Shown piece by piece: positions 1 through 42,809 of a DNA stretch of 42,809 bases; position 1 is the first letter of the stretch; every line of letters begins with the position of its first letter. The DNA comes from Candidatus Scatousia excrementigallinarum (GTDB lineage: Bacteria > Cyanobacteriota > Vampirovibrionia > Gastranaerophilales > Gastranaerophilaceae). The translations under genes and the position numbers were made by a program. The DNA lies in NCBI GenBank assembly GCA_018711035.1, contig DVIU01000281.1, positions 1 to 42,809 of the forward strand. Direction: 5' to 3'. The notes below the pieces were generated by a model. The model worked only from the letters and a program-made list of their open reading frames with translations. It made no database searches and was not told where the DNA came from.

Positions 1-395
1 AAACCCCGACTATTCTGGTTGACAGAGATAAGTTTATGCAGATTATGACTAACTTGATTGAAAATGCAGCCAAGTATTCAGATGAACATTCTACAGTGCG
101 AATTAAATCAGGTTTTTGCAAAAATTGTGAATTTGTTTCCATAAAAATTATTGATAACGGGGTCGGCATTTCAGAAGCAGATTACGAGAAAATATTTACC
201 AAATTTTCCAGAATAGATAATCCTCTGACAAGAAAAGTTCAAGGCAGCGGTCTCGGACTGTATATAACCAAAAGTCTTGTTGAAAAAATGAAAGGCGATA
301 TTTCTGTTAAATCGGAAAACGGCGAAACTACTTTTGAAGTAAGATTCCCTGTTTGTAATATCGAAGCCGCTGCGAGGGAAAAATGCAGACAGTAA
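1..395 (+). CDS. Sensor histidine kinase, C-terminal part (5' truncated)
   Basis: Cut by the left edge: the frame is open from base 3, so the ATG at 36 is internal. Only the ATP-binding (HATPase_c) domain is visible: N box NLIENAAKYS, G1 box DNGVGI, F box IFTKFSRID and G2 box GSGLGLYI. These bind Mg-ATP, from which the kinase phosphorylates its own histidine; the DHp and sensor domains lie outside the window, so the signal is unknown. The stop codon overlaps the start of the next gene, a receiver protein, by 13 bases, so the two form a co-translated two-component pair. The family assignment is secure; the partnership is inferred from the overlap. Confidence 0.93.
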   Translation, partial: TPTILVDRDKFMQIMTNLIENAAKYSDEHSTVRIKSGFCKNCEFVSIKIIDNGVGISEADYEKIFTKFSRIDNPLTRKVQGSGLGLYITKSLVEKMKGDISVKSENGETTFEVRFPVCNIEAAAREKCRQ

Positions 396-1681
396 CTTTA
401 ATTATCGATAAAAGACGCGAACTTTCCGTTAAATATAAAAAATTGCTTGAAAATCAGTATTCATTTGTTTCGATTTCTAAAAATCTGATTTCTGCAATGA
501 AAACAATTCAGGATAAAGAACCTGATTTGATTATAATTTCAGACAGTATTGACAGCGATTTGTCAGATTACTGCAAAAAAATTCGTGCACTTACTTACAA
601 TATGCGGCCTGTTATAATCGCTATGTCTAAATCTGCGGAACTTGATGACAGAATAAAGGTGCTTGAAAGCGGAGCAGACGATTTTATAAGTGAACCTGTT
701 AATTCGGATGAGTTTGTTATGCGTATAAAAGCGCATTTAAGACGTGAATTTGAATCAAATCTTGATTCAAAAAAAATGCTCCCTAATAAGAATTATTCAT
801 TGCGTGCTCTTAAACGTACTGTTACTTCAAACAGACCGTGGGCATGTCTTTATGTTACGGTAGAAAATTTTAACAATTATAGTGAAAGCTATACGAAACT
901 TGCCTCGGATAAACTTTTGCAAACATATACGGCAATTATATCTTCTGCTTTGAGTGAAAATGATTATCTCGGTTCTCTCGCTGATAATGAATTTCTGATT
1001 ATTACAGATTCATATAAAGCCGAAAAGGTTGCTAACTTCTTAACCTTTGCTTTTGATACGGTAATTCAAAAATTCTATTCTCCGCAGGATTTAAAGCGCG
1101 GATACATGATTATGCAAGGTGATGAACAGGCCGGCAGGCGTTGTGATTTTATGCATACTACAATAGGAATTGTTACAAACGAATTTAATAAATACAATGA
1201 TGCAAGACAAATTCTTGCTTCATTGACAAATATTCATTCTATAGCAAATCTGCCGTCAAAATCCAATTATCTCATTGAGCGTGCTAAAATTTCAGCTCAG
1301 GACGCTGTGTTGGAAAAAGATTACAACAAAAAAATCCTGATAATTGAAACGGATGAAGCAATGAAGCTTCTTTTATCGACAATTCTTAATATGCAGGGAT
1401 ACGAAGTTAAATCTTCAGAAAGTTTTGATGAAAACAACCCTGTTCCTGCAATCATAATTCTTGATGCAGGCGATTCTGAGAATAAATGCGGGCTTGAGAT
1501 TTGCAGAAGAATAAAGAATAATCCTAAATACAAAGATTCAAAGCTTATTATAACATCCATATACCATGATAAAGAACTTGTACTTGATTCGGGTGCTGAC
1601 TTATATTTGCCTAAACCGTTTGAAATTGCAAGTCTTATTAAATGGGTAGAGGTGTTTATTAAAGAAGTAAATAATATCTGA
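383..1681 (+). CDS. REC - degenerate GGDEF-like - REC response regulator
   Basis: 432 aa. Residues 1-120 form a receiver domain with putative phospho-acceptor D54 (IIISDS), but the conserved lysine before Pro is glutamate (ISEPV, E104). The middle (about 145-305) resembles a GGDEF domain in its fold-like pattern (WACLYVTVENFNNYSES..., GSLADNEFLII), but the GGDEF signature is replaced by LADNE, so cyclase activity is unlikely. Residues about 313-432 are a second receiver with IIILDAG and an intact LPKPFE lysine. There is no DNA-binding domain, so output is probably by protein contact. It overlaps the upstream kinase gene by 13 bases and is followed by a hairpin. The REC calls are firm; the GGDEF relationship is a pattern judgement. 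Confidence 0.82.
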   Translation: MQTVTLIIDKRRELSVKYKKLLENQYSFVSISKNLISAMKTIQDKEPDLIIISDSIDSDLSDYCKKIRALTYNMRPVIIAMSKSAELDDRIKVLESGADDFISEPVNSDEFVMRIKAHLRREFESNLDSKKMLPNKNYSLRALKRTVTSNRPWACLYVTVENFNNYSESYTKLASDKLLQTYTAIISSALSENDYLGSLADNEFLIITDSYKAEKVANFLTFAFDTVIQKFYSPQDLKRGYMIMQGDEQAGRRCDFMHTTIGIVTNEFNKYNDARQILASLTNIHSIANLPSKSNYLIERAKISAQDAVLEKDYNKKILIIETDEAMKLLLSTILNMQGYEVKSSESFDENNPVPAIIILDAGDSENKCGLEICRRIKNNPKYKDSKLIITSIYHDKELVLDSGADLYLPKPFEIASLIKWVEVFIKEVNNI

Positions 1682-1706
1682 GAATTCCGTCGTGAAACAA
1701 TATATG

Positions 1707-1748
1707 AAAATAACGGACAAATTTTACTGCCCGTTATTGAAATTTTTG
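1707..1748 (+). terminator. Hairpin terminator after the two-component genes
   Basis: Inverted repeat AATAACGG (1709-1716) / CCGTTATT (1731-1738) with a 14-nt loop, followed by GAAATTTTTG. It could also serve the convergent RHH gene on the minus strand, because the A-rich left side gives a T-run there. Confidence 0.6.
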
Positions 1749-1770
1749 TGTAAAGATAAATTGTTAAACT

Positions 1771-1959
1771 TTAACCTAAAAGATTTTCCAAAATTTTTGC
1801 GTTATCCAGAGCTTTTCTGGACTGACTTACAGTAACCCGGCGCATGTATGTACGCAGAGCTTCGCGGATTAATTCGCTTCTAGTTCGCTGTTCATCATTA
1901 GCAAGACCATCTACTTTATTTAGAAATTCATCAGGCATAGTTACTAAAATTTTGGCCAT
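1771..1959 (-). CDS. Ribbon-helix-helix (CopG-like) protein
   Basis: 62 aa. The N-terminal strand AKILVTMPDEFLNKVDGLA followed by RTRSELIREALRTYMRR is the typical RHH DNA-binding fold (basic strand, then helix A and helix B with SELIREAL). Such proteins bind operators as dimers and often act as antitoxins or small repressors. A clear AGGAGG lies 10 nt before the ATG. No toxin gene is adjacent: the next genes are a two-component pair and an Hsp20-like gene. It is therefore an orphan regulator or a solitary antitoxin. The family call is good; the target is unknown. Confidence 0.85.
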   Translation of the reverse strand: MAKILVTMPDEFLNKVDGLANDEQRTRSELIREALRTYMRRVTVSQSRKALDNAKILENLLG

Positions 1960-2079
1960 TTCACTAACCCTCCTAATTGATACAATAATATTTTAACATA
2001 TCTTTTATATTTCCGCAATATCTCCTTAAATAAATTGTTAAATCAGCCTTGTAGCAGGAGGTTTGGATTATAAATTCAT

Positions 2080-2112
2080 GTCTAGACGGATTAGCCCGAT
2101 ACGGCTATAGAC
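2080..2112 (+). other. Stem-loop in the leader of the Hsp20-like gene
   Basis: GTCTA (2080-2084) pairs with TAGAC (2108-2112), and TAGCC (2092-2096) pairs with GGCTA (2103-2107), leaving a 6-nt loop and a 7-nt bulge. It lies in the 209-bp gap between the divergent RHH and Hsp20-like genes. Its role is unknown; it does not cover the ribosome binding site at about 2155. Confidence 0.35.
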
Positions 2113-2168
2113 AAAAATTACAAAGTTGAAATATCATAATTTTGTTAATTTAAGAAAGGAGTTTTCGG

Positions 2169-2690
2169 ATGGACGAACACAATCATTATGATAATTGCTT
2201 TTTATGCAATCATCCAATTTTAAAACACACTCTTATAGGCATTCTTGTATTCTTAGGTGCTTTCGCAGCTTTTTATGTTGTGACAGACTGGCATTTTAAA
2301 AGAATGCTTGACCCTGCTGTACAAATGAGAAAAATGGAAAAAATGATGCTTCACGACCAGCGTAAAATGGACAACATGATTAGACGTGAGGCCCGTAAAG
2401 ATTTTCAATTTGAAAGAAAAGCGGAAAATTTTATCCGCGTAGAAAAAAATGCAGATAATTATAAAATTATAATTGATTTGCGTCCGTTTGATAATGATGA
2501 AAAGAATGTTGAAGTTACGGCAAACGGAAATGTATTAACGGTTACAGCAGCGGGAGAATCTAAAAAACACGGGCATGAGATGATTACAAAAGTTTCTCAA
2601 AACTTTATGTTTGATGATAATGTTGATTTAAGCAAAATCAATAAAATAAGAGAAGGTCACGATTATATCATCTTTGTACCGGTTGAATAG
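2169..2690 (+). CDS. Membrane-anchored Hsp20/alpha-crystallin-like protein
   Basis: 173 aa. The N-terminus carries a CxxC (CFLC, residues 15-18) and then one membrane helix (about 25-45, TLIGILVFLGAFAAFYVVTDW). A charged Met/Lys/Arg-rich stretch follows (about 50-90). The C-terminal 90 residues (FIRVEKNADNYKIIIDLRPFD...GNVLTVTAAGE...SQNFMFDDNVDLSKI) read as an alpha-crystallin domain, that is, a small heat-shock holdase. With one helix near the N-terminus the domain could lie on either side of the membrane. The ribosome site AAAGGAG sits 7 nt before the ATG. The usual Hsp20 C-terminal IxI motif is not evident. The domain call is by pattern and moderately sure. Confidence 0.7.
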   Translation: MDEHNHYDNCFLCNHPILKHTLIGILVFLGAFAAFYVVTDWHFKRMLDPAVQMRKMEKMMLHDQRKMDNMIRREARKDFQFERKAENFIRVEKNADNYKIIIDLRPFDNDEKNVEVTANGNVLTVTAAGESKKHGHEMITKVSQNFMFDDNVDLSKINKIREGHDYIIFVPVE

Positions 2691-2710
2691 ATGTCATTAA
2701 AAACTTTATA

Positions 2711-2745
2711 CAGAAATGCCCGTTATTCTTCGGGCATTTTCTGTT
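2711..2745 (+). terminator. Rho-independent terminator
   Basis: AGAAATGCCCG (2712-2722) / CGGGCATTTTCT (2731-2742) with an 8-nt loop and T-rich 3' arm. It closes the Hsp20-like gene. Confidence 0.85.
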
Positions 2746-2762
2746 TGTGGTAGAATTCGTTT

Positions 2763-3146
2763 ATGAAAAGAATTTTGATTGTAGACGATTCTCCTAACTG
2801 GGTTAGATATCACGAAAATGCTTTAAGAATGCTGTTTTCAGATAATGTAATGATTTATACGGCTGATTCGGCAGCGGAAGGAGTTGAAAAACTTATGCTT
2901 TCGCTTGATGAGCCTTATGATGTGATATTAACGGACATGCAGATGGAATCGGATTATTTGCCTCTGTATGCAGGAGAGTGGTTTATTAAACAAATAAGAT
3001 TTTTAAAAGAATATAAAAATACAAAAATAGTTATAATTTCGGCGGCTTCTGATATTAAAACAATTGCTGATAAATACGGAGTTGACTATATTCCAAAATA
3101 TAATTGCAGAAATGAAGGGGCTTACGATAAGATTGGAGATTTATGA
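2763..3146 (+). CDS. Single-domain response regulator (receiver only)
   Basis: 127 aa, entirely a receiver domain: acidic pair D8/D9 (LIVDDS), phospho-acceptor D58 (VILTDMQME), S93 (VIISAAS) and K112 (YIPKY) are all in place. It has no output domain, so it would act through protein contacts or as a phosphate shuttle. There is no Shine-Dalgarno; an extended -10 (TGG then TAGAAT at 2751-2756) lies 6 nt before the ATG, so the mRNA is probably leaderless. Its last four bases overlap the start of the parvulin gene (ATGA), which implies coupled translation. The family is secure; the cognate kinase is not in the window. Confidence 0.88.
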   Translation: MKRILIVDDSPNWVRYHENALRMLFSDNVMIYTADSAAEGVEKLMLSLDEPYDVILTDMQMESDYLPLYAGEWFIKQIRFLKEYKNTKIVIISAASDIKTIADKYGVDYIPKYNCRNEGAYDKIGDL

Positions 3147-3493
3147 TTAAAAGTTTAACAAAAGTTTTAGCGGTTCTGGTTTTATTAACAGGTATTTCAT
3201 ACGCAGCCGATGATGTTTCGCAGGTATGCGCAAGCCATATTCTGGTTAAAACTGCCGCAGAAGCCGTACAAATAAAAAAGGATATTGATAACGGCGGTGA
3301 TTTTGCGACTTATGCACGTTTGTATTCTTTGTGTCCGTCTTCACAAAACGGGGGACAGCTCGGCTGTTTCGGCCGCGGCCAGATGGTGCCTGAGTTTGAA
3401 CGAAAAGCATTTTCAATGAATGTTGGAGAAGTCTCCGACCCTGTTATGACACAGTTCGGATGGCATTTGATTAAAGTTGATGATAAAAAATAA
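3143..3493 (+). CDS. Secreted parvulin-type peptidyl-prolyl isomerase
   Basis: 116 aa. Signal peptide about 1-21 (hydrophobic core LTKVLAVLVLLTGISYA, cleavage after AYA). The rest is one parvulin (rotamase) domain: CASHILVKTAAEA..., GGDFATYARLYSLCPSSQNGGQLGCFGRGQMVPEFE, and the closing FGWHLIKVDD, matching the PpiC/SurA/PrsA family. It would catalyse cis-trans isomerisation at proline during folding outside the cytoplasm. It is much shorter than PrsA or SurA and has no chaperone arms. The ATGA overlap with the receiver gene upstream indicates one operon, although the functional link is unclear. Confidence 0.9.
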   Translation: MIKSLTKVLAVLVLLTGISYAADDVSQVCASHILVKTAAEAVQIKKDIDNGGDFATYARLYSLCPSSQNGGQLGCFGRGQMVPEFERKAFSMNVGEVSDPVMTQFGWHLIKVDDKK

Positions 3494-3496
3494 TCA

Positions 3497-4702
3497 TCAG
3501 ATTTTAGAACGGTGAACCAGTTTTAACAGTCCTTGTTTATTAAGTCCGTCGAGAATGTGAAAATTCAAAAGATTCCTGAAATCGTACATTGCAGGTGTAA
3601 ATGAAGACATGGACTGTTTTGTGGTTTTAACTTTTTTTGCCATTTCTTTGACTTTTTTCATATCGTGAATTAAGCCTGTTTTAAATTGATCCGGTTTATA
3701 AATAGTCCACATTTCGTGAGGATAGTAAGTAGAGCGGCATTCATTTGTGTTCTGGTTAAGAAGCATGTCACGGAAAACCTGATAATCCATATTATAAAAT
3801 TCCTGTTTGATTTCTTTTCTATAAGGGAAAAGTTTTTCCGGCATAGGTACAGAAGGTTCGGATATATATTCTGCATAAGGATTAAGGTCTTCCATATATT
3901 CCATTGAACCTATTCCGACAATTTGAATGGATTTTGCAAATTTTTCGAGAATACCTAAATCATCAGCATATCTTGACATTACATCAAGGAAAGAGCATGC
4001 CCCTTTTCCCGAGCAGATATAATCCGTTATTACGGTTTTTTTGCCTGTTTTTTCCATATTGTCGACAATTGTCTGCGGATCTGCTTTAATTCTTTTTAAA
4101 TATTTTCTGTATGCAAGTTCTTCTTTTTCTGTGGGCGCAATTTCATCCAATCTTTTCACTCCGTTGTAATCCGGTCTGTACCAGTACTTTGAAAATGCTA
4201 CAAATTTGTAATCGTCAATTCCGTCTTTCATCCATAATGCTGTGTTCAAAAACCATTTAGGACTTCTTCCCAGGCAGATTATAGGCTGCTCTTTGTATTT
4301 ATTATATACGTTTGAAATTTTAATAAAATTTTCCATTGATTTTTCGGTTTGCAACGGAAGATAAAGGAATTTTAAATCGGCAAGTTCGTTTTTATCAACA
4401 CTTCGCATGAACGTACTGTATTTTTTTCTGAATCTTTTTTTTGTATTTTCGTTCATGGCCATATATTCTTCGTAATCTATATGAGGAACGGTTCTGTTCG
4501 GGTCGAAAAATTCACCGAATGAAACGTTGGAATTATACCTGAAATCACACGGGATTTTTTTATTCCGGCAGTCAAAGACCGTGGCGGCAGGGGTAGGCGT
4601 TAACCCGTGATTATTAACGGCGTTCGGGTGGGCGTTAACCCGTGATGAATTTCCCTGAATGTTATAATTATTTTTGAATACTTGAACTCTTGAAACCTGC
4701 AT
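3497..4702 (-). CDS. Unrecognised protein with PRTase-like stretches
   Basis: 401 aa, no family recognised with certainty. An N-terminal polar tail (1-60) ends in NSNVSFGEFF. The central part has stretches reminiscent of phosphoribosyltransferase folds: EQPIICLGRSPKWFLNTALWM and KKTVITDYICSGKGACSFL (compare a PRPP loop of the form hhhhD...SGxT), but the second acidic residue is missing, so this is only a fold guess. The C-terminal half is charged and helical. There is no signal peptide or membrane helix. The ribosome site AAGGAG sits 7 nt before the ATG. It is transcribed divergently from prs, itself a PRPP enzyme. Two 16-bp direct repeats lie in its 5' end. Confidence 0.7.
   Translation of the reverse strand: MQVSRVQVFKNNYNIQGNSSRVNAHPNAVNNHGLTPTPAATVFDCRNKKIPCDFRYNSNVSFGEFFDPNRTVPHIDYEEYMAMNENTKKRFRKKYSTFMRSVDKNELADLKFLYLPLQTEKSMENFIKISNVYNKYKEQPIICLGRSPKWFLNTALWMKDGIDDYKFVAFSKYWYRPDYNGVKRLDEIAPTEKEELAYRKYLKRIKADPQTIVDNMEKTGKKTVITDYICSGKGACSFLDVMSRYADDLGILEKFAKSIQIVGIGSMEYMEDLNPYAEYISEPSVPMPEKLFPYRKEIKQEFYNMDYQVFRDMLLNQNTNECRSTYYPHEMWTIYKPDQFKTGLIHDMKKVKEMAKKVKTTKQSMSSFTPAMYDFRNLLNFHILDGLNKQGLLKLVHRSKI
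4596..4646. repeat. 16-bp direct repeat inside the unknown 401-aa gene
   Basis: GGCGTTAACCCGTGAT occurs at 4596-4611 and again, identical, at 4631-4646. The copies are 35 bp apart, so they are read in different frames of the gene (SRVNA versus NHGLTP on the minus strand). Confidence 0.85.
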
Positions 4703-4730
4703 AATTTCTCCTTTTTTCTTTCCAAAACTC

Positions 4731-4775
4731 GGAAAAATATTTTTTTGCTACCCGCCGGCAAAAAAATATTTTTTC
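4731..4775. repeat. Long A/T-rich inverted repeat
   Basis: The arms are 4731-4748 and 4758-4775. They contain AAAAATATTTTTTTGC and its complement and are nearly perfect over 17 bp, with a GC-rich 9-nt loop (TACCCGCCG). It lies between the divergent unknown gene and prs, in the probable leader of the former. Confidence 0.8.
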
Positions 4776-4826
4776 GTGTTTTGTACTTCATACGTACCAA
4801 ATTTTTAATATTACTTAAAATTAATA

Positions 4827-4855
4827 TTGTAATTTGTTTTGTACGAGATTATAAT
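4827..4855 (+). promoter_or_regulatory. Sigma-70-type promoter of prs
   Basis: -35 TTGTAA (4827-4832), 17-bp spacer, -10 TATAAT (4850-4855). The start codon follows 38 nt later. Confidence 0.7.
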
Positions 4856-4893
4856 AATCCATGCGGTGAGTAACAGAAAGGATAATATTCAAA

Positions 4894-5904
4894 ATGGTAT
4901 TAGAAATGGCTTTTCCTCAACTGGAACGTGCAATCAACCCGACTCATGATATAAGACTTTTCGCAGGTCGTTCAAATTCTAAACTTGCACAGGAAATTGC
5001 TGATTATTTAGGCACAACAATCGGGCCTATGGTTATCAAAAATTTTGCAGACGGAGAAATTTATGTTCAGGTTAAGGAAAGTGTCCGCGGCGACGATGTA
5101 TTTATTATCCAGCCGCTCTGTAATCCGGTAAATGAAAATTTAATGGAATTACTTATCATCATTGACGCATTTAAACGTGCCAGTGCAAAGACTATTACGG
5201 CTGTTATTCCTTACTATGGTTATGCAAGACAGGACAGAAAAACATCCGGTCGCGAAGCCATTACTGCGAAACTTGTTGCAGACCTTTTGACAACTGCCGG
5301 TGCTGACAGAGTTCTGGCAATGGATTTGCATACGGGCCAAATTCAGGGATTTTTCAATATTCTTGTTGACCATATATTTGCAACTCCTATTCTTGTGAAT
5401 TATATAAAAAGTTTGAATATTAATCCTGATGATATGGTAGCCGTAAGCCCTGATACAGGCGGTGTACAAAGAACAAGACACTTTTCAAAAGCTATAGGGT
5501 GTTCACTTGCTATTATTGATAAACGCCGCGACAAACACAATGAAGCAATTGCTTCTCACGTTATCGGTGATGTTAAAGATAAAGTTTGTGTAATGTTTGA
5601 CGATATGATTGATACTGCGGGTACTATTTGTGAAGCTGCAAAACTTCTTAAACGCGAAGGGGCAAAAGATGTTTACGTATGCGCAGCTCACCCTGTATTT
5701 TCAGGCCCTGCCGTTGAAAGAATTGCGAATGCGCCAATTAAAGAATGTATAGTAACAAATACAATTCCTCTTGATATGGATAAAATGCCTTCGAATATTA
5801 AACAGCTTTCTGTAGCTCCTCTACTCGGACAGGCAATATCAAGAATTCATGATGATGAATCAGTAAGTTCATTATTTGGTTTTGAAAAAGATATGCAAGT
5901 TTAA
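4894..5904 (+). CDS. prs: Ribose-phosphate pyrophosphokinase (PRPP synthetase)
   Basis: 336 aa. Makes PRPP from ribose 5-phosphate and ATP, feeding purine, pyrimidine, NAD, His and Trp synthesis in the cytoplasm. Visible signatures: DIRLFAGRSNSKLAQEIADYLG at the N-terminus, the flexible-loop region YYGYARQDRKTSGREAIT, the family signature MDLHTGQIQGFF near residue 145, and the PRPP/ribose-phosphate loop MFDDMIDTAGTI near 230. It is about 20 residues longer than common forms because of the N-terminal MVLEMAFPQLERAINPTH; an alternative start at the second Met is possible. A clean promoter lies upstream and a strong terminator downstream, so it is probably monocistronic. Confidence 0.97.
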   Translation: MVLEMAFPQLERAINPTHDIRLFAGRSNSKLAQEIADYLGTTIGPMVIKNFADGEIYVQVKESVRGDDVFIIQPLCNPVNENLMELLIIIDAFKRASAKTITAVIPYYGYARQDRKTSGREAITAKLVADLLTTAGADRVLAMDLHTGQIQGFFNILVDHIFATPILVNYIKSLNINPDDMVAVSPDTGGVQRTRHFSKAIGCSLAIIDKRRDKHNEAIASHVIGDVKDKVCVMFDDMIDTAGTICEAAKLLKREGAKDVYVCAAHPVFSGPAVERIANAPIKECIVTNTIPLDMDKMPSNIKQLSVAPLLGQAISRIHDDESVSSLFGFEKDMQV

Positions 5905-5934
5905 AAGTTAAAATAGCTGGAAGATGAAAAAGAC

Positions 5935-5964
5935 GAAAGCCGGCAGAAATGCCGGCTTTTTGTT
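5935..5964 (+). terminator. Rho-independent terminator of prs
   Basis: AAAGCCGGC (5936-5944) / GCCGGCTTT (from 5951) with loop AGAAAT, followed by a T-run. Confidence 0.92.
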
Positions 5965-6035
5965 TAGCAATAATGAAGGTGGGCCTCGCACGGTCTGCGG
6001 CGGCGGGAAGGGTTAGGCGATACCGGATTAAAATC

Positions 6036-6064
6036 TTGAAAAGAAATTTTGTTTTGTATAAAAT
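6036..6064 (+). promoter_or_regulatory. Promoter of pgk
   Basis: -35 TTGAAA (6036-6041), 17-bp spacer, -10 TAAAAT (6059-6064). The ribosome site AAGGAG is at about 6083. Confidence 0.65.
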
Positions 6065-6098
6065 TATTTTGCACAACATTTAAGAAGGAGACGCACAC

Positions 6099-7301
6099 AT
6101 GAAAAAATCAATTCAGGATTTAGGCGACGTAAAAGGTAAAAGAGCGTTGGTAAGAGTTGACGTTAATGTACCTTTGGACGCTGACAAAAACGTAACAGAC
6201 GATACAAGAATTCAGGCAATTATTCCAACAATTAAAGCTTTAAAAGAAAAAGGAGCTAAAATTATTTTGATGGCACACCTAGGCAGACCAAAAGGCGAAT
6301 GGAATACTGAATTTTCACTTGAACCTGTAGCAAAATATATGTCAAAAGTTCTTGGCGAAGACGTTTTATTTGTAAAAGAACCTGTAGGTGAAGGTGCAGA
6401 AAAAGCCCTTGAAGGTTTAAAAGACGGTCAGGTTGCGTTATTGGAAAACATTCGTTTCTATAAAGCTGAAGAAGCAAAAGATGATGATATGACTTTTGCA
6501 AATGAATTAGCAAAACTCGGTGATTTCTATGTAAATGACGCATTTGGCGCAGCACACAGAAACCATACTTCAACAGCAAAATTGGCTAAAGTTTTAAAAC
6601 CTGCTGTTTCAGGCTTGTTAATGGAAAAAGAATTGAGATGTTTGTCTCAAGCTCTTGATAATCCTACAAGACCATTTACGGCTGTTGTCGGTGGTGCAAA
6701 AGTTTCTTCAAAAATCGGAGTTTTGGAAAACTTGCTTGACAAAGTTGATAACATGATTATCGGCGGCGGTATGGCTTATACATTTGTAAAAGCTAACGGC
6801 GGCAAAATCGGTAATTCAATTTGCGAAGATGACCAGTTGGAAGTTGCAAAAGCTATTGAAAAGAAAGCTGCTGATAAAGGTGTAAAATTAGTTATGGCAA
6901 CTGACGTTCTTGCAACAGACGATTTCTCGGGCAACGGTACAAACAAATTCGTAAAAATTGACGAAATTCCTGACGGCTTTGAAGGCGTTGATGCAGGCCC
7001 TGATTCAAGAAAAGCATTTGCAGAAGTTCTTAAAGATTCAAAAACGATCCTTATGAACGGCCCTGTAGGTGCGTTTGAAAATCCTAAATTTGCAGAAGGT
7101 ACAAAAGCTGTATTGGAAGCAATTGTAGAAGCAACCAAAAACGGTGCTGTATCAGTTATTGGCGGTGGTGATTCAGTATCAGCAGCTAAAAAATTCTGCA
7201 AAGCTGAAGACTTTACTCACGTATCAACAGGCGGCGGAGCTTCTCTTGAATTTATCGAAGGAAAAGTTCTCCCTGGCGTTGCTGCGTTAGACGATAAGTA
7301 A
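6099..7301 (+). CDS. pgk: Phosphoglycerate kinase
   Basis: 400 aa, the normal length. Transfers the acyl phosphate of 1,3-bisphosphoglycerate to ADP (ATP-yielding step of glycolysis) in the cytoplasm. Seen: RALVRVDVNVPLD, LMAHLGRPKGE, LENIRFYKAEE, NDAFGAAHRNHTST, AVVGGAKVSSKIGVL, MNGPVGAFE and the nucleotide-site GGGDSVSAA...STGGGASLEF. AAGGAG lies 10 nt upstream of the ATG. It is flanked by its own promoter and terminator, apart from the other glycolytic gene in the window (tpiA at about 11.1-11.9 kb). The Lys and Glu codon choice looks like its neighbours, with no sign of transfer. Confidence 0.98.
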   Translation: MKKSIQDLGDVKGKRALVRVDVNVPLDADKNVTDDTRIQAIIPTIKALKEKGAKIILMAHLGRPKGEWNTEFSLEPVAKYMSKVLGEDVLFVKEPVGEGAEKALEGLKDGQVALLENIRFYKAEEAKDDDMTFANELAKLGDFYVNDAFGAAHRNHTSTAKLAKVLKPAVSGLLMEKELRCLSQALDNPTRPFTAVVGGAKVSSKIGVLENLLDKVDNMIIGGGMAYTFVKANGGKIGNSICEDDQLEVAKAIEKKAADKGVKLVMATDVLATDDFSGNGTNKFVKIDEIPDGFEGVDAGPDSRKAFAEVLKDSKTILMNGPVGAFENPKFAEGTKAVLEAIVEATKNGAVSVIGGGDSVSAAKKFCKAEDFTHVSTGGGASLEFIEGKVLPGVAALDDK

Positions 7302-7316
7302 TTATAATTTATATAT

Positions 7317-7353
7317 GAAAAGACTCCCGTTTATTGCGGGGGTCTTTTTTTGT
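7317..7353 (+). terminator. Rho-independent terminator of pgk
   Basis: AGACTCCCG (7321-7329) / CGGGGGTCT with one G-U pair and loop TTTATTG, then seven Ts. Confidence 0.9.
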
Positions 7354-7382
7354 GGTATGATAAAGAAAAAACGAGGAGTGTT

Positions 7383-8312
7383 ATGAAAAATATTATAGTA
7401 ACAGGCGGGGCAGGTTTTATTGGGTCTCATCTTTGCGAAAAACTTTTGAATGAAGGCAATCACGTAATTTGTCTGGATAACTTTTTTACGGGTTCTAGAA
7501 AAAATATAGAACATCTTCTGGATAATAAAGAATTTGAACTTATACGGCATGATATTGTTGAACCTATATTAATTGAGGCGGATGAGATTTATAACCTTGC
7601 GTGTCCGGCAAGCCCTGTTCACTACCAGTATAATGCTATCAAAACAATAAAAACGAATGTCCTCGGTGTAACTAATATGCTTGGTCTCGCAAAACGTGCA
7701 CGTGCAAGGATTTTGCAGGCTTCTACCTCGGAAGTTTACGGCGACCCGATTGTTCACCCGCAAAGAGAGGATAACTGGGGCAATGTTAATTGTATAGGCA
7801 TAAGAAGCTGTTACGATGAGGGAAAACGTGTTGCCGAAACCTTGATGATGGATTACCACAGACAGCATAATGTTGATATAAAAATAATCAGAATATTTAA
7901 TACTTACGGCCCTCGTATGGCTGAAAATGACGGGCGTGTTGTTTCAAACTTTATAGTTCAAGCACTGAAAGGACAGGATATAACAATTTACGGCGACGGT
8001 TCGCAAACGCGTTCATTCTGCTATGTTGATGATTTGGTTCGCGGAATGATGTCACTTATGAATAAAGACGGATTCATCGGGCCTGTTAATATCGGAAACG
8101 ACGGTGAATATACGATTAAAGAGTTAGCGGAAATGATAATTGAATTAACAAATTCAAATTCAAAAATTGTCTATAAACCTCTGCCATCGGATGACCCTTG
8201 TAAACGCCGTCCGGATTTGACATTGGCACGTAAAGAGCTTGGCTATGAACCGACCGTTCATGTACGTGACGGGTTGAAGAAGACTATTGAGTATTTCACA
8301 TCAACTTTGTAA
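7383..8312 (+). CDS. UDP-glucuronate decarboxylase (UDP-xylose synthase family)
   Basis: 309 aa NAD-dependent short-chain dehydrogenase/epimerase. Converts UDP-glucuronate to UDP-xylose for surface polysaccharide or glycan synthesis. Seen: N-terminal Rossmann [22 protein letters not shown], catalytic YDEGKR (YxxxK), FNTYGPRM, and [15 protein letters not shown], which together are typical of the UXS branch. I start at 7383, where GAGGAG precedes [11 protein letters not shown]; an in-frame ATG at 7350 would add 11 residues and lies inside the pgk terminator. A TGGTATGAT extended -10 at about 7352-7360 could drive it. The 3' end overlaps the convergent small gene by 17 bp. Specificity within the epimerase family is very likely but not proven. 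Confidence 0.9.
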
Positions 8313-8487
8313 TATTGCAGATATGATTTTCGAGAAGTTCGACGAGCATTAAGTAAGGAAAGACATTCACCTTGCCGTCAAGTTCTTTGAGCGAAAAGGA
8401 ATCTTTCAAGAGGATTTGAATATTCTGGATATCGCAAATTTCTGATGAGATGATTTTTAGTTTTTCGTCGGGTGTGAGGTCGTCCAT
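8296..8487 (-). CDS. Small helical protein, divergent partner of HTH gene
   Basis: 63 aa, not recognised. Acidic and predicted all-helical ([27 protein letters not shown]...[21 protein letters not shown]). AAGGAG lies 7 nt before the ATG. It is divergent from the HTH gene at 8603, with palindromes between them. The same arrangement recurs at 24494/24795 with a protein of similar size and helical profile. It may be a regulator partner, an antitoxin or a toxin; the sequence does not decide. Confidence 0.6.
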
Positions 8488-8510
8488 AAATACTCCTTAA
8501 TGTTTAATGT

Positions 8511-8538
8511 AAAATATTGTATTTATATGCAATATTTT
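8511..8538. promoter_or_regulatory. Palindromic operator candidate
   Basis: AAAATATTG (8511-8519) / CAATATTTT (8530-8538), a perfect 9-bp inverted repeat with a 10-bp centre, plus a further half-site CAATATTT at 8571-8578. It lies between the divergent genes. Autoregulation by the HTH protein is inferred. Confidence 0.5.
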
Positions 8539-8590
8539 GTATCTATAATAACATTATTGAATATAAATGTCAATATTTAATAAAATTTTG

Positions 8591-8596
8591 TATAAT
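8591..8596 (+). promoter_or_regulatory. -10 box of a probable leaderless HTH transcript
   Basis: TATAAT ends 6 nt before the ATG at 8603, so transcription should start at or beside the start codon. No Shine-Dalgarno is present. Confidence 0.6.
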
Positions 8597-8602
8597 TAAT
8601 TT

Positions 8603-8812
8603 ATGGGAATAAATGAAGATTTAAGAATTATTTTATTAAAAGAGTGCTTGACTATTAAGAAGTTGGCTGAGAAAGCGAGCAAACAGTCCGGTAAGCAAAT
8701 AAAGCCGGAAAGCCTTGTACGTAAGTTAAATAATGGTACAATGCAGTACGATGAAGCGCAGTTCTACGGCGATGTTCTCGGATATGACTTACAGTTTGTC
8801 AAAAGACAGTAG
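8603..8812 (+). CDS. Small XRE-like helix-turn-helix protein
   Basis: 69 aa. The pattern MGINEDLRIILLKECLTIKKLAEKAS...ESLVRKLNNGTMQYDEAQFYGDVLGYDL fits a short one-domain HTH (LTIKKLAEKAS first helices, recognition helix around SLVRKLNNG, final DEAQFYGDVLGY) like the small regulators common in gut Firmicutes and related taxa. The paralogue at 24795 shares the layout (MTLTKLAKLLEERTGKHYTLASLTSKM...LYEAYLIADILDYKIKF). It probably binds the palindromes just upstream, which would make the module self-regulated. No ligand or enzyme domain is present. Confidence 0.72.
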   Translation: MGINEDLRIILLKECLTIKKLAEKASKQSGKQIKPESLVRKLNNGTMQYDEAQFYGDVLGYDLQFVKRQ

Positions 8813-8827
8813 CCTTGCCTTACCCCC

Positions 8828-8856
8828 TTGCAAAACTCTCGAAAAAATACTATAAT
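8828..8856 (+). promoter_or_regulatory. Promoter of the alcohol dehydrogenase gene
   Basis: -35 TTGCAA (8828-8833), 17-bp spacer, -10 TATAAT (8851-8856). The leader then contains CTGTGA...TCACAG (about 8866-8891), a possible stem-loop before the GAAAGGAG ribosome site. Confidence 0.8.
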
Positions 8857-8917
8857 AGCCATGTCCTGTGAGGGTTAAGGCCTTGTCACAGAGTAGATTA
8901 GAAAGGAGAGTTTTTCT

Positions 8918-10126
8918 ATGTGGGAAAAGGATATTAACATTAACGAGATTAAAGAAATCCGCACCAGAACAACCGTTTATTTCGGTGTTGGTGCTATTAA
9001 AAAAATCGACGACATTGCAAAAGTTTTGAAAGATAAAGGCATTGATAAAGTTATCGTAATGTCAGGCCGCAACGCTTATAAAGCAACAGGGGCATGGGAT
9101 TACGTAGAAAAAGCATTGAAAGACCACGGCATCGGCTACGTCAATTATGATCAGGTTACGCCAAACCCTACTACAGTCCATGTAAATGAAGCCGCTAAAA
9201 TGGCAAGAGATTTCGGGGCAAAAGCTGTTATCGCAATAGGCGGAGGCTCACCTACAGACGCAGGTAAATCTGTTGCAATCTTGCTGGAATATCCTGATAA
9301 AACCGCTGAAAATATTTACGATTTTGAATTTGCACCGGAAAAAGCCGCTCCGATTGTGTCAATCAACCTGACTCACGGAACAGGCACTGAAACAAACAGA
9401 TTTGCGGTTGTAACTAACCTTGAAAAGAACTTTAAACCTGCAATCGCTTACGATTGTATTTATCCGATGTTTGCAATTGACGACCCTCAGTTGATGACAA
9501 AATTGTCGCCAAAACAAACAAGATACGTTTCAATTGACGCGGTTAACCACGTTGTGGAAGCGGCAACTTCTGCTGTTGCTTCTCCGTATTCTATTTCGTT
9601 AGCAAAACAGGTTATTGAGCTTGTTGCAAAATACTTGCCTAAAGCAATTGAAAATCCGGATGATTTGGAAGCAAGATATTTCCTTGCCTATGCTGCAATG
9701 ATGGGCGGCGTAAGCTTTGATAACGGTCTGCTTCACTACACACATGCCCTTGAACATCCTTTGAGCGCAGTTAAACCTGAACTTTCACACGGTTTGGGAC
9801 TTGCAATTTTGCTGCCTGCCGTTATTAAAACTATTTACAAAGACAGACCGCATGTGCTTGCAGATATTCTTGCACCGATTGCACCTGGCTTGAAAGGCGA
9901 GGCTTCGGAAGCTGAAAAGGCTGCAAAAGATGTTCAAAACTGGCTCGTATCGGTTGGAGTTCCTGAAAAATTGGAAGACGAAGGCTTCACGGAAGCTGAT
10001 GTTGATAAGCTTACCGGTCTTGTATATACAACACCGTCACTCGGCGGGCTTATTGATATAGGGCCGTCGGGTAACGGGCGTGATGTGGTTGAGGCTATTT
10101 ACAGAGACTCAATCAAACCGTTGTAA
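8918..10126 (+). CDS. Iron-containing (group III) alcohol dehydrogenase
   Basis: 402 aa. NAD(P)-dependent interconversion of alcohols and aldehydes, or of a related carbonyl, in fermentation. Seen: NAD site GGGSPTDAGKSVA near residue 110, LTHGTGTETNRFAVVT, and metal ligands in DAVNHVVEA (D, H), YTHALEHPL and LSHGLGLAI, which match the Asp/His/His/His set of the Fe-ADH family. Length is normal. Strong promoter, good ribosome site (GAAAGGAG) and terminator, so probably monocistronic and well expressed. The true substrate (ethanol, butanol, lactaldehyde or other) cannot be read from the sequence. Confidence 0.93.
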   Translation: MWEKDININEIKEIRTRTTVYFGVGAIKKIDDIAKVLKDKGIDKVIVMSGRNAYKATGAWDYVEKALKDHGIGYVNYDQVTPNPTTVHVNEAAKMARDFGAKAVIAIGGGSPTDAGKSVAILLEYPDKTAENIYDFEFAPEKAAPIVSINLTHGTGTETNRFAVVTNLEKNFKPAIAYDCIYPMFAIDDPQLMTKLSPKQTRYVSIDAVNHVVEAATSAVASPYSISLAKQVIELVAKYLPKAIENPDDLEARYFLAYAAMMGGVSFDNGLLHYTHALEHPLSAVKPELSHGLGLAILLPAVIKTIYKDRPHVLADILAPIAPGLKGEASEAEKAAKDVQNWLVSVGVPEKLEDEGFTEADVDKLTGLVYTTPSLGGLIDIGPSGNGRDVVEAIYRDSIKPL

Positions 10127-10141
10127 AAAGCTACCTGTAAT

Positions 10142-10178
10142 ACAGAAAAAAGCACCTCGTAAGGGGTGCTTTTTCTGT
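10142..10178 (+). terminator. Rho-independent terminator
   Basis: ACAGAAAAAAGCACC / GGGTGCTTTTTCTGT with loop TCGTAAG. The stem is symmetrical enough to work on both strands. Confidence 0.92.
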
Positions 10179-10183
10179 TTGTA

Positions 10184-10275
10184 ACGAAATGTAAATATGA
10201 ATTTAAAATAGGCTGAAACCCGCTTATAATGCCTCATAGGATAGGATAGGATAGGATGGATGGGCGTAATAGCAA
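10184..10275 (+). repeat. Duplicated 92-bp promoter/leader element, copy 1
   Basis: Matches 19150-19241 at 88 of 92 positions with no gaps. It contains -35 TTTAAA (10202-10207), 17-bp spacer, -10 TATAAT (10225-10230), and then, just after the expected transcription start, four AGGAT tandem units (10238-10257) and GGGCGTAATAGCAA. The leader to the ATG at 10353 is about 115 nt. Confidence 0.9.
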
Positions 10276-10352
10276 TAATTTCGACCGGTTTAACTTTATT
10301 AAAATGTAAGGGAAATCACATACAGTCAAGTTAAAAAAGAAAGGAAGACACT

Positions 10353-11081
10353 ATGGGGATTGGAAGAATTATGGCTAAGGCCTTTAGTTATGTTGCAAAA
10401 TCAGGTAAAAGCACTGTTACGCAAAATGCGGGAAAAGTTTTGAATGCAGGTTCAAGGAATACGGCACCGTCAATTTTGAGTAAAGTTGAAACAAACACGG
10501 CAAACAGAATTTTGCATATGCAGGACGCGAAAGCCGCATTTACACCTTATGCCACAAAGGTTACTAAAACAAATGTTCCGACACAACAATATTTGGATGA
10601 AATGCTCGGGGCCGCAAAAGTTGATGCCTTGAAGGCTGAGGGGATTTATAACAGAACAGCAGCGGCAGACGCGCTTGCGGCATTTAAACATGAACCTTTG
10701 ACATCACAGAGCGGCAAATTATTAAAAGGCGGCAAATTGGGCGTGACATCGACACCTACACAACAATATATTGATAATATGCTGGGAATCGGTAAAGTCG
10801 ACGCGTTGAAAGCCTACGAAGAAGGCGGCCGCGGAACTCTTTCTATCCTGAAACAGCGTGAAGCCGCACGCGAAGCGTTCACAAACGGAGGTAAAGTTTT
10901 ATATCACAGTGAGCTAAAACCATACGGCAAGGTTAAAGACGTAACTTTTGCAAATATTCTTGGTGCAAAAAAGCCTATGAAGTTTGTTGATGCGACATTT
11001 GACAAGTTGATTTCAAAGCCTGCTCCTGCAAAGATGGTTTTTGAGAAATCACTACTTAAAAATATAAAAGACGCCCTTTAA
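10353..11081 (+). CDS. Unknown protein with an internal duplication
   Basis: 242 aa, unrecognised. Basic, with Ala, Lys and Thr common; no signal peptide or membrane helix. It contains an internal repeat: PTQQYLDEMLGAAKVDALKA (about 76-95) and PTQQYIDNMLGIGKVDALKA (about 136-155), about 60 residues apart. The rest is low-similarity linker. AAAGGAAG precedes the ATG. Its promoter is a near-identical copy of the one upstream of the unknown gene at 19317, and both products start MGI, so the two genes are probably co-regulated although their proteins do not look related. A structural or surface-associated role is possible but unsupported. Confidence 0.75.
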   Translation: MGIGRIMAKAFSYVAKSGKSTVTQNAGKVLNAGSRNTAPSILSKVETNTANRILHMQDAKAAFTPYATKVTKTNVPTQQYLDEMLGAAKVDALKAEGIYNRTAAADALAAFKHEPLTSQSGKLLKGGKLGVTSTPTQQYIDNMLGIGKVDALKAYEEGGRGTLSILKQREAAREAFTNGGKVLYHSELKPYGKVKDVTFANILGAKKPMKFVDATFDKLISKPAPAKMVFEKSLLKNIKDAL

Positions 11082-11099
11082 CAGGGCGTCTTTTTTTTT
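11067..11099 (+). terminator. Terminator containing the stop codon
   Basis: GACGCCCT / AGGGCGTC with loop TTAAC, then nine Ts. The TAA stop of the upstream gene is in the loop. The A-rich 5' flank may also let it act for the convergent tpiA. Confidence 0.92.
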
Positions 11100-11111
11100 G
11101 TATGTAAAAAC

Positions 11112-11915
11112 TTATACGTTGCAAGTTACTGCTGACATTGTATTCGCGATAATTTCGTTGAAGCTTTCAGCTTTTAATGAAGCACCGCCTACCAATGCGC
11201 CGTCAATGTCAGATTTAGACATTTGTTCAGCGATTGTGGAAGGTTTAACAGAGCCGCCGTAGAGGATTCTGATAGAATCAGCAGCTTCAGTGCCTGCAAC
11301 TTCTTTAACAACGTTTCTAATCATAGCGATAACTCTGTTAGCTTCGTCGGAATCACAGGTTTTCCCTGTACCGATAGCCCAGATAGGTTCGTAAGCGATA
11401 ACAGATTTAGCAACATCTTCAGAAGAAATACCTTCGAGAGCGGCTTTGATTTGTCCGGCGATCCAAGAATCTGTAACGCCTTCTTCTCTTTGTTCAAGAG
11501 TTTCGCCGCAACAGATGATAGGGATTAAACCTTCAGCGAGGATTGCTTTAGCTTTTTTGTTAATCATGACGTCGGTTTCAGAGAAGTACTGTCTTCTTTC
11601 GGAGTGGCCGATGATAACGTATTCGCAGCCGGCGTCTTTGAGCATTTCAACTGAAATTTCGCCGGTGTAAGCACCTGATTTTTCCCAGTGGCAATTTTGT
11701 CCTGCGATAGAGATTTTGTTGCCGCCGCAGCCGCAGTTGCATCTAACAGATTCAACAGCACAAAGTGAAGTGAACACAGGGGCAATAACAACTGTAGGCA
11801 ATTCTTTAGCGGTGTAATCTTTAACGAAATCTTTAACACCTTCAAAAACGGATTTAGCTTCGGATTGAAGCAGGTTCATTTTCCAGTTACCGGCGATAAT
11901 AGGTTTTCTTGACAT
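11112..11915 (-). CDS. tpiA: Triosephosphate isomerase
   Basis: 267 aa. Interconverts dihydroxyacetone phosphate and glyceraldehyde 3-phosphate. Seen: N-terminal AGNWKMN (catalytic Lys), [11 protein letters not shown] (catalytic His), [15 protein letters not shown] (catalytic Glu and loop 6), and LYGGSVKPS...[10 protein letters not shown] (phosphate grip). I place the start at 11915 after AAGGAGAG; an upstream in-frame ATG at 11939 would add MTKKRREI and has no ribosome site. Oddity: a Cys/Gly-rich insertion CNCGCGGNK between strands 2 and 3 (VESVR...[10 protein letters not shown]), where most TPIs have a short loop. Convergent with the unknown gene at 10353. Confidence 0.97.
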
Positions 11916-11971
11916 AATTTCTCTCCTTTTTTTAGTCACAGATACTTGTATTATATGACAAAAAACTATAA

Positions 11972-12193
11972 TTACAAACGGAAATTTACCAACTCAGAAA
12001 TGTCAATATTCAGTGCATTTGCAATCCTATACAGTGTCAAGAACCTAGCATTTGTCTGTCCATTTTCTATTAGGCTTAGAGAGCGCATGTTGATATTTGC
12101 CAATGATGCAACTTCTTCTTGTGAAAGATTTTTTCTTTTGCGCTCATAAATAATTTTGGTTGCAAGTTTCAATAGAATTTCATTGTCTGACAT
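11972..12193 (-). CDS. Cro/CI-family (HTH_3) transcriptional regulator
   Basis: 73 aa. A classic HTH_3 domain: [57 protein letters not shown]. No further domain. It is divergent from the unknown gene at 12285, and the intergenic region is AT-rich with TATGATA-type repeats, so it probably controls itself and that neighbour. A TATAAT (minus strand, 12200-12205) lies 6 nt before the ATG and there is no Shine-Dalgarno, so translation is probably leaderless. Confidence 0.88.
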
Positions 12194-12199
12194 ATTGTT

Positions 12200-12205
12200 A
12201 TTATA
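12200..12205 (-). promoter_or_regulatory. -10 box of the HTH_3 gene (leaderless)
   Basis: TATAAT on the minus strand with exactly 6 nt (12194-12199) between it and the start codon. Confidence 0.6.
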
Positions 12206-12284
12206 CTAATTTGACAATTTTTTATCTATGATATATTATTGGAATATATGATAAATAAATCATAAATTATTATGTGGAGGTCAA

Positions 12285-12623
12285 ATGAACGGCACTTTTT
12301 TTAAATTCTACGATATTTACACTGAGGAAAATAAACGTTACTTTTCTGAGGAGTTCCTGAAAAATAATACATTCGATGATATTGTTCATCCAAAGTTTAA
12401 GGATTTGGGCATGCGCTTCACGGTTCTTGCAGCTAACGTTCAGCTTATTACCGATATTGTAAACAATATAAAAAATTCACCGCAAATCTACAATTCATAT
12501 TCCCGTAATGACAAGAAAAAAGTTAAGGATTTCCTTAAACAGTTTCATCAGCTTACCACCGACACTAATGTACTTCTTCTGGATTTTGTCAGCATGTCAT
12601 TATTATTAAAAGAATGGGGTTAA
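12285..12623 (+). CDS. Unknown 112-aa protein divergent from an HTH gene
   Basis: 112 aa, unrecognised. Probably soluble and mainly helical (RFTVLAANVQLITDIVNNIKN...KKVKDFLKQFHQLTTDTNVLLLDFVSMSLLLKEWG). TGGAGG sits 4-5 nt before the ATG. It is divergent from the Cro/CI gene at 11972-12193. The intergenic AT-rich repeats would be shared operators, so control by that regulator is likely. It ends 1 nt from the uvrC stop on the opposite strand. It could be the effector of a small regulatory or toxin-antitoxin-like pair, but nothing in its sequence shows an activity. Confidence 0.6.
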   Translation: MNGTFFKFYDIYTEENKRYFSEEFLKNNTFDDIVHPKFKDLGMRFTVLAANVQLITDIVNNIKNSPQIYNSYSRNDKKKVKDFLKQFHQLTTDTNVLLLDFVSMSLLLKEWG

Positions 12624-12624
12624 A

Positions 12625-14289
12625 TTATTTCCCCTTTTTTATGGCTTTTGAGCGCAGGTCTCTGTGATACGTTATCGCAAATCTGTGAGCCTCGTCGCGG
12701 ATTCGCTGAAACAGGAATAATGCACCCGAATCGCGCGGAAGGATTACAGGTTCGGACTTGTGCGGAAGAAAAACTTCCTCGTTGCGTTTTGCCAGACTCA
12801 CGACATCTATGTCTTTCACTCCTAGACCTTCGATAATCTCCATTACGCTCGACAACTGCCCTTTGCCTCCGTCTATTATCATCAAATCTGGCTTTTCCCA
12901 TTTTTTCTCGCCGAGGTGCGAAATTCTGCGCGTCAAAACTTCCTTCATTGACTGGAAATCATCAGGCTTGCCTTCTGTTGTCCGCACTTTGAACTTTCTG
13001 TATTCTGATTTTTTCGGCAATCCGTTTATGAAAACTACCATTGACGCAACGGTATTTGTTCCCTGTATGTGCGAAATATCATAGCATTCCATTCTGTGCG
13101 GAAAGTTTCGGAGGTATAATTTTTCCGCCAGATAAGCGCCTATTTCGTTGAAATCCTCGTTGATTTTAACCATTTTCTTAATTTTGGCATTATCAAGCAC
13201 TACGCGCGCATTTTTATCCGCAAGCATTTGTAATTCTTTACCCTGTGCGGATTTTCCGTAACTGATTTTTACCTTCTTGTGTGCGATTATTTCCAGCCAT
13301 TCCTCGTAAAGTGCTTTCTCTCCAACATTTTCCAGCTCGTTCGATACTATTTTATCCGGAAATTCCAGTTGCAGTGTATTGTAATACTCCTTAAAGAAGG
13401 TTGCGAAAAATTCGGTCTTATCTTCTTCCTCAACCTCATAAACAAAATCCTTCTTATCAATCAGTCGGCCTTCGCGTATCATTAGGATTACGATTGCAAA
13501 AATTCCGTCCTCATTGAGCATGGAAATTATATCCTCATTGAGTTTTGTATTTTCGTAAACAACTTTTTGTTTCTCAAGCGTCTTTTTCAAATCGTTATAA
13601 CTGTCGCGAAGCCTTGCCGCTTTTTCAAACTGTTCGGACGCCGCGTATTTTTGCATTTGTTCCATAAGCTGAGCCATAAGTTCTGACTGTTTTCCCGCAA
13701 GGAAAAGCTCCGCCTGTTTAACAAGGTTTTTGTACTCCTCGCTTGTAACCTTATTCTGGCACGGTGCCATACAGCGGCCTATCTGATAATAAAGACACGG
13801 CCTGTCTTTGAATTTCGGGGTTTTGCACTGTTTCAGAGGAAAAATCTTTTTCAAAAAATCAAGCGTTGAATACATTGCCCTAACATCCGTATAAGGCCCG
13901 TAATAACGTCCTTTTTCGGGATTCATGTTCTTTTTTCTCACAACCGTTATCCGAGGAAAATCCTCATCTGTTATCAGAAAATACGGATACTTTTTGTCAT
14001 CTTTTAACAAAACATTATAACGGGGTTTGTGCTTTTTAATCAGATGACTTTCCAGAATGAGTGCCTCTACTTCCGTATTCGTAATAATATATTCCATACG
14101 CTCAATCTGCGATACAAGCACCTGAACTTTCACACTGTCGTGATGTTTCTTGTTAAAATAACTCATTACGCGGCGTTTTAAAATTTTCGCCTTGCCAACG
14201 TAAATTATCTCATTGTCCTTATTATAATATATATAACACCCCGGCAGCGACGGAAGCAGTTTTAATGTTTGTTTTAGATTCTCATTCAT
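12625..14289 (-). CDS. uvrC: Excinuclease ABC subunit UvrC, lacking the C-terminal HhH domain
   Basis: 554 aa. Makes the dual incisions in nucleotide excision repair with UvrA/UvrB. In order: GIY-YIG nuclease (LPGCYIYYNKDNEIIYVGKAKILKRR, about 13-40), a four-Cys cluster likely binding Fe-S (CKTPKF...CLYYQIGRCMAPC), a UvrB-binding UVR helix pair (about 200-240), and the RNase H-like nuclease (MECYDISHIQG...LMIIDGGKGQL...RNEEVFLP...RDEAHRFAI). It stops right after RDLRSKAIKKGK, where the family continues with two helix-hairpin-helix motifs. I place the start at 14289 (MNENLKQ); the longer frame adds 33 hydrophobic residues that do not belong. A minus-strand TATAAT 7 nt before the ATG suggests a leaderless mRNA. 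Confidence 0.93.
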   Translation of the reverse strand: MNENLKQTLKLLPSLPGCYIYYNKDNEIIYVGKAKILKRRVMSYFNKKHHDSVKVQVLVSQIERMEYIITNTEVEALILESHLIKKHKPRYNVLLKDDKKYPYFLITDEDFPRITVVRKKNMNPEKGRYYGPYTDVRAMYSTLDFLKKIFPLKQCKTPKFKDRPCLYYQIGRCMAPCQNKVTSEEYKNLVKQAELFLAGKQSELMAQLMEQMQKYAASEQFEKAARLRDSYNDLKKTLEKQKVVYENTKLNEDIISMLNEDGIFAIVILMIREGRLIDKKDFVYEVEEEDKTEFFATFFKEYYNTLQLEFPDKIVSNELENVGEKALYEEWLEIIAHKKVKISYGKSAQGKELQMLADKNARVVLDNAKIKKMVKINEDFNEIGAYLAEKLYLRNFPHRMECYDISHIQGTNTVASMVVFINGLPKKSEYRKFKVRTTEGKPDDFQSMKEVLTRRISHLGEKKWEKPDLMIIDGGKGQLSSVMEIIEGLGVKDIDVVSLAKRNEEVFLPHKSEPVILPRDSGALFLFQRIRDEAHRFAITYHRDLRSKAIKKGK

Positions 14290-14317
14290 ACTCCGAATTA
14301 TAACATATTTTTTCCTG

Positions 14318-14346
14318 TTGAAAAAGTCAGGGAAATCGTTTATAAT
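14318..14346 (+). promoter_or_regulatory. Promoter of prepilin gene 1
   Basis: -35 TTGAAA (14318-14323), exactly 17 bp, -10 TATAAT (14341-14346); AGGAGG at 14361-14366 and ATG at 14372. A strong promoter for a gene whose frame is broken as sequenced. Confidence 0.85.
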
Positions 14347-14371
14347 AGTTATAAATATAAAGGAGGATATT

Positions 14372-15122
14372 ATGCAAAAAGCTGACATAGTAAGGATTTC
14401 GGGGGGGGGGGCAGCGTAGAACCCTTATAGGAAAAGGTTTTACATTAGCAGAGGTCTTAATTACCTTAGGGATTATAGGCGTTGTCGCGGCAATGACTCT
14501 GCCTTCTCTCATAAACAACACAAAAGGCAAAGAGCTTGAAGCCCGATATAAAAAGGCTTATTCGATTATTACTCAAGCTGTAAACAGAATGAATGCCGAA
14601 CAAGGATTTATTGCCAACTGGTCAAGTTATACGGCTTGTACTGATGAATTTGCCGAAGTTTTCAACAAATACTTTATAATGGCTGTAAATTGCGGGAAAG
14701 CCGGTTGTTCGACTTTTAATGATGATGACGGAAATTATTTGACAAACTATAAGTCTTATACGGGAAAAACCGCTTCTGCTATTTGGTTTGACGACGGGCA
14801 GTTTGTTGTTGCAGATTCTATGTTTATTTCTATCAATCATTGCACAAAATCCAATAAAATTCTTATCAGTGTTGATATTAACGGGAAAGATAAAAACCCG
14901 AACAGATACGGGCAGGACTTCTTTGTATTCCAAATTCAGGATGATGGAAAGGTGCTTCCAATGGGCGCAAAAGGTACATCTGCCGGTGGTGCAGGCTTTG
15001 ACAGCTCTAAACAAAGTGCGGATGATTTCTGTAATAACACATCCACAAGCACTTTAAATGGTTTTACATGTGCATACAAGGCTTCTACAGATAAATCGTT
15101 TTTTTCCAATCTTCCTAAATAA
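14372..15122 (+). CDS. Type IV prepilin-like protein 1, frame interrupted by an 11-G run
   Basis: The ATG at 14372 (AGGAGG, strong promoter) reads MQKADIVRISGGGG..., then meets 11 Gs and runs to a stop (TAG) at 14429. With 10 Gs (or 13) the frame joins the long downstream frame: MQKADIVRISGGGQRRTLIGKG then FTLAEVLITLGIIGVVAAMTLP, a textbook prepilin leader (Gly at -1, Phe +1, Glu +5) and N-terminal helix. The total would be 249 aa. The globular part carries ISVDINGKDKNPNRYGQDFFVF, shared with the second prepilin at 20989. Product: a pilin or pseudopilin for a type IV pilus or type II-like secretion apparatus. The interruption is either phase variation or a sequencing error in the homopolymer. 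Confidence 0.85.
14401..14411. repeat. 11-G homopolymer in prepilin gene 1
   Basis: Eleven consecutive Gs at codon 10 of the leader; 10 or 13 Gs would restore the frame. Candidate contingency (slipped-strand) tract. Confidence 0.9.
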
Positions 15123-15148
15123 AAAACAGGCACAATGCCTGTTTTTTA
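15121..15148. terminator. Bidirectional terminator
   Basis: AAAAAACAGGCA / TGCCTGTTTTTT with a 3-nt loop, between prepilin gene 1 and the convergent Skp-like gene. Confidence 0.92.
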
Positions 15149-15607
15149 TTTAATATCTTTCGCAATTACGTCTGTGATGTCATCACCGCCAAAGTATACC
15201 ATATTTTTAGGAAGCACCAGATCGTAATTCAAATTTCTTGCTTTCTCTACTACGGTCGAGCGGATTTCATTATCAATCTGGGTTAATTTATTATTGTATT
15301 CCGTGTCAAGCGCAATCTTCTGGGCGTTTACCTGATTTCTGTATTTTTCTTCTATTGCTGCAATCTTTGACGGGTCGGTTTCTTTTGATAGTTCTGCTTT
15401 TGCCTTATCAAGTGTTGCCTGAATTTCTTTTACTTTCTTTTCCTGCTCTGCTTTCAAATTTTTAACGGCTGTCGAATTAGCAACAATTTTTGCCGCGTCT
15501 ATTACCGCAACTTTTGGCGTTGTATCCGAAATCGCAATATTGTTTACTGAATACCCGAGTGCAAATGACAGGCCGATAATTACGGCAATATAGAAGTGTT
15601 TTTTCAT
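15146..15607 (-). CDS. Skp/OmpH-family periplasmic chaperone
   Basis: 153 aa. Signal peptide or membrane anchor about 1-22 (IAVIIGLSFALGYSV). Then TPKVAVIDAAKIVANSTAVKNLKAEQEKKV starts the OmpH domain (VIDaaKI...s.a.k), a long Lys/Glu/Ala coiled coil covers about 50-120, and the C-terminal strand region is NYDLVLPKNMVYFGGDDITDVIAKDI. Skp-type trimers escort unfolded outer-membrane proteins, so the presence of this gene supports a diderm host. GAAAGGA precedes the ATG. It is convergent with the prepilin gene and shares its terminator. Confidence 0.88.
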   Translation of the reverse strand: MKKHFYIAVIIGLSFALGYSVNNIAISDTTPKVAVIDAAKIVANSTAVKNLKAEQEKKVKEIQATLDKAKAELSKETDPSKIAAIEEKYRNQVNAQKIALDTEYNNKLTQIDNEIRSTVVEKARNLNYDLVLPKNMVYFGGDDITDVIAKDIK

Positions 15608-15703
15608 ATAAATCCTTTCTCTTTCAATTTTTCAAAAACCAGTTTACATTCCTTTGAAATTTTTTTTAATAGGTCAGTCAGGGAGGTTTTTTAATTCACA
15701 TAT

Positions 15704-15732
15704 TTGCATTAAATTCGTTTTTATTTTAAAAT
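15704..15732 (+). promoter_or_regulatory. Promoter of the YceD-rpmF-plsX-fabH operon
   Basis: -35 TTGCAT (15704-15709), 17-bp spacer, -10 TAAAAT (15727-15732), about 78 nt before the first gene. Confidence 0.6.
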
Positions 15733-15809
15733 GGTTTCACTTGTTAAACCCGAACCGCTTGAGACTAAAATTCCGTTGCAGCGGTACCGGATGAGAATAG
15801 GAGAAAATT

Positions 15810-16073
15810 ATGGCACAACAATTTAATCCGCAAAACATGAATACTCAAAACATAAAAAAAAGAACTTCCGTTCTGGTGTTTTTGAAAGGGTCAACAGCTC
15901 CGCTTGTTTTGTATGTTGAAAATCCTCAGGATTTGTATTCCGAGCTTACTCAATTGATGAAATCAGCCTCCGCAGTTCTTGTTGAAAAAGAAACATCAGG
16001 CCCGCTAAAAAAAGTCTGCTTTGTTTCTAACCAGATTGCAGCAGCAGCTATGCAGGAAGAACAATATGTCTAG
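15810..16073 (+). CDS. Unknown small protein at the head of the rpmF-plsX operon
   Basis: 87 aa, unrecognised. After an Asn/Gln-rich N-terminus (MAQQFNPQNMNTQNIKKR) comes a compact domain with alternating strands and helices (TSVLVFLKGSTAPLVLYVENPQDLYSELTQLMKSASAVLVEKETSGPLKKVCFVSNQIAAAAMQEEQYV). Phenylalanine and valine strands separated by short turns suggest a small binding domain. AGGAG is 6 nt before the ATG. Its 3' end overlaps the DUF177 gene by 8 nt, so the two are translationally coupled; a role around ribosome or lipid biogenesis is a guess from position only. Confidence 0.75.
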   Translation: MAQQFNPQNMNTQNIKKRTSVLVFLKGSTAPLVLYVENPQDLYSELTQLMKSASAVLVEKETSGPLKKVCFVSNQIAAAAMQEEQYV

Positions 16074-16551
16074 TCATATGATTTCTATTCAGCAGATTGA
16101 AGATTCTGATGAAAAAACAATTGAATACCACTTTTCGGATTCAATTAAAGATATTGATTCCGACGGGCCTGTTAATGCTAATCTTGTATTAAGGTCGCTC
16201 GGTGATTTCATCGAAGTCAGCGGAAATGTTTCCGCAACGTTAAATCTTGAATGCGATGTCTGCTTAAATCCTTTTAAGTATAATCTGAATATTAATATTG
16301 ACGAAATGTTTGCAAAAAACGCTCTGTCAGAGGATTATGCACAGGAAACCGAACTCAAAGAAGGCCAGTTCATTACAGACCTCAACGGCGCTCAGGAAAT
16401 TGATATTTATGACTTATTGTATCAATCTGTAATATTAAATTTACCAAATAAGAAAGTTTGTGGTATAAATTGTAATGGGAAAGAATTTCTCAAAGAGGAT
16501 GACTTGACCGACCCGAGACTTGATGTTTTTAAAAATATCAAAATCGAGTAA
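16066..16551 (+). CDS. YceD/DUF177-family protein (23S rRNA accumulation)
   Basis: 161 aa. DUF177/YceD proteins are usually encoded directly before rpmF, as here, and are known to affect 23S rRNA accumulation. Seen: the domain core LVLRSLGDFIEVSGNVSATLNLECDVCLNPFKYNLNINIDEMF with CDVC, the acidic middle (TELKEGQFITDLNGAQEIDIYDLLYQSVILNLPNK) and a second Cys pair (VCGINC). I choose the ATG at 16066, preceded by AGGAAGA and overlapping the upstream stop, rather than 16021, which would add 15 residues read from another gene. The Cys pairs could bind zinc. Confidence 0.85.
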   Translation: MSSHMISIQQIEDSDEKTIEYHFSDSIKDIDSDGPVNANLVLRSLGDFIEVSGNVSATLNLECDVCLNPFKYNLNINIDEMFAKNALSEDYAQETELKEGQFITDLNGAQEIDIYDLLYQSVILNLPNKKVCGINCNGKEFLKEDDLTDPRLDVFKNIKIE

Positions 16552-16601
16552 ACTGATTAAAGAAATATAAGTAGTAGTAAAAATAAAAAGGAAAAAGAAA
16601 A

Positions 16602-16949
16602 ATGGCAGTACCAAAGAAAAGAACAGGACATTCCGCACAAGGACACAGAAGAAGCAACTGGAAGGCTACAAAACCCGAAACAACAAAATGCCCTAACTGT
16701 GGCTCAACAGTATTAACTCACACTGTATGTACAGCTTGCGGAACTTACAAAGGACAACCTGTAAGCTTAAAAGACAGAAAAGAAGAAGTTGCAGCAGAAG
16801 TAAAACCTGCAAAAAAAGCTTCTAAAAAAGCTGAAGCAAAAGTTGAAAAAGCAGAAGAAACTAAAGTAGAATCTGAAGAAACTAAAGCTGAAGTTGTCGA
16901 AGAAGTAAAAGAGGAAGAAAAAGCTTCCGAAGAAACAGAAGAAAAATAA
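16602..16949 (+). CDS. rpmF: Ribosomal protein bL32 with a long acidic/basic tail
   Basis: 115 aa; bL32 is usually about 56-65. Residues 1-60 are standard: MAVPKKRTGHSAQGHRRSNWK, then a zinc-ribbon CPNCG...CTACG. The extra 55 residues (about 61-115) are almost only Lys, Glu, Ala, Val and Thr (PAKKASKKAEAKVEKAEE...EEVKEEEKASEETEEK) and likely form a disordered or single-helix tail. It lies between the DUF177 gene and plsX, the conserved order in many bacteria. A hairpin without a T-run follows, so plsX can be read from the same transcript. Confidence 0.95.
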   Translation: MAVPKKRTGHSAQGHRRSNWKATKPETTKCPNCGSTVLTHTVCTACGTYKGQPVSLKDRKEEVAAEVKPAKKASKKAEAKVEKAEETKVESEETKAEVVEEVKEEEKASEETEEK

Positions 16950-16958
16950 TTGTTAAAT

Positions 16959-16981
16959 CCCGTCACCATTAAGGTGACGGG
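16959..16981 (+). other. Hairpin between rpmF and plsX
   Basis: CCCGTCACC / GGTGACGGG with loop ATTAA (9 bp, perfect). No T-run follows, so it is a processing, stability or partial-attenuation hairpin rather than a full terminator. Confidence 0.75.
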
Positions 16982-17019
16982 CATTCAATCACTTTTAGAT
17001 AAGACTTTGAGAGGGAAAG

Positions 17020-18075
17020 ATGACAAGAATAGCAATAGACGCAATGGGTGGTGACCATGCTCCGCACGAGATTGTAGCGGGTGCTGTTTGGGGTGCGCAG
17101 GAATACGGCGTAGCCATAGAACTCGTAGGTAAACAAGACCGCATTGAACAAGAATTGGACAGAATTGCTCAGGAAGGCATATATTCAGACTGTGGAACTG
17201 GCGGTAAAAAAAGACGTATCAAGATTGATTTAAATAAACTTGATATTAAAGTTACTCATGCTTCTGAAGTTATAGAAATGGGCGAAGCTCCCGGACAGGC
17301 TATTCGTAAAAAGAAAAAATCATCCATCGTTCTTGCCGTTGATGCTGTTGCAAAAGGCAGCTCCGACGCTGTTGTTGCAGCAGGTTCAACAGGTGCGGCT
17401 ATGGCTTCAAGCTTATTCGGGCTGGGAAGACTTACCGGAATTGAACGGCCTGCTATCGCTGTTACTCTCCCGACAATGAAAAAACCTATCGTTTTAATTG
17501 ACGGAGGTGCAAATAGTAATTGTACACCTGAAATGTTATACCAGTTTGCAATTATGGGTGTAACTTTCTCTAAAAACGTTTTAGGTATTGAAAATCCTCG
17601 CGTAGGGGTTTTGAATATCGGCGAAGAAGCCGGCAAAGGCAATGAACTTGCCCAGAATACTTATAAATTACTGGAAGAACACCAGGACAGAATTAACTTT
17701 GTAGGTAACATTGAAGGTAAAGAAATTTTTCTCAGTGTGTGCGATGTTGTTGTATGTGACGGTTTTGTCGGCAATGTTGCTTTAAAAATCACAGAAGGCA
17801 CTTCTTCAATGTTATTCAGAATGATTAAATCAGAGTTTAAATCGGATTTGGCAGGTAAGATTATTGGTCTTTTAGCTAAACCTTTCATGAAAAGAATCGG
17901 TAAGAAGATTAATTATGAAGAATTCGGAGGCGCCCTGCTTTTAGGCGTTAAAGGCATTACGGTAATTTCTCACGGAAGAAGCAAAGCATACGCTATAAAA
18001 AATGCCGTCCGCGTAGCTAAAGAAGCTGTCGAAACCGGCGTAAATGAAAAGATTTCCAGATTTAATGAGGACTAA
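17020..18075 (+). CDS. plsX: Phosphate acyltransferase PlsX
   Basis: 351 aa. Converts acyl-ACP to acyl-phosphate, the first committed step of phospholipid synthesis in PlsX/PlsY systems; a peripheral membrane enzyme. Seen: RIAIDAMGGDHAPHEIV, ASEVIEMGEAPGQAIRKKKKSS, VVAAGSTGAAMA, IDGGANSNCTPEMLYQFAIMG, GVLNIGEEAGKGNELA, NIEGKEI and VCDGFVGNVALKITEG, all typical. An insertion around DCGTGGKKRRIKIDLNKLD (about 67-85) is slightly longer than usual. GAGAGGG precedes the ATG. It is followed after 5 nt by fabH, so the two are one operon. Confidence 0.97.
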   Translation: MTRIAIDAMGGDHAPHEIVAGAVWGAQEYGVAIELVGKQDRIEQELDRIAQEGIYSDCGTGGKKRRIKIDLNKLDIKVTHASEVIEMGEAPGQAIRKKKKSSIVLAVDAVAKGSSDAVVAAGSTGAAMASSLFGLGRLTGIERPAIAVTLPTMKKPIVLIDGGANSNCTPEMLYQFAIMGVTFSKNVLGIENPRVGVLNIGEEAGKGNELAQNTYKLLEEHQDRINFVGNIEGKEIFLSVCDVVVCDGFVGNVALKITEGTSSMLFRMIKSEFKSDLAGKIIGLLAKPFMKRIGKKINYEEFGGALLLGVKGITVISHGRSKAYAIKNAVRVAKEAVETGVNEKISRFNED

Positions 18076-18080
18076 TATAC

Positions 18081-19091
18081 ATGACAAATAAAAATATTCC
18101 GTTAAGAATCGCAGGTGTCGGATACAGTTTACCCGAAACAGTTATTACAAACGATGACCTGACTAAATTATATGAAACATCTGACGAATGGATTTATACC
18201 AGAACAGGAATTAAGGAAAGACGTGTCGTATCAGGTGAACAAAATGCCATTGATTTAGGTTTTGAAGCGGCACAAAAAGCTCTCGACAGAGCAAAAATTA
18301 ATCCGGATGAAATCGAGTTGATTATAGCAGCTTCATCAGCTCCTCCGGACTTGTACCCGGCAATTGCCTGCCACATTCATCAGAGACTTGGCATTAAAGA
18401 ACAAATTCCTGCATTTGATATTACTGCTGCATGCTCAGGATTGATTTATGCACTGAGCATTGCAAAAGCCTACATAAATTCAGGAATGTATAAAAAAATT
18501 CTTCTTGTAGCAACTGATAACAATTCAAGACTTGTAAACTGGGAAGACAGAGGTACTTCAATTCTGTTCGGCGACGGAGCAGGTGCTATGGTTGTTACCG
18601 AAGCTGAAGACGGAATTGATGATATCATTGCAATTGATATTAAAGCTGACGGGAATTACGGTAACCTTATTGAACTTTCCTTTGACGGCAAGAACTGCCC
18701 GCTGGTTGAGCAGTATGAAGAAAAGCCTAAGGGTATCAGAATGAACGGACGCGGCGTTTATACATTTGTTGCAAAGATTTTACCGCATTATGTTGAAAAC
18801 CTTATTACAAACGCAGGTCTGAAAGCAGAAGATATTGACTATCTCATTCCGCATCAGGCAAATATCAGAATAATCCAGGCAGTTCAGGAACGTCTCGGTT
18901 ACAGTGATGAAAAAGTTGTTACAAACATCAAATACTATGGAAATACATCTGCTGCTTCAATTCCTATTGCACTAGCAGAAAGTGTTGAAAAAGGAAATGT
19001 TAAACTTGGTACAACCGCAGTTCTTTGCGGATTTGGAGCGGGTATGACATGGGGCGGTGCTATCGTTAGACTTCGCGAAGGTATTTGCTAA
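18081..19091 (+). CDS. fabH: 3-oxoacyl-ACP synthase III (KAS III)
   Basis: 336 aa. Starts fatty-acid synthesis by condensing acetyl-CoA (or a branched acyl-CoA) with malonyl-ACP. Catalytic triad visible: Cys in DITAACSGLIYAL, His in YLIPHQANIRII, Asn in YYGNTSAASIP; also the N-terminal TSDEWIYTRTGIKERR and the C-terminal GFGAGMTWGGAIVRL. Starts 5 nt after plsX with its own GAGGA. A terminator follows, after which the fab genes restart with separate promoters. Primer specificity cannot be read. Confidence 0.97.
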   Translation: MTNKNIPLRIAGVGYSLPETVITNDDLTKLYETSDEWIYTRTGIKERRVVSGEQNAIDLGFEAAQKALDRAKINPDEIELIIAASSAPPDLYPAIACHIHQRLGIKEQIPAFDITAACSGLIYALSIAKAYINSGMYKKILLVATDNNSRLVNWEDRGTSILFGDGAGAMVVTEAEDGIDDIIAIDIKADGNYGNLIELSFDGKNCPLVEQYEEKPKGIRMNGRGVYTFVAKILPHYVENLITNAGLKAEDIDYLIPHQANIRIIQAVQERLGYSDEKVVTNIKYYGNTSAASIPIALAESVEKGNVKLGTTAVLCGFGAGMTWGGAIVRLREGIC

Positions 19092-19109
19092 GATTAATTT
19101 TTAAAAAAT

Positions 19110-19147
19110 GAAAAAGATGCAGATTATTTTCATCTGCATCTTTTTTA
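19110..19147 (+). terminator. Rho-independent terminator of fabH
   Basis: AAAAGATGCAGAT / ATCTGCATCTTTT with loop TATTTTC, followed by more Ts. Confidence 0.93.
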
Positions 19148-19149
19148 TT

Positions 19150-19241
19150 ACGAAATGTAAATATGAGTTTAAAATAGGCTGAAACCCGCTTATAATGCCT
19201 CATAGGATAGGATAGGATAGGATAGGAGGGCGTAATAGCAA
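19150..19241 (+). repeat. Duplicated 92-bp promoter/leader element, copy 2
   Basis: Nearly identical to 10184-10275 (4 substitutions). -35 TTTAAA (19168-19173), 17 bp, -10 TATAAT (19191-19196), AGGAT tandem units at 19204-19223 followed by AGGAG, then GGGCGTAATAGCAA. It starts directly after the fabH terminator and leads to the unknown gene at 19317. Confidence 0.9.
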
Positions 19242-19316
19242 CTTTTTCGGGCAAAAATTTTTATTAATAGTAGTCAGATAGGCACATTTTTTAAAAACAC
19301 GAAAGGAGATATTATT

Positions 19317-19895
19317 ATGGGAATCTTATCAGTCGGCAGCACGGGTAATGTAAATAACAATAATTCTAACGAAAGCAGCTCCGTAACAGTAAAACAAAAA
19401 GCACCTAATTCGGTCTTTGGAGAAACTCGTACGCAAAAAACCAATCATATTGATTACGCAAATATTATGCCTAAAACAATGGTAGCAGCAGAGCTTGATT
19501 TTGAGCAGCAAGAAATGATAGAGTCAGGGCAGAACAAGTTGCCTCAGCAAGAACTTTCTCCGGAGCAGGAATTTAATCAGCTAAAACAAACTCTTCTGGC
19601 AGACAGCAAAATTACGGTAAGAGAAGACCCTAAACTCGGGACCTGCTACAGTTGCAGAGGATTTGAAACCAATATGCGCGGAAAAGAGGGTGCCATAGAT
19701 TTGGCGTCTTTGTCATTGAAAGATTTGGTTAACGGCAAGAAACAATATCTGGAATTGTCCAAAAAAGACCCGAAAGATTTGACGCCTGAAGAAGGGCTTG
19801 AGGTTTTTTCTTACGAGCAAACTTTAAAGGCTATGCAGCTAACTATTGATTCAAATGGTAATATCGTTAATACGGAAAATTGTGAATATATGTAA
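19317..19895 (+). CDS. Unknown 192-aa protein behind the duplicated promoter
   Basis: 192 aa, unrecognised. The N-terminal 60 residues are polar and low-complexity (MGILSVGSTGNVNNNNSNESSSVTVKQK), including NSVFGE. A Gln/Glu-rich helical section covers about 60-100, then CYSC (CxxC), then SLSLKDLVNGKKQYLELSKKDPKDLTPEEGLEVFSYEQTLKAMQLTIDSNGNIVNTENCEY. No signal peptide. AAAGGAG precedes the ATG. The terminal segment resembles the tail of many flagellar-hook-like or structural small proteins only in composition, so no function is claimed. It shares its promoter with the gene at 10353 and is not related to the surrounding fatty-acid genes. Confidence 0.72.
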   Translation: MGILSVGSTGNVNNNNSNESSSVTVKQKAPNSVFGETRTQKTNHIDYANIMPKTMVAAELDFEQQEMIESGQNKLPQQELSPEQEFNQLKQTLLADSKITVREDPKLGTCYSCRGFETNMRGKEGAIDLASLSLKDLVNGKKQYLELSKKDPKDLTPEEGLEVFSYEQTLKAMQLTIDSNGNIVNTENCEYM

Positions 19896-19908
19896 AATAT
19901 ATTGTTTT

Positions 19909-19942
19909 TATAAGGCGCGCTTGAAAAGCGCGCCTTATTTAT
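19909..19942 (+). terminator. Rho-independent terminator
   Basis: TAAGGCGCGCT / AGCGCGCCTTA with loop TGAAA, followed by TTTATATTG. Confidence 0.88.
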
Positions 19943-19943
19943 A

Positions 19944-19972
19944 TTGTACATTTAGCGTGTTTGTAGTATAAT
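19944..19972 (+). promoter_or_regulatory. Promoter of fabD
   Basis: -35 TTGTAC (19944-19949), 17-bp spacer, -10 TATAAT (19967-19972). Confidence 0.72.
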
Positions 19973-20005
19973 TTTCGCATAGATATTAAAAGAGAGGGAT
20001 TGTTT

Positions 20006-20959
20006 ATGAGTAAAAAAGTTGCGTTTCTTTTTCCGGGACAAGGGTCTCAATCTGTAGGTATGGGAAAAGATTTATATGAAAGTTGTGAAAGTGCAAAGAA
20101 AGTTTTTGATACTGCCGACAAAGTTTTAGGTAAAAGTATTACAACAATGTGTTTTGAAGGGCCGGAAGAGGCTTTAAAACAAACAGTTAATACACAGCCT
20201 TCAAATGTTACAATGTCAATTGCAGCATTAGAAGCCTTGAAATCCCAATGTGATATTACTCCTTCTTATGTTGCAGGCCACAGTCTGGGCGAATATTGTG
20301 CGATATATGCTTCAGGCGTTATGTCTCTGGAAAATACTTTAAAAGCAATTCAAAAACGTGCTGATTTAATGGGCGCAACAAAAGGCGGAGCCATGTCCGC
20401 AGTTCTTAACGCAACAGAAGAAGCATTGAAAGAATCCTTGAAGGAAGCCTCAAGCGCAGGATACGTTGACGTTGCAAACTACAATTCACCGGCTCAGGTA
20501 GTTATTACAGGTGATGAAAGTGCTGTTGCAAAAGCCGGAGAACTTTTGCTTGCAAAAGGCGCAAGACGTGTAGTTCCGCTTCCTGTTTCAGGAGCTTTCC
20601 ACTCAAAGTTTATGGAACCGGCAGGAAAAGAATTTGAAACATTTGTTTCCGGTTTGGAAATAAATGACGCTTCTGTTCCGGTTATTACAAACGTTGATGC
20701 GGAATCGACAACTCGGGCTTCTGATTTTAAAGAAAAAATGCCTAAACAAATTTATTCGTCAGTTCATTGGACTCAAACAATTCAAAAAATGGCAGCAGAT
20801 GGTGTAGAAATCTTTATTGAAATCGGTCCCGGGAAAGTCCTCGCAGGTTTGAATAAAAAAATTGCACCTGAGGCAAAAGTATTTAATATATTTGATAAAG
20901 CATCACTTGATACAACCGTAGAAAGTTTGAAAGAGGTGCTGTTATGTCAAATAAAATAA
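20006..20959 (+). CDS. fabD: Malonyl-CoA:ACP transacylase
   Basis: 317 aa. Loads malonyl groups on ACP. Seen: AFLFPGQGSQSVGMG at the N-terminus, QPSNVTMSIAALEAL, catalytic Ser in AGHSLGEYCA, Arg in QKRADLMG, catalytic His in SGAFHSKFM, and EIGPGKVLAGL. I use the ATG at 20006, 7 nt after GAGGG; a TTG at 20000 is in frame but poorly placed. The downstream prepilin gene starts 30 nt after the stop, and a tiny frame (20944-20979, MSNKIIANKIN) overlaps the end of the gene. Confidence 0.96.
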   Translation: MSKKVAFLFPGQGSQSVGMGKDLYESCESAKKVFDTADKVLGKSITTMCFEGPEEALKQTVNTQPSNVTMSIAALEALKSQCDITPSYVAGHSLGEYCAIYASGVMSLENTLKAIQKRADLMGATKGGAMSAVLNATEEALKESLKEASSAGYVDVANYNSPAQVVITGDESAVAKAGELLLAKGARRVVPLPVSGAFHSKFMEPAGKEFETFVSGLEINDASVPVITNVDAESTTRASDFKEKMPKQIYSSVHWTQTIQKMAADGVEIFIEIGPGKVLAGLNKKIAPEAKVFNIFDKASLDTTVESLKEVLLCQIK

Positions 20960-20988
20960 TTGCTAACAAAATCAATTAGGAGAAATGC

Positions 20989-21829
20989 ATGAAAAATATT
21001 GAAGTGCCGGTGATTACGGGGGGGGGGGCAAACCAGAACTCTCTCAGCCCAAGCTTTTACAGCTGATTATCGCAAAGAGTTTTTTGCAGAGTTTAACAAT
21101 CGTAAGATAGCTTTTACTCTTGCAGAGGTTCTCATAACCCTCGGAATTATCGGAACGGTTGCAGCTATGACTTTACCTGCTATTGTTCAAAAGCAGCAGG
21201 AAAAAGTTACTATTACTAAATTAAAACAAACCTATAATATCTTGTCGCAGGCAGTAGAAATGGCTCAGGTTAAGTATTCAGATATTCATAACTGGGAAGC
21301 CACAGGTGATACTCAAAAACAAAGCGACCTGTATTTTGAAAGAATTACTGAAAATCTCACGCTTATCAAAGATTGCGGAAATCCATCCTGTTATAATTTC
21401 TGTGAAAATGGTAAAGAGTATGTTGATCTAAAAGGTAATAAAACTTCTGTTGCACCTATTGCGGCTCATCAGGGATTGTTAAAGAATGGTGCAATGTTTG
21501 CAGTTGCCTGGGCTCAGCCTGATAATGGCAAATGGTGGGGAAAGTATGCTGCGATATCAGTTGATATAAACGGTTCCAAAAAGCCAAATACAATAGGTAA
21601 AGATGTCTTTGTATTTGAAATTCGTGACATGTCTGATAATTGGACTACTTATAGAAAACCTTATCTTTACCCGCAAGGTCATTTTTTCTATCTGGAAGAA
21701 TGTTTGAATTATCAAACAAGTGGTAATTGTACAGCATGGGTTATAAAATACGGAAATATGGATTATCTGCATTGTCCGGATAAGTTATCAGTAGACGGCC
21801 CTTATAGCTGTACGGAGGCACAAAAATAA
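20989..21829 (+). CDS. Type IV prepilin-like protein 2, frame interrupted by an 11-G run
   Basis: The ATG at 20989 (AGGAGA upstream) reads MKNIEVPVITGGG... and meets 11 Gs (21018-21028); as sequenced this frame ends at a TAG near 21115. With 10 Gs it continues GGGQTRTLSAQAFTADYRKEFF...NNRKIA and then FTLAEVLITLGIIGTVAAMTLPAIV, the prepilin cleavage region and helix, for 279 aa in total. The globular part contains AAISVDINGSKKPNTIGKDVFVFEI, the same block as prepilin 1, and paired cysteines (CGNPSCYNFC...). It sits between fabD and fabG, an unusual place for a pilin. It may be read from the fabD promoter. Either a phase-variable gene or a homopolymer error. Confidence 0.85.
21018..21028. repeat. 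11-G homopolymer in prepilin gene 2
   Basis: Eleven Gs at codons 10-13 of the leader, the same length and the same relative position as in prepilin gene 1; one G fewer (or two more) restores the frame. Confidence 0.9.
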
Positions 21830-21880
21830 TGTTACAAAAGTTTTACCAAAATTTGTAAAGTAGTGCAAAACCTTTATTTA

Positions 21881-21889
21881 TGGTATAAT
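21881..21889 (+). promoter_or_regulatory. Extended -10 promoter of fabG
   Basis: TGG followed by TATAAT (21884-21889). There is no good -35; the ribosome site AAGGAG follows at about 21906. Confidence 0.6.
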
Positions 21890-21917
21890 TACCGTATTAA
21901 ATAAGAAGGAGATATAA

Positions 21918-22643
21918 ATGTCTGAAAAATTAGCATTAGTAACAGGCGCGTCGCGCGGAATAGGTAAAGCTTGTGCAATTGAACTTGCAAAAGCAGGATA
22001 TGATATTGCAGTAAATTTTGCAGGTAATGAAGAGGCCGCAAATAAAACAGTTGAAGAACTCAAAGGTTTAGGCGTAGATGCTGCTGCATTTAAGTTCGAT
22101 GTTTCTGATAAAGAAGCGGCGGCAAAAGGTGTGGAAGAAGTTCTTGCTAAATTTGGCAGAATTGATGTTCTTGTAAATAATGCCGGTATTACACGTGACG
22201 GTTTGTTTATGAGAATGAGTGCTGAAAACTGGGATGCAGTAATCAACACAAATCTTTCAAGCGCATTTTATGTTTCCCAACCCGTCGTAAAAGTTATGAT
22301 GAAACAACGAAGCGGTGCAATTGTTAACATGTCAAGCGTTGTCGGTGTATCAGGAAACGCAGGTCAGGCAAATTATTCGGCAGCAAAAGCAGGCTTAATC
22401 GGGTTGACAAAAACTCTTGCAAAAGAACTCGGCTCTCGCGGAATCAGAGTAAACGCAATTGCTCCCGGCTTTATTAATACTGATATGACAAAAGATTTGG
22501 ATACTTCAAAGTTCACAGACTTCATTCCTTTGAAACGACTCGGTGAACCTGAAGATATCGCAAAAGCAGTTAAATTTTTGGCCGTAGATGCAGATTATGT
22601 TACAGGTCAGGTTCTGGAAGTAGACGGCGGTTTGATAATATAA
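21918..22643 (+). CDS. fabG: 3-oxoacyl-ACP reductase
   Basis: 241 aa short-chain dehydrogenase, normal for FabG. Reduces 3-oxoacyl-ACP with NADPH. Seen: TGASRGIGKACA cofactor motif, VNNAGITRDGLFMRM, catalytic Ser in NMSSVVGVSGN, YSAAKAGLIGLTK (YxxxK), RVNAIAPGFINTDMT, and the C-terminal YVTGQVLEVDGG. AAGGAG is 6 nt before the ATG. It follows the prepilin gene with its own promoter, so its expression does not depend on the frame state of that gene. Confidence 0.96.
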   Translation: MSEKLALVTGASRGIGKACAIELAKAGYDIAVNFAGNEEAANKTVEELKGLGVDAAAFKFDVSDKEAAAKGVEEVLAKFGRIDVLVNNAGITRDGLFMRMSAENWDAVINTNLSSAFYVSQPVVKVMMKQRSGAIVNMSSVVGVSGNAGQANYSAAKAGLIGLTKTLAKELGSRGIRVNAIAPGFINTDMTKDLDTSKFTDFIPLKRLGEPEDIAKAVKFLAVDADYVTGQVLEVDGGLII

Positions 22644-22702
22644 TTGCTGTTTGCCGGCAAGATTAAGATTTTTAACAATCTGCCCGCAGGAATGTAAATA
22701 CC

Positions 22703-22731
22703 TTGCAAAAAAATCTTGTAGCAGATATAAT
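22703..22731 (+). promoter_or_regulatory. Promoter of acpP
   Basis: -35 TTGCAA (22703-22708), exactly 17 bp, -10 TATAAT (22726-22731). Confidence 0.83.
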
Positions 22732-22780
22732 ATGAGAGAAAATGTATAAGTAATACAATTAATTAATGAGGTAAAGAAGA

Positions 22781-23014
22781 ATGAGTACATTAGAAAAAGT
22801 TAAAAAAGTTGTAGTTGACCAATTAAGCGTTGATGAATCACTCGTAACTCCACAAGCAAGCTTCACTGCTGATTTGGGAGCTGATTCATTAGATACAGTT
22901 GAATTAGTAATGGCTTTCGAAGAAGAATTCGGTTGCGAAATTCCTGATGAAGAAGCTGAAAAAATTCAAACTGTTCAAGACGCAGTTGATTACATTGATT
23001 CACACTCAAACTAG
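22781..23014 (+). CDS. acpP: Acyl carrier protein
   Basis: 77 aa, acidic. Carries growing acyl chains on a phosphopantetheine attached to the Ser of [56 protein letters not shown] is the first helix. It lies between fabG and fabF, the common order. It has its own strong promoter and a set of hairpins downstream that may reduce read-through into fabF, which fits the high demand for ACP. Confidence 0.98.
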
Positions 23015-23060
23015 TATCCTGTTAACGGGAAGTGTGTAAATCGTTTCGATTGATATTTAA

Positions 23061-23147
23061 TGCGAGGGCGAAAATTGAATACTATTTTCTCCCTCGTACA
23101 TTTATCAAAAAGTGCATTCACCCGCGAGCACACGCAATTGCGGGATG
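23061..23147 (+). other. Two hairpins in the acpP-fabF gap
   Basis: First: TGCGAGGG (23061-23068) and GAAAAT pair with ATTTTC and CCCTCGTA (to 23098), a long two-part stem with no T-run. Second: CCCGC (from about 23123) pairs with GCGGG (to about 23146). They suggest processing or attenuation between acpP and fabF. Confidence 0.6.
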
Positions 23148-23187
23148 TTAGCGGCGGAAGCCGGATTAGATTTAAAAAGGTAAAGAG

Positions 23188-24441
23188 ATGACTAAAAGAA
23201 GAGTAGTAATCACAGGATTGGGTGCAGTTTCACCTTTTGGTGTAGGTGTTGACAAATTTTGGCACAGTCTTGTTGAAGGAAAGAGTGGAATAAGCACTTC
23301 AGAATTAATCGACGTTTCAAAGCACGTTGTAAAAATTTCAGGTGAAGTTAAAAACTTTAACGCGGAAGATTATCTTGACCCGAAAGAAGCTAAAAAAATG
23401 GACAGATTCATTCAGTTCGCACTGATTGCAGCGGATGAAGCTATTAAAGATGCGAAACTGGAAGAAGTTAATGATGTTGACCCTTATAAAATCGGGGTTA
23501 TCGTAAGTTCTGCAGCAGGTGGTTTTAGAACTTTTGAAGAAAACCATGTTCGTATTTTGGAAAAAGGCCCTAATAAATGCTCTCCGTTTACAATTCCTAT
23601 GATGATTGTGAACATGGCATCAGGCAGAATTTCAATGAAATACGGCTTTAAAGGCATAAATAAAGTTGTGGTATCAGCTTGTGCAACAGGTACTCATTCT
23701 GTTGGCGATGCATTCCGTGCAATCCAATACGGTGACGCTGATATAATGGTTGCAGGCGGCTGTGAAGCAACAATTTGCGATGTCGGTATAGGTGCGTTTT
23801 CAAGTGCCAGAACACTTTCAAAACGTAATGACGAGCCACAAAAAGCTTCACGTCCTTGGGATGTTGACAGAGACGGCTTTGTTATGTCAGAAGGTGCCGG
23901 TGTTCTTGTTCTTGAAGAATATGAACATGCTAAAAAACGCGGTGCGCATATTTATGCAGAAATTGCAGGCTATGGTCAAACAGCCGATGCTTATGACGTC
24001 GTAGCTCCTTGTCCTGAGGGTAAAGGTGCAACACAATCAATGAAATTTGCGTTGGAAGATGCAGGTATGAAACCTGAAGATATTGACTATGTTAATGCAC
24101 ACGGTACAAGCACAGGTTTGGGCGATGTTGCGGAATCCCATGCTATCGCAGGTGTATTCGGCGACAAACAAAAAAATCCTAAACTTATGGTAAGCTCTAC
24201 TAAGAGTATGCACGGTCACTTGCTTGGTGCAACCGGTGCAGTTGAATGTATTGCGTGTATTAAAGCAATCAATGAAAACATAGTTCCGCCAACAATAAAC
24301 CTTGATAATCAGGATGAAAAAGTTGCTGATTTGGATTATGTTCCTCATAAAGCAAGAAAAGCGGAAGTTCATGCTGCTTTGTCAAATTCATTCGGATTTG
24401 GCGGCCAGAATGCAACTGTAGTAATAAAAGAAGTGAAGTAG
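23188..24441 (+). CDS. fabF: 3-oxoacyl-ACP synthase II
   Basis: 417 aa. Elongating condensing enzyme. Catalytic Cys in VVSACATGTHSVGDAFR, His residues in NAHGTSTGLGDVAE and KSMHGHLLGATGAVE, and C-terminal SNSFGFGGQNATVV. N-terminal RVVITGLGAVSPFGVG is typical. The ribosome site (AAGGTAAAGAG) is weak. It is followed by a strong terminator, which ends the fab region. Confidence 0.97.
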   Translation: MTKRRVVITGLGAVSPFGVGVDKFWHSLVEGKSGISTSELIDVSKHVVKISGEVKNFNAEDYLDPKEAKKMDRFIQFALIAADEAIKDAKLEEVNDVDPYKIGVIVSSAAGGFRTFEENHVRILEKGPNKCSPFTIPMMIVNMASGRISMKYGFKGINKVVVSACATGTHSVGDAFRAIQYGDADIMVAGGCEATICDVGIGAFSSARTLSKRNDEPQKASRPWDVDRDGFVMSEGAGVLVLEEYEHAKKRGAHIYAEIAGYGQTADAYDVVAPCPEGKGATQSMKFALEDAGMKPEDIDYVNAHGTSTGLGDVAESHAIAGVFGDKQKNPKLMVSSTKSMHGHLLGATGAVECIACIKAINENIVPPTINLDNQDEKVADLDYVPHKARKAEVHAALSNSFGFGGQNATVVIKEVK

Positions 24442-24466
24442 GAAAAATTTTCCTCGTGTGTGAAAA

Positions 24467-24497
24467 AGAAACCGCCTCTTTTGAGGCGGTTTTTCAA
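24467..24497 (+). terminator. Rho-independent terminator of fabF
   Basis: AAACCGCCTC / GAGGCGGTTTTT with loop TTTT; the A-rich 5' side lets it also end the convergent gene. Confidence 0.93.
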
Positions 24498-24712
24498 TTA
24501 ATCTTTTTCATATCTTCACTGTCAAGTTTGTTAATTAGTTTCTGCAATTTTTCTTTAGTAACGGAGAGGAGTGTTGCTATTTGCAATCGGTCAAATTCAA
24601 TAAAATTTTCAGATTTAAAAACACCGATAGAGAGGTCAAGCAGCGCCTTCACTTCAAGTGCATCCGACATCAGATCTAAGAAGATATGTTTTTGTTCTGT
24701 TATTTTTTCCAT
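24494..24712 (-). CDS. Small helical protein, divergent partner of HTH gene (second module)
   Basis: 72 aa, unrecognised; charged, predicted all-helical (MEKITEQKHIFLDLMSDALEVKALLDLSIGVFKSENFIEFDRLQIATLLSVTKEKLQKLINKLDSEDMKKIN). It has no Shine-Dalgarno; a 12-bp palindrome ATGATATATCAT covers the start codon itself. Divergent from the HTH gene at 24795, exactly as 8296 is from 8603; the two small partners have similar size and profile but weak sequence similarity. Possible regulatory partner or toxin-antitoxin-like element. Confidence 0.55.
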   Translation of the reverse strand: MEKITEQKHIFLDLMSDALEVKALLDLSIGVFKSENFIEFDRLQIATLLSVTKEKLQKLINKLDSEDMKKIN

Positions 24713-24749
24713 GATATATCATTAGTATCTATTAAATATCATTGATATT
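24711..24749. promoter_or_regulatory. Two palindromic operator candidates with the same half-site
   Basis: ATGATATATCAT (24711-24722, perfect) and AATATCA-T-TGATATT (24735-24749, 7-1-7). Both are built from TGATAT/ATATCA. One covers the start codon of the minus-strand gene, the other its -10 region (TATAAT, minus strand, 24747-24752). Confidence 0.6.
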
Positions 24750-24794
24750 ATAATTTATTTTTCAGTTTTTGTCAAATAATTTATAATTCTATTA

Positions 24795-25040
24795 ATGGAC
24801 ATAAATATCAAAAATTTTATAAAATCCTTAACGTCAAAGAACGGCATGACCTTAACAAAGTTAGCTAAACTCTTGGAAGAAAGAACTGGAAAGCATTATA
24901 CGCTGGCGAGTCTGACGAGTAAGATGAAAATAAAAAGCCTCAGTTTGTATGAGGCCTACTTGATTGCTGATATTTTGGACTACAAAATTAAGTTTTATAA
25001 AGAGTCTTCTGACGGGCGGGAAGAAATATTCTTCCCTTAA
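24795..25040 (+). CDS. Small XRE-like HTH protein (second module)
   Basis: 81 aa. Same build as the protein at 8603: IKNFIKSLTSKNGMTLTKLAKLLEERTGKHYTLASLTSKMKIKSLSLYEAYLIADILDYKIKF, a one-domain HTH with an Asp/Tyr-containing final helix. A TATAAT (24782-24787) lies 7 nt before the ATG with TTTTCA 17 bp further up, and no ribosome site exists, so the message should be leaderless. It probably binds the adjacent TGATAT palindromes and controls both genes. It overlaps the convergent LemA gene by 4 bp. Confidence 0.72.
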   Translation: MDINIKNFIKSLTSKNGMTLTKLAKLLEERTGKHYTLASLTSKMKIKSLSLYEAYLIADILDYKIKFYKESSDGREEIFFP

Positions 25041-25612
25041 AACTTAACTTCAGGTACATTTTTCGCCCCGTCTGTAATCTCAAAATATTCTCTTGCTTTT
25101 ATTCCGGAGATTCCGGCTATCAGATTTACCGGAAAACGCCGTATTTCCGAATTCAAATTCCTCACGCTGTTGTTATAATCCATTCTTGCTACCGCAATTC
25201 TGTTTTCTGTTCCCGCAAGCTCATCTTGCAGTCCGATAAACACTTTGTCGGCTTTAAGATTAGGGTAATTTTCAACAATTCCTAGCAGTCGTGACAATGC
25301 TCCGTTTAATTCCGTCGTACTCTGCTGAACTGCTTTAACATCATGGCTGCTTATTGCTCCTGAAAGTTTTGCACGCGCATTCGCAACATTCGTAAAAATT
25401 TCATTCTCATGTGCAGCGTAACCCTTTACTGTATTTACAAGATTAGGAATTAAATCGTTTCTTCTCTGCAATTGGTTTTCAACCTGTGCCCAGTTTGCAT
25501 TTACAGCCTCATCCATAGTCTGTAGTTGATTGTAGACCCCGAAAAAAGCAGAACCTGCTGCTGCAAGAATAAATAGTATTCCTGCTAAAATAATACAACC
25601 CATGTTTTTCAT
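25037..25612 (-). CDS. LemA family protein
   Basis: 191 aa. N-terminal membrane helix (about 6-26), then the LemA core: AVNANWAQVENQLQRRNDLIPNLVNTVKGYAAHENEIFTNVANARA, ...LSRLLGIVENYPNLKADKVFIGLQDELAGTENRIAVARMDYNNSVRNLNSEIRRFPVNLIAG. The family forms helical bundles anchored in the membrane, of unknown biochemical role, and often pairs with TPM-domain proteins, as here. I start at 25612 (MKNMGCII, after AGGAG) instead of 25675, which would add 21 polar residues. Downstream of the TPM gene and probably co-transcribed with it. Confidence 0.93.
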   Translation of the reverse strand: MKNMGCIILAGILFILAAAGSAFFGVYNQLQTMDEAVNANWAQVENQLQRRNDLIPNLVNTVKGYAAHENEIFTNVANARAKLSGAISSHDVKAVQQSTTELNGALSRLLGIVENYPNLKADKVFIGLQDELAGTENRIAVARMDYNNSVRNLNSEIRRFPVNLIAGISGIKAREYFEITDGAKNVPEVKF

Positions 25613-25668
25613 TATGATTTCTCCTTTTTGTTTAGCCCACGATTTTACCTCGTGGATAAAATTTTTAC

Positions 25669-26370
25669 CTACCATCTTCCTGAAGCACCTCCTCCGCCGA
25701 AGCCTCCGCCCCCGCCAAAGCCGCTAAACCCTCCACCAAAGCCGCTTCCGCGTCCTCCGCCTCCGATAAACGGAAAAAATCCCCCGCCGAACAGAATAAA
25801 CAAAATCAGCATTATGAATATGATTTCGGATATATCAATTGTATCGGCCGCATCGGGAAAATTAACCGCTGAGAGTGTCACCCCGTAATACTTTGCGATT
25901 TCATCAGCGAGAATGTATGTTCCTTTTATTATTCCGGTTTGATAATCTCCTGTCCTGAAATAGGGCAGCATATAATCATCCCGAATCCGCCCTGCTTTTG
26001 CGTCATTTATTATACCTTCAAGGCCGTAGCCGATTTCAATACGCATTACCCTTTCAGGAGGAACAACAAGCACTACAGCTCCGTTGTTTTCTCCCTGTTT
26101 TCCGAGTTTGTAATCCCGCCCGATATTCAATGCTGTTTCTTCTAGCGGTCTGCCGTTGAGAGTTGCAAGAGTTACAACTGCAATATCTGTTCCTGTTTTT
26201 TGCTGCAAATCATATAAAAATCCGTTAATTTGTGAAATGGCATTTTCTGAAAGCACATGTGCATTGTCAGATACAAACCCTGTAAATTCTAATTTTTCAG
26301 CAGCAAATACAATAGAATTTATGAAAAAAAATATAAAAACCGTTAAAACTATAACTAATCTTTTAAACAT
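25669..26370 (-). CDS. TPM-domain (YgcG/DUF477) membrane protein
   Basis: 233 aa. Signal peptide about 1-24 (VLTVFIFFFINSIVFAA), extracytoplasmic TPM domain (about 28-165: FVSDNAHVLSENAISQINGFLYDLQQKTGTDIAVVTLATLNGRPLEETALNIGRDYKLGKQGENNGAVVLVVPPERVMRIEIGYGLEGIINDA), a transmembrane helix (about 183-200), and a Gly/Ser-rich tail ending GGGGGFGGGGASGRW, all typical of the family. The paired LemA gene lies downstream. A minus-strand TATAAT (26377-26382) is 6 nt before the ATG and there is no ribosome site: probable leaderless start. Function in the family is tied to envelope or photosystem repair, not established here. Confidence 0.92.
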   Translation of the reverse strand: MFKRLVIVLTVFIFFFINSIVFAAEKLEFTGFVSDNAHVLSENAISQINGFLYDLQQKTGTDIAVVTLATLNGRPLEETALNIGRDYKLGKQGENNGAVVLVVPPERVMRIEIGYGLEGIINDAKAGRIRDDYMLPYFRTGDYQTGIIKGTYILADEIAKYYGVTLSAVNFPDAADTIDISEIIFIMLILFILFGGGFFPFIGGGGRGSGFGGGFSGFGGGGGFGGGGASGRW

Positions 26371-26405
26371 AAAAAGATTATAAAATGTGCACGTTTAAGG
26401 TTTAA

Positions 26406-27497
26406 TTAACCGACAAGGTAATTTCTTGCGGCCTTAATTTCGTCAGCTTTCGACATGTCAGGTGATTTAAGTTTTAGTTTAAGAACGTAATCAAATATTT
26501 CCTGATACTCGGGCGACGGGGCAATCCCGATTTCCTGCAAGTCTTTTCCGTTAATTGAAAGTTTTATGCAGCGGAGTTTGTCTAAATATTTTACGGCGGC
26601 CTTTTCATCTTTTAATATTGCGTATAGAAGAATAGTTTCAGGCATAGCCTTTTCAAACGCCTTGTAGATTTCAAAGTCTGTTTTAAGCTTGCCGGTTACT
26701 GAAAAATCGTCCAGAATTTTCTGTTCGGTTTTAGTAAGCGGAAGCCGTGACAAATCCCCCAGCACTCCGGCGTAAACCAGCCAGATGTTATCAACAGGAT
26801 AGAGATTTATTAATTTTTCAATATTTACACGCGGAAGTGTTACCTTTTTTTCGGTGACCAGTTTGTAAATATTGTCTTTTATAAATGTCTCAAATGCAGT
26901 TTGAGAGTTTAAATTGAAAGTCTCGATTAATTCTTTTTTTATGCGTTTGTAACACATATCGTAATTGATATTTTTCAGGTAATCGTCTTGAAGTTTTTTC
27001 GTATGTTTGTCAAGTTTGAAACCGAATCTGACGGCAAATTTCAACGCGCGTATAATTCGTGTCGGGTCGTCAATGAAGCTTTCATCGTGAAGCACACGGA
27101 TAGTTTTGTTTTTTAAATCCTCACGCCCGCCCGTGAGGTCAACTATTTCTCCTGTAGAAACGGATTTATAGAGGGTATTAATTGTGAAATCACGGCGTTT
27201 AACATCGCTTTCAAGCGTTACACCAATTTTTGTAACTGTCGGCAGGTGACCTTTCCGCTCGTAAACCTCGTCACGCGTTGAGGCGATATCAACTTCACGC
27301 CCGTCAAGTTTTACGCGAACAGTTCCAAAAGGCTCGTTTATTTGCAAAATTTCCGCTTCTGAAAGACTTTTGGCAAACTCTATGGCATTACCTTCATAAA
27401 CCACATCAACATCAAGGCTCTCAATCCCTAAAAGTTCGTCGCGCACAACCCCGCCAACGTAATATAACTTATTATCATTTATATTGATGATGTTCAT
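26406..27497 (-). CDS. CCA-adding enzyme / poly(A) polymerase family (class II)
   Basis: 363 aa. Adds CCA to tRNA 3' ends or adenylates RNA. Seen: YYVGGVVRDELLGIESLDVDVV (nucleotidyltransferase GG...R...DxD), VDIASTRDEVYERKGHLPTV, RRDFTINTLYKSVSTGEIVDLTGG, and the neck DDPTRIIRALKFAVRFGF. The C-terminal half is divergent and helical. No HD domain. Family subtype (CCA, A-adding or PAP) cannot be decided; tmRNA in this window has its CCA encoded. Minus-strand TAAAAT (27505-27510) lies 7 nt before the ATG, with no clear ribosome site; the promoter is back-to-back with that of the helicase gene. Confidence 0.92.
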   Translation of the reverse strand: MNIININDNKLYYVGGVVRDELLGIESLDVDVVYEGNAIEFAKSLSEAEILQINEPFGTVRVKLDGREVDIASTRDEVYERKGHLPTVTKIGVTLESDVKRRDFTINTLYKSVSTGEIVDLTGGREDLKNKTIRVLHDESFIDDPTRIIRALKFAVRFGFKLDKHTKKLQDDYLKNINYDMCYKRIKKELIETFNLNSQTAFETFIKDNIYKLVTEKKVTLPRVNIEKLINLYPVDNIWLVYAGVLGDLSRLPLTKTEQKILDDFSVTGKLKTDFEIYKAFEKAMPETILLYAILKDEKAAVKYLDKLRCIKLSINGKDLQEIGIAPSPEYQEIFDYVLKLKLKSPDMSKADEIKAARNYLVG

Positions 27498-27539
27498 ATT
27501 GCCTATTTTAGCGTAAAATGAGATAAAAAGGAAGATATC

Positions 27540-30500
27540 ATGTTACAGGAAGCATCTAAAGCAATTAATTCGGCATTTAATAACAGTTTTATAAAAAAAT
27601 TAAGCCAGTACCTTCACGACTGCGTAAGGGAAGAAGTTAAGAGTTCCACTTTCAGAAACCTTAAAGGCGACAAAGATAATAAATGGATTTTTCTTAAAGG
27701 TGAAGAAGAACTTTTTACAAAATGGGATGAATTTTTGCGTCTTGACGGAAGCGACAGCAAACTTACGGAACTGATGATTCAGTCTGACCGCGACCAGAAA
27801 GATAAATACCTGATTTACGGATATCTTTTCCTTGTGGGCAAAAGTTCCAAAACCAGAAAACAAAATGAATTTCTGACCCCGCTTCTTTACATGGGCTGCC
27901 ATCTTGAAAGAAACGGCGTGAATATAAACTGTATTCCGCAAGAAGAAATGCTTTCTCTAAATACCGGCGCTCTCACCGCTTTGATGAAAAAAAGCGACGA
28001 TGATGATGAGGTTGAATCACTTCTTGAAGGTTTGCTGGATGTTGTTCCCACTTTGCCGATAACAGAGGAAAAGATGAATATCTTCCTCACAACTCTTAAA
28101 TCAATTATCCCTGATATTGATATTTCGCTTGACCACAAAGACGACGTTGACGAAGATAATATAACAAAAGATTTTTATAATGAAAAAATTACCGCTGAGA
28201 ATGTCGACGAGGTAATCGAAGAAGAAGAAACCAAACAAAAACAGGTTACAAAACTCGAAAAGCTTTCTCTAACACGCCAGTGCGCAATAATTCTAACAAA
28301 ACGCCCGACAGTAACAGCAGGTGTTTTGCATGAACTTACTCAAATCGCAGAAAAACCGAGCGGAATTTACAGAGAAACAGCATTGAATGTCGTAAATGAA
28401 GAATTTGCTCTTTCAAGAGAAAAAAGTGTTCCTATTAAGGAGATGAAAGAAATTAAAGACTTTTATCCCGTAACCCCGCTTTCACTTAGCGATTCACAGG
28501 AAAAAGTTATTAAAAATATTGAAAATAATAAATTCATAGCAGTTCAAGGCCCTCCCGGAACAGGTAAATCACAGACAATCGTAAACCTTGTTGCTCACTT
28601 AATCGCTAACGGAAAAACAGTTCTTGTGGCATCCCGTATGGATAAGGCTGTGGATGTTGTTGCTGACCGCCTGAACGACCTCGGGGCTCCTTTCCTTGCT
28701 CTTCGTGCCGGAAGATTGAATTATCAAAGACAATTAAGTTACCAGCTTCAAGATCTTTTATCCGGTAAGGTTGATATCGACAGTGAGTACGAGGACAGTC
28801 TTTTTGTCGGTGTTGATGATATGAAAAACCACATTAACATACTAAAGGAAAGCGAAAATAAATGTGAAAAAATCATTAAACTTGAAAACGATTGGCGCAG
28901 CCTTTCTGCCGAAACTCAAATGCAGGAATCCTCAATCGGTGATATGCAGTTTATAAAAACAACTTTGAAGAAGCCCGAACTTGACGCAATTTCCGCAACT
29001 ATCAAGACGCTTGAACATAACATGGAAAAAACGGGGTTCTTCGCTAATATCGCAAACTACGGTGCTGTGAACAGCCTCAAAAAAATCCTTAAACTTAAAT
29101 CTTTTGAGGTGACTTTTGAAAATCTTACACGCCTGAAACAGGAACTTGACGTTGCCGGAATGGTTTATAACCTCCGTAAAATTGAGGCTGAAATCCAAAA
29201 AACAGGTAATCTTCATGTGCTTACCGAACAAATTAAACAGTTAAAGAAGAAACAAAAACCTTTAGCAATTAACATCTTGAAAAACCGCCGCCGTGAAGCC
29301 TTAAAAGGAATTCTGCGTGATCAGATTAAATGCCAGCGGCTGAAAGTCCACGCGTTGTCGCTTGTGTCTACAAAAAAACGCCAGCAAAGCCACATTATGG
29401 AAACCGAAGATTTTAAACCAATTCTTGAAGCATTTCCTTGCTGGTGTGTAACAACTTTTGCAATATCAGGTTCGCTACCTTTAAAACCGGGACTGTTTGA
29501 TGTTGCAATTATTGATGAGGCTTCTCAATGTGATATCGCAAGCTGCTTCCCGATACTTTTCCGTGCGAAAAAAGCCGTTATTGTTGGTGATGACAAACAA
29601 CTTCCGCATTTATCTTTCCTTGAAAAAGCAAAAGAACAATCGTTCCTGTCACAATACGGAATTCCTGAAAAATATCAGCTTATGTGGCGATTCAGAACAA
29701 ATTCAATGTTCGACCTTGCTGATTACTACTCGATGAACTCTGTTATGCTTGATGAACATTTCAGAAGTCTTCCGCCGATTATTGAATTTTCTAATCGTGA
29801 ATTCTACGGTGGCAGAATGCGCGTTATGAAAAAAGATGTCAGTGATGATTTAGTTCTTGAAACAGTTCATGTTCCTGACGGTAAAGTCGATTTCGACGCC
29901 ACAAGAAACCTCCCGGAAATTGAAGTTCTGGTAAAACGACTTTATGACATAATAGTTGAGGATGAACGAAAAAATCCTGATAACCCTGTTTCCATTGGTA
30001 TAATTTCACCGTTTAGAGCGCAGGTTGAACAGTTGAAACTCTCTGTCGCAAAAGTACTCTCAGACCATATGATTAAAAAACACCGGATAGAAATAGGTAC
30101 TGCACACACATTCCAGGGTGATGAACGTGATATAATCCTTATGTCATGGGCTTTTGCAAATAATAGCTTCCCGCAAAGCTTAACATTCCTGCAAAAACCA
30201 AACCTCTTTAACGTTGCAATCAGCCGTGCAAGGTATAAGGTTATAAACTTTGTATCAAAAGACCCGAAAGAATTGCAGGACGGTTTATTCAGGGATTATA
30301 TGTCCTACGTTGAAGAATATACTAATAAGCGCGAGGCTTTGAAAAACTGTAAAATCGATGAAAATATCTACAAAAACAGTCTTGAACGTGAAATAGCGGA
30401 ACAAATCCGTGCTCTCGGACATACCGTTAAAGCAGGAGTTGAAATTGCCGGATTAAGTACAGATTTGCTTGTGGATGATAAATTTGTTATTGAAGTTGAC

Positions 30501-30644
30501 GGTGTTGAAGATAATATGAAACAATCAGTTTCCAACATGAAAAAACAGGCAATCATTGAACGTTGCGGTTTTATGGTAAGACGTGTAACCTACCGCGAAT
30601 GGCAGTATTCTACAAACGCCTGCCTTGACAGACTGCTTGTCTGA
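27540..30644 (+). CDS. SF1 (UPF1-like) helicase with C-terminal endonuclease domain
   Basis: 1034 aa. Motif I GPPGTGKS (337-344), Ia LVASRMDKAVDVV, II DVAIIDEASQCD (about 655-666), III VGDDKQLPHL, IV LDEHFRSLPPI, V IGTAHTFQGDERDIILMSW, VI NVAISRARYKV. The middle (about 420-620) is a helical insertion. The last about 85 residues (SLEREIAEQIRALGHTVKAG...STDLLVDDKFVIEVDG) are a PD-(D/E)XK-type nuclease of the Vsr/DUF559 kind. Such helicase-nuclease fusions act in repair or in defence; the sequence does not settle which. AAGGAAG precedes the ATG. It ends 78 bp before tmRNA. Confidence 0.93.
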   Translation: MLQEASKAINSAFNNSFIKKLSQYLHDCVREEVKSSTFRNLKGDKDNKWIFLKGEEELFTKWDEFLRLDGSDSKLTELMIQSDRDQKDKYLIYGYLFLVGKSSKTRKQNEFLTPLLYMGCHLERNGVNINCIPQEEMLSLNTGALTALMKKSDDDDEVESLLEGLLDVVPTLPITEEKMNIFLTTLKSIIPDIDISLDHKDDVDEDNITKDFYNEKITAENVDEVIEEEETKQKQVTKLEKLSLTRQCAIILTKRPTVTAGVLHELTQIAEKPSGIYRETALNVVNEEFALSREKSVPIKEMKEIKDFYPVTPLSLSDSQEKVIKNIENNKFIAVQGPPGTGKSQTIVNLVAHLIANGKTVLVASRMDKAVDVVADRLNDLGAPFLALRAGRLNYQRQLSYQLQDLLSGKVDIDSEYEDSLFVGVDDMKNHINILKESENKCEKIIKLENDWRSLSAETQMQESSIGDMQFIKTTLKKPELDAISATIKTLEHNMEKTGFFANIANYGAVNSLKKILKLKSFEVTFENLTRLKQELDVAGMVYNLRKIEAEIQKTGNLHVLTEQIKQLKKKQKPLAINILKNRRREALKGILRDQIKCQRLKVHALSLVSTKKRQQSHIMETEDFKPILEAFPCWCVTTFAISGSLPLKPGLFDVAIIDEASQCDIASCFPILFRAKKAVIVGDDKQLPHLSFLEKAKEQSFLSQYGIPEKYQLMWRFRTNSMFDLADYYSMNSVMLDEHFRSLPPIIEFSNREFYGGRMRVMKKDVSDDLVLETVHVPDGKVDFDATRNLPEIEVLVKRLYDIIVEDERKNPDNPVSIGIISPFRAQVEQLKLSVAKVLSDHMIKKHRIEIGTAHTFQGDERDIILMSWAFANNSFPQSLTFLQKPNLFNVAISRARYKVINFVSKDPKELQDGLFRDYMSYVEEYTNKREALKNCKIDENIYKNSLEREIAEQIRALGHTVKAGVEIAGLSTDLLVDDKFVIEVDGVEDNMKQSVSNMKKQAIIERCGFMVRRVTYREWQYSTNACLDRLLV

Positions 30645-30661
30645 TTTATTCAGGCAAAGGC

Positions 30662-30689
30662 TTGAAATTTTATAAAGAGCGGTTATAAT
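30662..30689 (+). promoter_or_regulatory. Promoter of ssrA
   Basis: -35 TTGAAA (30662-30667), 16-bp spacer, -10 TATAAT (30684-30689), about 33 nt before the mature 5' end. Confidence 0.8.
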
Positions 30690-30722
30690 GTAAGAAAACA
30701 GAACATTAATAATTGAATTTAT

Positions 30723-31119
30723 GGGGACGTTTTGGATTAGACAGGATGTTCGGTGAATGCAGGCTGCGAGTCCGGGCGCTGTTCCCGGTTATCAACGAGC
30801 GAACTAAATTAAATGCTAACAACGTAATTAAAGCTGACTTCTCTAGAGCTTACGCTTTAGCTGCTTAGTCGGTAATTAGCTACTTATATTGCCCAGCTTG
30901 CCGGTGATATAGGTTCATTATGCAAGCCGCAGTGCGTTGATGATGGTAGGCGTATCAAGATACCCATCAAGGGTTTAGAGTTTCCCTGAAATAAAACCTG
31001 GGGCTGATTTATAAGGTTTTGATTTTCCCCCGAATCAGCCGAGAGAATGAAAATCTACACTCGTAGAGGTTTGTCTTTATCCATTTTGGACAGGGGTTCG
31101 ACTCCCCTCGTCTCCACCA
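30723..31119 (+). ncRNA. ssrA: tmRNA (transfer-messenger RNA)
   Basis: 397 nt, one-piece. The 5' end GGGGACG (30723-30729) pairs with CGTCTCC (31109-31115), followed by A and an encoded CCA. The T-arm is CAGGGGTTCGACTCCCCTCG. It rescues stalled ribosomes and tags the nascent peptide. The resume codon is GCT at 30815; the tag reads ANNVIKADFSRAYALAA and stops at TAG 30866-30868, a tag that opens ANNVI and ends in ALAA. The 3' end doubles as the attachment-like repeat of the island downstream. Confidence 0.97.
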
Positions 31120-31135
31120 TTAAAATTTAGAGGCT
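31083..31135. repeat. Attachment-like repeat 1 (native tmRNA 3' end)
   Basis: Covers the T-arm, the CCA end and 16 bp beyond. The last 24 bp (31112-31135) are identical to 35361-35384, and 31112-31127 are shared with 33245-33260. Confidence 0.85.
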
Positions 31136-31142
31136 GTTTATA

Positions 31143-31279
31143 GTCGGGTTTTCAATAGCGTTTTTCCCGCACAGTGCGGGCTTTCGCGAATTTGTGAGAA
31201 TTTATTTGATACAATTTTTAGAGAATTTTATCACGCTTGCACAAAAATTCTCTTTCCGCAAATAAAAAGAGTCCTTTCT
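31143..31279. repeat. Left-end element C, module 1
   Basis: About 137 bp. It holds palindrome CCCGCAC-A-GTGCGGG (31166-31180) and the inverted pair AGAGAATTTT / AAAATTCTCT. Copy 2 is 33275-33411, and a partial copy lies at 36168-36242. Confidence 0.85.
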
Positions 31280-31310
31280 GAAATATAGATACAGGACAGT
31301 TTTTAGTATG

Positions 31311-31332
31311 TTTGGACAAAAGTTCGACTTTT
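31311..31332. repeat. Second degenerate att-like repeat in module 1
   Basis: TTTGGACA-AAA-GTTCGACT-TTT resembles the tmRNA T-arm region (TTTGGACA-GGG-GTTCGACT-CCC) 227 bp upstream. A weaker equivalent is at 33442-33466 in module 2. Confidence 0.55.
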
Positions 31333-31412
31333 ACCATCCTGAGATGAGTACAACTTGTAAACGAATATTAGACTGTAAAAGTTATTAATGTAAATAAACC
31401 TATAGGATAATT

Positions 31413-31934
31413 ATGAAAAAATTTATTATTACTTTGTTGTCATTATTATTTTTTTGTGTTCCTGCTATGGCAGAATACAAGCCTATTCCTGAAAATTTGA
31501 GCAAACAATACAAAACCGAAATGGAACAGATTATTGACGAAAAATATCCAATAGTTATTAAAAAAATTGACAATGAAGTTAAAGATGCAAAAAGAATAAG
31601 AGATAAAATTTTAGAAATTGGTTTTAATATAGAAGATTATATAACTTTATCTCTTATTCCTGAAACTTGTATTCCGTCTTCTGATTTAGATTTGTATGGC
31701 AAAATGTTAAAAGTTACAAAAGAAAAATATTTGAATGAAACATATACACCTATTGGAACTGATAGTGTAAACCCCATTGATGACATTCTATCTCCATATT
31801 TCATAGATAATAAGGTTAACAGGAGCAAACTAACAAAGATTTTACTTTATGAAAATAAACAAATTAAGGTTGTAGAAGAGTATATTAAACAAGTTGAAAA
31901 ATTACGTCCAACTAGTAATCAAAATATTTATTAG
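31413..31934 (+). CDS. Secreted unknown protein of module 1
   Basis: 173 aa. Signal peptide about 1-20 (IITLLSLLFFCVPAMA). The mature part is charged and helical (KQYKTEMEQIIDEKYPIVIKKIDNEVKDAKRIRDKILEI...), with one disulphide possible at most. Unrecognised. AGGATAATT precedes the ATG. It is convergent with the M23 fusion gene and overlaps it by 23 bp at the 3' ends. Its place beside a peptidoglycan hydrolase suggests a periplasmic inhibitor or immunity-like partner, but this is only context. It is AT-rich compared with the chromosomal genes. Confidence 0.8.
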   Translation: MKKFIITLLSLLFFCVPAMAEYKPIPENLSKQYKTEMEQIIDEKYPIVIKKIDNEVKDAKRIRDKILEIGFNIEDYITLSLIPETCIPSSDLDLYGKMLKVTKEKYLNETYTPIGTDSVNPIDDILSPYFIDNKVNRSKLTKILLYENKQIKVVEEYIKQVEKLRPTSNQNIY

Positions 31935-32877
31935 GATTTACAGGCGTTCCTTTATAAATTCCTTCTCTTATTGTAATGTGTAAATGAGGACCCTGTGAAT
32001 GACCAGTATTTCCGGATTTTGCAATTATTTGCCCCTGTTTAATTTGCTCTCCTGCATGTACATTCCAAGATGATAAATGCCCGTATTCACTGGTTACAAT
32101 TTTTCCATTTATTTTATGGGTAATTATAACATATTGGCCATATCCTTTAGGATCATTCGCACCTGCATAGTAAACAGTTCCATCTGCAACAGCTTTTATT
32201 GGGGTGCCAACAGGTACTGCAATATCAATCCCATTATGGACATGTGTGCTTCTTTGTTCCCCATATTGTCCAACGATTGGCCCATTGCAAGGTTTTATCC
32301 ATCTTTGCGGCTGTGAAGGATTTTTAGGTGCTGGATTCGGTTGTGGTGATTTAGATGTAGGTTGAGATGTGGGATTTTTAGGAGGAATTTTATTAGTATT
32401 ATAATTTTCTTCTGTCATTGTTCCTGAATCATCGTTGGAACTTGTTTCTTCTACAATTTCAACCGTACATTTGCAATTCGGGTGAGGTCTTTCCGGAACT
32501 TCATCGTAAAAGTCAAATTCTGTGCCATCTAAAGATTTGCATACATCACATGTATTTTCACTATTTTCGGCGTGCCAAATATATTTATTATAGCTAATGC
32601 CGCCTTTCAAAACGGTAGTTTCAAGATTATCTTTTTCTTCCTGAGCATCTTGGTCATAATTATTTTCGTTCAGTTTATTATATCGTTGCATTGATTTTGC
32701 AATATTTTGTAAATCAGTAAATTTTTTCAAAATTTTAATTTTATCTTTCTGATTAAAAACAGGATTTGAATGATTTTTTAATAAATTCTCTTGAGATTTA
32801 GATATCTCATTTAGTGCTATCTCTAATTGTCTGTTATTTTTCAATGCTTGTAAGATTTTTTCTTTTAATTTTGCCAT
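31912..32877 (-). CDS. Phage minor-head-like domain fused to M23 peptidase
   Basis: 321 aa. Residues 1-90 are helical and charged. At 100-137, IWH...CDVC (C110, C113) and HPNCKC (H132, C135, C137) match the C-terminal motif of phage Mu F/SPP1 gp7-like minor head proteins. A Pro-rich linker covers 165-192. The last 125 residues are an M23 (LytM) endopeptidase: HNGIDIAVPVG (H214, D218) and GPHLHI (H298, H300) give the zinc ligands. There is no signal peptide. AAGGAAGGA precedes the ATG. M23 enzymes cut peptidoglycan cross-links; fusion to a head-like domain is unusual for a free-standing gene. The same head-like domain recurs at 34270. Confidence 0.85.
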   Translation of the reverse strand: MAKLKEKILQALKNNRQLEIALNEISKSQENLLKNHSNPVFNQKDKIKILKKFTDLQNIAKSMQRYNKLNENNYDQDAQEEKDNLETTVLKGGISYNKYIWHAENSENTCDVCKSLDGTEFDFYDEVPERPHPNCKCTVEIVEETSSNDDSGTMTEENYNTNKIPPKNPTSQPTSKSPQPNPAPKNPSQPQRWIKPCNGPIVGQYGEQRSTHVHNGIDIAVPVGTPIKAVADGTVYYAGANDPKGYGQYVIITHKINGKIVTSEYGHLSSWNVHAGEQIKQGQIIAKSGNTGHSQGPHLHITIREGIYKGTPVNPNKYFDY

Positions 32878-32937
32878 TTATATTCCTTCCTTTTTGTTGT
32901 AGCGCAATATGTGTATTAAATTTTTTAGTCGGCTGCT

Positions 32938-33108
32938 GTAAATCTTTAAAACATTTTTATTATAACGATTATTTGAATTGTTTGCTAGACAGTGTTTTCA
33001 TCTACCTTTTAATAGTAGTTGACATAAAAGTCCATACAGCGACATGTTTTAAGACAAATTTAACTAATAAAAATAATAAAATTTACAAAATTTTTGTAAA
33101 AATTTTGT
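32938..33108. repeat. Conserved block A, module 1
   Basis: About 170 bp, matched by 34616-34784. On the minus strand it supplies a conserved promoter (CTAGCAA ... TATAAT) for the head-like gene. It ends in an 11-bp inverted repeat (ACAAAATTTTT/AAAAATTTTGT, 33085-33108). The 620-bp stretch 32878-33500 holds only repeats, no gene. Confidence 0.8.
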
Positions 33109-33148
33109 TTAACATATGATGTGTTAGATTGATACAAACATCACCAGA

Positions 33149-33265
33149 AATACTTGATATTACTACAACATAGAGTAATATTGTGAATAGGATAAAATAC
33201 TACATAATGGAAAAATTTTGGACATTGTTTCGACTTCTTGTTCGCTCCACCATTAAAATTGAGAA
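33149..33265. repeat. Conserved block B with attachment-like repeat 2
   Basis: Matches 35266-35376. Its right end (33215-33265) is a copy of the tmRNA 3' end (TTTTGGACA..., TTCGACT..., CTCCACCATTAAAATT). 33229-33260 is identical to 35345-35376 (32 bp). Confidence 0.85.
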
Positions 33266-33274
33266 ACCTTTTAT

Positions 33275-33411
33275 GTCCGTGTTTTCAATAGCGTTTTCCC
33301 CGTACTGTGCGGGCTTTCGCTGATTTAAGAGAATTTATTTGATACAATTTTTAGAGAATTTTATCACTCTTGCACCAAAATTCTCTTTCCGCAAATAAAA
33401 AGAGTCCTTTG
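33275..33411. repeat. Left-end element C, module 2
   Basis: Second copy of 31143-31279, with the same hairpins (the first has one G-U change in the stem). Confidence 0.85.
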
Positions 33412-33500
33412 GATAATCCAGTCATACTGAAGATTTAAAGTGTTTTAGACATTTGTTCGATTTTGACTTACTCTGGCGAATGGGTCATACAAAAAATTGC

Positions 33501-34253
33501 CTATCTTTCTTCAACACGTATAACTTTATATTGTATATTATTTTGTATTAAATATTCTCCCCATTGAATTTGCTCGGGTTTTAAGGTTTCGTTTTTACGT
33601 TTAACTTCAACAAAAATCATTTCTTCATTATTCCATACAATGTAATCAGGTGTGCCAATAGGATTTCTATCATTAATTCCTAATATATGTTTTATAACCT
33701 TACAAAAAGTTTTATTATCAATTTTTGTCAAAAATTCCTGAACAATAGGTGATTTATAATATTCTGTCGGATTTTTATAACCTTCAATTTCCCACTCATC
33801 CAGCCAACGAATATATGAACCTTGTTCATGTTTTGCAATTTGGTTATTTATAAATTGCTGAATATTCGATTTTTTTACTTCTTTTAATTTTTTATCTAGT
33901 TCGCCTGTTGAAACATCAGATTTTTCAACATCAAAGAATTTATTTTCAGATTTTGCAGCTAAAGTTTGAGGATAGAGTTCATCAAGAAAAACTAGTACAA
34001 ATATTCCTTTCCAGAATGAATATTCTGCACGCATAACCTGAAAACCATCATTTTTATAATATTCTCTAACAACCTGTTCTGTTGAACATTTATTACCGTT
34101 AGAACAATAAAAAAAGTTTTTTCCAGGTTCACCTGTTTTTTGAGCACTAATAGTTATTGTTTTATTTTCAATAACATCAGGCAAAAGTTGCTTGGCGTCT
34201 GTAAGTATTGGGAAACAAATTACAATTAAAATTAAGAAGAAAAACTTTTGCAT
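33501..34253 (-). CDS. Secreted VRR-NUC-like nuclease of module 2
   Basis: 250 aa. Signal peptide about 1-20 (FFFLILIVICFPILTDA). The C-terminal part (about 195-235) has GTPDYIVWNNEEMIFVEVKRKNETLKPEQIQW, the core of a VRR-NUC endonuclease (PD...ExK...Q). The N-terminal half is unrecognised. A secreted DNase-type enzyme beside a head-like gene suggests an effector. A minus-strand TATAAT (34260-34265) lies 6 nt before the ATG with TTGATT 18 bp further up; no ribosome site, so the start is probably leaderless. It follows the head-like gene by 16 bp. No immunity gene is recognised. Confidence 0.8.
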   Translation of the reverse strand: MQKFFFLILIVICFPILTDAKQLLPDVIENKTITISAQKTGEPGKNFFYCSNGNKCSTEQVVREYYKNDGFQVMRAEYSFWKGIFVLVFLDELYPQTLAAKSENKFFDVEKSDVSTGELDKKLKEVKKSNIQQFINNQIAKHEQGSYIRWLDEWEIEGYKNPTEYYKSPIVQEFLTKIDNKTFCKVIKHILGINDRNPIGTPDYIVWNNEEMIFVEVKRKNETLKPEQIQWGEYLIQNNIQYKVIRVEER

Positions 34254-34269
34254 AAAGTCATTATATCAG

Positions 34270-34602
34270 CTAAACAGTTTTTAAATCAATTTCTTCTATA
34301 TAGCATCTGCAATTAGGATGTAAATCATCGGGAATATCTTCCATATTTTCAAAAATTTTTCCTTCCATAGATTCACAATTATCGCAGACTCTCCCATCCC
34401 CTATTGTATGCCAAATAAAAATCTTACCTTGATTTTCATAAGCAAGTTCAATATTAGATGGAATACCAATTTTGTTCATTTGAGCATGAATCCTTTTTTC
34501 ATACTTTTCAAACTCATCAGCTGACATGTTTGCAATTTTTTCACGAGTGAAAATCTGTTGAACACCTTGCGATGTATTCATAAATTTTAAATATCTCGAC
34601 AT
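34270..34602 (-). CDS. Stand-alone phage minor-head-like domain protein
   Basis: 110 aa. WH...CDNC (C73, C76) and HPNCRC (H95, C98, C100) repeat the motif seen in the module 1 fusion (IWH, CxxC, HPNCxC), in a protein otherwise short and helical (MSADEFEKYEKRIHAQMNKIGIP). The Cys/His set may bind zinc. In phages this domain belongs to minor head proteins; here there are no other head genes. AAGGAGG precedes the ATG. It reads directly toward the VRR-NUC gene. Confidence 0.8.
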   Translation of the reverse strand: MSRYLKFMNTSQGVQQIFTREKIANMSADEFEKYEKRIHAQMNKIGIPSNIELAYENQGKIFIWHTIGDGRVCDNCESMEGKIFENMEDIPDDLHPNCRCYIEEIDLKTV

Positions 34603-34615
34603 AAAGCCTCCTTGT

Positions 34616-34784
34616 GTAAATCTTAAACACTTGCATTATAAATAATATTCAAATTATTCGCTAGTCAGTATTTTCATCTACCCTTTAATGGTAGTTAGCA
34701 TGTAAATGCATATGGCGACAGGTTTTAAAGCAAATTTAATAAATAAAAATAACAAAATTTGCAAAAATATTGTAAAAATTTTGT
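34616..34784. repeat. Conserved block A, module 2
   Basis: Second copy of 32938-33108, including the promoter-like CTAGCGAATAAT...TATAAT on the minus strand. The rest of 34603-34906 shows no other feature. Confidence 0.8.
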
Positions 34785-34906
34785 AGTATATGCCTCGGCT
34801 AATTTGGTATTAGTAAGACTTTCGTTTTCTGGAGAAAGTGGATGTTACAAACTTATGTGCACTAATAAAGATTATAAAAATATAGAACCTATCTATTCTT
34901 AAATAA

Positions 34907-35038
34907 TTGTTTTGTGAGTGGTTTTTATTTTATAACGGTTCATCAGAATATATTTTAGTTGCACAATCGGAAAATAGAGAGCTTAAAATATTAAATGAAA
35001 ATTTGTATAATGAATTTATAAAGGATTTTTCATTATGA
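34907..35038 (+). pseudogene. Remnant reading frame overlapping the 54-aa gene
   Basis: Open from 34907 to TGA at 35036-35038 with a protein-like tail (NGSSEYILVAQSENRELKIL...NEFIKDFSL). There are stops upstream in the same frame at 34904 and 34883, and no start codon with a ribosome site. Its stop overlaps the next ATG (ATGA), as in a coupled gene pair. It looks like the 3' end of a decayed gene. Confidence 0.45.
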
Positions 35039-35199
35039 CTAAAATGACAGAAAAATTATTAAAAATAGGGAATAGAGCAATTAAAAAAGCTCAAGAAAAT
35101 AATCGTAAAAAAGGAATTTCCAATGTTTATAGTATAAATGGAAAAATTGTATTTCAATTACCTAATGGCGATATTACAACCCAATATAATTTTTCATAG
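35035..35199 (+). CDS. Small 54-aa protein
   Basis: MTKMTEKLLKIGNRAIKK..., then GISNVYSINGKIVFQLPNGDITTQYNFS. It is a basic helix followed by a beta hairpin with a VYSINGKIVFQLPNGDI pattern that I recall from small conserved proteins of gut bacteria, without a known role. AAGGA is 10 nt before the ATG. The coupled upstream remnant suggests it was the second gene of a pair, perhaps the antitoxin-like member. No function is claimed. Confidence 0.65.
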   Translation: MTKMTEKLLKIGNRAIKKAQENNRKKGISNVYSINGKIVFQLPNGDITTQYNFS

Positions 35200-35265
35200 A
35201 ATAGTTTTGTAATAGAGATTTTAAATCCATAAATTTAAGTGTGTCTGAATGATAACTTTATCCTC

Positions 35266-35384
35266 AAAAAACTTGATATTACTATAATATAGAGCAATAC
35301 TATAAATAGGATAAAATACATAATGGGAAAATCTTGGACATTATTTCGACTTCTTGTTCGCTCCACCATTAAAATTTAGAGGCT
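35266..35384. repeat. Conserved block B with attachment-like repeat 3
   Basis: Second copy of 33149-33260, ending in a tmRNA 3' end copy (35331-35384) whose last 24 bp equal those of the native site. Beyond it, 35385-35597 shows no gene. Confidence 0.85.
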
Positions 35385-35597
35385 TTGTATAGTCTCTTTT
35401 TTAATCCGGATTTTTGTAATTTGGCACGATTATTTTGGGTAATTGGCATAGTGAGTTCGTTTGATGGGGCGGAAGTAATCAAACCATGTGTAAGTCAAAA
35501 TGGTCTAAAACGAACATTTGGCGGACTAATTGTTTAAGAATCCGTGCGAAATAGTGCACCCTACATACCGCCAAATTTTTGTAACAATTGCAATAGT

Positions 35598-35626
35598 TTG
35601 ACAAAAAAAATTTTTAGAGTTATTCT
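35598..35626 (+). promoter_or_regulatory. Promoter of the 132-aa gene
   Basis: -35 TTGACA (35598-35603), 17 bp, -10 TATTCT (35621-35626). A second TATAAT at 35631-35636 has no good -35. Confidence 0.6.
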
Positions 35627-35649
35627 ATCATATAATACAAAAGAAAAGT

Positions 35650-36048
35650 ATGAAATCTATGATTACATTAAACAATTCCCAAATCAACACTTCAAACCGC
35701 AACAATGTAAGTTTTCAGGCACTAAAACTTCAGCCCAAACAATGGCCGGAAAATGTTTTAAATTCTGTACTTGAATCAAAAACAATTCAAAATATTATTA
35801 GAAATGACGCTAAAAATGGTAAAGATACAACCATGGTTCTTAATTATGATCAGAAACCTTTTCGTTCTTATGTGATTGCAGAACTTAATATAAATAACTC
35901 ACTTAAGCTTTCTGGCTCAGCGAGTACTTACGGTGCTGATGTATCGGAAGCTTTAGCCAATACAATTAGAAAACTTGATTATAAAGGTAATTTAGCTGAA
36001 AATTTAGAAAAAATTAAAAAAATAGCCGGAGCAATAATTTATGAATAG
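35650..36048 (+). CDS. Unknown small protein with an N-terminal SFQA motif
   Basis: 132 aa, unrecognised. The polar N-terminus (MKSMITLNNSQINTSNRN) ends in NVSFQALK, similar to NVSFGE in the 401-aa protein and IKFSG in the L,D-transpeptidase. The rest (KTIQNIIRNDAKNGKDTTMVLNYDQKPFRSYVIAELNINNSLKLSGSASTYGADVSEALANTIRKLD...) looks like one mixed alpha/beta domain. No signal peptide. The ribosome site is weak (AAAGAAAAG). It lies outside the island's right att. Confidence 0.7.
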   Translation: MKSMITLNNSQINTSNRNNVSFQALKLQPKQWPENVLNSVLESKTIQNIIRNDAKNGKDTTMVLNYDQKPFRSYVIAELNINNSLKLSGSASTYGADVSEALANTIRKLDYKGNLAENLEKIKKIAGAIIYE

Positions 36049-36167
36049 AAACCTAAAATTTTTTTAATGAATTAATAATATAGTGTTATTAAGTCTGTAG
36101 TTCGTAAGGTGCAATTTTTTGCACCCTATGTATCCAAACTCTTTGTTAAAAATAATCAAACCGGCTG

Positions 36168-36242
36168 TTCTTTTATAAATTCCCGCACTGTGCGGGCTTT
36201 CGTTGATTTTAGAGATTTCGTTTTCTGTAAATAAAAAGATTT
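36168..36242. repeat. Partial third copy of element C
   Basis: CCCGCAC-T-GTGCGGG (36182-36196) followed by CTTTCG and a shortened version of the rest of element C, ending in GTAAATAAAAAG. Lies 800 bp beyond the last att-like repeat. Confidence 0.7.
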
Positions 36243-36265
36243 ATATACTGCATTTCATTTAGTTC

Positions 36266-36296
36266 TTGACTGAGAGCTGCTATCAGGTAATATAAT
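36266..36296 (+). promoter_or_regulatory. Promoter of the acyltransferase gene
   Basis: -35 TTGACT (36266-36271) and -10 TATAAT (36291-36296), spacer 19 bp; a TAATAT two bases earlier would give a better spacer. Confidence 0.55.
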
Positions 36297-36316
36297 TTTA
36301 AAAAAAGGAGGTATTT

Positions 36317-37015
36317 ATGACTAACAAAATTATATTGCAGCTTGCTGACGGCAGTGAAATAACTAAGGAGAAAGTCCCTTTTATTCACTTAACAGGGAAA
36401 GATAATACTGTAAGAATTAAAGTGGATGATTTGGAGAATTTTGAGAAACAAAAAGGTTTACTGATTGCAATTTATGGAGAAAATAATAACGTTAATATTG
36501 GAAAGGTATTCTATCCTGTCAATGATACTATAGGGCTTACAGGACTTACTATTAACATAGGGAACCCTCCTGAGGATACATTAGAACCGGGAGTTACACG
36601 TTATGCCAATAACTGTAAAATTGATATCGGTGATAATATTATTTTCTGCGGCGCAAGATTATTTTTGCAAGATGATGATTCTTCAATTTCTATTGGTGAT
36701 GAGTGTATGTTTTCATGGGGTATTGATGTCTGGTGTACAGATGTTCATACCATTACAGATATGAACGGAAATCCTCTGAATTTCGGCAAAAGTATAGAAA
36801 TTGGCAGGCATGTATGGGTTGGTAAAGATGTTAAAATCGGTAAGAATACGAAAATTTCCGATGATAGTATTGTAGGCTGGGCCAGCGTTGTTACTAAAAA
36901 ATTTGACGATAAAAACATAATTATTGCCGGTAATCCTGCAAAAATTGTTAAAAAAGATATAAACTGGAATTTCCGTGATTTACAAAACTACCAAATTTAT
37001 AGAAAAAACAATTAA
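36317..37015 (+). CDS. Hexapeptide-repeat (left-handed beta-helix) acyltransferase
   Basis: 232 aa. From about 110 the isoleucine-rich hexapeptides appear (CKIDIGDNIIFCGARLFLQDDDSSISIGDECMFSWGIDVWCTDVHTI), then IEIGRHVWVGKDVKIGKNTKISDDSIVGWASVVTKKF and the closing AGNPAKIVKKD, typical of CatB/WbbJ-like O-acetyltransferases, which form trimers and use acetyl-CoA. The His of DVHTI is the likely catalytic residue. The N-terminal 100 residues are more divergent. AAAGGAGG precedes the ATG. A target on surface glycan or a small molecule cannot be chosen. It overlaps the convergent MFS gene by 4 bp. Confidence 0.9.
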   Translation: MTNKIILQLADGSEITKEKVPFIHLTGKDNTVRIKVDDLENFEKQKGLLIAIYGENNNVNIGKVFYPVNDTIGLTGLTINIGNPPEDTLEPGVTRYANNCKIDIGDNIIFCGARLFLQDDDSSISIGDECMFSWGIDVWCTDVHTITDMNGNPLNFGKSIEIGRHVWVGKDVKIGKNTKISDDSIVGWASVVTKKFDDKNIIIAGNPAKIVKKDINWNFRDLQNYQIYRKNN

Positions 37016-38172
37016 ATCTTTTTATATTCGAATTTTTTGTAAAAATAAAATAATGTAACAAATCCTATAAAGGCAAAAATTGCTCCGGGCAGTGCAGTAA
37101 ATTCATAGCCTAATCCGTGTGAAACAGGTATTCCTCCAATATATGCACCCATTGCATTCCCGAGGTTAAATGATATTTGCGAACTTGATGCCCCGAGCAA
37201 TTCTCCGCCTTTTGAATTTTTTATCAGGAGCATTTGCTGAGGGGCCGATACTGCAAATAAACAACCGGTACAAATAATCATAAGTATAACGGAAATATAT
37301 GGATTTGAAGATAAAAAGAATATTAGCATTAATGCGCCGCAGGCTATTAGTTGTGTAGTACCAGCAACTAAGGAGGGGGAGAACTTATCTGACAGTTTAC
37401 CGCCGAGTAAATTCCCGATACACATTCCTGCACCTGCTAATATCATCAATAGTGAAACATATTTAGGCATAATTCCCGATACATTCACGAGTAATGGATT
37501 TATATAACTGTACCAGCAGAAAATTCCGCCGTTACCCATAATAACGGCAAGTATTAAAAGCCAGGGGGCCGGAGATTTAAATATTTTGAACTGTCCGCGA
37601 AACCCTGTATCAGGTAACGGCTTTACTGAAGGTATTAATTTTACAACCGAATATAAAACTAAAAATCCAAACAATCCGATTAGTAAAAAAGTAATTCTCC
37701 ATGAGAAATTGTGGCTTAAAAATGTACCGAATGGTATCCCCATCAGATTAGCAATTGTCATACCGGAAACCATTGTTGCAACAGCCTGATTTCCCTTTCC
37801 GTTATCGGCAAGTTTATCCGCAACGATTGCCCCGACTCCGAAAAATGCTCCGTGCGGCAGACCTGCTATGAATCTTAACGCACATAATACATAATAATTA
37901 TTTGCAAGTGCGGCCATAAGATTTGCTGCTGTAAAAATTGATACCAGAGTTAAAATAAGTGTTTTTAACGGTTTTGTCCTTCCGAAAATTACAAGTAAAA
38001 TTGAGCCGAATACAACTCCGAGTGCATAGAATGATATAAAGTTTCCTGCCTGAGGAATAGTTACCCCCATTGTTTTTGCGGTGTCAGGTAAAATTCCCAT
38101 CATTACAAATTCCGTCATTCCCAGACCAAATGTTCCGAGTGCTAAGGGTAAAAGACAAGTTGATTTTCTCAT
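37012..38172 (-). CDS. MFS transporter, AraJ/DHA1-like efflux
   Basis: 386 aa, about 12 membrane helices. The start LALGTFGLGMTEFVMMGILPDTAKTMGVTIPQAGNFISFYALGVVFG, the loop GRTKPLK, LRFIAGLPHGAFFGVGAIVADKL and MTIANLMGIPFGTFLSHNFSWRITFLLIG are characteristic of the AraJ/YdhP-type sugar or drug efflux group driven by the proton gradient. AAAGGA precedes the ATG. The exported compound is unknown. Convergent with the acyltransferase. Confidence 0.93.
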   Translation of the reverse strand: MRKSTCLLPLALGTFGLGMTEFVMMGILPDTAKTMGVTIPQAGNFISFYALGVVFGSILLVIFGRTKPLKTLILTLVSIFTAANLMAALANNYYVLCALRFIAGLPHGAFFGVGAIVADKLADNGKGNQAVATMVSGMTIANLMGIPFGTFLSHNFSWRITFLLIGLFGFLVLYSVVKLIPSVKPLPDTGFRGQFKIFKSPAPWLLILAVIMGNGGIFCWYSYINPLLVNVSGIMPKYVSLLMILAGAGMCIGNLLGGKLSDKFSPSLVAGTTQLIACGALMLIFFLSSNPYISVILMIICTGCLFAVSAPQQMLLIKNSKGGELLGASSSQISFNLGNAMGAYIGGIPVSHGLGYEFTALPGAIFAFIGFVTLFYFYKKFEYKKI

Positions 38173-38262
38173 TCGGCTATCCTTTATTTTATGGCTATAA
38201 TGAAATTATATAGCAAATATTTTTATTATGAGTTATGATATTATCAGGAATGGTAAAAAATT

Positions 38263-39069
38263 ATGAAATCCGTAAAAGAACTATCTATTGAATCAAAAAT
38301 TTTAAAAAGATTGGAAAATAACCCTAATTGTTTGAAACTGGTTAATTATCTGTTTGCAGACGAAGAATTGCAGGAAATGCAGGAATATGCAAATAACGTT
38401 TCAATCAAACGACTGGGATTTAATGACCATGGGCCTGTTCATATGAGACAGGTTGTCGGAAATGCCATTAAGATGCTGAATATTCTTCAGGAATCCGGTA
38501 TTAAAACTTCTCTGGAGACAGAAGAAATCGGAACATTCGAAGACAGTATGTGCGCTGTTATAATTGCAGGTTTAATGCACGATTTAGGTATGATGATAGG
38601 AAGGCAGGGGCATGAAGATATGTCTGCAATGCTTGCACAGCCATTAATTGACAGAACCCTTATGCATGTTTTCCCTGATAATCTTCATAAAAGAGTTGTG
38701 ATTAAATCTCTTGCAACAGAGGCTATAGTAGGTCATATGTCTTCGCGGAAAATTCATTCTATTGAAGCAGGTATTCTATTGATAGCAGACGGCTGCGATA
38801 TGACTAAAGGTCGTGCAAGAATCCCCTTATCTATAAATAAAACTCCAAAAATCGGAGATATCCATAAGTATTCAGCAAATGCCATTAACCGTATCGGAAT
38901 ACATCATGGCGAGAAAAAACCTATAAAAATTGAAATTGAAATGTCGAGTGACGTTGGATTTTTCCAGATTGAGGAAGTACTTTTGACCAAAATTAATGCA
39001 AGCCCTGCAAAAGAATATGTCGAACTGTACGCCGGGGTTACGGGTCAGGAACCTAAGTGCTATCTGTAA
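38263..39069 (+). CDS. HD-domain metal-dependent phosphohydrolase
   Basis: 268 aa. Metal ligands visible: H56 and H60 (NDHGPVHM), H106-D107 (AGLMHDLGMM), H around GRQGHED, and Asp in LLIADGCDMTKG, the H...HD...D pattern of the HD superfamily. The C-terminal 70 residues are a beta-rich domain (KIEIEMSSDVGFFQIEEVLLTKINASPAKEYVELYAGVTG). HD proteins hydrolyse nucleotides, cyclic dinucleotides or (p)ppGpp; the substrate here is not shown by the sequence. AGGAA precedes the ATG. Confidence 0.88.
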   Translation: MKSVKELSIESKILKRLENNPNCLKLVNYLFADEELQEMQEYANNVSIKRLGFNDHGPVHMRQVVGNAIKMLNILQESGIKTSLETEEIGTFEDSMCAVIIAGLMHDLGMMIGRQGHEDMSAMLAQPLIDRTLMHVFPDNLHKRVVIKSLATEAIVGHMSSRKIHSIEAGILLIADGCDMTKGRARIPLSINKTPKIGDIHKYSANAINRIGIHHGEKKPIKIEIEMSSDVGFFQIEEVLLTKINASPAKEYVELYAGVTGQEPKCYL

Positions 39070-39135
39070 AAAGACTAATGCGATAGAAAAAGCCTAAGCT
39101 ATCATAGGTATATTACAATCATGCGCTGTGTATTA

Positions 39136-39771
39136 TTATTGAATAAGTACGTAAGTATTTTTTTCGACTTCTTTTGACAATTCTTTTATAACTTCATTAT
39201 CCATTCTCACGCACCCCAGTGAAGCGTACTTACCAAGACTGTTAGGGTTTTTATTTCCGTGGATAAATTGTCCGTTTCTTCCGTAAATTTTGCCGGTTTC
39301 AGGATTAATATTTTCTATGATTATTACATTCGGGCCATAATCATTAGGATTCTTTTTTCTTTTTGTTCCGTATGCTGTTTTGTAAGGATAGGCTTCTACA
39401 TTTGTAATCATCTTTATGCCTTTACGGGTTGGCGAAGATTTTTTACCTGTTGCTACAGAGTAAACGATTTCGGCCTGACCTTTATCATCATATCTGTATA
39501 AAAGATTTGTTTTTGTATCAATTACAATTGCAGCGAATTTTTTTTCGCCGGCAACCGTGATTATCGGGCTCGGTGCATTTTTTAAATGTTCGGGATTTTT
39601 GCTCCCTTTGGGTGATACCTTTTCTTTCTCAATAGTCAATCCCGTTTGCGGAATTTCATCCGGTACATTTGAATTTGTTTTCGCAAAGACAGTATTTATT
39701 TCAGAAGAATTTTTACTTCCGCTGAATTTTATTGTTATATCGTTATTTAAATTTGGATTTATTTTTATCAT
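39136..39771 (-). CDS. L,D-transpeptidase (YkuD domain)
   Basis: 211 aa. The YkuD domain covers about 78-211: AAIVIDTKTNLLYRYDDKGQAEIVYSVATGKKSSPTRKG...IIENINPETGKIYGRNGQFIHG and the catalytic SLGCVRMDN (His and Cys). It makes 3-3 peptidoglycan cross-links or anchors proteins. There is no recognisable signal peptide; the N-terminus (MIKINPNLNNDITIKFSGSKNSS) is polar and contains IKFSG. It starts 2 nt after the AsmA-like stop with no ribosome site, so it is translated by coupling. Confidence 0.9.
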   Translation of the reverse strand: MIKINPNLNNDITIKFSGSKNSSEINTVFAKTNSNVPDEIPQTGLTIEKEKVSPKGSKNPEHLKNAPSPIITVAGEKKFAAIVIDTKTNLLYRYDDKGQAEIVYSVATGKKSSPTRKGIKMITNVEAYPYKTAYGTKRKKNPNDYGPNVIIIENINPETGKIYGRNGQFIHGNKNPNSLGKYASLGCVRMDNEVIKELSKEVEKNTYVLIQ

Positions 39772-39773
39772 AG

Positions 39774-42551
39774 TTATTTAATCTTTTTCAAAGATGAAAG
39801 GAAGTTATTATTCACAACATCGCCGTCTACTTTTGTTAAAAATACCTGACTTTCGTCTTCACCTATTTCAAGTTTAGGCAGTTGTCCAATTTCGGCAGCG
39901 TAGTACTGGGCATCATTTCTGCTGCTTAGAGGAATTCTGTTTGCGAGGCTGTTAAGAGATATGCTTCTTAGTGCTCCTGCAAATCCTTTTTTTGTATTGC
40001 TAAATTTGGTATAAATTCTTAAAGTTGCGTCTCCGCTTTCAATCTCATAACGTCCTACAATAAAGCTGCTCAACTGTGGTGATGAAGATTTTATTTTCAT
40101 CATTTCGATTACGTTATTTTTAATTAACATATCTCCGGAGATTTTTTTGAATTTGCCTTCAGGAACATTAACCATATCAGAAAGAGTTGAAGGGCTAATC
40201 ATTGCCAGAGGATTCCTGAACAGTGCCGCAAATTTCATAACATATTCAACAAGTCCGATTTTTTGAATTTGTCCGTCGTTAACAACAAATTTCATAATGC
40301 CGTTGAGTTTTAGGGAATCGTCTGTATATAAATCCATTATACCGCTTGCTTTTCCTGAGATTTCGCGCGGAAGATTTAACAATGTTGTTGACATTGTATC
40401 GGAATTTATGTCTTTAACTCCGAGTTTTATATTGTATTTATGTTTTTTTAAATCGCAGTGAACTTTCAGAGAAGAAATACCTTCTGCAATATCAAATCTG
40501 TTGGATTTAAGTTCAAGAATATTATTTTTATCAAGAGTTAGGTTTGCCGCAATATTTCCGAAGTTGATATCTTTAAATTTTCCTTCTTTAAGTCTGAATA
40601 TACATCTTTCAATGATTAAATTATTAACATCAAATACAACAGACTCATCTGCTGCGATATCATTTTCATCAGCGTCAATACTAACTTGTGGTGCATTTTT
40701 GACCGCATCTGTATTTTGTTTGTTAAATGATTTAAGAATTTTATCAACATCAATATTATCCATGCCAAAGTTGACATCCTTAATCACGATTGGATATTTT
40801 AAACCGTTAGCAATATCACCGGTAAAATCGAATTTTGTACGTTTGTATCTGCCGTCAGCAACCAGATGGATAGTATCTTTATCTGTAAAAAGTTCTCCGT
40901 TTTTAATGGCAATTCTCTGAGACGGAATCCTTATGTTTTCGGCTTTCATATTACCTTTTATAACAGGGTAAGGGCCGTTATTCAAAACAGCAAGGTCGCC
41001 GGAGAATTTCCCGCCTTTGAATAATCTCTGGCCGATTAATACATTTAAAAATTCGCTCGGAAGCGGGTTCGGAATATTAAATCCTAAATCCTGTACAAGC
41101 GGAACAGGTTTTGAGCAGTCAACATTGCCGTTTAATGTCAGGACGGGTTTAACTTTACTGCCTTTTACCAGTTCTTGAGCTATAAAGTAATTGATATCTT
41201 TAATATTCAAAATATTATTTTCAAAGTGGAGATTTGCCTGTACTGCTCTATCCCAACCGGTTGGAGTCAGGGATGCTCCGTCAACAAGGATATCATCTCC
41301 TTTTGCGAGTTTTGAGGCCCAATCAACGTCAATTTTGTTATTTATTGATTTTACAATTATTCTTGTGCCAGCTTTCCCGATAATTTCAAGAGGGATACCG
41401 GTGAGTTTTGAAAGGTAATTTTTTGCAAAATCATTTGTGGCTACTGTTGTGATTATTACCTCTGTATCACAGGATTTAGCGTAATCCTTCATAACTCCCT
41501 TCAGGGATAGTTTATTCGAGGTTTGTGTACCGTAAAAACCTTCAAAATCTTTGAATGTGATATCTTTTGAGGTTAAAAGCACCGTGCCTTTATTGACTGT
41601 AATAGGAAGGTTACTTACAGGAATAATTTTTAAAGAACTTTTATTAAGATTGATAGACCCGTTCATATCATTTTTTGTAAGATTAATGTCGAAGTCAAAA
41701 TCACCATTCATATCTTTAAAAAATGCAAGCATTTCACGTCCGTTATTGATGATGATGTTTGAGTTTACAATATCTATAACGTCCTGAACTTTGAATCTTT
41801 TTGATGAAAGATTTACGTTAATTCCATCTTTTCTTGAAGCTTTTGCGTTGATATGGACATTTGATTTATTTATGTCAAGAACACAGTCGTCCACGATTAT
41901 GCTTTTATCTTTTATAACAACTCTGTTCTTATCAGCAATTGCGAAATGAAGAATACTATCATTCTTTTTAATTTTTGTGTCTATATCAAAATGAATAAAT
42001 TTCTCGACTTTTTGTGTATTATCAATTTCTAAATTGTCTGCGTTAAGTTTTACATAAACATCAGGCTCAAGTTTGTATAGAATCAAACTTTTTTTCAAAG
42101 AAAGCACAGAGTCATAAAAGTCGACTTCCCATTCACTTTCCTTTTGTTTTTTCTGCTCTTTTTGTGCCGGAACCAGTGCCATTAACCGGTTTACATCCGC
42201 AAAAATATAATCAAGCCCGAATCTGTTTAAAATAATCCTTTTTTTGAATAAATCTTTGAATGATATTTCTGTATCAAGATTTTCTACATTAAAAATTTCG
42301 ATATTATTTTTTGATAATTTTATACCGTCAGTTTTGAAGGAAATTACAGGCGAAAATTCTGTTTTTAAAACAGGATTTTTAATCTCAATATTAAGGTCTG
42401 TATATTTATTAACTTTATTTTCAACAAATCTGATAACTTTTGGATTAGAAACAGCAGCAGGGAGAGCTTTTAAATAAAAAACGAACGGTATACTTGCCAG
42501 AACCGCTGCCGCACATATAACACCACCTATAACTTTAATCTTTTTCTTCAT
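39774..42551 (-). CDS. AsmA-like envelope protein
   Basis: 925 aa. One N-terminal membrane helix (about 6-27, IGGVICAAAVLASIPFVFYL), then a very long, beta-rich extracytoplasmic part with repeating amphipathic strands (FDFDINLTKNDMNGSINLNKSSLKI..., LKSNRFDIAEGISSLKVHCDLKK) and the C-terminal MDLYTDDSLKLNGIMKFVVNDGQIQKIGLVEYVMKFAAL typical of AsmA/DUF3971-type lipid-transport bridge proteins. Supports a diderm envelope. I start at 42551 after GAGGA; the longer frame adds 11 residues. The L,D-transpeptidase gene follows in the same operon. Confidence 0.85.
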   Translation of the reverse strand: MKKKIKVIGGVICAAAVLASIPFVFYLKALPAAVSNPKVIRFVENKVNKYTDLNIEIKNPVLKTEFSPVISFKTDGIKLSKNNIEIFNVENLDTEISFKDLFKKRIILNRFGLDYIFADVNRLMALVPAQKEQKKQKESEWEVDFYDSVLSLKKSLILYKLEPDVYVKLNADNLEIDNTQKVEKFIHFDIDTKIKKNDSILHFAIADKNRVVIKDKSIIVDDCVLDINKSNVHINAKASRKDGINVNLSSKRFKVQDVIDIVNSNIIINNGREMLAFFKDMNGDFDFDINLTKNDMNGSINLNKSSLKIIPVSNLPITVNKGTVLLTSKDITFKDFEGFYGTQTSNKLSLKGVMKDYAKSCDTEVIITTVATNDFAKNYLSKLTGIPLEIIGKAGTRIIVKSINNKIDVDWASKLAKGDDILVDGASLTPTGWDRAVQANLHFENNILNIKDINYFIAQELVKGSKVKPVLTLNGNVDCSKPVPLVQDLGFNIPNPLPSEFLNVLIGQRLFKGGKFSGDLAVLNNGPYPVIKGNMKAENIRIPSQRIAIKNGELFTDKDTIHLVADGRYKRTKFDFTGDIANGLKYPIVIKDVNFGMDNIDVDKILKSFNKQNTDAVKNAPQVSIDADENDIAADESVVFDVNNLIIERCIFRLKEGKFKDINFGNIAANLTLDKNNILELKSNRFDIAEGISSLKVHCDLKKHKYNIKLGVKDINSDTMSTTLLNLPREISGKASGIMDLYTDDSLKLNGIMKFVVNDGQIQKIGLVEYVMKFAALFRNPLAMISPSTLSDMVNVPEGKFKKISGDMLIKNNVIEMMKIKSSSPQLSSFIVGRYEIESGDATLRIYTKFSNTKKGFAGALRSISLNSLANRIPLSSRNDAQYYAAEIGQLPKLEIGEDESQVFLTKVDGDVVNNNFLSSLKKIK

Positions 42552-42604
42552 AATATCCTCAATTAAAATTATATCATAAACCAATTTTATGTTATTATAT
42601 ATTT

Positions 42605-42809
42605 ATGAAGAAATTTTTTATATTGCTGGGATTAATTGTATTACTTAACGGATGTGTTTATCCAGCCGATAATGCTCGGGAACCTATTAAAGCATCTGTT
42701 TCAATGAGTGATTTAACCGTATTCAGCGGCGAAAAAAACTTATTCGGACTTAAAGATAAAGAAGGAAATATTATTGTAGAACCTCAATATAAAAAACTAA
42801 TAAGACTTG
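42605..42809 (+). CDS. WG-repeat lipoprotein, N-terminal part (3' truncated)
   Basis: Cut by the right edge. Lipoprotein signal: MKKFFILLGLIVLLNGC, lipobox LNGC with Cys17. After a short linker comes NLFGLKDKEGNIIVEPQYKKL, one WG-type repeat unit (fG L.DkeGn.ii.PqYd). There is no ribosome site; TATTAT (42593-42598) lies 6 nt before the ATG, so a leaderless start is likely. Divergent from the AsmA-like gene. Function outside the window. Confidence 0.8.
   Translation, partial: MKKFFILLGLIVLLNGCVYPADNAREPIKASVSMSDLTVFSGEKNLFGLKDKEGNIIVEPQYKKLIRL

Follow-up and report, generated by a model that had tools for sequence, protein, structure and literature searches.

The window, which is the whole 42.8-kb stretch of DNA that was analysed, comes from a member of the Gastranaerophilales, an uncultured gut bacterium that is a non-photosynthetic relative of the cyanobacteria. 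It carries two type IV prepilin genes, here called gene 1 and gene 2, in each of which a short leader beginning with ATG is separated from the prepilin by a run of G residues. Their features, together with the neighbours of gene 2, are:

14372..14400, + strand: leader of gene 1, 29 nt, from the ATG (14372) to the G run, MQKADIVRIS
14401..14411, + strand: 11-G run of gene 1, +1 relative to the in-frame length of 10
14412..15122, + strand: prepilin gene 1 (PF07963 and TIGR02532)
14417..14419, + strand: stop TAG of gene 1 in the resident (+1) frame, two codons past the run
20000..20959, + strand: fabD, 5' neighbour of gene 2 (TIGR00128)
20979..20982, + strand: Shine-Dalgarno-like GGAG 5' of gene 2 (from the sequence)
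20989..21017, + strand: leader of gene 2, 29 nt, from the ATG (20989) to the G run, MKNIEVPVIT
21018..21028, + strand: 11-G run of gene 2, +1 relative to the in-frame length of 10
21029..21829, + strand: prepilin gene 2, readable only with the run in frame; stop at 21827-21829
21064..21066, + strand: stop codon in the 11-G frame of gene 2 (from translation)
21918..22643, + strand: fabG, 3' neighbour of gene 2 (TIGR01830)

The earlier note had described gene 2 as a second prepilin with an 11-G run in its leader, its prepilin frame one base off, and had placed the run at the same leader position and with the same offset as in the first; this description holds, both genes having a 29-nt leader, 11 G and a +1 offset. 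The start it assigned to gene 2 (20989) likewise stands, whereas the end it assigned (21169) falls inside the gene, which reaches 21829. When translated from its ATG at 11 G, gene 2 yields MKNIEVPVITGGGANQNSLSPSFYS and then meets a stop, the prepilin frame (GGGQTRTLSAQAFTADYRKEFFAEFNNRKIAFTLAEV...) being linked to the ATG solely at a run length of 10 (mod 3). Its prepilin motif FTLAEVLITLGIIG (the FTLAE motif) begins at 21113. In profile searches gene 1 scores above the cut-off for both PF07963 (23.4 bits) and TIGR02532; gene 2 scores 19.6 bits against the N_methyl profile PF07963, slightly below the cut-off of 21.2, and has the same N-methylation motif as the rest of the family, conserved in a 31-sequence alignment (A1). 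An AlphaFold2 model of gene 2 (pLDDT 84) predicts a single long N-terminal helix and strands, as in type IV prepilins; Foldseek against the PDB returned no significant or confident fold match for it, the best being a FimA pilin (E=0.39). The class III signal with its N-methylation motif is shared with type IV prepilins and pseudopilins (PF07963, TIGR02532), and profile searches also recovered from this genome one prepilin peptidase (PF01478) and four T4P/T2S-type ATPases (PF00437), so that both a peptidase and an assembly ATPase accompany the prepilins. What sets these genes apart from the usual type IV prepilins is the interruption of the leader by a G run and the large size of the family. 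The marks of a sortase-pilus switch, a sortase-type pilin and a dedicated sortase within one cluster, were absent: genes 1 and 2 show only the N-methylation motif, and fabD and fabG flank gene 2. Among the genomes checked, a prepilin occupies the fabD-fabG spacer (20960-21917 of the window) in this genome only; in six relatives, compared with the proteins of the window, the spacer holds a different small gene or is empty. Elsewhere the window encodes a tmRNA (30723-31119, + strand) with the tag ANNVIKADFSRAYALAA.

Apart from the two 11-G runs, no run of G or of C in the window reaches six; base composition predicts about 0.0006 runs of 11, and 8-G matches number eight against 0.15 in shuffles. 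The argument that equal tracts in two genes are no accident is thus upheld, and we rule out a chance origin by both the shuffles and the base-composition expectation. The 29-nt spacing from ATG to run seen in both genes is also the commonest one in the genome.

The genome as a whole (2.81 Mb in 304 contigs, with an estimated contamination of 7.8%) has 131 matches to the prepilin N-terminus and 105 runs of at least 8 G. The earlier note had proposed searching all prepilin genes for G tracts. In a set of 114 prepilin bodies, each of at least 120 codons and with duplicates removed, 64 carry a G run from which the frame stays open as far as the FTLAE motif. These runs comprise 10 G in eight genes (at least one of which, L107, is cut by a contig end), 11 G in 52 and 12 G in four. 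Relative to the best start codon, 56 of the gated genes are at +1, four are in frame (L111, L113, L125 and L099), two are at -1, of which one (L135) is an artefact of start-codon choice and reads +1 from another ATG, and two gave no call. This ON rate departs from the expectation of one third with P=5e-7, in counts that are partly non-independent since paralogues share ancestry. Additional gated leaders, outside the 64, stop at contig ends. Many contigs, among them C27, C93, C135, C148 and C247, end about 20-30 bases beyond a G run; the probable cause is that assembly fails at the repeated leaders.

We scanned 84,980 species genomes for runs of nine or more G and then for the prepilin motif. 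Among the matches listed, those with titles naming a group are MAGs of Gastranaerophilales, Melainabacteria or Cyanobacteria, together with one Fusobacterium sp. CAG:439, and several are 'uncultured bacterium' records. It is by these matches that the window itself is placed in the Gastranaerophilales. The leader layout has a patchy distribution in the order: 49 of its 286 genomes have it, spread over 10 of 50 genera. A search of viral contigs for the gated-prepilin pattern gave no match, and we dropped a phage origin for these genes on that account. In eight relatives with 40 gated genes, 31 are at +1, with run lengths of 9, 10, 11, 12 and 14, eight are at -1 and one is in frame (1/40; P=2e-6 against one third); among named MAGs more widely, in-frame genes number 11 of 80. 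In G061, a genome of another genus, 48 of 49 genes have exactly 10 G, a -1 register and an early stop in the frame in which they rest; the remaining gene is its single ON copy, with 11 G and in frame. G009 likewise has one ON copy.

The offset is retained between most of the close interspecies pairs inspected, even where a substitution at the edge of the run has altered its length, as between L123 of this genome (G11) and its counterpart in G012 (G12), or between G006 (G11+A) and G008 (G12). Run lengths nevertheless vary, tandem copies with identical flanks in G006 having G12 versus G10. G011, a genome of the same genus, has an ortholog of gene 1 (contig C3; 92% amino acid identity), and a copy of this ortholog in G011 matches one in a named Gastranaerophilales MAG (L181) without a difference over 528 bases; gene 1 stands at +1 versus +2 in its 95%-identical G011 ortholog. 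Homologues as a whole do not share a single conserved offset, as those of a programmed frameshift gene would: it is +1 in this genus and -1 in g7, with exceptions and in-frame copies in both.

Post-run segments are free of stops in the prepilin frame in 18 of 18 cases and contain a stop in the resident frame in all 18, and on this pattern both the leader and the segment after the run are coding. The informative measure was stop content by frame; codon-position entropy, calculated for the leaders, carried no information. When post-run segments were recoded synonymously and stops within four codons counted, early stops in the resident +1 frame of this genome numbered 30 of 33 against 14.1 expected, and those in the resident -1 frame of the -1 lineages 33 of 41 against 13.3; these counts are inflated by shared ancestry, and the two lineages with opposite registers agree nonetheless. 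The alternative frame showed no early-stop excess in either of these two sets; in the eight relatives a smaller excess was present in the other frame as well. Gene 2 of the window is an exception to the pattern, its stop coming later. For the pilin bodies, dN/dS lies between 0.06 and 0.41 in nine of 11 pairs, which indicates that they are under purifying selection; of the other two, one stands at 1.3 on the basis of few changes and one lacks synonymous changes altogether.

These genes share with SSR phase variation a homopolymer that lies within the coding sequence and determines the frame by its length, and a close parallel is furnished by Bifidobacterium breve UCC2003, in which G tracts switch the sortase-pilus loci bbr_0113 and bbr_1889 (PMC9187656). 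There the annotated G11 is OFF and one G fewer is ON, run lengths are mixed in culture with about 30% G10 (the ON length) in the mouse gut, and pili were seen in in-frame mutants (PMC9187656). Both cases concern a gut commensal with a pilus gene that is OFF in the reference genome and ON at one G fewer, and in both a very short upstream ORF leads through G10-G12 into a main ORF without a start of its own. B. breve, a member of the Actinomycetota, differs in that its pili are of the sortase type and its switched loci number one or two per genome, whereas here about 64 scattered type IV prepilins of one genome, in another phylum, have a shared resting register and resident-frame stops. The poly-G contingency loci of Campylobacter jejuni are similar in their intragenic G8-G12 runs, surface-related genes and AT-rich genome (PMC4965091). 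Its G runs slip at a rate near 1e-3 per division (cited in PMC4965091) and its colonies spread across G8-G12 (PMC4965091). In contrast to its 29 loci, mainly of surface-modification enzymes with lengths spread over G8-G12, the present system has one gene family, nearly one length and nearly all copies OFF.

Since long G runs slip and the B. breve switches have the same anatomy, we favour phase variation by replication slippage with a default-OFF setting, which probably accounts for both window genes and for dozens of type IV prepilins per genome. Genes 1 and 2 would then belong to a large type IV prepilin family whose leader is broken by a hypermutable G run. Slipped-strand mispairing at replication would add or drop one G; since the ATG and the prepilin are joined at a single length class only, which for most genes here is 10 (mod 3), such slips would turn the gene ON and OFF reversibly. 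In this genome, as in its relatives, most of the population would be OFF at nearly all gated genes, one slip away from ON, with translation in OFF cells ending a few codons past the run in most of them. A given pilin would be made by a minority of cells, differing from gene to gene, resulting in a mixed surface repertoire. Slippage in living cells, the ON minorities, the export of the pilins and the benefit of variation are what we infer from this arrangement. MutS is present, and thus loss of mismatch repair does not explain hypermutation.

Free slippage would predict a less uniform register than the one observed, in which 52 of 64 genes here and nearly all in G061 have one length. A fixed mutational attractor length is by itself insufficient, as genes with an in-frame length of 11 have for the most part 12 or 10 G and almost never 11. 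With the main class (11 G, ON at 10) removed, the +1 preference is weak, so that an attractor combined with avoidance of ON still fits. Of the coordinated population state which the earlier note had considered, the shared default-OFF register stands, in dozens of genes, with no sign of active coordination. We regard as doubtful the proposal that the shared resting register is itself a regulated state, namely a lineage-wide frame gate on the pilin family, opened by low-level recoding at the G run in all cells or, through altered replication or repair of G runs, in many genes at once.

A related alternative is that the off-by-one register is the working state, with ribosomes (or RNA polymerase) slipping on the run so that each cell makes some pilin. 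We keep it as the main rival because the register is uniform within each genus and retained in most orthologues; the early stop past the run in the resident frame, the purifying selection on coding sequence to either side and the rarity of in-frame copies would also suit it. However, in-frame copies do exist, a short slippery site would suffice without pure runs of 9-15 G, and the opposite registers of two genera do not fit a single ribosomal mechanism. Moreover, in E. coli and Buchnera only A/T homopolymers showed transcriptional insertions, G/C runs being reported as non-slippery for bacterial RNA polymerase (PMC5574713), and on balance we consider recoding unlikely. The run could instead serve mainly as a DNA or RNA structure, such as a two-layer G-quadruplex (minimum 11 G), or as a recombination or regulatory site, with a secondary effect on frame. 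Its pure G composition and the lack of correlation between leader type and body phylogeny are in keeping with such a role, against which resident lengths of 9 and 10 exist and the frame-specific stops imply that reading frame matters, leaving it very improbable.

Decay of surplus prepilins knocked out by the runs would explain why most copies are out of frame. It is disfavoured, and to us highly improbable, in view of the mostly low dN/dS, the full-length bodies without further lesions and the recurrence of the leader layout across the order. The earlier note had also entertained a bias in base-calling of long G runs; under this, or under an assembly bias, the true lengths would be in frame. 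Homopolymers are indeed prone to error, and caution over annotated G-tract lengths has been urged in print (PMC9187656), but at least eight non-prepilin genes of this same assembly carry G8-G11 runs within an unbroken frame (4/62 prepilins in frame versus 8/10 others; Fisher P=2e-6). In a second genus, at 10 G, the offset has the opposite sign; in both the +1 and the -1 lineage it is the frame set by the assembled length, and no other, that is enriched in early stops; and contig names in the record titles imply several assemblers. The bias is contradicted by these observations and is scarcely credible.

Leaders and bodies appear to have separate histories. On a tree of mature pilin bodies from the prepilins of this genome (L001-L160), gated and ungated leaders require 37 changes versus 35.6 when shuffled, and the two main leader classes (A and B) 15 versus 14.4. 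Leader type is thus uncorrelated with body phylogeny, implying that leaders were exchanged or often gained and lost; this suggests that 5' modules may have been exchanged among prepilins. Homologues that differ between species in whether they are gated have unrelated upstream sequences. The exchange would be located at the conserved FTLAEVLITLGIIG segment.

Genomes with known G-run switches usually have either some tens of them, in genes of mixed kinds, or just one or two at pilus loci, and a search of one literature library turned up no paper on this gated prepilin family. In this uncultured gut lineage a single surface-protein family has dozens of near-identical gates, almost all shut in the same register. 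With that register reversed in a sister genus, the family provides a natural experiment on the way in which the resting state of contingency loci is set jointly by selection and slippage. The arrangement also points to a large concealed repertoire that could serve in attachment or in the evasion of phages or of immunity, and standard gene calling would misread the gated pilins as missing or truncated.

Genes of this assembly with in-frame G8-G11 runs are found at L083:1004-2116, L089, L108, L112, L139 and L141, and include a glycosyltransferase family 92 gene and a radical SAM gene. A polysaccharide pyruvyl transferase gene (PF04230; L083:6969-8063, + strand) has a 29-nt leader and a 10-G run and is out of frame; judged from its sequence, this is the same type of gate on a surface-glycan gene.
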